Assembly (NCBI GenBank): GCA_023053545.1 | Contig: JAKZAN010000002.1 | Coordinates: forward strand, 1,162,375-1,226,374 | Reading direction: 5' to 3' | DNA: 64,000 bases | Source: Lepidurus packardi | Taxonomy: Eukaryota; Arthropoda; Branchiopoda; Notostraca; Triopsidae | Part shown: piece by piece, positions 1 through 64,000 of the stretch | How positions within the stretch are numbered: position 1 is the first letter of the stretch | How the letters are laid out: each line of letters begins with the position of its first letter | Position numbers and translations under genes: made by a program | Notes under the pieces: generated by a model | Databases searched by the model: none | Told to the model about the DNA's origin: nothing | The model's input: the letters and a program-made list of their open reading frames with translations, nothing else

Positions 1-678
1 GACAGTCGCTGGAACCCAAACGAAATATGTCATCATGTCCTCGAGACCCTCTACACCTAGCCAAGTGAAGTAGTTTTACATCTTACACTACTATTTCTAA
101 ATTCTTAATTGGTTTAGGTGCAAGCGAGTGGATCTGTAGCCCAACAAGTTGTAAAAGTACTTCAACCTCAAGTTCGAGCTACAATGCCGCAAGCTAAAAC
201 GCTGACAATGCAAGGATCAACTGTTGCGAGGGTAAAATTGAATTTTCTTATTCAAATGTCGTTTCTTATTTAAATTCCATTTCTCTTTTAACTGTTGTAA
301 AGTTAAACTTAAACCCATTCTGCTATTATTACGAGTGCTAGAACGTTATTTCTAATGTCGTTTTTATCTCCAATCAATAGACCTTTAATATAACTTATAT
401 TTAACGTCGTTTTAGTTATTATATATTTAAACTTTTTTTTATTAAAAACTTCAAATCGATGTAAGATTCAAGGATACATTATGATTCAAAGCATCTCCAA
501 CTCGATTTCGAAGTTTACACTTTGAATTAGACTTGTTTACTCGATTTTGTGTGGGTTGTATTAATTTCAAATTCATTATTAGGCTGTGACAAAAGCGGTT
601 TTGGCTTCCGGGATCAAATTAGAGCAAGACGATGGATTAGTGGAAGTAAAAACCGAAACTGTGACCCTAGATGAGTAA
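1..678 (+). CDS. 3' end of an unrecognised protein (partial)
   Basis: Three exons can be joined in one frame: 2-64, 118-231 and 583-678, each bounded by GT/AG sites, ending at TAA 676-678. The visible C-terminal ~90 residues are Gln/Val/Thr-rich with low hydrophobicity and end in an acidic stretch (KTETVTLDE). There is no transmembrane segment or catalytic motif. The composition resembles the low-complexity tail of a chromatin or transcription cofactor; an NFRKB-like tail is one possibility, but I cannot claim the family. The 5' part lies outside the window. The exon structure is well supported; the identity is not. Confidence 0.6.
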
Positions 679-1200
679 AGAGTAAATTACTGGATGATTG
701 GAATGGAATACAAATGTTTTTTTTTGTTTTTTTTAATGTCGTGATTGTATTTGCGTATTAAAAGTTATGGAAGAACAAATGGGTCAGTTTTGCATATTTT
801 GAGTTGTTTCTTATCAAGGAAGGAGAAGTATATAATCACCTTTTTGCGGGAGACGAATAAGATAATTAACAGTTAAAGACCCGCCTATTTGATGGTCCAA
901 CGCCCCCCTCTGGGCTGGCCAGGAATTACATTGATTCTTGATAAACAAATATGGGCGCGCCATGAAGGCCGCAGCAAAAGAATTCTTAAAAAAATCGTTG
1001 TGGTCACGCAAAGTTTGGAGTGATTCTTGTAACGAAATCAAGTGTAACCGCATAATCTTTTAATTTAATATGTTGTGAACTTGTAGCTTGGTTCACGCTA
1101 AGTTCAGCACACATTTAAAACTAAGCAAGTTTTGAAGTTTAAAACTGCACGTTTTAGTTGAATTTTATTCAAGTGTCTCCAACAATCAAATCTTATTCAA

Positions 1201-4200
1201 ATGGCTGAACGAAAGTTCACCAAAGCGCTTTCTAGGCCTGGAATGGCTGCTCAATTGCGTGAAACAGTATCCCAAGCTGTACGAGAGACAGCAGTTCAGG
1301 TAATTTTTAAACCGCCTAAAGACCCTAATCCTAATTTGCATAAATTCAAATGAGAACTAAGGAATATTGCTCTTGATTTCATAGAGCAAACCCCAGTCCG
1401 TAGAACCGTTGGATTATGAAGATTTTATTGGCAAGAACAAAACTCTTCTCCAAAACGATTCCCAACGAGAACTACTGCTCTTCCCTGTTGACGATCTTTG
1501 GGTATAACTAATTAATGGTTAAACATGTGTAGAAGTTTAAGTATTCTCCTAATTTTAGCAAGTGACACTGCCACGGCAACGTAGAACATTAGTTAGCCAT
1601 GTCCCTGACACATATTCTATTGATCCTAGCAATTTGTTCGCCTTAAAATGCATTCAAGCGTACAATTCCGATTGGTGCACCCTTCATTACAAATACGCTC
1701 AATACGGAGGCACTTATTTGCACTTGCCTAAATCTTCGTCTGCTCTCAAAGCGTTACCTGAGCCTGTCTACGAAGTAGACGTGGACGGAGACGAAAATGA
1801 AGAGGTAAAAAACACAACAAAAATGAACGCAATTTCAAGCCCAGAAACTAAGAAAATACTAATTTTCTTTAGAATAATTTGAACGAAGCCGCAGTTACTC
1901 ATGAAGGGTACTTGCTCAAAGGCCCTGAAGGAGCCACGGAGAAGATGTTGGCCAATATTGGCACGAAATCCTTCAAGCGTCGCTTTTGTCAGATCCGTCA
2001 AGACACGTTGGGTACTTTTTACCTCGATGTTTACAAGGAAGAGAAGAAAATAGACTCGCGAGCTTCAATTGCCTTAGCTGAGTGCATAGAAGTCATCCGG
2101 ACTCAAAGAAGGGGCAAGTTCACCTTCCAACTCCGAACTACGACGTCTAAGAACTTCGTTTTTGGCGCTGCCACGGAATCCGAGCTCCTCGAATGGACTC
2201 AGAAGCTCATGCAAATCATTTCTGGTCAAGGAATGGGCACTCCTGTGCGGGCTCCTTCAGAAGAACGAAAATCTTCTGTGGTGGAGGATTCACAACAAGG
2301 ATATGGCACTTTAAGAAGCTTGGAAGCTTCCTTGAACCCCAAATTGATGAAATATGCTCGCGAAACGGATCTGTCCATCAGCAGAGTGAGGAAAGACAAC
2401 CGAAACCCCTTATTTCATCTCTACCCATGTCTTCCTGTAAGCGACACTTCATTTACCTGAACTATGTTAAACATTCCTATCCTAAGACTGGTCAAATAAC
2501 TCGTTTTTTGTGTCTTTCAGCGCGTGTTAGACCTGGAATGCCAAAGTGAGACCAAAGTAGAGCCCGCGAATGAAAGATTTGGCCAAAGAGTGCTCGTAAA
2601 GTGCGAAAGTCTCTCATTTCGCCTCCAGGCTCCTATAGAGAACGAGAGAGGACCTTATGGACAAGTAAACTATAACTTTTTTTCAAATAAAGATAATTTA
2701 ATATCTTTATTTTGCTCCTGAAAACTTAATTTCGAAGGCAATAATGGTGTTTTGTCAATAGGTGGAGCCTTATGTGACGACTGTAGCCTTGTATGATGTG
2801 CGCGCAGGGAAGAAAATCTCCGAAGACTTTGCTTTTGACGTCAACGAAGCACATACGAAACAATTGTTGAAGAATATGAGGAAAAATGGGGCGCCTAGTG
2901 ACACTATTGATGCGTTAACCAAGTTATCCGTCCCTCAAGAATGGCTTGCGTTCCCAAGACAAGTAAAATCGTTTTAATGTACTCAAAATGTATAACTTTT
3001 TATATTTGCTGGTTTAGGCTGTTTTTAGCGTGACAAGTCCTAGTCCTGACATCTTTTTGGTTGTGAAAATCGAGACGGTTCTACAAGGATCCATTAGCAG
3101 TGTGTTAGAGCCTTATCTGAAGAGCAATTTGGATCTGAAGACGAGTGTTAAAACCCAGAAACAAGTGAAATCTTATTGCTCCAAGTAAAAGCTCCATTTT
3201 TTTTCTCTACATGCATTTGTTTTTGGATTTTAACTGATTTGTGTATTCTTTTTAAGGTTGGGGAAATTTAGAATGCCATTTGCGTGGACTGCACGTCCGT
3301 TGTACAAACCCAATTTGGATTTGGATGTCCAGTCCGAGTTTCAGACGTTATTTAAACAAGAAAGCAGTAAATTAAGCGAAGAAGATTTACTTAAAGCTTT
3401 GCATGACTACAGAAAGTAAAATTTGAACAGTTTGTTGTCGTAATAAGCTCTAAATGCATTTGCTTATCTTAGACCGGAGAAGATGCACCGTTTCACAGTG
3501 ATTCCAGGCACGCTTAAGGTGTCAGTCAAGCTTTTAGAAGAGGATTTGCCAAGTAATTCCAGAGAAATTATTCAGAATTGATAATAATCATCATTGGCTT
3601 TAGATACGCTTAATTGCTCCTTGATTCCCTTAACTCCGTTCCCCATTCCACCTACGTTTGACGCTACCTTCGAGATTACTGAATTCCCGACTTCCAAAGT
3701 GGAAGACGCCCAACCTTACGCTTCTTATGTCCATCACTTGTATGTCTATCCCAAGAGTTTAAAGTACGAAACCCAGAAAAGCTTTTACCGAGCACGGAAT
3801 TTGGCTTGCGTGGTACAATTGATGGATTCCGACGCCAAAGACGCGCGACCACTAGCAGTAATCACTTACATAAATCCTAAATCGCTCATTTTGCTGTTTA
3901 CTTTTGAGTTTTAAAGGCTATTTACTTGGATTGTTCGATTCCTAATGTTTCTCTTTGATTTTAGAGCATTTGTGAAGCAGTGAACACTTAAATTTATCCT
4001 TAATGGCTCATTTTACAATTTATTTTGGAGATTTGTAAGTGATTTAGATGGATTTTGTATATTTGTGTCTTTCTTTTGATTTTAGAGCATTTACGCAGCG
4101 CCCGGTAGTAATTCTGTCTTCGTTTCGCAATGGATTTGCCCTGTGGTACATCACGTGACCAATCCAGTGTGGTACGATGAGATCAAACTGGCATTACCGG

Positions 4201-7200
4201 TCAGTTTAGGGCCGAAACATCACCTACTTTTCACGTTTTTACACGTTTCTTGCGATTTGGGCAAACGTAAAGAGCGAGATCCTGTCCCAGAAGTTATTGT
4301 GGGCTATTCTTGGCTTCCACTCATGCACAGAGGCAGTATTGTCAAGCCGGAATTGCATTCATTACCCGTAGCTGCTCATTTACCGTCTGGTTACTTGTCA
4401 GTCGAACCGTTAGGCTTAGGAAGAGGCGTAAGATTTCATTAAAATCATAAAAAAATATGAATTTAGAACAACAAAAAAAGTTAACTGTATATTTTAGTTC
4501 GCTGGGCCGGAAATTCGCTGGGTAGAGAACCAAAAACCCTTATTTCACGTGGAGTTGGATTTGGTTTCCACTATTGTGGCCAAAGACGCTCATTTGCATA
4601 ACTTTTTTACATACGTGAGCCGTTTACACCATGAAAAACCTTGCCCTTCATCTCCTTTACCTCCTCCGATGGTTATCAAGGAGGAAATGGACACCAAAAA
4701 GGCATTGGAGGTAATATTGTACTGCAAAAATTGAAATTTTGAGATTCAGACGGCATGTTGAATGCTGCGTGGGAGCAAATAAGCATGATTTTTGGTCTCT
4801 TTCTGGTCATTTACCATTGGGAATGACCTAGGATCCGTTGTCAACATGTCCGTTGCTCCACGAAAGTCGGGAATTGACCAAGTTTGTCAAAGTAAGCCTC
4901 TTACGTGCCCTACCGCATGTTGGAATTGACCCGTTTTTGTCGCCTGCTGTTACTAATCTGGTTTTTTGACCTCTTTAAGGTCAAATCAAACTCTTATGAC
5001 CTTTGAAGTTAATAATCATGGTCAGGGAGTATCCTTGTGACGGTTTTTTTTTCGCCTTTTTTGCCATGTTTTTAGCACGATTGTGGTCAAAAGTCAGGTG
5101 TCGGGAATTTTTATGTTGAATTCTGGAATTATGTGTGTGGTTTTAATTAGCAGGGAGTCGCGATTAACGAAATGGGTTGATTTCTTCTAGGCATTGGCTG
5201 CAGTAGATGTGAGTGCCATTATCGCACATATTGGGGTCATTTTGGACGAGTTATTCTGGTTATTAATTTACACTAATAACACAGAAGTGGCCTTAAACGT
5301 TGGACGCGTTTTGATTCATTGCGTGCAAGCTGTTAATGAAGCTGGCAAAGTGAACGCCTTACAAGCGTATTTACAAGTAACTTTTGTTCCATAAATACCA
5401 ATTTCAATTCCGTTCCAGAATTTTTGAACGCTTTCAAACTAATGAATTTTTATTTCTTCTTTATTGTTTAGTATGCTTTCGTGACGCCTACGGATAAATT
5501 AAGCAGTTGTAGCTTGCATGAAGCATTAGCAAAATGTTTAGCCGCATTGTTGGAGCCTAGCAACACGGACTTTTTGGTCGTGCACAAATTTTTACGTCAC
5601 GCACAATTCTTTTTTGGTATCATGGCCAAAAGTATGGCGCAGTACTTACTCAACACGGATAATATCAAAGTAATTTTTGAAACCTACTGTATTAGGGTTG
5701 GTGCTAATTTAGGCTTTTTTTTTGGCTTAGAAATTGCGTCAAGAGCGTTTTGCGTCGAGTTACGTTGACTCCCTCAATCATTTGATCCTCTCGTTGTCGC
5801 CACATATTCGGCAGAAGTATAGGGAACTGCCTGCAGAGACCAAATTAGCAAATATTGCCTTAGCGGAGTTTTTAAAGGTGAAAAATTGTTAGCAATTTGT
5901 ACAATTTGCAAGTTTTTTACTTACTTTTTTGTTATTTTTATTGATTTTGTTCTTATTATTCGTTAATTTATAGATAAAAAATAGTGTTTGTGGAATTAAC
6001 TTACTTATTTCCTTTTGTTTTGGTAGAAATGCTTGTCATTAATGGACCGTGGAGTGGCGTTGCATATGGTGAATGCTTACTTGAACACGTTTGAAGCAGA
6101 CGATCCTCGCATTTTGTACGAATTCAAGTTCAGTTTCCTGCACATTGTCTGTTCGCACGAACATTACGTTCCTTTAAACTTACCCATTTCCTGCAATTGG
6201 CTCAGGCGCGTTCGAGGTACCAAATTCCTTTGATTTCTTCCCATTTCCGGTCAATTTGCCTTGCTATTTCCCTTTTCGATCATTTAACTTCATTGTCAAA
6301 GGCATTAATTATTGATTTTTTTTAAATCTAGAAACCGAACAAGAATTCCGGCTCTCGGAAGTTTACTGCAAACAGCATTTCCTGGCCGGATTACTACTTC
6401 AAGCGACCAAAATGACCTTAAATGAAGTGACAGATGTACGAAAAGTGGCTTTGCGAACTTTAAGGGACCTTTTAGCCAAACACGAAATGGACGATCGCTA
6501 CCAATCTCACGTAAGAAGCCGGTTTTTAACCCAGTTATCCTTGAATTGAGTCAAAACGAAGTGTTTTTCATGGTAATTAATGGCGCTATTGCATTAGGGT
6601 CAGCAAAGTCGGATTGCTGCATTGTATTTGCCTTGGATCGGCATAGTTTTGGACAACTTAAACCGGATCATCTTAAATGCTCCCAACCCGCCTGAAACTA
6701 CTGCACCCGCGTCGGTTATTACCGCTGCTTCGACTGCCAAAACCGCCAAATCTCAGTCATTACCCCGGGGACTGCCCCTTAACCCTAACAATTGGCAGAG
6801 GTTCGACAAATTTGCAATACTTTTAATGACGAGTCATCAAGTAAGTGCTATCTTAGGAACACGATGAGTTTTGATAGCCATAGCAGCGCGAGATTCGAGT
6901 TTTCGCCCCGGAATTCCTCTTATTTCGCTCTTATTGCAGGCCAAAGTAAAATTAGGCTTGTTTTTGTCTAACTTTTTGCTGATTTTTAGTATATTTTTGC
7001 TAGTGCCAGGAAGTAGTGCGTTGTTAAATGGATCCTCGATGGGTAGTTTGGATGCTGGGTCGGATTCGACCCTGTCTGCTGATGATGCTTCGCAATATCA
7101 TACGAATTCTCATGAAGGAACACCAGTTCGCGAGCCCAGGACTCATGCTAGGTAAAAGTAGAGCTTCAACTTGCTCATGAATGTTTCTAATCGGAATTTT

Positions 7201-10200
7201 TGGGATTTTTCTTTAGAAATTTGAGCACACAAATGGTTCGATTTGATAAATTGCAGCCAGGAGAAGTACGGGATATGCTCTTGATGCTGTTGTACGTTCT
7301 CAAGCACGTGGAGGAGGAAGCAATCCTTGTTTGGTGCCAAACTTCCAGCGAACACGACTTACTAGGTCTTTTACGCGTGCTAGAGTAAACCAATTCTTAT
7401 TTAATGTCATTTTTAATAGTAAATGCATATATTTTTGCCTTAGATTGTGTCTGCAGCAGTTTAAGTACGTTGGAAAACGCAAGTTGGTTAGCGGAGGACT
7501 GAATCGTGAAGCTAGATCATCCACATTACCGACTCGTTTCTCCAGTGTTGGTAAATTGAACTCAAATATGCTTTTTTGAAAGTTTGTATAAGATTATTTG
7601 TCGTTAAACAGGTTTCGGAGAGGTAGAAGGGGCTCAGAAAGCCTTACTTTGGTCCAATCTGAGTGTGGAAGTCTTACTGATTGTCCTAGATGTGGTTTGC
7701 GCATACTTTACCCGATTTAAAGAACCTTTGATCTTCTGCGGAGGCGATAATGCGCTCATGAGGAAAGTTATGGACATCTTCGTTAGTATGATGCAGACGA
7801 GTCTGTCTGATGTGGGTGCCAAACATGTTTTCGCTGCACTGAGAGCTTACATCAATCATTTCCCGGACGCTCTCTTCCAAGGTTATTACCAAAACACGAT
7901 TTGTTCAGCGATTCTCTGACATTTTATCATGTATTTATCATTTTTTAATCTTTTTCTTTTGTTTATTAGGACACGCATGGCTGTGCGGTAAATTATGCTA
8001 CGAGTTACTCCGCTCTTGCGCCAGCAAATTAGCCTGTGTGCGCCAAGAAGCCTGCGCAGTGTTGTACCTGCTTATGCGCAGCAATTTCGAGTTCTGCGGA
8101 AGCAAAGCCATGACTCGCGTTCATTTGCAAGTTATTATCTCCGTCTCGCAATTATTGGGCGAAAGCGTGGGGTTAAATGACATCCGGTTCGAAGAAAGTC
8201 TCAATGTCATCAATTCCTTTGCCAAAAGCGACAAAGCAATGCAAAATACAGGCAATTTTAAGCATCTTCCGTTAAGGAATTTGAATCTAATTTGTTGTTT
8301 TGGGATTTTTTTTAGGATTTCCAGTAGAAGTGAGGGATTTAACGCAAAGAGCGTTAACGGTTTTACGTGCTACGATGCAAATGAGGGAGCAAGCACAAGA
8401 TCCAGAGCTTTTATTGGATTTACAGCACAGTTTAGCCAATTCTTACGCGGCCACGCCTGTCTTGCGCAAAACTTGGCTTGAAACGATGGCGAAACACCAT
8501 CAGAGACTTGGAAACTGGGCGGAAGCTGCCTTTGCCCATGTCCATGTGGGCGCATTGATGGCAGAGTACTTATACAAACGAGATTTGTACGGAGAAGGCT
8601 GTAGAGTCTTCGCTCACAAGCTCTCGCCCAATATTCTGAGGGATGAAAGCAACCTGCGACTAGATACGGGTGATTATTACTTGAATTTCATGGAATTTGG
8701 TGCTACTTTCAGTTGAAATTCTCTTTTGGAATCGGTTTAGGAGTCCAAGATGGAACGTTTGATCAAGATGGATTACTGGATCAGCTTGAACTATGCGTGC
8801 AAGCCTTGGAAAAGGCAGAGTTGTACGAGTTGCAGTTGGAAATGTACAGACTTTTGATTCCTTCCTTGGAAAAACGAAGGGATTTCATCGCGATGGCTCA
8901 GGCGTACTCTTCGCTGTCCCAGGCGTGCTCTAAAGTGGCCGAAGTTAACAAATCCGGCAAAAGATTGCTTGGAAGATACTATCGAGTCGCCTTGTTTGGC
9001 AAGGTAAGGATTCTTTCAGCCAAATTTTTATTTTTTAAAAGATTTTGTTATTAATTTACGTTTTGGGGGGATTTTGTATAGGAAAAAGTGGGAGACGAAG
9101 CTGGAATCGAGTATGTATACAAAGAACCTAAGGTTACTTCCTTGGCGGAGATTTCATTGAGGCTCCAGAACCAATATTCTACCAAACTGGGGTCTGAAAA
9201 CGTGAAAATGATCATGGATTCCAATCCGGTAACTTAAATTAATTGAAGTTTATGAAATTCATTGGAATTTAATATTGGTTTATTCCTAAAGGTGAATGTC
9301 AATACTTTGGATCCTAAGCTAGCCTACGTACAAGTGACTCACGTGACTCCTTACTTTGACGAAACGGAACTGAACGAGAGAATCACGGATTTCGAGAGGA
9401 ATCATAACGTCAACAGGTTCATGTACGAGATCCCCTTTACGAAAGAAGGGAAAGCCAGGGGCAATCCAGAGGATCAGTGGAAAAAACGAGTCATTTTAAC
9501 AAGTAATTCTTCGTAGCCTTAATTATTATTAGTTCATTTTTTGGACAGTGCATTCCTAATTTTGTGGTATTTTTAGCCCAATATAACTTCCCCTATGTCA
9601 AGAAGAGAATACGAGTTATTCGCCAAGAAGCGGTTGATCTGTGTCCCATTGAATGTGCCTTGGATGAGATGAAGGAGCGAGTGAAAGAACTGGTGGAGGT
9701 TGTTACGACACAACCTACTGATATGAAAAAACTTCAGCTACGTTTACAGGTGATTATTAGCTCTTATTAGCTCTTATTCGTTACAACTATTTTTAATGGA
9801 GTTCAATTTTTTGCGTATTTTTTCAAAAAATTTAGGGTAGTATAAGCGTTCAAGTTAATGCTGGGCCAATGGCGTACGCTTCTGTGTTTCTGGAGCGCTC
9901 GCAAGCGTTGAAGAACCTCCCAGAACATGTACAGCAGTTAAAGGAGGCGTATAGGTATAGGAAGTGGTTAAATTGATTGAATTTGGATGTTTTATTGAGA
10001 TTTTTGGGTCGTTTTTTCAGGGATTTTGTCAATGTTTGCGGAGTGGCGCTGGATTTGAATGGTCAGTTGGTATCGTCTGATCAACGAGAGTATCAAGAAG
10101 CCTTGAAAACTAGTTATAAGGAATTAGTGGCTAATTTGTCAAATTTGTTGGAAGATCCAACGCTGAGTCCAGATTGGGAAGGATCGCTGAACTCGGATTT

Positions 10201-10264
10201 GATGAAACGAAGCTCGATGCTGTTTTTTAACTTTATTGGCGGCAATGGCTCTACTTCTGCTTGA
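1201..10264 (+). CDS. DOCK9/10/11-like: DOCK-C (zizimin) guanine nucleotide exchange factor, DOCK9/10/11-like
   Basis: A GEF for Cdc42/Rac-type GTPases acting at membranes and the actin cytoskeleton. I trace about 31 exons encoding about 2,000 residues, close to vertebrate DOCK9. The start [14 protein letters not shown] matches the conserved zizimin N-terminus. A PH domain follows in exon 1873-2436 ([10 protein letters not shown]). The DHR1/C2 region lies at about 3600-4430 ([14 protein letters not shown]). The long helical middle has [16 protein letters not shown] and [13 protein letters not shown] segments near 6030-6210. DHR2 lies at about 7.6-10.2 kb, with [13 protein letters not shown] at 9325 and [15 protein letters not shown] at 9836. 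The PH domain excludes DOCK-A/B, which carry SH3 instead. Exons up to 4891 were checked for phase. ATG 1201 opens exon 1 (1201-1299). Oddity: a duplicated splice acceptor in the intron before exon 4086-4427. Confidence 0.95.
3965..3979 (+). other. possible in-frame 15-nt microexon or decoy acceptor in DOCK
   Basis: The intron between exons 3604-3857 and 4086-4427 carries a near copy of the true acceptor. GATTTTAGAGCATTT occurs at 3957-3971 and again just before 4086. Using the first AG would start an exon AGC ATT TGT GAA GCA followed directly by GTGAAC, a usable donor. This would insert five residues (SICEA) in frame ahead of SIYAAPG. Without that donor the frame hits TAA at once. It is either a microexon or a relic of a duplicated acceptor; only RNA could tell. 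Confidence 0.35.
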
Positions 10265-11138
10265 GCTTCTGGTGATCTGTCAGCTTGTTACTTTTGTTAT
10301 TTTTTAGACTTCATTATCTGACCTTAATGGATGCTTTTTACTCATCTGAAAATTTTGACCCATTCGTACTGATAGAATTTTGAGGAACTTTTATGAATTG
10401 TTGTATAAAGTTTTAGCCTTCGATACAGTTTTTAAGCGCTGGAAAGTTTCTTATGATCGTACTGTATAGTTAAGAGTTGGTGGATTTAGGGAAATCGGTA
10501 ATGATTGGGGTAATTTGTTTTAAGTAAGAATCGTAACTAAACGAGATCAGATCAATGTCGTAAACTGTCTCTCAAATCGAAGTGGAAGATATTGGTTACA
10601 TTGCTGTTTCATAGCGTAGTTTAAAACATTCAAAAGTCTCGAAAAAATGTGCGTTTGTTTTGCATCTAGTAGATTTGTTTAAAGACGGATTTGCATGAGG
10701 GGAATTATAAAAACATCTTATATTATATTCCCCTACTGTTTTTTCGATTTCGAACGTTTTTGAAGATTCTCAGCAAAGGTGTCAGTAGTTGAGGATTTCT
10801 TCCCTAAGATCTTTGGCATAGGTTTTATGCAAAAGAAGCTTCAAATAAATCTGACATTTTATCCAGTCGATTTGTTTTAAGACGGATTTCCATGAAGCAA
10901 TTATGAAAACATCTTAGAATAACGTCTGTTACCGTAGTTTGAAAAATTCACAAGTCGCGAAAACTTCACGAGTTTTCGATGTCTGTATACCCTCACCTAA
11001 TTTACCCTATTTCACACAACTAACCCTTTCGCATGTTCTATTGGAGAACCTGAATAATACAAGACATAGTAGAAATATATAAGAATACGGGCAGCTAGTT
11101 TTATACTCATTGCGTTTCAAAATGGACCCAAACTTTAT
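10265..11138. other. intergenic, DOCK 3' flank with diverged repeats
   Basis: No ORF or family is recognised. The stretch carries the DOCK 3' UTR and, on the minus side, the WDR18 3' end (TTTATT at 11128-11138 reads AATAAA on the minus strand). Two motif blocks each occur twice, described under the repeat entry. Confidence 0.6.
10610..10985. repeat. diverged duplicated block downstream of DOCK
   Basis: Block A, beginning GATTTGTTTAAAGACGGATT, is at about 10671 and again at about 10868 (GATTTGTTTTAAGACGGATT). Both copies continue into an AAAACATCTTA stretch. Block B, CGTAGTTTxAAAxATTCA followed by AAGTCxCGAAAA, is at about 10615 and about 10932. The order is B-A-A-B rather than simple tandem, suggesting duplication plus rearrangement. 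No coding potential is seen. Confidence 0.5.
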
Positions 11139-12720
11139 TTATTTATCTAGCAGATGTTTGACAGCAAACTGATACAACTGATGGTTTTGCTCTTTCAAAA
11201 ACGCCACTTCGTCCTGCCAATTGCGTTGCTCACTCACGTTTACTCCTTGATCTTTACCTTCTTCCACTCCATGGTCTCCCACGCCCAAAACTGTGTGTAA
11301 TCCAGATTGCTCCACCTTATTCATAACTTCAACCGTGCTTGGTACACCATTCTCTTCTCGCTGCCGTTGGAAACTATTTTTTAAATAAAAACAAAATTAA
11401 AATTGGCTTCACTACTGAACAGTGATTTACCTCGCAATCAATGATCGCGGCTTCTCGCCTTCTTCTCTCATCATCGCATAATGCGTGGAGAAAAACGCAT
11501 TCGTGACGGGTCCTCGATGAGGTAGCGTGCGAGTACACTGTCGACTGCCAATATGCCACAATTTCACGCTTCCATCTTGCGAGCCGGATAACAACAGCGA
11601 CCCTTGAGAGGCCACAGCCAGACATTTAACGGCTCCCGTATGCCCAACAAAGACAGCACTGGATTTCTTGTCTAAATGAAAGTCTAACGACCTGGGAGGA
11701 GCTTGCAAATTCACCTAAAATAAAAAAAAAACTCTTTTTAATGCAAACAACATTTTCTTTTATAAAATAAGTATTTCAAGGCACTTTACTTGAATAATAC
11801 GTCCATTCAACGCTCCTAGAAATAGCCACTGCTCAGACAAATCCATTGCCAAGGAACCAAGACCTACATTTGCCACAATATTGGCTAATAACTGTCCAGA
11901 GCTTAAACTATAGATCCGGCAGGTTTGGTCCAATGAAACTGTAACCACTCGAGCATGTAATCCCCCTTTGCCAACGTGTAAATCTGTGACGGACAAAGAA
12001 TGGTGGGCCCATGTGTACCACGGCTCTGATCGATTCTTTAAAGACGAAATAAATTTGCTTAAAATAATATATATATTTTTTTAATTCAAAAGAGTAAACG
12101 AGGTTATCATTCTTACTTCTCCTTGTTCGGAAACTACGTTGGAAAGAAGCCAAGCTAACACTAAGCCATCTTCTCCAGTGGAAATAAAGGCTTGACCATT
12201 GTCAGTGAAACGGACGTTGGTAACGGTCTGGTAATGGCGTTTTAATGTAGTAATTAACTTTCCATCTGTTACTCGCCAGACGTACAACTGTTCTGCAATA
12301 GCGCCAACACAGAAAGAGCCATTAGGACACACAGCTAACGCTCGAACTACTCCTGGACAGACCATTCGTAAATTCATGGGCTCTTGCCTGTTTAATAACC
12401 AAACCTAGAAAGAAAATTAAATGAATATGACAATAAATTTAAATACGAAATGGTCCAAGAAATAAGACGCTAAATAAATAACATACTTGGATTAAAGGCT
12501 TGTCTTTTTGAGCTGTAATCAAGTAATCGCCGTTCAATGTGCTTAGCGTGCGAGCGGCTGAAACTCCGCCCTTGTAAGTACGCAAAACTGTGCCATTTTG
12601 GTCCCATACGCATGTGTTAAATAGCTGACCACTTGCATCTGATGTTACTATAACTTCATCATACATTTCTAGTTTTAAAAGGTGCTGATCCTCAGAATTT
12701 TGCGGCAGTAAATATACCAT
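11139..12720 (-). CDS. WDR18: WD-repeat protein WDR18 (Ipi3 homologue)
   Basis: A component of the PELP1-TEX10-WDR18 (rixosome) complex used in ITS2/60S rRNA processing in the nucleolus and nucleoplasm. About five minus-strand exons encode about 430 residues. Recognisable pieces in order: NGDYLITAQKDKPLIQ; MVCPGVVRALAVCPNGSF; LKRHYQTVTNVRFTDNGQAF; SLDQTCRIYSLSSGQLL; GSQDGSVKLWHIGSRQCTRTL followed by GPVTNAFF. The last two strongly match vertebrate WDR18. The C-terminal exon (11139-11324) encodes a coiled-coil-like helix (WQDEVAFLKEQNHQLYQFAV), as in the family. The start used is ATG at 12718-12720; a downstream ATG (EMYDEV) aligns slightly better with the vertebrate N-terminus. An inverted partial copy of the first exon lies just upstream. 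Confidence 0.92.
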
Positions 12721-12921
12721 GTGCTTCTAAGCATGAAAACATGCACTCTGCGCCATCTGAGGGGCAAATAAAGCTTGAGCGTCGTATTAGAGAATTTATT
12801 CTCTAGATGGTGTGCCTATTTGGAAAAAAATATATACGGAATAAATTAATTTAAAAATTCGGAGACCAATTATGAGTTACCGACAATTCTGAGGATCAGT
12901 ACCTTTTAAAACTAGAAATGT
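12663..12921. repeat. inverted duplication of the WDR18 first exon
   Basis: 12663-12699 and 12885-12921 are reverse complements over 37 bp with one mismatch. The left arm is coding sequence for SEDQHLLKLEM of WDR18. The right arm, on the plus strand, would encode SEDQYLLKLEM. The spacer is 185 bp. A transcript through both arms could form a long hairpin. Confidence 0.8.
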
Positions 12922-13100
12922 CTGACGGTTTGAACGGGAAGGTTGAGCGTATATTGTGTGAAAAATTCCCATAAATTCAAATTTCTCGACATCACGAATC
13001 CTAAATTATTGTTTCCTTGCACTTACACCAGCTAACCTAATATACGGTGGTGGGGTTATATCGTGGTTGATCCCTCTTTCGATCGGGGGGAACAACGGAA
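12722..13100. other. intergenic, WDR18 upstream region
   Basis: Apart from the right arm of the inverted WDR18 repeat, the region contains a perfect 8-bp palindrome (TAGAGAAT-TT-ATTCTCTA, 12788-12805). No gene is recognised. Confidence 0.5.
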
Positions 13101-13103
13101 TCC

Positions 13104-13388
13104 ATGACTTCGTCCGTAGAGGCCATGGGTTCAGATTGGTCGGAGGAAGACTCACTTGAAGACTTTTCCCCAGGAAGGGCCAGGTATGGAAAATCCGGAA
13201 CAAGGGAACTTGTCAAGGAAAGTAGAGTGGTTAAGGCAAAAGGGTTTGAGACGGTCATATCCAAAAGGGATAAGTTAGCTATGAATGAAACTGGAAAGGG
13301 AACAAAACCTGTAGGGAAGGGAACCAAATCTAGCTCAAGTGCAAGTACAAGCGTGTTCATAATATGCAACGCGTTTAATAATTCCTAA
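13104..13388 (+). CDS. hypothetical ORF, 94 aa, unrecognised
   Basis: ATG 13104 to a stop near 13388 gives a 94-residue reading frame. It has an acidic N-terminal third (SDWSEEDSLEDF) and a Lys/Gly/Ser-rich remainder (KGTKPVGKGTKSSSSAS). The opposite strand is also open here, so coding direction is not certain. It has no homology I recognise. A possible downstream exon starts after an AG near 13520, but phase and donor were not established. Treat as low-confidence. Confidence 0.25.
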   Translation: MTSSVEAMGSDWSEEDSLEDFSPGRARYGKSGTRELVKESRVVKAKGFETVISKRDKLAMNETGKGTKPVGKGTKSSSSASTSVFIICNAFNNS

Positions 13389-14811
13389 TATCCAAGTCTT
13401 TCGCAAAACAATAAAAAAGATTAGTGCCATCATATACGGGAGCCTCAAGTTGCAAACTAAGTTAAAAACGCAACCTGTTTCTGTACCAAAACCAACTCGT
13501 CTGTTTTATTTTCTCCTATAGGCGTTTATGAAAGGAAAAGAATTTGTACAAAAGAATTTTGGGGCCTGCCTCAACCCGACTCAATATACCGAACTTACCG
13601 CAGCTGGTTATGCTAATGTGTGTAAAATAAATTACTGGATGATGCCAGTTTATTATAAATTGCATCGACCAAAGTTCCCTAGTAGTGCTCCGCTTAGTCC
13701 AGCTAGTAAAATTGGTCAGAGAAGTTCCATAATTTCTACAGGCCTCCGAAGAATATACCATTCCCTTCTAAGAAATACGGCTTCTCTCACGAAGTTAATC
13801 ATCGCAACAGATGCTCTGTTTTCTGCGGAACATACTTTGCCCAAATCTAAGATCATCTTGTGCCTAACAGTACATAATTTCTAACGCTGTCCGTTTTGGT
13901 GTGTGGTTTCGCAAATGCTTCCGGCTGGTATACTTTACGCTCCACAGTATAATTACTGGTAGCGACCTCAAGCAATTTGTTCTGACTTGGACCGAACACT
14001 TGTACTACTCTCTCGGTCGTATTTCCTTGCATTTAGCCGGAAACGTAATTCAATCCACAAGTTATTGCAAGACTGGCGAAAACCAGAAGAACCACTGGAT
14101 AGCCAAACAACCAACGATGAACTCGTTCATAGCTTTTCGCCTTGTCAGCACTTGTGCGTGTATATCTATTGTTGGCGCAACCGGCTTTTCTAGTCATTTG
14201 AATATTGTACCTGCAAAACGTTGACAAAAACTTCGCTCAATTTTACTATAATATAATAAGAAAACTCGAGAGCTTTCTAGGTTGTTTATGATGTATGACT
14301 GTTATTAATCTTTTATGCCATCTGTGGGCAGCTTATCAAACTAGCCGTGGTAATTATTTTGACCCTCTTGTGCAACACTTTACCCAAGCAATTAAAACAA
14401 TTTGAGAATAACACATGTCCTTCACTATGCTCTAAATTATGCCTTGTCTCAGCTTCCAATCATTAGGCAAGCAAAGCAAAGTGAATAACCGCCTCATGCA
14501 AGGGTAGTGCTTTTCCATTGACACCCGACTGTGAGGGTCGGTCAACATCGTATCGTGTGAAATACGAATTTGTCGAGTTTTCCTTTTAAATACCGGATTA
14601 CCACCAAACTGACTTCGTTATTATTAAATTAGTAGTAATACTTGAGATCATGATAACTGCATGTATCCTAAGTTGATTAATAATAACAATTAACAGTAAT
14701 AATTCCAAGTGTTTGAAGGAGTCATTTTATGGAATGTGGATTCTGATATTGACATATAGAGATATGTACTGCACTGAGGTTTTTTGTTCCAGTAACAGTT
14801 TCAATACTAGA
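13389..14811. other. no recognised gene; degenerate open segments
   Basis: 13520-13884 is open on the plus strand after a CTCCTATAG acceptor-like sequence (AFMKGKEFVQKNFGACL...), then broken by stops. A second open stretch at 13901-14224 is in another frame. These could be decayed coding or transposon-derived sequence, but I recognise no family. 14230-14810 is AT-rich with nothing assignable apart from the 3' flank of the mucin gene. Confidence 0.4.
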
Positions 14812-16644
14812 CTAAAATATGTAGCTCGCACTTTGCTGAAGTCTTTTAATAGCCATGGATGCTGTAGGTTGGATAGGGAGGGTGCTGGTGGGACTGACAG
14901 AAAGGGCATCGTATTCCAAGGTTCGCTTTCTTCGGTTCATTTTGCTGCACCTAGAAGTCGTACCGCAATTACAGTTAGTGGAGCCATCGGAACACACGCA
15001 ACACGTTTTTATGGCGACTGTAGTCGTAGTAGTGGACGTCTGAGTAACCGTTTTGGTAATCGATGAAGTTGAAGTTTGGGTTTGGGTTACAGAGATGGAA
15101 CTCGTTAAAGTGACTGGAGCAGGTGTTACGGTTGCAGTTGTGACAGAAATGGATACAGATGGCGTGGTGACTGTAGTTGTACTTGTCGCTGTCGATATGG
15201 TGGTAGACGTCGAAGTTTGGGTAATCATAGAGGTCACTGTTGTAGTCGAGGTGGAAGTGTATCTATCCGTGACAGAAATTGTGCTGGTCGAAAATTGTGT
15301 AGTTGTGAAGGTCGTCGAATCAGTTACGGACACTGTCGCTGGGGTTATTGTTGTGGTCGTAATTGATAGCGAAACAGACGGAGTGGTGACAGTCGTTGTT
15401 GAAGTCGTGGTAGAAGTTTGAGTGATGGTGGAGGATTCAGTGGATGTAGAGGTTACGGTGGATGTTGCAGTAGAAGATTGTGTTTCCGTTACGGATGACG
15501 TGACGGGAGGGAGAGTGAATGTAGAGGTTACCGTGTTTGTGGAGACTAACAAATCTTGTATAGTTTCGGTTATTACAGATGACACTGTTTGGGTGCTGGT
15601 TGATGTCTGCCGTTCGGTCGAGGTTACAGTGGAAGTTGAGGTTTGTGTGTCAGTTACCGACACTGTAGCAGGAGTCGGACTTACGCTTACAGTGGCAATT
15701 GACACAGACACTGATATCTCAGTCGTTGAAGACGTTACAGTTTGGGTTAAGTTCACACTATATACTTGTGTGGAAAACATTGTAACTGAACTCGGACTGA
15801 TAGTCTCGGTAGTCGTTGAGATTAACGTGGATGTATAAGCAGTTGTTGATGTTTTCGTTGTAACCGATGGGGTAGTAACGGTTGACATTTCGGTACTTGT
15901 CGAGGTTACGGTTGAGAGGTAAACAGATGTATAGCTGTCCGTTACAGACACTGTTGACGGGGTCGGACTTAAGGTAACGACGGTAGTTGATAAAGAGGTA
16001 GATAGGTAAGTGACTATTGATGTTTGCGTTGAAGCTGATATAAAAATGCTAGTGGGTGTATCAGTTATAACATAGATAGATGTTACAGTGGATGTTCCGT
16101 AGTCTGTACTATAAACTGTAGTAATCGCACTCCCCAAAACACTGCTGAGCGCATCGCCGAAATCGCCTCCCAGTGCTGCTACTCTGACGAGTAACGCTAT
16201 GGCTGCCCATGGTAGCATGGCTAAACTAGCGAGTTTTATATTTGCTAATGTTGGTATAAAGCCCATACCGTCAAATGGAGACAAAAGCTGTCGGCCCTGC
16301 GCTTGTGATTCTTCGGACCTCCCCGGTTCCATTACGTCGTGTTTGTCTTCCACACTGGACTTTATGCTAGGGGTTAGAATCTTAATCTGGGGATAGTTTT
16401 GATATGGGTAAAGCACCATAGCGGCCTTCGTGGGATTGCTTGTTTCCAACTGTCGGTCGCTTTTTAAAAGATGTTCGGTGTGTTGTTGATAATTATTACT
16501 AATCTTTTCTGACCAAGTCCAAGATGGTTCTAATTGGGTTACGGAGCGAAGCATGTTGGGCATTCGGTAGCCGTTAACTAACACGCTACAAAGAATACTC
16601 ATTGTCAACAGGAGACAAGACTGCACTAGGAAAGTTTTACCCAT
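14812..16644 (-). CDS. Ser/Thr-rich mucin-like secreted or membrane protein, 610 aa, single exon
   Basis: One uninterrupted minus-strand frame from ATG 16642-16644. Residues 1-25 (GKTFLVQSCLLLTMSILCSV) form a signal peptide. A second hydrophobic segment at about residues 130-158 (ASLAMLPWAAIALLVRVAAL) may be a membrane anchor. About 170-550 is almost entirely Ser/Thr/Val in imperfect repeats built on TVSVTD and TSTVTSTST, a classic O-glycosylation region. The tail has a small Cys cluster (CCVCSDGSTNCNCG) followed by a furin-like RRKR. Similar PTS-rich proteins occur in arthropod cuticle, gut and egg coats, but no named family is assignable. The Val-rich open frames on the opposite strand are mirror images of the repeats. 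No introns, unlike its neighbours. Confidence 0.75.
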   Translation of the reverse strand: MGKTFLVQSCLLLTMSILCSVLVNGYRMPNMLRSVTQLEPSWTWSEKISNNYQQHTEHLLKSDRQLETSNPTKAAMVLYPYQNYPQIKILTPSIKSSVEDKHDVMEPGRSEESQAQGRQLLSPFDGMGFIPTLANIKLASLAMLPWAAIALLVRVAALGGDFGDALSSVLGSAITTVYSTDYGTSTVTSIYVITDTPTSIFISASTQTSIVTYLSTSLSTTVVTLSPTPSTVSVTDSYTSVYLSTVTSTSTEMSTVTTPSVTTKTSTTAYTSTLISTTTETISPSSVTMFSTQVYSVNLTQTVTSSTTEISVSVSIATVSVSPTPATVSVTDTQTSTSTVTSTERQTSTSTQTVSSVITETIQDLLVSTNTVTSTFTLPPVTSSVTETQSSTATSTVTSTSTESSTITQTSTTTSTTTVTTPSVSLSITTTTITPATVSVTDSTTFTTTQFSTSTISVTDRYTSTSTTTVTSMITQTSTSTTISTATSTTTVTTPSVSISVTTATVTPAPVTLTSSISVTQTQTSTSSITKTVTQTSTTTTTVAIKTCCVCSDGSTNCNCGTTSRCSKMNRRKRTLEYDALSVSPTSTLPIQPTASMAIKRLQQSASYIF

Positions 16645-16898
16645 TTTGTATTTTTTTATGGATCTGTCAATTTAAAAATAATGTTCACACAGTTCACCAT
16701 CACTTAATGAAAAGTACAGTAATCATTAAAATGTTTTAGGAATAAGTGCGGCTGTATCACAGTGCGGCTGTACTGCGCACCAAAGCTGGACAACTCAGTT
16801 ACAAGATTTGGTAGAACACTCTGTTAAAGCAGTTTGTATTCAATTTATGTTTGTCTTCCGTCACTGAAGTATCTGAACCCATGACTGGGAAGAGGTAT

Positions 16899-16909
16899 CG
16901 ACTTATATA
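16899..16909 (-). promoter_or_regulatory. TATA box of the mucin-like gene
   Basis: The minus strand reads CCTATATAAGTC at about 16898-16909, roughly 255 bp upstream of the mucin ATG. TCAGT-type initiator-like sequences lie about 30 bp further downstream (minus direction). This is the clearest TATA element I saw and suits a tissue-specific, highly expressed secreted protein. Confidence 0.5.
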
Positions 16910-17380
16910 GGGATGAATAAAAAGAAATGAGGTCAAAGGGTATACAAAGTCATGGAAAAAGTAGATGTGCTGGAAAGCTGGCTAGAGCGCGATAGCATCG
17001 TGCGATGACTTGGAAGGCAAGGGCAAGGTTATCTATAGACCTACAGTGAGCGTTGAGTTCAATGTCCATAGCGGTCAGCCGCGAACCCCGGCAACGAGGT
17101 TAGGAACTCCCTTCCCCGAGGAGAGAGCAGCAATGGCCAAAGTGGCCTTTCAACTTTAACTGAGCTGTAAAGTTTCGCCGTAAGAGCTTTTAATGTAAGA
17201 GCTACAGGCAGTAAAAACTTGGTGCAGTAAAACTCGGTACAGTAAAAACGGTTCATTTCCACTGATATTTCAAATTACGTAGTCATCCGGCGAAAACGAA
17301 AATTAGGAAGTGGATGGCAATTAAAAATTAATGGGACAATGAGACGGAGTTTGCGAGAGTGGAGTCGGAAAAATTTTGGA
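16910..17380. other. intergenic with a short tandem repeat
   Basis: A degenerate 15-17 bp unit (GGxxCAGTAAAAxCT) occurs three times at about 17208-17252. TAAGAGCT occurs twice just before it. No coding sequence is recognised. Confidence 0.45.
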
Positions 17381-17389
17381 GGATAACTT

Positions 17390-17965
17390 TTAACAAATCT
17401 TTGTCTATCTAGAACATCCAGAAGCTACCAGGAATAAAGGGATTAAAGCCATTGGGGTACTAAGTAGATTAGGGGGACCAACTGGAGCAGTAGCCAGCAA
17501 GTTATGGAAATCCAGGACTAATCAGATAAAAGCTTGAATATGGCTCCATCGTACTCAAAACTATTAGCAAAAAAATGCAATGCCCTGAGGCAACCTACAA
17601 TAGAGCACTGAGGATCATCCTAGGAGCTATCAAAACCTCACCGATGGCAGTATTGTTTAACGTTTGGTACAATCCGCTACAAACATCTGACCGGCGGCCT
17701 GGTTACTGCATAAAAAACAGACAAATATCAGAACTCCTTCATCGATTTAGATATAGACATGGAAAAACAGGTTCTTGGCTATACAAGTTTAACTAAAAAA
17801 CTAGTTCGTGTGAAAAATGTGAAGAGGCGGAAGATAAGGCGAAGCACACAATTATGGGATGCCTGTACCACTTTTTTGAAGGCGAACTCCTAAAGAACAA
17901 ACTGATTAAAAAAGGAATTAATTTAGCCTCAAGAACGTTCTGGGTTTTGGTAGCGTTGACGTACT
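17390..17965 (+). pseudogene. decayed non-LTR retrotransposon (C-terminal end of ORF2)
   Basis: With frameshifts and stops removed conceptually only for recognition, the segment shows the hallmark order of arthropod LINEs (jockey/R1/I-like). First comes a GIKAIGVLSRLGGP segment at about 17436. NRALRIILGAIKTSPMAVL follows at 17590. LLHRFRYRHGKTGSWLYKFN comes at 17740, and finally a zinc-knuckle-like CEKCEE...HTIMGC at about 17815-17855. At least two in-frame stops and a frameshift lie upstream of 17575, so it is not functional. No poly(A) tail or target-site duplication was identified. Confidence 0.7.
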
Positions 17966-19237
17966 CTAGGAATGAATCCTAAGTCCAAATTCAATTACAA
18001 GAACATATTGTATTCTTTTGCAGACCAGCCGTCAACTCACGTTACGGCGGCCTCTCTCTCCCTCGTTCTACTCGTTTTGCTGTCTAGGAACAGCGGGCGA
18101 CCCTACTTTCTCTGGCGAGCCGTCACAGTAATCCATACCGAAGATAAACAATGTTTAGTTCAGTCCTTTCTAGTTGAATACTTAAGGTTTACACGGTTAG
18201 TCAATGTCGTAGAAGTAATCCGGTCTAAATTCTATCTTTTTTCCTCATTATTCACTTTCTTAGCCAGGTCCATCCTAATATAATCGTGTAAATTCGTGTT
18301 TGGTTCGAAGACGACCCGAGAAAGGATATAGCGACATCTATTGAGAAAGAATCGGACCATGCGATGCCACTACACCTGTCGTCTTTAACAATAAAGAAAA
18401 AAATAAGGAAGAAATCTATTTATTTTAAAATATCTTAAAGCAATAACAAATGTTAATACAATTTTTCTTGAACTATTACTATATATTTTATTATACAAGA
18501 AAATTCCTGCAATTATGTTCAGAAAATCACAATTTTATTCTGTAAAGCGAAATTCATTTACTGGCAAGAAAAACACAAGAAATGTCCCTTATCCGCCCTT
18601 GTTTCGTCGAACAAAAAGATGGTCTAGCGCGTACCACTTCCGAAAAGCGGTTGTTTACAGTGGGTTTAAATTAGGAAGGCCATATCGAAGGAAAAGTGGG
18701 GCTGTTTGGGGCTAATTTAAAGTTTTTTTCCATGTCGTAAAAGTTCGGAGGCGTTTGGTAAATAGTCGGTATCTGTGCCTGGTACCTATTCTAATCTCGT
18801 CTTGCCCCCCCCCCCCCCCCCCCCCCCCCTCTCCTTTTCTTGAGTTGGGTTCGTTTCCTTGCCTATTCACGTGCCGTATCGTGTTATCGACCTTGTACCT
18901 CGGTATAAGAAGACACTTATTTTCCTCTGGCGGTTTTTGAGTGGGGTGTAGGGGGTGGAACTCGTATACAATGCTAATTCCCTATACTTTTTTTTAAAGA
19001 GTAAAAAAAAAAGAAAAAAAAATCTCAGTCCTCAACGCTTGCGCCATGTTCGGCAAAGAACAGAGACATTCACCGCGATGCCCAGGTGGCTTCATGGATG
19101 GGCAGATTGCGTGATTCAAACCCTAAGAAACATATCCTCCCTTGGGTTCTTCCCCCTCCCCACAACATCTACATCAGTCTTCATTCTGATCAAGTCCTAA
19201 TATAAAGTCACCCGTATCGTGTGCAAAGTTCAGAGTC
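17966..19237. other. intergenic, no recognised gene
   Basis: Contains short open frames (for example a very basic 66-aa frame at 18515-18715) without recognisable similarity, AT-rich stretches and the long C tract. An AATAAA at about 18391 could belong to the 3' end of an inserted element. Confidence 0.4.
18805..18829 (+). repeat. poly-C tract (25 C)
   Basis: A run of 25 cytosines, G-quadruplex-forming on the minus strand. Length is likely polymorphic and prone to assembly error. Confidence 0.95.
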
Positions 19238-19845
19238 ATGCTTGAGCAGTCCAGCACGAAATTCGCTGCGTTTTCCTACATGGAAGAGGATAGACCATGG
19301 TCTCCAATACGAACTTGTTCTTCGGTGTCTTCCTTATCGGGTTTAACTAGCATTTCTTCCTCTGGTTTTTCCGAAAACGAACTCTCGAGACGCCTCGAAG
19401 TATAAAACGAGAAAATTTCGAATACTTTCTAATGAATTTTAGTGCAATTACTTAGGAAGAAGAGACTTGTTCGCTCTTCAGTGCATTATCTAGCGTTTCC
19501 AAGCTAGAATACCCTTGGTCTTCGCAACTACGTTCAGCCATCGAAACTCATTTCCCTCAAAAACTCGACAATGATACAATGAAACACACAGAAAGGCTTC
19601 AAGAACTTTCAGGAAATTCCAAACTTAGCAAATTGAACAAAACTTCGGTTCGCGGTTCCAATAAACCCGTTCGCAATTTTGTGTTTCCTTCGACTTCTAC
19701 CCCAAAATTTCCCAAAACGTGCGAAAATGGTCCCGTAACCTTTGACTGGGGTGCATTTTGGGAAACTCGGCTGAAATGTCTTAATTGGCTCCAAAAATAT
19801 TGCATTACATCAACCAGTCCTCCGAAGAACAAGAAAAGGAGTTAG
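19238..19845 (+). CDS. small two-exon protein with an APC-like 20-aa-repeat motif
   Basis: Exon 1, 19238-19399, and exon 2, 19456-19845, join in phase 0 across a 56-bp intron with GTATAA donor and CTTAG acceptor, giving 183 residues. Exon 1 encodes F-S-Y-M-E-E-D-R-P followed by IRTCSSVSSLSGLTSISSSG. This resembles the beta-catenin-binding 20-residue repeat of APC (F-x-V-E-x-T-P then SR-x-SSLSSLS). Exon 2 has a second weaker TCSLFSALSSVSKLE segment and ends in a Trp/Cys-rich then basic tail (KNKKRS). An AG just before the ATG (19234-19235) could be an acceptor, so an upstream exon is possible. It could be an APC fragment, a short APC-like protein or coincidence. I do not recognise the rest. 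Confidence 0.5.
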
Positions 19846-19980
19846 AAAGAGACTATTTCAGCAATGAAAATACCACAATAATATGACAAGCAAGATTTTA
19901 ATCGGTTTTTGGTTCAACAATTGTATAACTGAAGGCTTTTAGTATATTACAAGTAAAAATGTTTTAATTATTGCTCTCAT

Positions 19981-22900
19981 TCAAACTTTGGTCACATTGT
20001 AGTTATTTTTCCCATTATATTCCAAATCAGGTGTATCAGGTGAGTCAAACGCCCGGTTATCTTCGCCATTCTCTTTCTCGCCCTTCTCCGCATGAGGTTC
20101 CTATAAAACCACATTGTTAGACAAGTTGGACTTAAGTGTCTTAAAATAGAACGTACGTATTCATCTCCAACGTTGAATCGAAGGAATTCGCGCATAGTAC
20201 TAGGCAGGAACCGGTAAAGAGTATCCCCCAGATTGCAAATCAAATCTGGGTTTAATTTGCGAGGATCCTGGAATCCTGTTAACGCACTGACGATTAAGCC
20301 CACCACGATCACAGTTACACAGCCCACAGCAGAATACCACATGTAGGAAAGCTTATAAAGTGCCAACGGTTCTTCTCTATACGAAAGTAATTAGAAAATC
20401 AACTCATACAAAAATCGTTATGCGTTTAGACTGCTTCATTATGAAGAGTTACGTCAAGTTCTTACACTGGTAAAGTTGTAGCGGCTATGGGAACAACATG
20501 AGTCGTAACTTCATTGATTACGGCGCTCGTTTCGTTTAAAATTTTGCAGCCAATGATCGTTAAAGGTTTTCTAGCGACACTTAAGAAGCCTTTAGCTTTA
20601 GCAGCTTGAGTTCCGATACCAATCCAGAGCAAGAAACTCAAACTGGACAATATTCCAGCCACTGCGCCCTACAAAACCATGATTTTGTTCTCCATTTCGA
20701 CATTCCTTTTCGAATATTAATATGTCGTTTATCTTACAATGCCATTGGCCCAGGGGAAGAACATGCCGAGAGTAAAAACGCCCAACAATGGTCCACCAAT
20801 GATCCCGAAGATACTTAACGCTGCCTATAATAAGATACAGAATATAATTAACTTAATAAGACTGGTGTACTGTAATGCAATTACTTCTAACACGTTGCCC
20901 AATTGCTCAGCCACAAAGACCAAACCGAAGCAAACGACTCCAAATGCGACCGCTAATCCTTTCGAGACGTTTGTAGCTCTGGCATCCGACATATTTTTGA
21001 GGCAAAACGTCTTCACGAAGTCTTCCAAACTGATGGCTGCTAAGGAATTCAAGCCACTTGATACGGTACTAAGAAAGATTAATGAGAAATAAATTAGATT
21101 TGAAAAGAAAACTATAAATGGAAAGTCAATAAGTTAATTAGATTTACCTCAAAGCTCCACTGAAGATGCCGGCAACGAACAAACCTGGTAAACCGGGAAT
21201 ATGCCCTAAGGTGTGCATAACGAATAATGGGAAAAGCTGATCCGGTTTGCTCACCAACTACATAATGCGAAAAAAAAAACAATAAGATATTAATTTCATT
21301 AAGCTTAAATCCATAACTTAATTTCATGTGCATTAATCTTTAAAAAAAATTGAAATTCACGAAAACGTTCCCAAAGAAGGCTACATTTCGCCTAATTTTG
21401 TTACCGCTACGACAGAGTGAAAAGGTCAACATTGTTTGTGTTTATGGGAATAAGAAGGCCTAAAATGCGCGCTGGCCATAAGCGCTGTGTAATGGCTGGT
21501 GGTCCGGTGTACTTGCACAATGAACCAGCCAGGGGTGCACCGAGTGAAGCGTGGTATACGAACCGCGAGCCACATGCCGTTCAAGTAAAGCTACGCGCAA
21601 AATTTAAATCCTAACTGCAAATGCGCCGTTTATAGGGGCTAAGATGAAATATTTTTAAAAAAACGTAAATTTTTCTCCAGCTGAGAATATACTACTCGTT
21701 AAGAAAAGAAAATCATAGGCTTTGAAATTTATTGTTTATAATTAATTTATGGAATAAAAAGTGTCTTACGTTAGCTCCCAAGGGATCGCAGTTGGCATAT
21801 GTGGCATAGATAACTAATCCACCATAGCAGCAAATGCTAATGAGAGACACAAGTCCGAATAAATTGATCCAAACGGCACTAAAAACAATAGGAAACTGAA
21901 TAAAACATTGCATTCTAATTCAATGTCTGGTTAGGAAATTAACGGTAAAAACTCCGCTCTTACGTTTGGGCGATCTTCAAAGTTGGAACCGTTAAGTAAC
22001 GTTGGACTTGAGACTGATTCACTCCATAAATTGCCATCCAGGTAAAGTAGCCGCCCACAATTAAGGACCACACTGAGTGTCGCGTAGCAGGATTTGGGTC
22101 AAAACTAAAGTAAAAAATTAAGAATTAGAGCGAATTCAGATTGAGTGCAAGATGGACTTTATACTCCAAAAATTCGATGCGCGTAGAATTGAGGTTCAGT
22201 TCCCACACTTCATTAAATCCGACATCCACAGCTCCTTGCAACACCACTGCCAACATCGAACCGTACATAATAATCACTTGGATGGTATCAGTCCACATAA
22301 CCGCCTTCATTCCTCCCTAACAAGATAAAAATAGTTTTGCAATTTACCCTGATTAGTATTCAAACAGCTTACTACTGCCGTGTAGAAGATGCACACCACG
22401 AAAATAGAAGTGACGGATAAATATACGTTTAATCCAGTAACTTGGCTCAGCGCTAAGGCAGGTGCGTAGACCACTACTGCCATATACAGGCACTAAAAGA
22501 CGTAAAAATGAATTAAAACTTATCTTTTCTTTATCAAAAATAAATCAATTTCCTTACCATTTGGACTGTAAAAGTAGCCGAGCCTATAGTTCTCGCAGCG
22601 CTATTAAACCTCAATCCCAGATACTGTAATCCATCACACCCAAAACTTGTAAATCCGGTTATGTATTTTCTAGAATGTTTACCTCATAGGCAGAGGTGAC
22701 TTGGAGCTTATAAAAAATGGGTAAATACAAATAAGCCGAGGCGGGCATGACGAAAAAGAAGCTGAGCGCAATCAACCAATACATGGAGCCATACTGGTAC
22801 ATCTCGGCTGGCGTGCCCAATAGCGTGATGGCACTCATAAAACTACGACCAGAGTCATTTAGATCATGTAAGCCTTTCAAATTTACTGTTTTGGGCTTAA

Positions 22901-23118
22901 AAAAAATTTTACCTCGCAATTAAGGACATGGCCATGGGAAAAACTCCCATACTGCGCGAAGCCATCAGGAACTCGGCCGGATTATTGTTTTTTGAACCAA
23001 CCCAGGCATAATATACTCCAATAACAGCGGAAATGCCCAACATGGCCGCGAAAACTAAGTAGTCAGGCCATCCAAAAAGCTTCACTAAATCATCGGTTTC
23101 AGCAAAGTTCGTCGTCAT
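19981..23118 (-). CDS. SLC5A8-like: sodium-coupled SLC5 transporter (SLC5A8/A5/A6-like)
   Basis: Probable Na+-coupled monocarboxylate, vitamin or iodide transporter of the plasma membrane. About 12-13 minus-strand exons encode about 600 residues with the LeuT-fold pattern of about 13 membrane helices. Diagnostic pieces: [97 protein letters not shown] (the SSF signature); [44 protein letters not shown] contains an N-glycosylation sequon in a loop. The last exon splices at 20148 to a hydrophilic tail ending NVTKV at TGA 19981, a class I PDZ-ligand pattern as in human SLC5A8. The substrate cannot be read from sequence. The long intron at about 21260-21765 contains nothing recognised. Confidence 0.9.
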
Positions 23119-24852
23119 GGTTTTGTTGCTTATACAATTCGCTTCCTATTCCTGCAAAGTGAATACCTTTATAGAATACGTACAACATCATTAGCTGTAA
23201 GAACCACAAAAATTAAAGAATACATTAATCAAAATTTCCCGTCACGTTCTTTTTTTCCCCTTCAAACAAATTCCTCCAAACCCAACACAAATTCAAATCG
23301 CCGTACAACGAACACTGTATTCGCCTGTCCGCTGCCCATCGTATCGTTGGAATTTCCAGACAAAGCGGAACTGTGCAATGTTAAACCAATTTTAATCTCT
23401 TGTCCTAAATATTCCCTCCAATTTTCCCTTCGACAATTCCCCAGTCCTATGCGTTGCGTACCCCTGACCTAAATTTCACATAACCTCGCTCTCTACATTA
23501 CCGTAACGCTTTCTAAAGTGCACCCCAAAAAAAACTCATATTACTTTCCCTAGTTCTCAGAATAAAAAAATATATTAAAAACCCAAATTCAAGGCCAATG
23601 CTGTAAGAAAAATAACTTGCTCACAATAGTCCCCTCAAGCTACAGAAAAAAAATACAAACTAGTTAGTATTTCGTTAGTTCCGAGAGTGAGCGGGAAAAA
23701 CCCTTCTGGTGGATTCCCAACCTTTCTACACGGATGATACGTCCGTGTTAACGCGAAGTTTTTCGCATAGAAAAACTTAGAAAGTTTCGATTTAGCGTAT
23801 TTAAAAACGAAGTAATTTAGGTGTACTAAAAGGTAACTATTTGACCTACTTTGCAGCTAATTTTCGTACACTGGCGAGTATCAAGAAAAAGCGGAATACA
23901 CTGTCACACACCAACTTCGTCTATGCACAGGATCCGGTCAACAGGTTTGGTTCCAAAGTTGAGGCCGAGAGAGACACGGCAGGACTGGCACCACACCTGA
24001 AACAACATCAGGTACAAAAACTAAGGTTGGAGTAGCTTTCGTCGGTTGTTAGTTAATACCTGCAACACATGGAGGTCTCGCGTTGGATGTCATTTCCTCT
24101 TATCTTGATGCGGTCCCACGATTCACACAAGCATCATTGTAATGCAATGGGCTTGGCTCTGGGAAAAATAATAGAAAAATAAAATAACACAATATAACTT
24201 GGCTTTCTATTGTTCGCAGTTACTTTTATGCCAGCAGTGGACTCTCACAACAATCTTCTACGTTTTTAGTCCCCAAACTTGTTTGCTACACGCAACGAAT
24301 TAGCGAATCTAACAAGTAAATTGCAGCGATTCGAAGCACCCGGCATCGGGTTCAAGTTAAGAACAGAAAAAGAAAATGAAAAACAAGAAAATGGCACATG
24401 TTTGGGTGTTTTGGTTTTTCCACATAACTGTATTTGTCGACTTAGAGGGTTAAGTTCCTTAGGAGTGCACTGGACAACGTTTTCTTTGTTGCAACAGTGG
24501 GGTTGCACAGTACTATAGTTAAGGAAACGAAAAAAAGTTCCGGTTTCTTACTCAATTCCACGAGAACATTACTAGAAAGGTGACGGATTGTTGGCTTCGA
24601 CGAATTCCTATTTCCTTATCTTTTTTTTGGTAAACCAACTCTAGATAACCCATTTGCTATATACCCCAGAATTAATGCCCTATTAGTTTTCTTTTACTTA
24701 AACACAAGGCGAAAAAACCCGTAAAAGTAAAAACTAACAAATAGGTTCCGCATAACTTCTGTCACTACGTTCTCTCTAGCCACCGCTTTTTTGTTCTGCA
24801 TTCGTTCTTTCCTTTCAGTTTCGTTCCGTCTTTTTTTCCCTGGGCGGAAGTT
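23119..24852. other. intergenic between SLC5 and LPCAT3, no recognised gene
   Basis: Holds the SLC5 promoter and 5' UTR (23119-23700) and the LPCAT3 3' flank. Open stretches at 23841-24035 and 24279-24518 (plus) end near plausible splice sites, but I recognise no family and the opposite strand is also open. Nothing else is assignable. Confidence 0.4.
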
Positions 24853-27001
24853 TCATTCTAACTTTTCATTGCTGTCCACGGGTTTTGGCCTTCTGGAGAT
24901 TAACAAGGGCATAAGGAAGGGTGACAAGCCCATCCAGCCCAAGAAGAACCCAAATCCCATGAAATGGACTGCAGAATACACCTGCCAAATCTTATAGGTG
25001 GAAAGCATAACAAAAGGAGCGATGCAATAGCCCGTGAAAATGAACAGGTACACTTTGCCCACAATCCACCGCAAAGCTCCCAAGCTGGGGTTCGTGAACA
25101 CATAGTTGAAGAAAGCATTTCGGTCACGTAAAGTTTCCATCTAGAAGATAGACATTAAAGGCATACATTATTGCATTGAAACAATACAATTTTATTTCGA
25201 GTCTTTGACTGTCTTTTTTTTTTCTACCCAATGAACGTAAAAGGAAGAAGAGAGAATATAAACGTACATCCTTCTCGAAGAACATGATGATGAATTCCAT
25301 AAAGAAACAAACGTAGTAGCCCACGTGCAGGCCGTGCCATACAGCTAAGAAGAGCAAAGTGAGAAACTGGGACACCAATCGATTTCCCAGAAACCTGAGG
25401 CGCTTGTAAATGTACCTGTCGAACAATCAAACATCGCCTAATTAGCATCGCAAATTTACGTTAAGGATAAAAAGATCGGCGTTACTGGGCAACCCAAGCA
25501 TTGGTGTTGATGTTAAAGGATTGGATCAAATGTCCGAAGCGAGTGGCGTTTTCGTATAAGCGAATTTTGACATTCGCGCAGCCGTTCCAGAGCACATTTC
25601 CATTCTCATCTGTCCCATTATAGGTCAAACCTAGCAAAAAAAATATTAAAATTTGAACTGAAGGTTACTTTTTTGGCTTCTAAAACACACATCACATATG
25701 AACAGGTTACAATAATTTCGGGGGAGAAGGTTTGCAAAATTTCTTACCCGCAACTGTGCAGACGCCTTCGGCAAACAACCAACAAGAAATGTATTTATAA
25801 AGACAGATTTTAGCCCATAGAGCTAGCATAAAGGCTCGCACAGGGAACGAACTAGCCTAAAACGTGATCCAACTAACATTTGAAATTGTCTTAGAAGCTT
25901 AACTCGAACTTACGAAGAAAGATTCACTTGTAATATACGAATCTGGGACGAAATAACTGCCAAACTGGTACACAGTGACGTACGCCAAGCCCAATACTGC
26001 ACGCTTTAGACCGGGAATTAAAGAATCGGGGACTTTTTTGTCCTAAAAACGAGGGACGATACAATTTTAAGCTAATTTTACTCGAAAACGAAGCGTTTTT
26101 GGTTAGAAACATACTTGACAAAAGGCTCCATGAATAAACTCTTGGTACCGGGTCATGGAGAACTGAGGCCCAACCATAAATCCTCCCAGGAAGAAGGTAT
26201 GGCCCCCTATTTCTAGCAGAGATGGGGTTTTTCGTAAGGCCGTTTTCTTCTGGTCGACTGATAACGTTTCCTAAAGGTCCCAGAAATGAGTTTTTAGGCG
26301 TATTTTTAAGCTAAAGAGTTGTTTTGTACAGGTTTTTTCCTGCCATCATAAACGTCGAAGGTGAGACCAATAAGTCGGAGGGTAAGTACACAATGTGGCA
26401 TGCTCCATTTGATATCATAGCTATCAGTACCGGTATAATAGTACCCTACATAACGTTTGAAGTCAGTTTAAAAGATTAGAGAAGATAATTATGGTTACCA
26501 AGAAGGAGGTAGGTCATGTGAAATATGAATGAGATGGCCACTGACGTCACAGTACCTCCGAAAAATTTTAATGTCAAATACAAGACTAAGACACAGACAA
26601 CGGAATGGAGAACGTCAGTACCTGGAGGTGGAAAAAAAAGAGCTTGGTACAAAGAAGGCTTTTCACTCATGAAATCAAATAAAGAGTTGTACCGAAATTG
26701 AAGTATCCGATTGAAATGCCCGTGATGATGAAAAGCAGGTGTTGTAATGTGGGCCATTTTCCGTAGAGTGTATAGCGATGGAAAGCTGCTAAGGGATAGC
26801 CTGCGTACGAAAAAGTGCATAATTTTATTAAAAAGTGAACAACAGAGTGTAATTATAGTGCGAAAGTGACATGTTCCATACGGGTGTCACCATACCTAGC
26901 AAGATCGAGACTAGCAAGCGCAAAGAAGGTTCAGTAGCTCCCAAACTAGCTGCAATGTTTCCTAGCATTCCCAAGTGTAGCTGGACGTCGCTTGCATCCA
27001 T
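24853..27001 (-). CDS. LPCAT3: lysophospholipid acyltransferase 5 (MBOAT5/LPCAT3; nessy-like)
   Basis: ER membrane O-acyltransferase that loads polyunsaturated acyl chains onto lysophosphatidylcholine, -ethanolamine and -serine (Lands cycle). About nine minus-strand exons encode about 480 residues. In order: SLGATEPSLRLLVSILLGYP (start exon); GISIGYFNFG; WSMPHCVLTLRLIGL; LLEIGGHTFFLGGFMVGPQF; SWLFAEGVCTVAG; SFNINTNAWVAQYIYKRLRF (conserved Asn); LAVWHGLHVGYYVCFFMEF (catalytic His). It ends in a hydrophobic helix and a short charged tail. ATG 26999-27001 gives an N-terminus collinear with vertebrate LPCAT3. It is divergent from EMC5 with 390 bp between start codons. Confidence 0.93.
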
Positions 27002-27391
27002 GTAAGTTTATTGAAAAAGCACCAGATCACACTTGTATCTCCGTAAACTACAATTAGCTCATAAATAACGGGAAAACATGCACTGTCGGGAGCATAGAAA
27101 ACGAATACTAAGGTGGCAAGACGACCACCCAATCACAAGCCTAGCTGGGCTGAAACACCGATCTTGGTTGGATTAGAATGGTTAATTTAAAGTTGGCGCC
27201 GCAGCATGCTCCCGGTTCATTGGTTAGGTTTTCCGCCCCTTTGCTCATTTCCTATGTACACGATTTATTGGCGCTGGTAGGCTCCAAACCGCGAACAGCA
27301 AATTCATACCAGTCTAAAGACAGCAAATTCTTTAAATGACGCCCCTTTTTCGCTTAACACGCCCATATTAGCAGGTTCAGTAAGCGAAAAG
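27002..27391. promoter_or_regulatory. bidirectional promoter interval LPCAT3 / EMC5
   Basis: Only 390 bp separate the two start codons. ATTGG (inverted CCAAT) occurs near 27220 and a GC-rich CCGCCCC at about 27232. There is no TATA. A shared housekeeping promoter for two ER-membrane proteins is the simplest reading. Confidence 0.5.
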
Positions 27392-27899
27392 ATGGCTTTG
27401 ATAGGAAAACCGAAGATTTTGGTGATTTTTGGACTAATTTCCCTACTCCATGCTGCATATTCAGCAGCTCAACGTAAGAACATCACCTCCAGTTTTTGTA
27501 AATTAATAAATGTTCGCTAGATCGGTCGTATTTGAGGCTCACTGAGCAGGAATTCTCTTCCCTCCCGTTAGACGTAACTAAAGTAAATAAAATTGAAGTA
27601 AAAAGCTAAATATTTTTTTCAAGATTGTCCTTCAAAGCATCACAAGCCTTATTATTACCATGTTGGGCGTAGTTTATGTCGCTGGGGAGTTCAAAGAAAT
27701 AAGAGCGACGGTTGACTTTCAGAGGAAGTAAATTAAATAAATCCAAGTCCGAGTTTTTCAAGTTAGCTAATTTTAAATTCTTGGTAGAACATGGGAAGCT
27801 GTGGGGAACCGACCATCTTTCTACACATTTAACCACAGAGGAAAGGCCTTATCTCCCAACTATAATCCCCCTAAAAACAAAGCCATGTTGGAAGAATAA
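27392..27899 (+). CDS. EMC5: ER membrane protein complex subunit 5 (MMGT1)
   Basis: Subunit of the EMC insertase that places tail-anchored and multipass proteins into the ER membrane. Four exons (27392-27473, 27521-27573, 27624-27727, 27788-27899) join in correct phase to 116 residues, close to the human 131. Residues 1-27 form TM1 with the conserved HAAYSAAQ. HRSYLRLTEQEFSSLPLD follows, then TM2 (LQSITSLIITMLGVVYVAGE). The cytosolic tail has WEAVGNRPSFYTFNHRGKAL, where the human protein has NHPSFYVFNHRGRVL. It stops at TAA 27897-27899. All introns are under 65 bp. Confidence 0.93.
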
Positions 27900-28906
27900 G
27901 TTCGTTTGGTTTTATCTAGTCATCTATCCTTTCACTGCAGCATTCCCCAAATCTTTGTTTACATCTGCTGTCAATACATTGTCTCGAAAATCGATTGATT
28001 GTTTCAGAAGCCTTGCAAACCTTGTGGTTTCCTTTTTTCCCTTCTTGCCTTAGCTTTTTCCTTCTAGATATGCTACGTGCACTTGCATTGATGCTCCGAT
28101 ACCGGCCCTAGCTTGATAGCAACTTGAGGGGCTAACCGCCTAAATTTGGCCCAGGCAAAGGAGTTGGGTTATTTTTACTAATTTGCAAGCAGCATTGACT
28201 TGCCAGTTGTGGTGAACATTTAACGTGCGGCGCTCTTACGAAGGTGCGCTTGATCCTTTGATCAAATTCTTTCCTCCGTTTTTTTATATCAATACCCTAA
28301 TCTCTTAATATGCGTTTATAAGCTCCCATGTTGGCAGTACTAGAACGTTTCTGACGCATTGGTTAGTTCCTACATTTTACTGGAATTAAAGAAAGCTCTA
28401 GTTAAGTGGAAAAACTTAGTCCGTTTCCCCCGACCGCGAAGCGCAGGACAAGTGACGTCATGCCCAAGTCACGCTATATCATGACGCGAGCCAATGAGAA
28501 TGCAGCGTTCTGTTTGTCGAAGCCCAGTTGCTTTTAGGTTCACGCGGTGTGACCAGTCAAGGTCAATCATTCCTAAGATTTTAACCTAATTATCAACCAG
28601 AACTAACCAGTAAGTTCCAATACTAATAGTTAGTGAGATCTAGAGCACCTGCGTCGCAAATGTTTGGTTCCACAAACGTTAGAAAACTAAGCCGGCAGGA
28701 AGCACATTTTCATTGTTAGTCTACTGCATACTGGGAGAGGATTTTTCAGTTTAACTCACTTTTGTGTTTTAAACGTTTGGAAAGTGCTAATATTCTCTTA
28801 CGGGACTGTGTGTAGGTACGATTTTAACGGCGTTTCTCCACTAATCAAACTGCCCACCCAGGAGTCACCCCCCAATTGTGATAAGGACAAGTCCTCTCAT
28901 CAACAC
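27900..28906. promoter_or_regulatory. intergenic; promoter and 5' UTR of the mitochondrial carrier
   Basis: A perfect CRE (TGACGTCA) lies at 28453-28460, with CCAATGAG about 30 bp downstream at about 28491-28498 and GCG-rich sequence between. The same CRE-spacer-CCAATGAG order recurs at the METTL26 promoter. 28500-28900 is probably 5' UTR with at least one intron; no other ORF is recognised. Confidence 0.5.
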
Positions 28907-30176
28907 ATGGGAGGCAAGGATTGGAGACTGTTTATCTATGGCGGTTTCTCTTCTTGTGCTGCAGAGTTAGGTAATTTATAACCTTACTTCACCTTATCGT
29001 CTTGTCATACACAATCCTTTTTAATCACTAACCAATTCCTGCTTTGGATTACATATAGGTACTTTCCCTCTTGATACCACCAAGACACGCCTCCAGATCC
29101 AAGGGCAGAAAGTAGATAGCAGGTACTCTGCTGTGCGGTACAATGGCATGCTCCATGCCATTTTCCGTATCACCAAAGAAGAAGGCTTTAGAGCACTTTA
29201 CTCCGGGTAAATCATCTTTGCAATGCAACCTTTCAGAACGCTCATTTGTTGTGAAAATCTAGTATTGCTCCTGCGGTTCTGCGCCAAGCCACGTATGGAA
29301 GCTTAAAGTTTGGCATTTACTACAGTGTCAAGGGGTTATTGGTCAAACATGGCCAAGAAGAGAGCTTGGGAACGAATGTTTTATGTGGAGTACTTGCTGG
29401 AACTTTAGCTTCCACTGTAGCAAACCCAACAGATGTCCTTAAAGTCCGTATGCAGGCTTGTTCTACCTCCATGCAACAAAAGTCTATTGCGCAATGTTTC
29501 TACGATATCTACAGACGCGAAGGCGTGGCTGGATTATGGAGAGTAAATCAATTAATGAAAATAATAATGAAACATACAAAATAAACTATTTGATTTTCTT
29601 CGAACAGGGGGTAGGGCCCACAGCCCAGAGAGCAGCAGTAATTACAGCGGTGGAGTTGCCTATTTATGACATGTCCAAACGTTACCTGATAGAAGAAGGC
29701 ATTGCAGGAGATACGGCTTATAACCACTTGTTATCGAGCTTGATCTCCAGTTTGGGTGGAGCCATTGCTACTACGCCTATAGATGTCGTCCGGGTAATTC
29801 GATTTTTTTGTATTAAAAATAAAGAAAATGAAAGAAAAAAATACAAATCATTTATTTCTTGGGGGATATACAGGTTCGTCTTATGAATCAGCGACGACTC
29901 AAAATGAGCGCAGATGTGGCTCCCGAGTATGGTGCGGCTTCTTTACCTCGAGTTCGGTTGTATTCTGGCACGGTAGATTGCTTAGTTCAGGTAAATTCCC
30001 TTTCGCTTCGCGAACGTTTGCGTAGATTTCATAGATTGTTGTACTTTCTTTTTTAGACTGTACGCCATGAAGGACTTATGGCCTTATACAAAGGATTTGT
30101 TCCTACTTGGCTTCGTATGGGGCCTTGGAATGTTATTTTCTTCTTGTCGTACGAGCAGCTCAAGAAGTTGTATTGA
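28907..30176 (+). CDS. SLC25A30-like: mitochondrial carrier, SLC25A14/A30 (UCP5/KMCP1-like)
   Basis: Inner-membrane solute carrier of the branch next to uncoupling proteins. About seven exons encode about 300 residues in three repeats of two helices. The PxDxxKxR signatures are visible: [17 protein letters not shown] (about 29060), [13 protein letters not shown] (about 29423) and [14 protein letters not shown] (29775, then spliced at about 29878). Family marks are [54 protein letters not shown] and [23 protein letters not shown] 28907 ([13 protein letters not shown]) matches the family start. The stop is TGA 30174-30176. SLC25A14 and A30 cannot be separated with confidence; there is no long N-terminal extension, which favours A30. 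Confidence 0.92.
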
Positions 30177-30649
30177 CTTCCATGGAAGGATAACTAGCGA
30201 ACAGTTATCTTAATCGAGCTATTCATTTAGTAATCTGGACGTAATTTAATGCAATTTTTGGTTCGTTTTTGAAGAAAGTTTTTGAAGGAATCAAACGTGT
30301 TTTGTTATGAACAGTCCATTTTCCGTACTAAAACCTCCCTTTAGAGCTCTTTTCTATGATAAAAATGCCCCATTGCGCGGGTTTTTACCTCGTTGAAAAA
30401 GGAGACCATAACATATTGCTCTGGTCTCCTCCACTGCTACTAATAGATCTAGATAAAAAAAAAGTTCCCTGGAGTTTTCCGTGTAGTGAGAATCTTGCTA
30501 TAGACATCATATTGGTGTTAGCGGTTTGTTGGAAGGAAAGAACGGAAACGCTTATATATTTAAAACAATGAATCTTGCGTGTATTAATTTTTGGTCAAAA
30601 ATATAAGAAAATAATGGACAATGTTGAGAATTCAATTTAAAAACATAAA
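30177..30649. other. convergent 3' interval between SLC25 and SLC9B
   Basis: 3' UTRs of two convergent genes. A short hairpin (GGAGACCATAACA...TCTGGTCTCC, about 30401-30429) is the only structure seen. Confidence 0.45.
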
Positions 30650-33312
30650 CTACAGATTCGTTTCATCGTTTCCCGGGTTGCGGGTTGTCAGGGGCAAACC
30701 GGGCTCCATACCTAGTAACGGTAAGGTTTGCGGTTCGTTTTCGACGGGAGATTTCCCAAGTAAGTACGGACCAATCACGCGCATAACCAGCGCTCCCAAC
30801 GGGGCCGTGACCAGGATAGCTAGAACCGCCAACGACAGCATGAGTCGACCGAGGTCTTCGGCTTCATGTCCGACCCGTATCCGTCGCGCTGTTTCCAGAA
30901 CCATCGGTCCCAGCGTTGCCTATACAGCAACCGTCACGACAAAAAAAAAAAAACGTTCGCTAAATCCGCAAAATGTATTTGAACGTGTTGTTGTTATTTA
31001 CCTGAACAGTTGCTTTGGAAAACCAGGAAAGTGCAACGAAAAGACGCTCCTTATGATTTAAATCTCCTCCCATTACAGATAAATATGCAAATGTGCAGCG
31101 TACCTTATATATTCGAATAAAAATTAAAATATTCAATGGTTTATCGATTTTAATTTCTTACTAAAACTCCTAGAAAAATGATTAAACATCCCCAACCTAA
31201 GACACTGCTATCCAAATGCTTGAGTACAATCTCTGCTCCGATTAAAACGAACAAAATAGCTTCGAAATATACCCACATTCCGGCCAGTACTTGCGCTATA
31301 GGATTCTACAGCAAAATTAGATAGAAAACTGACTTCTTGATTGAAACCGAGTTACTTTCTCTTTGTTCCAGCCACTTGTTCCACGCCAACTCATCCCAGC
31401 AATAAATGCCATAATAATACAAGCTAAAGGCCCTCCCCCGGCATACCCCACTCGTCTTCCGCCAAAAACGGCGATAATTCCTCCACCAATTAGCAAAAAC
31501 AATCTTGCGGCAATCACATTTCCCTAACAATAATTAAAAAAATACCTAAATACACCAGATCATTCTACATAAATACATGCTTATAGAAGGGGACAACTTA
31601 CGGACAGTTGATCGGAGCTTGGAAAATAGCGTAATAAAATTCCCCAGCCTAAACCGAACAGAATCCCGATCACCATTTCCAAAGGAGCATGGGCCAAATT
31701 TTCCAGAAAATCCACTGAAACAGACCCCTCAAGATGAACTACGAACATTCAAACACGAGCTTAAATTACCACTCGAAAAGGCCTCGCCAAGCAGAATACT
31801 GAACACAGCTATCGACAATACGTTATCAATGGCAGTCGCAGCTAACGTGATGGTTGGAATGCCTTTGGCCGAGCCTAGACCAGCCTGCTCCATCTCCAAC
31901 ATCGCTGGTACCACGACTGCAGAGGAAGTAGCGGAAAATATGAATCTTTTCCCGAAAAAAGAAAAAGAAAATGGATAACATTTATAATAATTTTCTACGA
32001 GTATTAAAACAAATTGGTACCCTAGCATAAACGCCCAAATCCAAGGCACACGCAGAATAAAATGTGTCAAAATGGCTACAAGAATCGCTTCCGCCACATT
32101 GGGCAAAACACTTAGCCGGAAAACCAACCCGGACTTTTCTTTCAATACTGAAGATCGCAGTGCTAATCCGGCTCTTAGAATAATGATTATCAGGGAAATC
32201 GTCCTAATAAAAAAATCGTAAATAATTAATTTTCTTATAAAACTAAGTAAGTATTAACAACAAAAGAATAAATGCATCAAACCGTAGAATGGAAGCCCAG
32301 TCTTGGTTGATGTAGTCCCCAACATTCGTGAAATTCCTCAAGAATAGCCCCACGAGCAACATCCCCAGTAAAGGGGGTAACTTAAGTATGCTAATGAGGC
32401 GCCCTCCGATTAAGGCTAAGGTGATCAAGGCTAATAAGGCAAAGACTTGGCCTCCAGGTTCAGCTTCTTGGCCAAAAATACTCCATATAACGCCCCAGAC
32501 GGTAGCTAAAATTAGCAGTGTGGTGGAATAGCTCGCTAAGTTTGAATGCGGTGGACATCTAAACGTGTCGAAACAACGTTGAAAACGATCTGCGTCTGGC
32601 GGTAAAGGATTATGGGCCCGGAGTAACGGAGCGCAGTGTTGGTGGCACCAAAGAGAGAGATCCGAGTCTGTTCTTTTGCTTCGAAGTCCTTCAAAGGAAA
32701 GAAATGTAAAGAGAAGTTAAAGGATTTTTCTCGAAATTCGCTTTGATTTATAGAATTCTAACTGACTTGGGGTTTCAAAATCCTTCCCTTCGATCGCAGA
32801 GGGACTTGAGACGCTTGGAATGTTGATATGGAGCGAAGAAGGAGTCGCAGGCTCCATTTCAGTGCTTCTAGAAGGTTCTTGGGAATTTTTTACAAGCATG
32901 GATTCAGTTTTTCCCACCGGAGTGGGACGCCTGTCCTTTGCGGGGGGAGAAGGTGGCATTTCGGCGGTGAATTTTTCCACTACGGCCGTTTCCGTGAGTT
33001 GTTCCACTACGACTTCGCCCGTGGAATCCGCGCCCAGGTCGTGTAACGTGGAGCGTAATATATCTACCGCTTCTTCGACAGCCGCGTGCCTGGCGTCGTC
33101 TAAACTTTGCCCAGCTCCAGGTCTGATTTCGCGCTCGATAACTACGGTGGCAATGCCAGAGTCAAGTTCGGGATCTAAAAATGACGATAAGAAAGTCGTG
33201 ATTCGGGATGTTTCTGATAATCTTAACCTTAAATTTCTGTTGATATACCTGCCGGCGTGACGTCGACTTCAATGTTCGACTTTTCGAAATGCTTTGGCTG
33301 GATGGAACTCAT
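30650..33312 (-). CDS. SLC9B-like: Na+/H+ antiporter of the CPA2/NHA family (SLC9B1/B2)
   Basis: Cation/proton antiporter of the plasma or organelle membrane, related to bacterial NhaA. About ten minus-strand exons encode about 650 residues. The N-terminal ~190 residues are hydrophilic and Pro/Ser/Thr-rich. About 12 helices follow: LALITLALIGGRLISILKLP; LGMLLVGLFLRNF; SATSSAVVVPAMLEME; GIPTITLAATAIDNVLSIAV; APLEMVIGILFGLGWGILLR; FIAGMSWRG; WVYFEAILFVLIGAEIVL; FVALSWFSKATVQATLGPM; LAILVTAPLGALVMRVIGP. These align with human SLC9B2 block by block. Oddity: where SLC9B2 has the ion-binding Asp-Asp pair (FDDILAI), this protein has IDNVLSI. The start is ATG 33310-33312; the stop is at 30650-30652. 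Confidence 0.92.
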
Positions 33313-33699
33313 TGTGGGTCGCTTACTAGTCATCCATGGGGGAATTCACTAACCTTTGTAGCCTGCAAAATCCACAAATGATGCATGGAGTCGTGAGAAA
33401 GCGAGAGACCTTCGTCAACGTTTGTGTTGAAGCCGAAATTCCGGGAATTTTCATTGGTTCGCGGGCCAACGCATGCCGTTTTCGAACGTATTCGCGGGTT
33501 AAAGCTTATCCCGGTTAGGTATCGATTTGTCTTCTGCTGCTCGATTCTTTAAAAGTGATTTGGAAATTAAATAGTTATCGATCACGCTACCTTTTAGCGC
33601 CAAACAACGCAGGACGCCTGCTTGGTAGTAAACACAGAGCTATTGAGAATTTATATATTACACATTAATTATTTTCGTTGTAAGCCAAACAGTGTGCAT
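33313..33699. promoter_or_regulatory. bidirectional promoter interval SLC9B / CENP-I
   Basis: 387 bp between divergent start codons. TATCGAT, the core of the DREF element, occurs at 33520-33526 and 33576-33582. No TATA was seen. Confidence 0.5.
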
Positions 33700-36617
33700 A
33701 TGGAAGTGGAAAGGAGTCAGAGTGAAGTAGGCGACGACCCAAATGAAGATGAATATTTCCTGAATTTAGGATCTGTGAAGGAGATTATGAATTCAAGTAA
33801 AAACGCCCATTAAGCATTAGTTTGTTTCCTAACTAGTAACTACGTTTTCTTGTCGTATTTCTATGCAGTTATGACGGAGGGCCAAATAGATTTAAGGACT
33901 TGTATTCCTCAGCATCCCATTTCTGCCAAAGATGCGTTTGATGTAGGTCTTTGGCTCATTTCTTACAAATGGACTTCCCCCATCAACGCTGTCAAAGCCC
34001 GATTCAATTTCATTATCGGTAGTTCTTACCTTTTACGTCTTAAAAAGCTTATATTGCTATCTAATGCATGTTTTCTAGGTCTTATCAAGTACAAACTCGT
34101 CAAATCTTTGTCAGAACTCGAAAAGCTGTATGGTGTTTTACTCAATTTCATAGCTTCGGACCGATATGTAAGTAAAGGCTCCCTAAATTCACCCTTTAAA
34201 CTTAACGTTTTTTTATTTTTCATTAGGCACCATACGCCTGCCACTTGCTTTCGTACTTGACAGGAGCTCAAATCAGAAAATGGCATGTGGAAAACGTTTT
34301 GCTCGTTATACGACGCGTGGGATGGCTTCCCCACCTCTCCTCTCTCTTTAAGTGAATTAGACTACATAAAAATCACGTTCAGACTCGAATCCAGATTTAT
34401 GATATTCCTTAGTCGTATGAAAGAAGTTCGTCCTGATCTCGTTTGGCAGAGTGTACCCTCAAAAAGTAACTCCGCCTCCTTCCCGTCGCTTCCTGTCGCT
34501 TTTGAAGAAGAACTCCAGAAAGTAGCAGAGCAACTTTCAAACGAGAAAGGCGATACCGTGGACTGGAACGCTCCAATTAAAGCTGTTTTGCCCAAAACCA
34601 AAGTTTCCAGGCGGAAAGCTGCCAGTTTGATCCCTGCGAATCGCTATATCAACTTGTTGCCCTCTGTGAAGGTCGACTTCACCAAGCAAGTACATTTGTC
34701 CCAAATTCGAAGGTAAAGTCCAATTAAACTCGTTAAAAACATGAAGCAACGAATTATTTGTATTTTTCCGACTATTGTGGAACCTAGCATGACCGAATTG
34801 ATTGAAAAAACGGAAAGTTTGACGTTACCCAACCAAATTTCAGCCTTGCTGAGCTGCTGCGAATACCGGTTTGTCTTACTGTCCCGAATTCACGAGGAAA
34901 ACTACCATGAAAGACTTTCTCGATGGATTTACACCACTTTAGTCCACGGTAAAGCTCCAGAAAACTCTCGGATTCGAACGTAATAATCCCTTTTCGTCAC
35001 ATTTTCTGCGTAGAATTCATCGAAAAAGATCCTTATGATAATATGGAGGCAAAAAGGGAGCTTCTGGTGAAGATTCGGAAGTTCCAAGTAATGTTTGGCA
35101 CGCCAGTGGATCGGATTTCCTTTTTCCTGACGGAATTCTTGGTTGAATGGGACGGCGTGCTTTATTTTGACGAAATTATGGGCTTCATACCTTACGTGCC
35201 CTTTTCCTCTTTTGAAGGTAACCTTCATTTAGTCCAAGTACAAAGCTTATTAAGTTTTTTCTAAAACAATTTTGGGACTTAGACTTGTACGACAGCGTTC
35301 TGCGCCACGTGGAAAAGATCTTTTACGTTGCATCGGAGGAAAGCCAGTGTAAAACCCTTTCCGCTTTGATTCGGCTTTACGAAAATTTGGTGAATGGATG
35401 CAAAAGGAAAATTAATTTCATTCCGTCACTTTCCTTTGCAGATTGCACAACAATTGGGATTTCCCGAGACGGCCAAACGTTCCCTATTGCAGGCTAAAAT
35501 TAGCGAAGAAAATGAGATTCCAGCTATTGAAGAGGATAAAGTTTTTGAAACGTTGAGTTGCGTTTTTTTGTTGGCGAAGTTCATATGTCAAATTTGTATG
35601 AGGGTTGTTTCCTTTAATACCAATCAGACCTTGCTCTGGATTACGCTCTTATTCAGCGAACAGGTAGATCAACAAGCCTCGAGCGTCAAGTCACTGAATT
35701 GTTACAAAAAAAATTTACTCCAATATTTTTAGCTTGTTGACATCGAATCCACGTATGGAATGCCGTATAGGACCGTTATTAACTATGCCTTGCTCTACCG
35801 AGGCTTTATGAGCCCCGTACCAGCCATTTTCTCAAAAGCGTGCCATATATTGTGTCTGTAAGCTCGAATCGATTTATGAAGTTGGAAGAAAAGGTGTTCA
35901 CACTAAATTTATTTGATTCCTTTTCAGTCTTTGTGGCAAAATTTACAAAGAGTTTGCCAATGCGGTGATTCCGGCCTTTCTAGATGTTTTTAGAGAACGA
36001 GGTGTGCAGGAAATGATGGTTTTGGATTCCTATGTAATTGACAGTCGAAATTTATTGCTGGATGCTAAGGTACTTTAAACTTAATTTAGTTTGTATTTTG
36101 TATTATGCAAACACATAATACGCTTTTGGGAGTATTATGTGTTTGTATAATACTCCCAAATTACATTATAATTTGCCTGAGTTCATCTACGTATACATTG
36201 AGTGTTTATTTGTCTAAAAACTGTAGGCATTTCTAGCACAAGAAGGGAGCATCCTAGCCCAGGAAACAAATGTGGATTTGTTGCGTCAATTGTCCGATTA
36301 TGGAGATTTCCGCTCCTCCTTTTACATTTTAAACCATCCAGCTGTCTTCTCCTGTATTTATGAATACGGAAAGAAACTCAATTTGGATGATTTTGGTGAA
36401 ATGCTAAGAGATGCAAACAAAAATCCGGTAATTTCCTAAAATGTTGATTTCTGAATTTATCATCATTATTTTGTGTTTAATTAATGGATGGATCTCGCGT
36501 GTTAAGGTTCATTTTTGTTGCATTTTTTTCCCGTAGGCTGAGTTTTTGCAGTATGCAAAAAAAGAATTACCTGGGTTAATAGAGTTGATTCGTATGTATA
36601 CCGACGGCGACGATTGA
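33700..36617 (+). CDS. CENPI: centromere protein I (Mis6 homologue)
   Basis: Subunit of the constitutive centromere-associated network (CENP-H/I/K/M). It binds kinetochore chromatin and supports CENP-A deposition. About 14 exons encode about 600-650 residues, mostly alpha-helical (HEAT-like). Matches to vertebrate CENP-I, in order: LEKLYGVLLNFI...APYACHLLSYLT with WLPHLSSLLSLFK at 34080-34350; LLSCCEYRFVLLSRIHEENY at 34850; FLTEFLVEWDGVLYFDE then FIPYVPFSSFE at 35120-35215, where the human protein has PLWDGL...WIPFSSFSE. The C-terminal exons include ESTYGMPYRTVINYALLYRG and NHPAVFSCIYEYGKKLNLDD, where the human protein has VHHPSFLSYAVSF. ATG 33700 starts a short acidic exon. Exon joins were inferred from phase and alignment. 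Confidence 0.88.
36109..36160. repeat. two overlapping, mutually exclusive hairpins in a CENP-I intron
   Basis: Arm pair 1: AAACACATAATAC at 36109-36121 with its exact complement at 36132-36144. Arm pair 2: TTTGGGAGTATTAT at 36125-36138 with its exact complement at 36147-36160. The middle segment 36132-36138 belongs to both, so only one hairpin can form at a time. It could be a foldback-element remnant. Confidence 0.85.
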
Positions 36618-37003
36618 AGAAAATCCAAATTGAATACAAGTTTTTTTATTTTCGCGCGCGGCTCATAGTTCCTGTGCGTCAGATGGCGTCCGTGTAGCTT
36701 GACGCTCCCGGACCGAACGCCCGTTCGTGTTTTGTTTGGGTCAGATTTCAAATCCCAAGGTGCGCTTTTTCAATTTTAAAGCAAGAAAAGCGTAGGTTAT
36801 CAACTTTGACATTGTTTAATCTCTAAATATACCGGCGTATACCTAAACTTAAAGCTAATTCTTACCAAATGCGGCTGTAGCGATGGCTTTCAGTTAAGCT
36901 TAAGGTAATTGCAACTACTATACTTTAAAAAAACGTCCTATACGTTATAGCATAAACATAACTGTGACGGACGGAGTGTTGCCTGCCCGCCGCTGTCTTA
37001 AAA
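36618..37003. other. intergenic, CENP-I 3' flank and promoter of the next gene
   Basis: A GC-rich patch at about 36650-36725 (GCGCGCGGC, CCGGACCGAACGCC) may be the promoter of the downstream nuclear-protein gene. No ORF is seen. Confidence 0.4.
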
Positions 37004-40000
37004 ATGCCACTAAATAGTTCCCAAGTAGCCGAAAATTCGCCACTCCATAACTCAACGTTATTCCCAAGTAAATAAAACTCTTCCATTGTACTTTTTTGTT
37101 TTTGCTTCGTTTCTGTTTGTCCCTAGGTGGCTTGGAAGAGATTAATTCAGAGAAAGGCATTATTGTAGCAAATTTTGGCATTAATTGGTCTCGGAAGTCT
37201 TACTTAGATAAAATATCTAACCCCGCGTGCAAAGAAAAATCTATAAGCGTTTCCACGTCGTCAACTACAGGAAGTGTGGCCAGGAAACGCTTCACCTTGA
37301 GCTCCTCCCCAGTTTGTCAGCCAAAGCGGTCAAAAATCGAAGGTTCTTTCGTGGAACAAGTTGAACAGAAGCGTCTAGCGCGTGCTAAGGCTTCCGATAA
37401 GGAAAACTCCGTGTCTTTACGCTCTCATACCGAGATGGCGTCCTCTACCCACTACAAAGATTCTCCACAAGCCCCTGTCAGAGTAACGAGAAGCACAAGT
37501 GCCAAAGATATCATATCGACCCGTCAAACAAGCCCACTCAGAATGCCGAAAGATAAAGCTGTTAATGCAACCCAATCTCAGTTTACTTCTCCAACACCCT
37601 CTTCAACCTCCCAAACTACAGGAACTGCGGCCAGGAAACGCTTTACCTTGAGCTCCTCCCCAGTTTGTCAGCCAAAGCGGTCAAAAATCGAAGGTTCTTT
37701 CGTGGAACAAGTTGAACAGAAGCGCCTAGCGCGTGTCAAGGCTTCCGATAAGGAAAACTCCGTGTCTTTACGCTCTCATACCGAGATGGCGTCCTCTACC
37801 CACTACAAAAATTCTCCACAAGCCCCTGTCAGAGTAACGAGAAGTACAAATGCCAAAGATATCACATCGACCCGTCAAACAAGCCCACTCACAATGCCTC
37901 CCAGTCATAAGAAGTTTAAAATTGCACTAGAAAATGTTCCTCCAGCTACCAAAAACGTATCCGTCTCTAAGAACTTACTTAAACCGACCTTCGTTGACAC
38001 CCGGACTTCAAGCTCCGCCCTTCACGATGTTCCTATTAAGGGAACGGTGCTAAGAGTTCGCGCGGAGCGAATTTCGGCGGCAAAGTTACGACAAGGACCC
38101 ATTCTTTTCACTCTGCCCGAATCACGCGAGGATTCCTTGTCAAGGTTATCGAATTCCAACTCTTTGGACTCGTCGGCCAGCTCTGGTACGATTGGTGTCC
38201 ACCAACGAGCTCCCATACGTCAACCTCGCATGGACGTCAGCACTAAAGTCCCCGAGCAATGGAAGCGAAAAACGCGGGACAGTGTCTGGTCTTCCACTTC
38301 CACCAGCTCGGGATTCGGATCCGATCCTGAAGCTGGCCCTCCGGCGTCAGAAAAGGGCATGTTGAAGAAACGCCGAACGGATTTACTTACGGCAACCCAT
38401 AGTCCGCCAGACTCCGACGTTTTGGGTTAGAGAATTTCCGTTTGATTTTCGAAAAGCCACTTTTACTGAATTTACTCTCTTTTTCGGTTGCAGGCAAATT
38501 AGTTTCGATACCCGCTGCTGAAACTCGGTACAATTTAAGGCACAGATCCACTTCCCGTCCTGGCAAAGATGTTAAAACACCCCAAGATACAACCCAATCT
38601 GGTCCTGAATCGCAGAATATTCCGGGAAAATCACAAAAAATCGCAGAAAATACGTCTAGCCGAGCTAGGAAGGTAAAGCAGGTCGAGATGATCGATTTGG
38701 AACCAAGAAGTAGATTTAAACCAGAAGCGAGAAGAGAAATTGACCCAAAATCTGCTGAACTGCAGCCTGTTGTCGTAATAAAGTGCTTGAAAGAGACAGA
38801 ATCCACCAAGAAAAAGGCTGCGAAACCTCGGGCAACTGCTAAAGATGGTAACTGCGCGAATTGGAAGGATGGATTAATAATTTTGTGCTTAATTAGGCAA
38901 GGAAACGACGTCGGTGAAGGTGAAGGTGAACACGGTGAAAATCACCAAGAAACCCAAGGAAATTGCAAAGAGGAATGCAAAGAAGCCTAAAGAACCTGAA
39001 AAAGGTTTAAATTTTTGTTTTGTTACGCGATTCATGTCAATTTTGAGCATATTTTAGTAAATTTCTTTTTTCAGTGGCTCCACCCACTTTTACAGGAGCA
39101 CCAAAAACAGCAAAGGAAAGGCAGCAATTGATGCTCTTTTTGAGCCAGAAAGAAGACCAAGTTAAGGTCCCCAAAGCGAGTGTGCTATATCAAGGGAGAA
39201 CAGAGGTAAATTATCCAAATCGATGTTTTTTTGTTTTGTTTTTTAGATTATTATGAGTAATTTGTTCAATTTTATATTTTTTACCTTTATCTTTGTACCA
39301 TTTTAGTGGACTACTGTGTTGAATTGCCGTTTGGACAACTCTGATACCTCAAGTATGCGTACTCCCACCACGCCTTCTTCGTCGGTAATGGGTACCCCGT
39401 CAGGATCGCGCTGGTGGGAAAGTGAAGAGGAGAGTAGGAAAGACACGCCCTTTTTAGCTCGGAAAATTACCGAAAATATTACAAAGTATATTTTGAATAT
39501 AATATAATAAAATATTGTAAAGCAATAGTACTTTTTATTTTTTGTGCTAGGCTTAAGAACGTACAGCAGATCCACAAGTCGATGAAAGAGCGAGGGAAAC
39601 AGGCGAGGAAACTTGAAAGAGATGAAAAGAAACTGGCGAAGCTGAAAGAGAAGAATATGAAGAAGCAAAGGGACTTAGTGCCTACGAATAAGGAGGAGGA
39701 GGATGGTTACGAGACGGAAGATGATGAAGAATTGGGCTTTGCTGAGAAACTGAGAGACATTTCGCCCCCGAAAGTGAACCAGGCGCGTTGCTCTACTCCA
39801 CTGTCAAGGGACAAAGTAAAGACTGCGCTGTTCAAGGAAAGAAAGGCAGCTGTGAAGGCGAAAGACATCGAGGATTGTATGACTGAAGAACTGAGGCAAA
39901 TAGAAAAAAAGGTGAACAAAAAGAAGAGGAAATTCAGGTATCATATGGAGTACAACGGTATTCCCTTGGAAGTCACCGCCTTTGCGGCACCTGACGAGGA

Positions 40001-40055
40001 TTCAGATGAGGAAGATGGTTCGGTTTTAGATTCTGATGAGGAAATTTATTTTTAA
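37004..40055 (+). CDS. unrecognised basic nuclear protein with a 117-residue tandem duplication and twin KEN boxes
   Basis: Exon 1 (37004-37067, MPLNSSQVAEN...) splices in phase to 37127-38427, then four to five more exons reach the stop at 40053-40055, giving about 790 residues. The protein is rich in Ser, Lys and Arg and lacks membrane segments. Residues about 65-160 and 182-277 are near-identical (period 351 bp). Each copy contains RFTLSSSPVCQPKRSK and SDKENSVSL, a KEN-box degron (37399-37407 and 37750-37758). Later come an RYNLRHR motif, Lys-rich NLS-like segments (KKPKEIAKR), a charged coiled-coil-like helix (about 39560-39660) and a highly acidic C-terminus (DEDSDEEDGSVLDSDEE). Composition and KEN boxes suggest a mitotic or chromatin protein degraded by APC/C-Cdh1, as inference. 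It lies 386 bp after CENP-I. No named family is claimed. Confidence 0.75.
37263..37900 (+). repeat. in-frame tandem duplication, period 351 bp
   Basis: 37263-37549 and 37614-37900 are about 287 bp each with only a handful of mismatches, separated by about 64 bp unique sequence. Both are coding and in the same frame. The high similarity at third positions points to a recent duplication or gene conversion. Confidence 0.9.
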
Positions 40056-40412
40056 TAGCAAATCTTGGAAGTGTCCTTTTAATTCTATAAGCAGAAGTTA
40101 CCAAAATCTTGTATATTGTAGTGATTACCGCCGCCATTTTCACCCCCCCCCCCCCCCAAACCATTAATTTATGTCACGTAAAGCGGAGAAGAGCAGCATA
40201 AATATATAATACGTTTTTTATATCGTTTCGAGTTGAATTTCAGTTGTGTTTTAGTATTTACTTATTTTAAACCTTTCTTCAGTTTAAAAAGGCTTAACGA
40301 TTTGAATTTTCAGCGCCTAAAACCTCCTATTCGCCCTCTAATGTTACTTCGGTTCACCATTAGAAACGTGAATTGCATATGGCCGTCCGGAAATCGTAAT
40401 TTTTCTCATTAA
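40056..40412. other. intergenic with poly-C tract, upstream of CMC4
   Basis: A run of 15 C at 40143-40157 follows the stop of the previous gene by about 90 bp. The remainder is AT-rich and probably contains the promoter of the CMC4 cluster. No TATA or CRE is evident. Confidence 0.5.
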
Positions 40413-40719
40413 ATGAAAGATCCGTGCAAGAAAACTGCTTGCGACATTCAAACTTGTTTACAAGGTAAGTTTTCTTCTAAATATGTGTATGCCTGTATCT
40501 ATTCATTAAGCTTTGGGTTCAGTAAAGTAATAGCAAAAAAAAGCTGGCTATGTATTGTCATGGCATGAAAATTTTCAAGGAATTTGCTTCGAAACAGCCC
40601 ACAGTTATTCACTAGAAGCTTGCCAGTCTATCCTTGATCGTATGAAAGAGTGTTGCCTCAAGTGGCAAGGTCGTTCCGAATCTTGTGCAGGTTTCGTGGC
40701 TCCAAAAGATGAGTTATAA
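40413..40719 (+). CDS. CMC4: CMC4-like Cx9C mitochondrial intermembrane-space protein
   Basis: Two exons (40413-40464 and 40598-40719) join in phase to 57 residues. MKDPCKKTACDIQTCLQ then AHSYSLEACQSILDRMKECC and GRSESCAGF match human CMC4 (KDPCQKQACEIQKCLQANSY) including the Cys spacing of a CHCH-fold Mia40 substrate. The acceptor at 40596-40597 was chosen because it restores Q-A-H-S-Y; an earlier AG at 40579-40580 would insert six residues (GICFET) in place of one. The C-terminus is unusual: the last residues are PKDEL, formally an ER-retrieval signal, although no signal peptide exists. The last 11 nt overlap the start of the next ORF. It is the first member of a dense four-gene cluster. 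Confidence 0.85.
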
Positions 40720-41058
40720 CTCCAATGGTAACTTTTGATTCAAAGAAAAGCATTATTTTTATTCAAAATACCAGCTAAAAACGTCTTTTCAAAGGATTCC
40801 AATAATCGCGAAGCCGTCTGGTCTCGCTTCTCAAAGAACGTGAATAAGCCGTGGTACAAACGCAATCCCATTTTGTTCCAAAGGGTATTCGTCTCCGTCA
40901 GCCTGCTCATCTTATTCAGCCGTCCCTTGTACGATATTTTCTTCCGGCGCTACGTCGAAGGCCCCAATCCCATCCGAGACCCAACTACCCTCAACGTAAT
41001 CCTCAACCCCTCCGAAAGACGGCACGCAAAGCCCAAACCCAGCCAACCGAGTCCCTGA
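40709..41058 (+). CDS. unnamed 100-aa single-pass membrane protein
   Basis: Begins at ATG 40709, inside the last codons of CMC4 in the +1-shifted frame. Exon 1 (40709-40727, MSYNSN) splices over a 47-bp intron to 40775-41058; phase is correct (G|CT). 100 residues: a basic amphipathic N-terminus (SRFSKNVNKPWYKRNP), one hydrophobic helix (FQRVFVSVSLLILFSRPLYD), then RRYVEGPNPIRDP and a Pro/Lys-rich tail. The positive N-terminus and single helix resemble small mitochondrial inner-membrane assembly factors, and both flanking genes are mitochondrial, but I do not recognise the family. Its stop TGA (41056-41058) is directly followed by the ATG of NDUFAF8. Confidence 0.65.
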
Positions 41059-41259
41059 ATGGAGTCCCTACGCAAAGCTCGCTCTCGTTTGCGCAGTTAT
41101 CCGCAACTAATAAGCGAATGTGGTGTCCAAGCAGCTTCTTATGGACGTTGTGTGGCCCTTCAAGTTGACGATTTGAAGAAAGAAGCGTGTGCCAGCGAGT
41201 TCCAAGCGTTCAAAACGTGTTTACACCAAGCAGCCAAGAAAATGGGCTCAAAATTGTAG
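41059..41259 (+). CDS. NDUFAF8: NADH dehydrogenase complex I assembly factor 8
   Basis: Intronless, 66 residues. MESLRKARSRLRSYPQLISECG then AASYGRCVAL and ACASEFQAFKTCLHQAAKKM match human NDUFAF8 (C17orf89; RSRLRAFPERLAACGAEAAAYGRCV and EFEALRSCF). The four cysteines have CHCH-type spacing (C-x9-C pairs). NDUFAF8 stabilises NDUFAF5 during complex I assembly in mitochondria. The start codon abuts the preceding stop (TGAATG), with no room for an independent promoter, so translation from a shared transcript is likely. Confidence 0.88.
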   Translation: MESLRKARSRLRSYPQLISECGVQAASYGRCVALQVDDLKKEACASEFQAFKTCLHQAAKKMGSKL

Positions 41260-41334
41260 AGAAGTGAGAAACTAGTCAAACTCTAGCTGAAATTAGAGCA
41301 ATAAACTCTTGCAAACGCAGGATTTGAGCCAAAA
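41260..41334 (+). promoter_or_regulatory. 75-bp intercistronic gap: poly(A) signal then acceptor-like site
   Basis: Contains a small stem (CTCTA...TAGAG, 41281-41298), AATAAA at 41300-41305 and GCAAACGCAG ending at 41320, then 14 nt to the PIGM ATG. This order (poly(A) signal, short gap, AG, start codon) is what trans-spliced operons show, but it could also be chance. Confidence 0.4.
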
Positions 41335-42492
41335 ATGTCGCCACGAAGTTTCACATGGAATTTAATCTTCTCAGGGTGCCTTCGACTGGCGTTAATTGCC
41401 TATGGCCACGCCCATGATGCCTGGTTCCAGGTCAAATACACTGATATCGACTATGTCGTCTTCTCTGATGCTGCGGCACACGTGGTTCAGGGTAGTTCGC
41501 CTTATAACCGTCCTACTTACCGCTACACGCCTCTTTTGGCATGGCTTTTGACTCCCAATTCGTTTCTGCATCAAGATTTCGGGAAAATCCTGTTTTCCCT
41601 CTGTGACTTGTTAGTAGCCATGCTAATTTATCGCTTAATTTTGCGAGCCAATCACTCGGAAAAATGGGCTAAAAATGCAGCGTTGGTTTGGCTCTATAAT
41701 CCCGTCACCATCGCCGTTTCAACGCGCGGAAATTCCGAATCTTTGGTCACTTTATTGGTCCTATTGGTATTGGACACGTTTTGGGTGGGTGACGTCATCC
41801 TCAGCGGGCTTTTGTACGGCTTGGCGATCCATTTCAAGATCTACCCCATCATTTACTCCTTTCCTATGTACTGCGCTCTTCAACCCGTGCAGAAATTCTC
41901 GGATTTCTTTAGTCCGAACCTCAGAGTCTGCAAATGGGTCTTAAGTACAGGAGTTTCGTTGGTGTTTTGGACAGCGTTAGCTTATTATGCCTATGGACAT
42001 GAGTTTCTAGACGAAGCGGTGTTATACCATGTAACCCGCACGGATGTACGTCATAACTTTTCAGTTTACTTCTATCTGCTGTACTTGTGGGAAGAGTACC
42101 CAAGTCGGTTCCTTTCATTGTTGTTGTTTTTGCCACAAATGGTTGCGGTTCTGACGTTAGGATGGCAGTACAGGGCCAAAAAAGACCTCCCCTTTGCCAT
42201 ATTTACGCAAACTATGGCGTTTGTGACGTTTAACAAAGTGGTCACCTCCCAGTACTTTTTGTGGTACTTGGCATTGCTACCGTTGTGCTTACCGGCCATA
42301 AAGATGTCGGTGAAGGAAGCGGGGGCATTGTTGGGACTTTGGTACCTGGGACAAGCCTTATGGCTGTATCCGGCTTATCTGTTGGAGTTCCAGCAACAAG
42401 ACACCTTTCTGTACATTTGGCTAGCGGGATTGCTGTTTTTTGGCGTCAACGTTTTTATCTTGAAGAGGCTAGTTAGCTGTTACAAGTCTTGA
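41335..42492 (+). CDS. PIGM: GPI mannosyltransferase 1 (PIG-M), intronless
   Basis: Dolichol-phosphate-mannose-dependent alpha-1,4-mannosyltransferase adding the first mannose to the GPI precursor in the ER lumen (GT50). 385 residues, close to the human 423. The lumenal DxD site is YTDIDYVVFSDAA (residues ~35-47). It is followed by SPYNRPTYRYTPLLAWLL, LVWLYNPVTIAVSTRGNSES, GLAIHFKIYPIIYSFPMY and FNKVVTSQYFLWYLALLPL, all typical PIG-M blocks between about ten helices. ATG 41335 lies 75 bp after the NDUFAF8 stop. An AATAAA (41300-41305) and a CAAACGCAG acceptor-like site (ending 41320) lie in that gap. Confidence 0.95.
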   Translation: MSPRSFTWNLIFSGCLRLALIAYGHAHDAWFQVKYTDIDYVVFSDAAAHVVQGSSPYNRPTYRYTPLLAWLLTPNSFLHQDFGKILFSLCDLLVAMLIYRLILRANHSEKWAKNAALVWLYNPVTIAVSTRGNSESLVTLLVLLVLDTFWVGDVILSGLLYGLAIHFKIYPIIYSFPMYCALQPVQKFSDFFSPNLRVCKWVLSTGVSLVFWTALAYYAYGHEFLDEAVLYHVTRTDVRHNFSVYFYLLYLWEEYPSRFLSLLLFLPQMVAVLTLGWQYRAKKDLPFAIFTQTMAFVTFNKVVTSQYFLWYLALLPLCLPAIKMSVKEAGALLGLWYLGQALWLYPAYLLEFQQQDTFLYIWLAGLLFFGVNVFILKRLVSCYKS

Positions 42493-42584
42493 AGACAGAA
42501 ATAGCAAGTTTTGCGATGGCTATGAAGGTAAAGGAGAACGATACGCTTACGATGAAGTGTTCTTCATTGTTGTATTCTATGAGT

Positions 42585-42745
42585 TCCTCTAGAGAGACAG
42601 TGTTTTTCCCATAATTCTGCGTTGAATAGTGTTGAATTGTTTGCCTTAATCGCTCATTGGTTGATGGTGACGTCGTGTAACGCGGGGGCCAATGAGAAGT
42701 GAGACAGCGAATTCGAACCGTTCCTAATGGTAATTTAACGGTTTT
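42585..42745 (+). promoter_or_regulatory. METTL26 promoter and first exon, intact copy
   Basis: CTCATTGG (42653-42660), TGACGTCG CRE-like (42668-42675) and CCAATGAG (42689-42696) form an inverted CCAAT pair around a CRE. About 30 bp later CCTAATG|GTAATTT supplies the start codon (42727-42729) exactly at a splice donor. Confidence 0.6.
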
Positions 42746-44060
42746 GACATTTAAATCCATGAAATACATAAGATGTGTACATAGTCAAGACGTTGTACAT
42801 ATAATTTATTATTTCAAACCCAGGAATGTTTACATATGTGATTAATTACTGATTTGTGGCGTTAACTAGTTAAAATGGAGAAATGTGTGCTTAACTGTAG
42901 GAAAGTAGCGAGTAGATCTATCTGATGATCACAAGGATTGAAGTTGTCGTTAAATAATATTCCGATCTCTTCTTTTGCCATGAGTATCTCCTTATCAAAG
43001 GCTAAAACTTACTAAGCAGTTACAAACGCCCTAAAGCGAGCAAGGTCACGTTGGAAGATTAGTCATGAAGATAAACAGCAGAATACAAGTTTGAACGTTA
43101 GCGTTAGGTTTCCTTCACTTTCTGGGAGTTTTTCTTGCAGCATAGGATAATGTTTTCCCCGTAGAATTGTATTATCCCGCTAAAACTTTCATCGGTTGAG
43201 GCTAACGTCGTCCTAGCGCGGTGGCTAATGAGGAGTTAGTAAGCGAATTCAAACTGTGTACTTCTAATGGTTATTCTAGTTCTTTGAAGCTATTTGTTCA
43301 CATTATATTAAGAGTGATATGTCGAGTTTACTCGTTTTGATGCCAGAGTTGTTGTTTGTATAAGTACTGTGATATTACTACCGTTATCGAGTTAAAAACT
43401 AACATAGTTTTTGCTTAATTGCAGGAATATATGGCCAACAGGATGTTTAATCCAGCTGCTGATCGCAATAAAGGTCACATCTTGGAAGTTTTGAAGAAGT
43501 TCTTACCTTCTAATGAAACGCAACACCTTGGCTTAGAGATCTCGTCAGGCAGTGGGCAACACGTGGCGTTTCTCGCGTCCCATTTCAAGAATATCATTTG
43601 GCAGCCATCAGAATATGATAAAAGCCAATTACGAAGCATCCAAGCCTATATTGTGGACTCCAAACTCGACAATGTGCTCCCACCAGTCTACGTAGATATC
43701 ACCGCTCCCTTGAATCAATGGGAACTCGATTTGCCTAGCAACGAATGCTACGATTTTATGCTAAATATTAACATGATCCACATTTCCCCCTGGGCATGTA
43801 CCGAAGCTCTTTTCGCTCGGGCAGCCGAGTTGTTGAAACCTGGTGGCTTGCTTTTCACGTACGGCCCTTATGCTCTTGATGGGCTCGTTTCGCCCGAAAG
43901 TAATGTTCGGTTTCATGAAAGTTTACAAGCGCGTGACCCTCACTGGGGATTGCGTGATGTAGCAGATTTAAAAACCCTTGCTTTAAAATACCGCATTACC
44001 TTGGTCGAAATGATAGATATGCCTTCCAACAACAAAACTTTAGTTTGGAAGAAGTTGTGA
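42727..44060 (+). CDS. METTL26: methyltransferase-like 26 (DUF938)
   Basis: SAM-dependent methyltransferase-fold protein of unknown substrate. The main exon 43425-44060 encodes FNPAADRNKGHILEVL, GLEISSGSGQHVAFLA (SAM-binding motif I), WQPSEYDKSQLRSI, INMIHISPWACTEALF, GGLLFTYGPYALDG and HWGLRDVADL...MIDMPSNNKTLVWKK. This is collinear with human METTL26 (C16orf13). The acceptor at 43423-43424 fits an upstream exon ending in ATG at 42727-42729, giving M-E-Y-M-A-N-R and 212 residues. Otherwise ATG 43431 starts the same protein 3 residues later. A second candidate first exon lies at 43267. The 3' flank is tandemly duplicated, including the sequence around the stop codon. Confidence 0.88.
43118..43285 (+). 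repeat. degenerate second copy of the METTL26 promoter and first exon
   Basis: Aligns to 42585-42745 with an offset of 540 bp. The three motifs are each altered: CATTGG to CATCGG, TGACGTCG to TAACGTCG, CCAATGAG to CTAATGAG. The ATG (43267-43269) at the donor is kept, but the donor reads GTTATT instead of GTAATT. Confidence 0.7.
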
Positions 44061-44485
44061 TATCAAAAATCCATTCCTTTTTAGCCAAAGTTTCGTTGTT
44101 GACACCCATTTGCTAGAGACAAGTCAGAAACTTCATTATTGACGGTTTAAGCTACGTTACTGGAAATTCATTGTTCCACTAACGTAGCTCGAAATCTAGC
44201 TTTGAAATCTGGGCCCAAGATTGGGTTGTATTTTGAAAACTAGGCGACTTAAAAGAGTTACACACAAGAATACTTTATAATTTTCTGGAAAAAGTTGTGA
44301 AAACAAAAATCCATTCCTCTTCATCGTAAATTTCTTTGTTGACATCCGCTTGCTAAAACTTCATTGTTGACGGTTTGAGCTACGTTACAGGAACTTCATT
44401 GTTGAAATCAAGGTCAAAAATTGGATTGTATTTTGAAAACTAGGTGACGTAAAAGACTTACATACAACTTTAATTTTCTGTTTTT
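44051..44485. repeat. tandem duplication of the METTL26 3' end, offset 240 bp
   Basis: GAAGTTGTGA-TATCAAAAATCC (44051 onward) recurs as AAAGTTGTGA-AAACAAAAATCC at 44291 onward, and similarity continues to about 44485. Copy 1 contains a perfect 10-bp inverted repeat AGCTACGTTA/TAACGTAGCT (44150-44159, 44180-44189). Copy 2 keeps only the left arm. Confidence 0.75.
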
Positions 44486-44584
44486 CTTAGCGTTAGATCA
44501 ATAGGGAGTATAGGAAATAGAGTCGCGAGGGCTTAAAAGATTCACTTCAAATTGTAATAAATTAAATCTTGTATGGCTTTATTG

Positions 44585-46284
44585 CTAAAGCAAAGGCTCT
44601 GAATCATTCCAGTTAACTTGCGCAGATGGCCACTTGGTTCGTATGCAGAGTTCCAATGGGGAATTTATCTTCCTCCCACGCAAACCTTCACTTCCCTTGG
44701 AATTCCTCTTCACCGTCAGCCTAATCTCCTTATTCTGCTGCGCTAATCCATCGTAGTAATACAAATCAAAACTCTGAGCTTCCTTAAACTCACTTAAGGC
44801 AAATAAAACGCTGTAGTGGCTCTCGCTGCAAATTAACCAGATTGGATGGTTCGGATTTTTCAAATTACTTCCCACCTTTGGGGGAAAAAAAATTAGTACT
44901 TCCTTTCTTTCTCGGTTTTATATTCCCCAATTTCTTTTCTTTACTTTCAAGCATCCATAGTGCTCGAAAAGGGATAATAACCCTATTTCGCATTCCGTAG
45001 AGATTCCATGGAGCTCCATTTCGCTGGCGGGGTCGTCCTGGTCGGTCGTCGAACATAATGCGATGGTTCCATCAAATACGTTGCTCCTAGCTTCTCCCAT
45101 TAGGAGCAAATTGACCATTTCTTGACTACAATATCCATACTGGGCTATCAATGGACAAGGCGAGTCCATATCCTCTAGCAAACTAGATAGGTTTTTCAGA
45201 AGAAAAGAAGAAAATCCATTAGAAAATGATTTGAAAGTTGTGTGGGGAAAAGGGAAAGAAAAAAGGGCAGATTAGCGAGCGTTATGTCTACTTATCGATT
45301 CCCCTTGTCATGACAACGGACCACAGCAAATGCAGGGCGCCTTGTCCTTTGAAACTGGTGAAAATCTGGGGCGATTCCCGCAGAAATCCCAGCAAGGCCT
45401 CCAAGTCTCGGAATTCTTGTTGAGCCAAGCTTTTCCCTTTCATCAAAACGATGGTGGCGTGCGTATGCGACCCGGCCCGCCATAATATCTCCGCCAGAGA
45501 CAGGAATAGGCTTTCATGGCAATTGCCTTTGCTTAGGGCGTGTTCCAAACCTGCAGAAATGGCTGCAGAGTTGAGGATTGTGCTTCCGTAGAGTACCAAT
45601 TTCAAGATATGGGCTTGCACAGCGGCCAGCAGTCCACACGGTCCTCCCTTTTCCAATGGAAACCGGGATTGATAGAAATTTGAATTTTAAAAATATCTAT
45701 TTTAAGCTTTTTTTGTAAGTTTTGAGAGTTTACCCGGTTCTGGACAAGGCCATACGGGACGTTTTTAGAGAACAGAAAGCTTTGCTTGGTCCATTCGAGA
45801 GGGTAGAACGTACGATTAGGACCCAAGATGATGGAATGCAAGCGTTTTTCTTCCAGAGACGTGAGGAATCCTGCGTTGGGAGCCAACTCGTATTTGGGAG
45901 CGACTCGAAGAAGCGAACTGGGGACCTGGACTGCGTCTTCGAGCGTTAGATCTTCAATGTAGAGGTCAGGAATGCTGCTGGCCATGCTCACGGACCTCCT
46001 CAGAAGAAATTTTTCGTGTTCGGGAGCTTTTATTTGATGAGACAGTTGATCTTGCCGAGTTGTGTTGGCAAGTTCGCTGGGCCTAGCATGGCAAATTGGA
46101 GTTGGATTAGACAAGTCAGCTCAGTTGGCGAGCTGGTAATAGAAAGGGCACTAGTTCTTGTGTCACCTGATAAAATGTTCCCCCCGTCATTTGGTCGATA
46201 TAAGGGACGGCCAACGTCGAATGGGATATTGACGACGCCGCTCGAGGCGCATGCGGCGTCCATTACTTGAGGCATCCCTAGCAT
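44585..46284 (-). CDS. MINDY4: MINDY4-type Lys48-selective deubiquitinase (FAM188B)
   Basis: Cysteine protease of the MINDY family trimming K48-linked ubiquitin chains. Minus-strand exons: 46284 to about 46165 (MLGMPQVMDAA...), a likely 47-bp intron, about 46118-45720, about 45665-45290, about 45180-44955 and 44870-44585. Catalytic motif: GLVQNR then GGPCGLLAAVQA (nucleophile Cys). SLAEILWRAGSHTHATIVLM, AQYGYCSQEMVNLLLMGEA with SNVFD, and GLLSLFEHYG follow. LICSESHYSVLFAL carries the catalytic His. FDLYYYDGLAQQNKEIRLTV precedes LCIRTKWPSAQVNWNDSEP at the end. All match vertebrate MINDY4. It is much shorter than human MINDY4 (about 757 aa), so the long N-terminal region is mostly missing. The N-terminal start and the first intron are less certain than the catalytic exons. 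Confidence 0.88.
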
Positions 46285-47304
46285 GCGGCTCTTCTGTTTC
46301 GTAATTTATAGCCTGCTCGAGTATTTGGCGAGAGGACTTCCATATCCCGCAATACTACTGGGTCGTAGCAACTAAAATAAAATAAAAAATGGCAATTCGA
46401 TTTCCGGTTCCCATGGAGAAATTAGTGCTGTAACTAAAATAATGATCGAAAATAACGTTCGATGATAATATAACAGATTCCCCGTAATTTTTAGCATTTC
46501 GTTGGTCATTTTTCGTTTATCAGGCGCGGAAAGTACGTTTTTAAAGTTGCATTATTCAGCCTAAATAATCGTACGGCTAAATCGCCGTGGCGCTTCGAAG
46601 TCGATAGCGCAGAAGCATCGATATCGTAAGAACCTCGATACGAGAATATCGATAAGTGTCAGCCATAGGCTTATCGACGTGAGGGATACCTTAGTTTTCG
46701 TGAATGGAAATGCCGTGTATGATAAATTCGGGTCCGTATTTGAAAACAAGGCTCTTCCCAGTCTCCAGAAGAGCCTGCTTAATTAATTATGCGTGAATTA
46801 GAAGCGTTAAGCCAGTAAAATCCTGTGGTGTATGGGCCACCCCAAAGTTTGTTGTAAACGAAGAGGAAGCATTATTACACCTTCTCCCTTGTGTATGTGT
46901 GTTGTGTGCGTGTGTTCCTCCCACACCGAGTTCAATCTCCCTCCAATCTCTCTCAACACTTTCCAGCTGACGACAAAAACCTTTTCTGCGAACGAATTGT
47001 TCCAAATGGCTGTCAAAAACAAGTGACAAAGTACAAACATGTTACCATCCTGCAGTCCAGTCCACAGACATTGCAATGAGCCACATCCTTGCCAACAAAA
47101 AAATCTCCTTTTGACTCGTTCTTCTCCTTCTACATCTTCTACGTCTTCATCTTCTTCTTCTAATTCCTTTGCAAGTGTCTGAAAAATCCCGACACTTGGA
47201 AATAACGTTCTCTAGTGCTGAGACTCAGCTCAAAGTCTTACTCATAACTTGTAGGAACTTCCAACTTCATTGCTGGACCTCGTTTTCAGTATACTATATA
47301 TACC
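46285..47304. promoter_or_regulatory. divergent interval MINDY4 / YjbQ with DRE motifs
   Basis: TATCGATA (DREF element) at 46647-46654 and ATCGATATCG near 46617. TCGATAAG and its complement CTTATCGA flank a 13-bp spacer (about 46650-46678). 47090-47165 is a pyrimidine-rich TTCTTC stretch, probably YjbQ 5' UTR. Short open frames at 46800-47080 have no similarity I recognise. Confidence 0.5.
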
Positions 47305-48381
47305 ATGAGCGTGGAATTGAATGTAGGGGGACCTGGCTCCAGCCGAAGCTCGACTGGGATTCAAATGGGCTCTGCTTGGTTTCAGAGAAAAGTCAACCTC
47401 CGGCCCCAACACAGAGGAGTCCATTTAGTCACCGAAGAAATCTTGCGGCAAGTCCCAGAGCTTGGACAATTTGCCATCGGATTAGCACATATTCAAAGTA
47501 TTCTCCTCTAATATAACTCAATCTAATTATTCCTAAATTCTCCATTCTATTCTTTCAAAATTAGTTCTCCATACGTCTGCGAGTTTGGCGCTCAATGAAA
47601 GCTGGGATCCAGACGTACGAGACGACATGGAAATGATGCTAAACCGCATAGTGCCAGAAGGCCTACCTTATAGGCATTCCTGCGAGGGACCTGACGATAT
47701 GGTAAAAAAAAATCGGACCTTCCTTAAACATAACTTACTTTACTACTCCCAACTTAAATTAGTCTTGACAAGTGTCCTAATTTTTTCATTATTTAGCACG
47801 AGCTCTTGATGAGAAAAAAAATCGTTCTGTAATTGAAAGAAGCGTAGAAGTAGATTTTTACGACTATTTTACCCTCCCAAATTATTGCTGGAAGATTGTC
47901 TAGGAGTTATTAGTGTACACAAGTATCGTAGAATCAATCCTATCGTAGATTCTAGTAGAATCTTGGGTTTCACTTAAAGGGAAAAAAAGATTTAACTTGA
48001 TTTTTTAAAAATTTTGTTCAAATAGCGGTAGTTAAATTTTAGAAAAAAAAGTAGAGTAGTAGTAGTTGATGTTCTTTTTTTGGTGTTCTTTTTCTTTCTC
48101 TTCCCTTCCTGTTCCCTGTTTCCCCAACATTGAAACCTACCACGCAGCCCGCCCATGTGAAGGCGTGTTTCCTAGGCTCCTCCCTCACGCTCCCCATCTC
48201 GGAAGGGAAATTGGCGCTCGGGACCTGGCAAGGCGTTTGGCTCTGTGAACACCGTAATCACGCTGGCTCAAGGAAGGTGATGGTCACTCTCAACGGTTGT
48301 TTGAGAGACAGCAGCCGCCTGCGTAGTCCGCATCCCAGCGCAGGAGGCGTGGATTCGCCTGTGGCTTCAACTTCCAGCTAA
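47305..48381 (+). CDS. YjbQ/UPF0047 family protein
   Basis: Three exons (47305-47497, 47565-47701, 48148-48381) join in phase to 187 residues. WFQRKVNLRPQHRGVHLVTE, LHTSASLALNESWDPDVRDD, YRHSCEGPDDM then PAHVKACFLGSSLTLPISEG, LALGTWQGVWLCEHRNHAG and SRKVMVTLNG match the compact bacterial family almost end to end. The conserved His, Asp and Glu residues that bind metal are all present. The family is best known from prokaryotes, where some members have thiamine-phosphate-synthase-like activity; the animal role is unknown. A Ser/Pro-rich tail of about 35 residues is extra. Metazoan splice sites and a 446-bp intron show it is a resident gene, not contamination. Confidence 0.9.
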
Positions 48382-49886
48382 TCGTCCACTTCAATCTTTC
48401 ACGAAAAAAATAACGTGTAAAATTCCCTTAAAAAATCCTCCCCAAATCTCTCTCCCTCTCTCTCTCTTCTCTAGTCCTCTCTCCAAAACAAGGGGATTTT
48501 TTTCAAAAAAAAAAACTTCTGAGAACCCCAGTAGAGGGCGTCATCAGCATCAAGTAGCTGACACTAGGTAGCAGAAGTGTATCGACATACCAGAGGGCAG
48601 CAGAGGTACTAGGAGGGAAGGGCGTACATTACTAAAAGCTTCCCTCCTCTCGCCACAGCCATCCATTTAATAAAGAAAACAACACCCTTTTCGAATGTTT
48701 TCCAGCCCTCAGCAGATAAAAGCGCACACGAAAACGTCATTCAATCACTTTTTTGGGTTCCATTTTTCAAAACCCCTCATTTTGAATCCTTTTTCATTAA
48801 GTCTTTAAAGGAAAGGGGGAGCAGTTTAGTCGAGATTCGTAAAAAAAAGAGTTGTTACAGTTTGTTGGTTAAGAAAAGTATTTCTTATTCGTTAATATTG
48901 TTTGTTTTTTGGAGTAGTTTTCCAGTAATTGATGCAATAAGGAAAAATGGTAGGGCAAAGGGGCAAGTCCAGTTTTTTTTGGAGGTGCGGAAAAAAATTT
49001 AGGAAGATCGGTAGGAAATTAGCTGTAAGATAAAAACTGCCCGATCTGCACCTTTAATTCACCTTTTCGCGATCTGCCCTTCCTCCCCCTAAAAATTGAC
49101 ATTTTCACTTGTAGTATTTTTTATTTTAGGAATTTATAAATCTCTGTCCAGCCATGAAATCATTTTCTCATAGCAGAGCAACGAGCGCAAACAATGTAGT
49201 CTAGCTAGGGTAGTTTTTTTTATGATTTAAGTTTCCTAAAACCTAATTTTTGTAAAAATTTTCTATTCAATTATTTGATTTTTTTTTTAGTCCAACCCCC
49301 TTAACCTCCCTTTTTGTGATCATTTGTTAATAAGAGATGTGACTCTTGAATATCAATTTGTTGACCTTCGTCCCGCCCATTCCCGGAAAATAAGACGTTC
49401 TTAGAAGACTCATTTTCCCCCTACAAAAAAAAATAACCTCTTTGGAAAGGTTTGAATGCAAATTTGAAGAGTAGAGATGAATATGCTAATGAAGCAGTGT
49501 TACCACTGTGCATGATGAGAAACCGTAGACACACATACACAAACACACGCACATGTTGTACAGGCCCTGTACAGGAATGGCTGCTATTGTGGATTCAAAT
49601 ACAGATTTATGCTTTCTTGGTTGAAAGAAACTGTTTTTGGGTGTTTAATTGTCCTTTTCGCGAAAAATCATGGTTAATGTGAATGATTAGTTTGATTTAA
49701 TGTTCAATGCACTGTTTGGATTGAACTCTTAAAATTATTACGTATAAACTTGATTTTGCGGAGGAATCTAGCCGTTGCCTCTTTCAGAATACGAAAAGCG
49801 CGCCAAAGGAAGGCACGTGGATGCCGAGACGTGGCGCTATTGTTCCAAAACAAATGCAATGCTCGTTTGGCGGTTTAAAATGAACC
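48382..49886. other. intergenic; YjbQ 3' flank, CTCF-like cluster, MAD2L2 promoter
   Basis: No ORF is recognised. 48455-48475 is TC-rich, 48528-48603 holds three CTCF-like motifs, and 48800-49450 is AT-rich. 49500-49560 has ACACACA-type sequence. GC-richer sequence at 49795-49885 probably forms the MAD2L2 promoter. Confidence 0.5.
48528..48603 (+). promoter_or_regulatory. three same-orientation CTCF-like motifs
   Basis: CCAGTAGAGGGCGTC (48528-48542), ACACTAGGTAGCAG (48561-48574) and ACCAGAGGGCAGCAG (48589-48603). The first fits the CCASYAGRKGGCR core; the others differ at few positions. All read in the same direction within 76 bp. Confidence 0.45.
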
Positions 49887-50703
49887 ATGGCGGAAATGTT
49901 GACTAACAATGGTAAGTGCATAATTTTAAAATTTGGGGAAAATTATATTCTTCCTAATAGATATTGTTGGATTGATTTGTGAAGTGCTGGAAGTTTCCAT
50001 GCACCAAATTTTGTACGTTCGACATCTATATCCTGCAGTAATATTCCGTGAAAAAAAGATCTACGGAATCCAGGTTCAAGTACGAAGTACAATGCAATTA
50101 TAAAATAAAAGCACTAGAAGCTTCATTAACACCGTCTCTATTTAAGATGGCTATGCACCCAGAAGTGACCGATTATATTAGCAGATGTGTTATCGCCATC
50201 AAGTCAATACTCTTGGACGGAAGCTTGGACAAAGTTGAGTTCGTGCTGGTCACCAACGAGGAAAAAGTAGTTGAGAAATTCGTATTTGAACTTGTCCTAA
50301 CTGGCCTATACGGGTAAGTCTCTTTATCCCATTTACACTGTTTTAATATTTTACCTCCGCCAGAGAGACAAACATTGACGCTTTAGAACAGAGTTTAAGG
50401 GAATTTTGTCTAAAAATCGGCATAATCGACAATTTAATCCCCCCACTGGATACTCACGATCTAAGTTTCCGCATCCTAGTCGCAACTAACTCGTCTTTGT
50501 TAACTCAAAAGTCATGTATTAAAGTAATACACCTTATTCACAGTTTAAATAATTTTGTTAAGTATTATTAAAAACAGGATTTTCCTTGGATTGAAGCTCA
50601 ACCGGACCAAAAACACCTCCCAGCTTCCAAAATTGTTCCAATTCGCTCAGTACAGAACCCTGGACTTTCTTTACAATTATATGTACAAACGAGGAATTTA
50701 TAA
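49887..50703 (+). CDS. MAD2L2: REV7 / MAD2L2 HORMA protein
   Basis: Adaptor of DNA polymerase zeta and shieldin, and APC/C inhibitor. Five exons (49887-49911, 49961-50079, 50147-50313, 50364-50523, 50578-50703) join in phase to 198 residues (human 211). Typical blocks: ICEVLEVSMHQILYVRHLYP (human FLEVAVHLILYVREVYP), YGIQVQMAMHPEVTDYI, EKVVEKFVFEL, LREFCLKI, DFPWIEA (human DFPWILA) and SLQLYVQTR near the end (human LQLYVEER). ATG 49887 lies in CCATGG context. The terminal tail is slightly shorter than in vertebrates. Confidence 0.93.
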
Positions 50704-50745
50704 AAAAAACTGTGTAGAAACTGGAAAAAAAATAACGATTTTTGT

Positions 50746-50907
50746 ATGCTGAAAGATCGCGTGGTGTTTGAAAACGCCCCCGAGGACCACGTCATCGAGC
50801 TAAGTATCGATTCTTTCCCTTCTGTGATCGATGTAGTCTCTTCGCCGGCCGTCGCCCCTGCGTTTGGTGTGCTGTTGTTCCTGACCACTTGTAAGTACCA
50901 AATTTAG
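50746..50907 (+). CDS. possible small ORF with a hydrophobic C-terminus
   Basis: ATG 50746 opens 53 residues: an acidic first half (FENAPEDHVIELSIDSFP) and a hydrophobic second half (PAVAPAFGVLLFLTTC), as in a tail-anchored peptide. It starts 43 nt after the MAD2L2 stop. A near-perfect donor CACTT|GTAAGTA at 50890 suggests it may instead be an exon spliced onward, possibly into the eIF5A 5' UTR acceptor near 51226. No family is recognised. Confidence 0.3.
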   Translation: MLKDRVVFENAPEDHVIELSIDSFPSVIDVVSSPAVAPAFGVLLFLTTCKYQI

Positions 50908-51261
50908 CGTGTTGTAATCTATAAATTCAATTGATTTGTTATAAAAATGGGTCTATTTTATCCCACGTTTGATTTTTCATAAATTTTAATCGCGATAAGT
51001 GTGCAGTGAGGCTGGTAAGCACGCATCAGTTGTGACACATGCACATGGTTCCCGCATTTTGCTTGGACGCCATATTTGACCTTGTTTCCAAGCGTGAAAC
51101 TAACCAACTTTTAAGCTACTTTTTGGGTTCCTCACAGCTTAGTGTAATGTTATAAACTAATCACTAGACTTATTGATAAGGTTAAGTAACCTTCTCTTTA
51201 CAAGTTTTCATTGTTGTCTTGCAGATTTTATCCGTCTACATTTCTTTAAACTAAAAAAGCC
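50908..51261. promoter_or_regulatory. eIF5A promoter and 5' UTR intron
   Basis: TTGTCTTGCAG ending at about 51226 is a strong acceptor 35 nt upstream of the eIF5A ATG, implying a 5' UTR intron. Sequence around 51010-51100 (GCACGCATC, GGACGCCAT) may hold the promoter. Confidence 0.45.
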
Positions 51262-52401
51262 ATGGCAGAACTAGAAGATACTCACTTCGAGTCTGCTGAA
51301 TCTGGAGCTTCTGCAACCTTCCCTATGCAATGTTCCGCATTGCGTAAAAACGGATTCGTCATGTTAAAGGTAATTTTATTTTACTTCGTGTTGAATTTTG
51401 TTTCGTACCGTTTTAGGCTTAACATACGCAAGGTATTGTTCTTCGCTATTGCTTGCGTGCAGTACCGAAAGTAACCCCTTGCCAAATCAAAGGCTTCGGC
51501 GTTCTAATTTCGTTACTTTCCATCTGAAGTTTCGGAGCTGGACGTTAAGCTGACATTTGTGTGTTCATTTATATTAATTAGCTATTAAAGATTCCAGGCG
51601 TCTAAAGATTTTCTGCTCAAACATCATGAAGTACAAGTTAAGGTATTGTCTTTCCATAGGCACGTCCTTGCAAAATTGTAGAAATGTCGACCTCCAAAAC
51701 CGGCAAACACGGCCACGCCAAAGTGCACATGATTGGCATTGATATTTTCAACGGAAAGAAATACGAAGATATTTGCCCCTCCACTCACAACATGGACGTC
51801 CCAGTGGTTAAACGTGCCGACTTTGTGGTAATTAGCTCGCCCGTTCCTTCTTTTCCCATTATATTAGGAAACCTTGATAAACTTAATTTGTCATTCCAAA
51901 ATTCCGTCTAAAAGCACCTAATTTGTTTCACAAATTAAAAAAATGGGTTCCTTTCACTACTAAACGGTAGTGTGTTATCATTACTGTATTAATAACTTAG
52001 ACTCGAGCGTGTATGCCATGAATGGAAGCTATTTCGCCTCGTCGCTTGGGGGTTTTGCGGGAAATGCAAAAAATGTCTCGATTTTCAATGGAATTAATGG
52101 ATTTTTTTCCATTACAGCTTACTGACATCTCTGATGACGGTTATTTGTCTCTCATGAATGACGCCGGTGACTTGCGCGAAGATTTGAAAGTTCCCGAAGG
52201 TGAGCTTGGAGCGCAGCTTAGGAGCGATTTTGAAAACGGCAGGGAAATCTTGGTAATTTTAGTTTTAATTTAATAGTGTACAATTACTATCCAGGAAATT
52301 TTCTTTAATAAATAATATTTTTACCGTAGTGCACTGTGTTGAAGGCTTGTGGCGAAGAATGCGTAATTGCTATCAAGAATAATACGGCGGCCGAAAAATA
52401 A
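51262..52401 (+). CDS. EIF5A: translation factor eIF5A
   Basis: Hypusine-containing factor that relieves ribosome stalling. Four exons (51262-51369, 51660-51827, 52118-52252, 52330-52401) join in phase to 160 residues, the family's usual length. [12 protein letters not shown], then [21 protein letters not shown] with the hypusine lysine in TGKHGHA (exon 2). [33 protein letters not shown] and [14 protein letters not shown] follow. The ATG lies in GCCATGG context. The coding exons are the most conserved in the window. Confidence 0.97.
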
Positions 52402-53284
52402 AAAGCTCGCGGATTGGGTTGTAGGCTGGGTGATGGTCCATCAGTTTGTTACGACATTGCTTTTTTTCATTTTGTCTGTGCCTGTTAACCAAAAGATTCA
52501 AACTCTAAAAAGCAAAAAGAAAAGTCCCCAGCCTTTCGTTTCCGGAAGCGGCTTGAAAAGCGGGCAAAAAAATTGTAAAAGCTAAAGACTTGTGTAATTT
52601 CCCTTTTTTATGTGGAATTGCTCGGGCTTTAGTTTGTGATGAAGCTTGGCTACAAAAAAAAAATATTCCCTGGAAACACACGAAAGGAGCATGTCCTTAA
52701 AAAAAGAATTCAGTTCTCAAATCTAATAATCACGGCATATTTTTTTTCGATTATTAACTTTTTGGATTTTTCTTTAACTTTCTGGATTTGCAAACACTCA
52801 AGTGTTTTTTGGTATTGGCTCATACAGAAAAGCTTACAGCATTTTTTCTTCGAGAGGGTACAAAATAAAAATTTGATGGACATGGGATTTGATGTTTTTC
52901 ATTTTGTTTCGCTAACTTGAATTCTGGGCGGGGGGGTGGAGCTTATGTCCCCATAGTAAGTCTGCAAGATAAAACTATTGAAACTGGAACAGATGTTTGT
53001 ATATTAGCATCATCAATATACAAGTGCCAAGAGGGAAAAATGGCAGGCAAATTGGAAAATAATGAAGGGGGGAGAAAAAAGGGACGAAATTTGGACAAAA
53101 ATTTTGGAGGAAAAACTTTCGTTCTTGTGTGGCTTAATTTTGGTTTCATGGATCATTTCCCCCATTGGATAACAGCGCATTCCTTTTTATGCAAATTTCT
53201 TGCCCCCATAAATGTACAGTTCAACCACCCAAATTTGTGTTTTGGTGTATAAAGTGTTCTTTTTCTGAATTTCTTTCAGAGCTC
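52402..53284. other. convergent 3' interval between eIF5A and CAPZB
   Basis: 3' UTR-like, AT-rich sequence with A-runs at about 52652-52661. Open frames at 52636-53252 contain low-complexity residues and no recognisable family. Confidence 0.5.
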
Positions 53285-54336
53285 TCAGTTTGTGTCTGAC
53301 TTGACTTGACGCTTTTGCAAAGCAGAAGCCAAGTCCTGTTTCAAGGCTTGCTGTTGACGTTGGTCTGAAAGGGAATTAATGGAGCGCAAGCCATTGACGA
53401 TGTCTTTGGTTTTGCCAAAGTAAATCTCGTTTAAGGTGTTGCGGATCTTATTCTCCATGTCTTCAATCATCCGACCAATGTTGACAATATGTGGACATAC
53501 CTCACTGACACTGCCGTCGCTATCCGCCTAGGAAAAGGAGCGAAAATGAGTCAATCATGAAATTTTGGGACTCAGGGCCAGTCCGGGCTTTAGCTCTTAC
53601 TTGGCGGGTGAGGCTGCCTCCCAAGTTCATTGTTCCTGAGCCTGGTTTGCTGGTTTGGAGCCAGAGCATGACTGTGCTAGTCAGCTTATAATGGGCGGAT
53701 CTTCCGCTGGACTTTTCCTGGACTTCTATGACGTGAATCGAGTCCCAACAACCCTTGATGTTGCGCTCTCCATTGCCGGCCCGTTTGATGAGGATCACGC
53801 CTGCGAAGCCGTGCTCCAGATCCCATAAGTACACGGAAGACACGCCTCCTTCAAAGTACATTTGGCGGTACTGGTCGAAGGCGATGTTGCATTCGACTTC
53901 CATTTTGCGTAAGCGTTCCGAGGGCATGGTTCCGTCCTCCAGTGGAGGATCATAGGTATTACTCCATGGCGACCTGATGAAATAGATAACATTGAAAAAT
54001 AACAGCTGAAATGGGGGAAGAATAAACGATTTTTAGCAAGTTTTTGGAATTAGTTTGTCACCTGTAGGAGTCACCGTCTCTGTTGTAATCACACAAAAGG
54101 TATTCTTTGCCATTGGACTTGTCACGCAAAACTTTTAAAGGCTGGTCTATGGACGAAAGTAAATCTTCGCATAAATCTGGAACAAGATCGATCAGGTTGC
54201 TCAGGTTTTTCTCGATCTGCTGGGGTGGCAGCCGGCGCATTAAATCCAGAGCCCGGTTGAGTTGTTCTTCACTCTGTAAAAGTAAGCTTGGTTTAGTGGA
54301 AAGAATTATTAAAAGAGACAATGGGACTTTTACCAT
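53285..54336 (-). CDS. CAPZB: F-actin-capping protein subunit beta
   Basis: Caps actin barbed ends as a heterodimer with CAPZA. Minus-strand exons encode about 275 residues. [126 protein letters not shown] then [10 protein letters not shown], and [20 protein letters not shown] are all CapZ-beta. It ends in a basic/polar tentacle (KRQVKSDTN). The start codon 54334-54336 sits alone at the end of exon 1: ATG|GTAAAA, with exon 2 starting AGTGAAGAA (Ser-Glu-Glu). Confidence 0.96.
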
Positions 54337-54832
54337 TTTCGGAAGATTTGTTAGAATTTTAATAGACAACAATCAAAGGGCGTTACACTTCCGGCAACGC
54401 AGAAAACAGACGAGAGAACCCGGCTAAACAAATGACAAATATGCGCTATTGCCAGCTTAAAAGTTTACTGTCTCTAGTTGTATAAGACATGCTTTGTAAG
54501 GAATTGAACATTCGTAATCAAACTAATTACTAATGTTAGTATAATGTACATGCCAATGACTAGGTTTTTATTTCATTTGTAGTTTCTGGCAACGTTAAAT
54601 GAAAATGGCGCCTGCGGGTTGTAGTGTTGTGTATTAGTCAGAATTGTGCAGTTTTTAGGGGCGTTCCGAGCAAGTTTGGCATTGTCAGTCAATATATTTC
54701 AGGTAAGTGAAGTTATAAAATAAACCCCAATAAATAATACGCGGTTACCGACATTGAATTTGTCTAATATAAATTTTCTTGCAGTTTCATTTTCATTTTT
54801 GGGCTGTCGGAGCAGCTTTCCATTGGGTTTGA
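54337..54832. promoter_or_regulatory. bidirectional promoter CAPZB / aPKC and aPKC 5' UTR
   Basis: The aPKC leader has a strong donor (TTTCAG|GTAAGTG, about 54703) and rejoins before 54785. A 12-codon upstream ORF (54599-54637, MKMAPAGCSVVY) could damp translation. CCATTTTC/GGCGCC sequences give a GC-richer core at 54600-54625. Confidence 0.5.
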
Positions 54833-58609
<3,777 letters not shown>

Positions 58610-59428
58610 AATTCCCCCACATAAATGAAACAAAAAACTATTAAGCCAAGTAATATGCTAGGAATTAACTAGTGTTCATTGGGATCTGCCAACGCTCAAC
58701 ACAAATATTCCTTTTTTAATTTTCGTTTTAATATTTTTTTATTACTTTTGTCAAGAGTTATAAGATTTAAGAAAGAAACAAAGGATACAGCTTGGGCTTG
58801 GCAGGTTTATAGTGTATGACACTCACCAGCTAAAACATTCCTTGTTGCTTTCGCATTCTTCCATTTCTAAAACATTCCGCGCTTTAAGAGGAGGAGAAGG
58901 GGGGAAACAAGTCTTAGAAAAAAAAGTTGTTAGATTTAACTGCCACTTAAAAAGAAGGATCAGAGAGGACAAGCTAACACGCAAATTTGACAGTAAAGGT
59001 TTTCTTTTCCAGTCTAACTGTCACACATCTACATGTTTATGACTATTTATGCTTCGTGCTATCTTGGTCTGCCTTTTCTATCTGCATCCCCTTCTTTGGT
59101 GGGAAGATTCCCATATGGCATGCGTAGACGGTCGTATTTTCCCGAGCTATTTGGGCCCGGCATGCAGAAATTTGTAATCTCTCCAAAGTGAAATTGTTTA
59201 GCGATAATAGAAACCTCTAGAAAACAGAAGAATCACAAAGCATATACTACATTGAAAAGAAGGCATTGCGACGCTCACCTCGTGGTCAGCTTCCGGTCTG
59301 TGGCGTTCCTGTTTTGGGCGCGAATTTCTCGCGCCCTTTTTTTATTTCTGCTCCTGGAATATAAACATTTGAGTGTTGCCAAGGATTACAGACTTGTGTC
59401 CTTGGCACGTGTTAGCACTTTTTTTCTT

Positions 59429-59450
59429 GGGGGGGGGGGGGGGGGGGGGG
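59429..59450 (+). repeat. poly-G tract (22 G)
   Basis: Uninterrupted run of 22 guanines; a potential G-quadruplex and sequencing-error hotspot. Confidence 0.95.
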
Positions 59451-61969
59451 AGTAAAGTTTATAGGTGCTCAAAAAGTTGCGGTTCTGGAAAAGGAAAAAG
59501 TTTTATCCCTGAAAGTAGACAAAATATGTGGTCAATTTAAGCAGTTTTTTGGAGGACCACATCTTGGAAGCTGGTTTCTAAATCGAAGGGCCCTTCCTAT
59601 CAGTAGTGGAGGATGCATTTGGATAGAAACGCAATTTAGTAAAAACGATTTGGCGCGCTTAACTGGCAATTTAAGTATCATGCACCTGAAAACGTTATGC
59701 AAATGCCAGTAATTAAAAGCAAACTGTTTTCTACACACAGACAGATACAAAAAAAAAATTTGTTTCAGATTGCTCATGGAAAGACTGTCTGGAATGAACA
59801 CTTTGTGGCCTTGTGTGAGAGAGTTTTCATTCTTGACGTCAAAACGTTCGCTGGTGTTGAGCTTGAGCGGTAAGCAAAGCGGAAAAACTTTCGTTGGGTT
59901 GGGCTATAGCGCTTGGATTTGTACTTGGGGGAAAAACGTTCGCAACACGCCGCAGAACCGAAACCGCGTGCCTTGTGCGGGTCCAGTTTAATTATAGCCT
60001 GTTCCTCGAAAGCTGTTTGGCGAGCGTTTGGAAAGTCTTTAAGAACTTTTTAAAACTTTCTTAGTTCAGTCTAATATATAGCAGCATTCTATGAATCCGT
60101 TGCAAACCAGAGAGATTCACATTAGTTGTATTGGGAACTATAAGGTCTCATTTGGGTTAAGCTTGTTGTCGGTTTCGCAGGATGAAGACCGTTCATGTTC
60201 CGACTCCCCAGGGTGAAATATGACATAGAGGGAAATTTCCTTTTCTTTTTTTTACTAAAGCTTTTCGGTTTCCACTTCTACCCTTTGTTGAGTAAAAAGA
60301 CAAGAAGACTCTAGTCGTTAACCTGGTATTAAAAAAAGAGGAGAGAATTCCAAGGACGGAAAGGAGGGAAAAGGGAGAAGTCAACTTTACAGCTGCACTC
60401 TCATTTCGGTTTTCGGACTCTGCGAACCCACACAGCTGACCCGCTGTGAATATTTTTTTTAATTTTTTTGCACAAGCCTCTTTCAACCAACGTTCAAAGA
60501 GACGGTGATAAATTGAGCCAAGTTGTAAATAGTAGGATAATTTATGATTCCTAGCAAACGTTTTAAGCTTGCAAATTCCGAATCTCTTTCTTAAAGCTTA
60601 AGACAGCTTTGTCGCGATCACAAGTTAACTTTATTGCCCATGACTATTACATTCAATCCACAATGTCATACGCAAGTGGAGTAAATGTAGTCCCAAACGT
60701 AAACGCTAACGCAGGGTTTATGTAAACAGGAAAGCTGTACACGGTGTTTTTAAGATTCCAAGTTACAATTTCTTGTTATTTCTGGATTAGATGGGAATTA
60801 GTTTGAAAATGTGGAGTTAGTTTGGAATGTGGGAAAGGTCTCTTTTTCTTTTTTTGTTTGGACAAGTCTTCGGGGATGGACATAGACATGGGGATTTGCG
60901 TCTGCCAAGTGTCAACAGCTTTGGCTAACTTGGTGTTTTCCTCTTTTTTTTTGTCGCTGCCCGTGGACCTCAAGTGCCAATCCAAAATGGTTCGTTCGAC
61001 GAAATGAGCTCTAGTTACATGGAAATGGGGGTTATTCCCTGCATAATGAGACTTGGCGACTCGCAAAAGATAAATATCTATTCTATACATCAGCCAGCGC
61101 AAGACATTCTGTGTTCTGGAGTCCTCTAATTTTCTTGGCCAAAACGCTTTCGCAACGAGAAGTCTCTTGAGCTCCTTTTACCTCTTTTTCATTCACGAAA
61201 CGTGTCTAGCTGAGGGAGCGGTACGTTAACGTCTCCCTAGTTTTTTTTGTGTTTTTTTTTCATGTAGTTCTTGCTCAAATTTCGGTAAAAGTTGTGGAAG
61301 CTGTTGTCGCCAAACGGTGGTGATTGTTGTAGCTTTCGCAAGACTTCACCAAAATAATAAAATAAATAAATAGAAACTTAAAAAGAACTGTCTAGTCTGT
61401 CCGGGTTCCTCAACGACCCCGATTTTAAGGCCAACTGCGTAGTTTGACCACGCCCACTCGTCACGTTTTTCCGTGTGCGAAAGATTGGCTTTTGCGCGAC
61501 TTGTGAATTGAAAAGAAAAGAGCTTGAAAGCAAAGGGTAGAGTAAAAGCGGCATTAGAAAGGAAGGAGGAAAAAGGGGAGAAGGCCAAGGGAAGTTGCGC
61601 TTTCGGTGAAATCGCGTTAGTCGCAATCGCGAGGGAGCAAAAAAGTACCGTTTTTTGGGATCATGGGAGCTGCTTTTTTCTTTTTACCCGTTTTCCTTTT
61701 TCCTTGTTGTTGTTTGCTTGTTAGAAACTCGTGATGCAGTCTCGCGTCTGGGGGGAAAGGGGCCGGGCTTCTTTCCGACGAGTCCAGGGAGATTGAATTA
61801 CGGGATTATAGTGTTACAACCTCAAAGGTTGTGTTAAAAAAACGCCACGTGTATGTCTCGGTTGTTCCTGATATTACGTTCAGTCGCCCCCTTGAGTGGG
61901 AGGAAAAGGGGGTTTGAGGAGGTCACCAGGAGTTTGTCAGGTGTGAAAAGAAAGGCCACCTACACGTTC

Positions 61970-61995
61970 TGACGTCATGAGAATGCTATGCAAAT
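61970..61995. promoter_or_regulatory. CRE plus octamer pair
   Basis: Full palindromic CRE TGACGTCA (61970-61977) followed 10 bp later by the POU octamer ATGCAAAT (61988-61995). Both match exactly, at the upstream edge of a GC-rich interval. Confidence 0.5.
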
Positions 61996-62029
61996 GAAAG
62001 GAGGGGTCAGACGGGGAGTTTTTCAAGTG

Positions 62030-62400
62030 AAGACCACGCCCTGTTGGCCCGTATAGCGTAAAGTGTAGCCTGTGGGCGCCGCACGATCGCGGTCGCCGTC
62101 TGACGCCTATTTTGACGGGGAATGCGCCGTCTGCTAAAACGCCAAGCGAACAAAAACCTGACGTTGATCGTGAGTCGGGATGCGCGGTAATACGCTTTAA
62201 AGGACGTTTGAATAGCGCGCGACGTTCGTTGCACCAAGCAGCCAGCCATCACGGGAACTGGTCATATCCATGGCGACAGCGAATGTTTGAAAAACGCGCC
62301 ACTACATGCGCGCACCGACCGTCGCTCTTTCGCCGTCCCGCGAGCTGCGAGGGTTCGCGGTTCACTATGGCTGCTAGCGTTGTGTAGACGTGAGTGAAGC
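62030..62400 (+). promoter_or_regulatory. CpG-rich promoter-like interval
   Basis: Many CG dinucleotides (GCGCCGCACGATCGCGGTCGCC at 62087 and similar) in an otherwise AT-rich neighbourhood, without a long ORF. It resembles the GC-rich promoter of a developmental gene; direction is inferred from the donor-like site at about 62595. Confidence 0.35.
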
Positions 62401-64000
62401 GTTGGTATGTGTCTGGGAAGACTATTGGCGTGTTTTCGCCATGGAAACGTAGTGTCAGTTGACTTTTGCGAACGATTCTTGAACATGAGGTGGTGGAAAG
62501 TTGGCGTAGCTAAATTTTAGCGCTTAACCTCGCTGCGGTGAGTGATATAAAGTGATTGAGTATCGCGGGCGAGCAGCGCAGTTTGATCGCTCGAGGTACG
62601 GCAACAAACAGAAGAGAAAATAAGCTTGTCTCGCTTTCCTCTCTCCTAGAGGAAGGAAGAAAAAGTAAAAGAGCTTTGGCTAGAGAAAGAGAGAGAACAT
62701 ATTTAAATAAAGTACAAATTCAAACAGTTTGAGGTGCATCAAAGGTATTTTTTTTTCGAAAATCTTGATTCCTCAGTGTTTTGAGAGTTAACGAGACATG
62801 TTGGTGGTATGGGCTCTTGATTTTGTTTGTTTGTTATATTCCGTTCCATTGCACTGAGGCGTTCGTATACAAAACGAGAAAGTCTTGGAAGTTTGGGAGT
62901 TTTTTTACTTTTTAGCAAGTAGGAAAAGACGGGATCTGTTGGGTCCTGATTAGAGCTGTAATACTTTTTCCCCTGCTCCGTATTTTCTTTTTCTATTTTT
63001 TATTTCACAGTCGCATAACCGTGAATCGCGACACGTTATTGCATAAGCCCAGGGTCGTGACCGAATGTCTTTTCGTGCTTCTCATGCCCAATTTTGGGAA
63101 TGAATCGATTCCAAGATAAACGCGATGTGGCCTTATCTTCTATTTATACAGTTTTGAAACTCCCGAACAAATATTTTCTTGGACTTTTCAATTTTCCATT
63201 GCATTCCTACAGACCCCATTTTTCATTGTTGTCCTTTGAACTTGCTTTCATATGTTTCATATTTAATAAAAAGAAGCATGTAATTTTTCAGTGTTGCGGG
63301 GTCAGTGGAGATAAATTGGCGGCCTCTTAAATACATGGTTCCTCTTTTTGTTTTTTCTGCTCTTTTAAACCTGGATATTTAATGTGTAACTTAATTGTTA
63401 CTCCGGATATAATTAAACCCTGGAACGAGCCAAAATTCCAAGGGGTCTAACTGTCCCATTGTTATGGTTTCTTAACCATTGCGTGCTGTATCCTTACTGT
63501 TTACCGTCCCTCGCGGAAACGTGAAAGGTTATCTCTGTTCTGTTTTCATTGTTGCGATTTCCTCACATCGTCTCTTCCCCTCCATTGTTGTTGTTCTTTA
63601 GCACATTTTTTACATTTTCTACTCCCGCACGGCTTTATTTTTAAAACTTTTCATAGTTGGGTGCTAGGGTTTTCTTGCGTGGGCGAAATAACCCTTGAAG
63701 GGCCCAGCGCAGCAATGAAGTTCTCCATCTCTTTAAAGAAAAAAAAGGCTAAATATGTTTAGTTTTTTTTGCCAAATAATAGACAGAAAAGGAGGAAAAC
63801 TGGTTCAGGCTAGACCACCTTCCCTTTACGGAGAGCGTATATATGCTGTTTTTCGCCCGTCTTGGTTTTACGATTTTTGCCCCTCAAGTCCCTCCCCGCG
63901 CTCCTCCCACTCGGCGCTGTGAGCGGCGGGAAGGGGACGGGGAGGGAGCGAACGGCAAGGCCATACTGCCGCGCAAGCAAGGCTGACAGGAACCCGGGCA

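Follow-up and report, generated by a model that had tools for sequence, protein, structure and literature searches.

Four genes, those for CMC4, a possible small membrane protein (ORF2), an NDUFAF8-like protein and PIGM, are tightly packed on the plus strand of the window, the 64-kb stretch of a 13.5-Mb contig analysed here (assembly of 108.6 Mb in 344 contigs). The first three are best read as one tricistronic mRNA, translated by leaky scanning or reinitiation, with PIGM expressed apart; a probability of roughly 0.55 is given to this reading. A single promoter 5' of 40413 would give a spliced CMC4-ORF2-NDUFAF8 mRNA with its 3' end past an AATAAA at 41300. A share of the scanning ribosomes would bypass CMC4, whose start is weak, and begin translation at ORF2, and another share would reach NDUFAF8; the ATGAGTTATAA and TGAATG junctions may in addition allow reinitiation. 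PIGM would be a separate gene with its promoter in or near the block end. Read directly from the DNA are the feature positions, what CMC4 and PIGM encode, the sequence around each start, the small number of ATGs in between, the lone AATAAA, and two gene pairs elsewhere in the genome with a similar layout.

Organization of the block

The features are as follows.

40413..40464, plus strand: CMC4 exon 1; start context cattaaATGA (weak); donor AAG/GTAAGT, phase 1
40598..40719, plus strand: CMC4 exon 2; TAA at 40717-40719; the alignment to 1hp8 spans the exon junction; intron 40465-40597 (133 nt)
40709..40727, plus strand: proposed ORF2 exon 1, from the gene model only (MSYNSN); 11-nt overlap with the CMC4 end
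40728..40774, plus strand: proposed ORF2 intron, 47 nt; donor ATG/GTAACT
40775..41058, plus strand: ORF2 exon 2; open over 93 aa, free of ATG, encoding a single hydrophobic segment; TGA at 41056-41058
41059..41259, plus strand: NDUFAF8-like gene, 66 aa; ATG directly at the ORF2 stop; own stop TAG
41300..41305, plus strand: AATAAA, without a second copy on the plus strand from 39507 to 43466; probably signals the 3' end of the three-gene message
41318..41320, plus strand: CAG, earlier proposed as a trans-splice acceptor; not set apart from other CAGs
41335..42492, plus strand: PIGM, one uninterrupted frame of 385 aa; probably transcribed separately

From stop to next start, the junctions measure -11 nt for CMC4/ORF2 (if the ORF2 intron is right), 0 nt for ORF2/NDUFAF8 and 75 nt for NDUFAF8/PIGM. 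The initial annotation had placed the CMC4 stop at 40717-40719, the ATG at 40709, TGAATG at 41056-41061 and the PIGM start 75 bp after NDUFAF8, and all of these positions are right. The sequence itself has the ORF2 TGA (41056-41058) abutting the NDUFAF8 ATG (41059) with no gap, and PIGM starting 75 nt past the NDUFAF8 stop with the AATAAA in between.

Identity of the genes

The assignments of CMC4 and PIGM can be regarded as secure on profile and structure matches. CMC4, a twin CX9C protein, corresponds to Pfam PF08991 (E 2.1e-14; 54 bits against a gathering score of 28.9) and to PDB 1hp8 (E 3e-13), and its matches in the genome are the two exons of this block plus one place elsewhere at E 0.56. 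PIGM corresponds to Pfam PF05007 (E 1.7e-80; 271.1 bits against a gathering score of 23.4) and to PDB 9wno (E 3.1e-84). The identification of NDUFAF8 appears good: 27 of 59 residues are identical to human NDUFAF8, and the ORF has one matching place in the 108.6-Mb genome. In Pfam it matches CX9C and UPF0203 alone (E 0.002), both under their cut-offs.

PIGM is an ER GPI mannosyltransferase, a function unrelated to the rest of the block. The earlier proposal of a unit for mitochondrial biogenesis does not extend to PIGM; two of the three upstream ORFs encode known mitochondrial proteins.

ORF2: coding status, start and intron

ORF2 is probably a coding sequence. The GC content of its exon 2 by codon position is 0.46, 0.41 and 0.67, the high third-position value being coding-like. 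In the predicted protein, 19 residues starting at residue 44 form a hydrophobic segment (Kyte-Doolittle 1.68) between basic stretches, and exon 2 has one matching place in the 108.6-Mb genome. When scored with the codons of 38 long ORFs, the ORF2 frame ranks top of six by a narrow margin (0.027 vs 0.007); with a three-gene training set, two reverse frames outscore it. Codon usage is too weak as proof of ORF2, because the 38-ORF score also fails to single out the PIGM frame. Searches of Pfam (E<=1) and PDB (E<=10) both left ORF2 without a match, which speaks against a known OXPHOS subunit.

These same results bear on whether ORF2 is a gene at all. If it is not, 40775-41055 would be untranslated or belong to a different exon, leaving CMC4 and NDUFAF8 separate or dicistronic. 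The lack of Pfam and PDB matches at those thresholds fits this very improbable reading, as do codon scores that are weak (and in one test lower than those of two reverse frames), the absence of an ATG from exon 2, and an 8% chance of the stop-free run (a frame as long as exon 2 arises in 8% of 20,000 shuffles). Against it stand the GC3 of 0.67 versus 0.46 and 0.41 at the other positions, the top rank of the frame with the larger training set, if by a small margin, and the basic-hydrophobic-basic layout of a small membrane protein.

Since exon 2 contains no ATG in 284 nt, ORF2 requires either a splice or a non-ATG start. The start within the end of CMC4 put forward earlier is partly borne out: the ATG at 40709 exists and lies in another frame (ATGAGTTATAA at the CMC4 end). 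However, unspliced, this frame meets a stop after 9 codons, and it is open only after removal of a 47-nt intron. The 11-nt CMC4/ORF2 overlap is therefore a gene model and not a fact of the sequence, as it depends on this intron, which the initial annotation omitted.

The proposed intron is shorter than all eight introns placed by homology, which range from 71 to 398 nt. Six of these belong to aPKC (398, 95, 92, 71, 86 and 271 nt) and were placed with a human sequence and the best splice choice; some alternatives lie a few nucleotides off, one giving 71 or 74 instead of 95 nt. The others are the 133-nt intron of CMC4 and a 74-nt intron of SMIM4, the latter a candidate with donor TTT/GTGAGT picked by homology. 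An ab initio search of 284 kb yielded 23 gaps resembling introns. Of these, one measured 35 nt, none 45-49 nt, three 50-54 nt and three 55-59 nt; a control with GA replacing AG gave 15, with two at 35-44 nt and none at 45-59 nt. Together, these sizes make 47 nt possible, yet at the edge. The ORF2 acceptor is matched or exceeded by 30% of the 770 CAGs in the window, as scored with a matrix (PWM) that is weak, having been built from 8 acceptors; the CMC4 acceptor, once left out of it, scores below both the ORF2 acceptor and the CAG ending at 41320.

An alternative route to ORF2 would use the first exon of CMC4, spliced either to 40598, giving CMC4, or to 40775, giving MKDPCKKTACDIQTCLQ joined to ORF2 with CMC4 exon 2 skipped. 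The ATG at 40709 would then be irrelevant and the CMC4/ORF2 overlap nonexistent. At least 16 ATG-donor combinations between 40056 and 40745 fit the phase of the ORF2 acceptor. In most of them the donor, judged by eye, departs strongly from consensus; ranked in the same way, the donor of CMC4 exon 1 (AAG/GTAAGT, phase 1) comes first among the 16 listed. The resulting intron of 310 nt lies inside the observed range. Genes with a common first coding stretch are on record in FlyBase as 10 pairs and one triplet (PMC4528330), and human MTCP1 and CMC4 have a common 5' UTR (PMC8566464). However, the phase would match by chance in one case out of three, the product would be half a CHCH domain fused to a membrane protein, and NDUFAF8 would still need a downstream start. 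This arrangement is considered unlikely.

Start contexts and a possible path of scanning

In the modelled mRNA, ATGs occur at 40413 (CMC4), 40642 (in the CMC4 frame), 40709 (ORF2), 40725 and 41059 (NDUFAF8). The base at -3 is T for CMC4, A for ORF2 and T for NDUFAF8. The ATG at 40725 would be created by the ORF2 splice junction; it is out of frame, opens 23 codons and lies ahead of NDUFAF8. Three further ATGs 5' of CMC4 (40171, 40341 and 40379) would become upstream ATGs if the mRNA start is early.

The scarcity of ATGs in ORF2 was assessed in several ways. An ATG-free stretch of 284 nt is found in 2.5% of 9,386 overlapping segments from the 38 long ORFs, and eight of these 38 hold one. ORF2 has one out-of-frame ATG, where 3.9 would be expected if codons were used as in three genes (P 0.039). 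Against this, Markov shuffles on exon 2's own dinucleotides are without ATG in 21% of cases. The pattern is mixed with respect to leaky scanning: the T at -3 of CMC4, the A at -3 of ORF2 and the ATG-free exon 2 agree with it, yet there is an ATG at 40725, NDUFAF8 also has T at -3, and a fair share of the shuffles lack ATG too.

Downstream, three ATGs inside NDUFAF8 (41118, 41141 and 41242) would obstruct scanning through to PIGM. The AATAAA behind them has a chance expectation of 0.07 in 75 nt. Taken together, the start contexts, the few ATGs, the NDUFAF8 ATGs ahead of PIGM and the sole AATAAA favour a three-gene message with PIGM apart, without amounting to proof.

Possible transcript boundaries

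Should each ORF instead have its own capped mRNA, with promoters in the upstream coding sequences, the packing would reflect genome compactness only. The initial annotation saw no room for separate promoters; this was too strong, because a promoter can sit inside an upstream coding sequence, and such a promoter is compatible with the sequence here. The genome is compact (108.6 Mb), and many fly dicistronic loci yield monocistronic mRNAs too (PMC4528330). Consecutive junctions of -11 and 0 nt, together with a block that holds no AATAAA before 41300, argue against independent promoters and make them quite unlikely.

A message including PIGM, with all four ORFs on one mRNA, appears very unlikely. 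The AATAAA at 41300 lies 30 nt ahead of the end of the gap, three ATGs inside NDUFAF8 stand in the way, and the function of PIGM is unrelated to those of the other genes. In favour of such a message, a 75-nt gap would not be unusual among the fly distances (-34 to 319 nt), and two tetracistronic sets are annotated in the fly (PMC4528330). The polycistronic unit suggested at the outset is therefore retained in reduced form: fly precedents and similar pairs in this genome make a CMC4-ORF2-NDUFAF8 mRNA the best reading, with PIGM probably apart.

PIGM had also been suggested to be resolved by trans-splicing, that is, the pre-mRNA of a spliced-leader operon would be cleaved and PIGM would receive a leader at 41320. 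The AATAAA followed by a CAG 15 nt on resembles tunicate operons, the intercistronic median in Ciona operons is 1 bp (PMC7986045), and spliced-leader trans-splicing exists in calanoid copepods (PMC4664967). However, the CAG at 41318-41320 is close to the median, its score with the matrix described above being equalled or exceeded by 48% of the window's 770 CAGs. In the genome, CopepodSL has one match with 3 mismatches, and 0 in a reversed control. Five of at least 47 5S places (four 5S loci plus a histone-linked repeat) showed 5S and histone stem-loops only in Rfam scans, with no spliced-leader RNA; over the 64-kb window, Rfam gave no match. The junctions at 40709 and 41056-41061 leave zero intergenic space for an acceptor, and operons had been unreported in copepods and amphipods (PMC7986045). 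Trans-splicing of PIGM from such an operon is thus highly improbable; a leader of a new kind is possible, and nothing in the evidence calls for one. The 5S spacers at C135 are about 62 nt.

Comparable pairs in the same genome

Two pairs known as dicistronic in the fly were sought in this genome, and both are present. MOCS2A-MOCS2B (C2) has a 5-nt gap, no ATG from the first start to the second, and start contexts catcacATGG and then gaaaagATGG. SMIM4-C12orf73 (C1) lies elsewhere than the block and has a 20-nt gap, contexts tcagcaATGA and then ttaacaATGC, one in-frame ATG between the starts and a 5-codon upstream ORF ahead of SMIM4; SMIM4 has G at -3, and its context is not clearly weak. MOCS2B was named via the Pfam MoaE family and SMIM4 via a human query, and the remaining members of the pairs are presumably MOCS2A and C12orf73. 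From these layouts we infer a shared mRNA for each of the two pairs in this genome. A further intact MoaE gene on C245 is probably bacterial. As to the animal itself, a nuclear COI copy shares 91.5% identity with a Daphnia COI and 88.3% with a Drosophila COI, and the 18S is eukaryotic, so that a crustacean-like source may be supposed.

Comparison with known systems

In FlyBase, 159 gene pairs are recorded as dicistronic, and sets of three and of four cistrons number 7 and 2; exclusively polycistronic Drosophila loci have intercistronic distances of -34 to 319 nt (PMC4528330). With -11 nt (conditional on the ORF2 intron), 0 nt and 75 nt, the block stays inside this range throughout. Small proteins are over-represented at the fly loci, and 18 gene pairs overlap in different frames (PMC4528330). 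Among the literature matches listed, as judged from titles and abstract openings, there is no description of a CMC4-ORF2-NDUFAF8-PIGM cluster, which is no proof of its absence.

If the three-gene message exists, it would join, as a three-cistron example, the few animal mRNAs that encode more than two proteins, would suggest that a shared mRNA for small mitochondrial assembly factors recurs, and would mark out ORF2, through the genes beside it, as a candidate mitochondrial protein. It would also serve as a warning for annotation, as a pipeline allowing one CDS per mRNA would retain one-third of these genes. A doubtful extension is that the block is an operon-like unit conserved among arthropods. 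A single mRNA would then encode three mitochondrial assembly factors, ORF2 would be a membrane protein, not recognised so far, that partners NDUFAF8 or CMC4, and starts would be set by graded leaky scanning.

Several known systems share parts of this architecture. As in the spliced-leader operons of tunicates and nematodes (PMC7986045), the genes lie head to tail with very short gaps; in contrast to them, no spliced leader was found in this genome by the searches above, and two junctions of the block are without an intergenic acceptor. In the human MTCP1/CMC4 locus, CMC4 likewise sits in a transcription unit with an unrelated ORF, but MTCP1 lies within the first intron of CMC4, and the two depend on alternative splicing and a common 5' UTR (PMC8566464). 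Green-algal bicistrons have weak first contexts and fewer start codons ahead of the second ORF (PMC11892635). The Mocs2A/Mocs2B dicistron, known from the fly, is similar in having two small, functionally linked ORFs, which in this genome lie 5 nt apart with no ATG from start to start; it differs in that its products are subunits of a single enzyme and its ORFs do not overlap. The Drosophila pair sloth1/sloth2 (human SMIM4/C12orf73), for which reporter tests fit leaky scanning, resembles the block in its small mitochondrial proteins of single-pass or CHCH size, abutting ORFs on one (here putative) transcript, non-optimal first start and short inter-ORF spacing (PMC9681215). It differs in comprising two ORFs, proposed paralogs with a role in complex III assembly (PMC9681215), whereas the ORFs of the block would number three, be unrelated to one another and overlap where the first meets the second. 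The block is thus best read as a further instance of a locus type already known from Drosophila polycistronic loci and sloth1/sloth2.

Other features of the window

14812-16671, - strand: stop-to-stop frame of 619 codons
37072-38430, + strand: open frame with an internal protein repeat
42678-42721 and 43214-43257: diverged direct repeat downstream of PIGM

By eye, the product of the 619-codon frame is very rich in Ser and Thr and starts with a hydrophobic stretch that looks like a signal peptide; judged from its sequence, it resembles a mucin-like secreted protein. The protein predicted from the + strand frame contains at least two copies of a repeat, SSSPVCQPKRSKIEGSFVEQVEQKRLAR...SHTEMASSTHYK, also seen by eye. 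The two units beyond PIGM, the last gene of the four-gene block (41335-42492, + strand), are 80% identical over 44 nt and are perhaps an old duplication or a mobile element.

Features elsewhere in the assembly

Nuclear-size contigs of the 108.6-Mb assembly, G000 (C1-C6, C21 and C38), carry numerous COX1-like stretches containing TGA codons, which are probably nuclear copies of mitochondrial DNA. The COX1 frames of small contigs C43, C52 and C214, and the MoaE frame of small contig C245, are intact and free of stops, and probably represent bacterial sequence within the assembly. At L032 (G000:C9:11500-14500), 5S rRNA genes and histone 3' stem-loops share 1.36-kb repeats, and the 5S genes are therefore linked to histone genes; outside repeats of this type, 5S forms tandem arrays of 180-181 nt.

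Two close gene pairs lie in the same genome as the CMC4-ORF2-NDUFAF8 block:

L031, G000:C1:11599720-11602857: SMIM4-C12orf73, gap of 20 nt
L034, around G000:C2:2549127: MOCS2A-MOCS2B, gap of 5 nt
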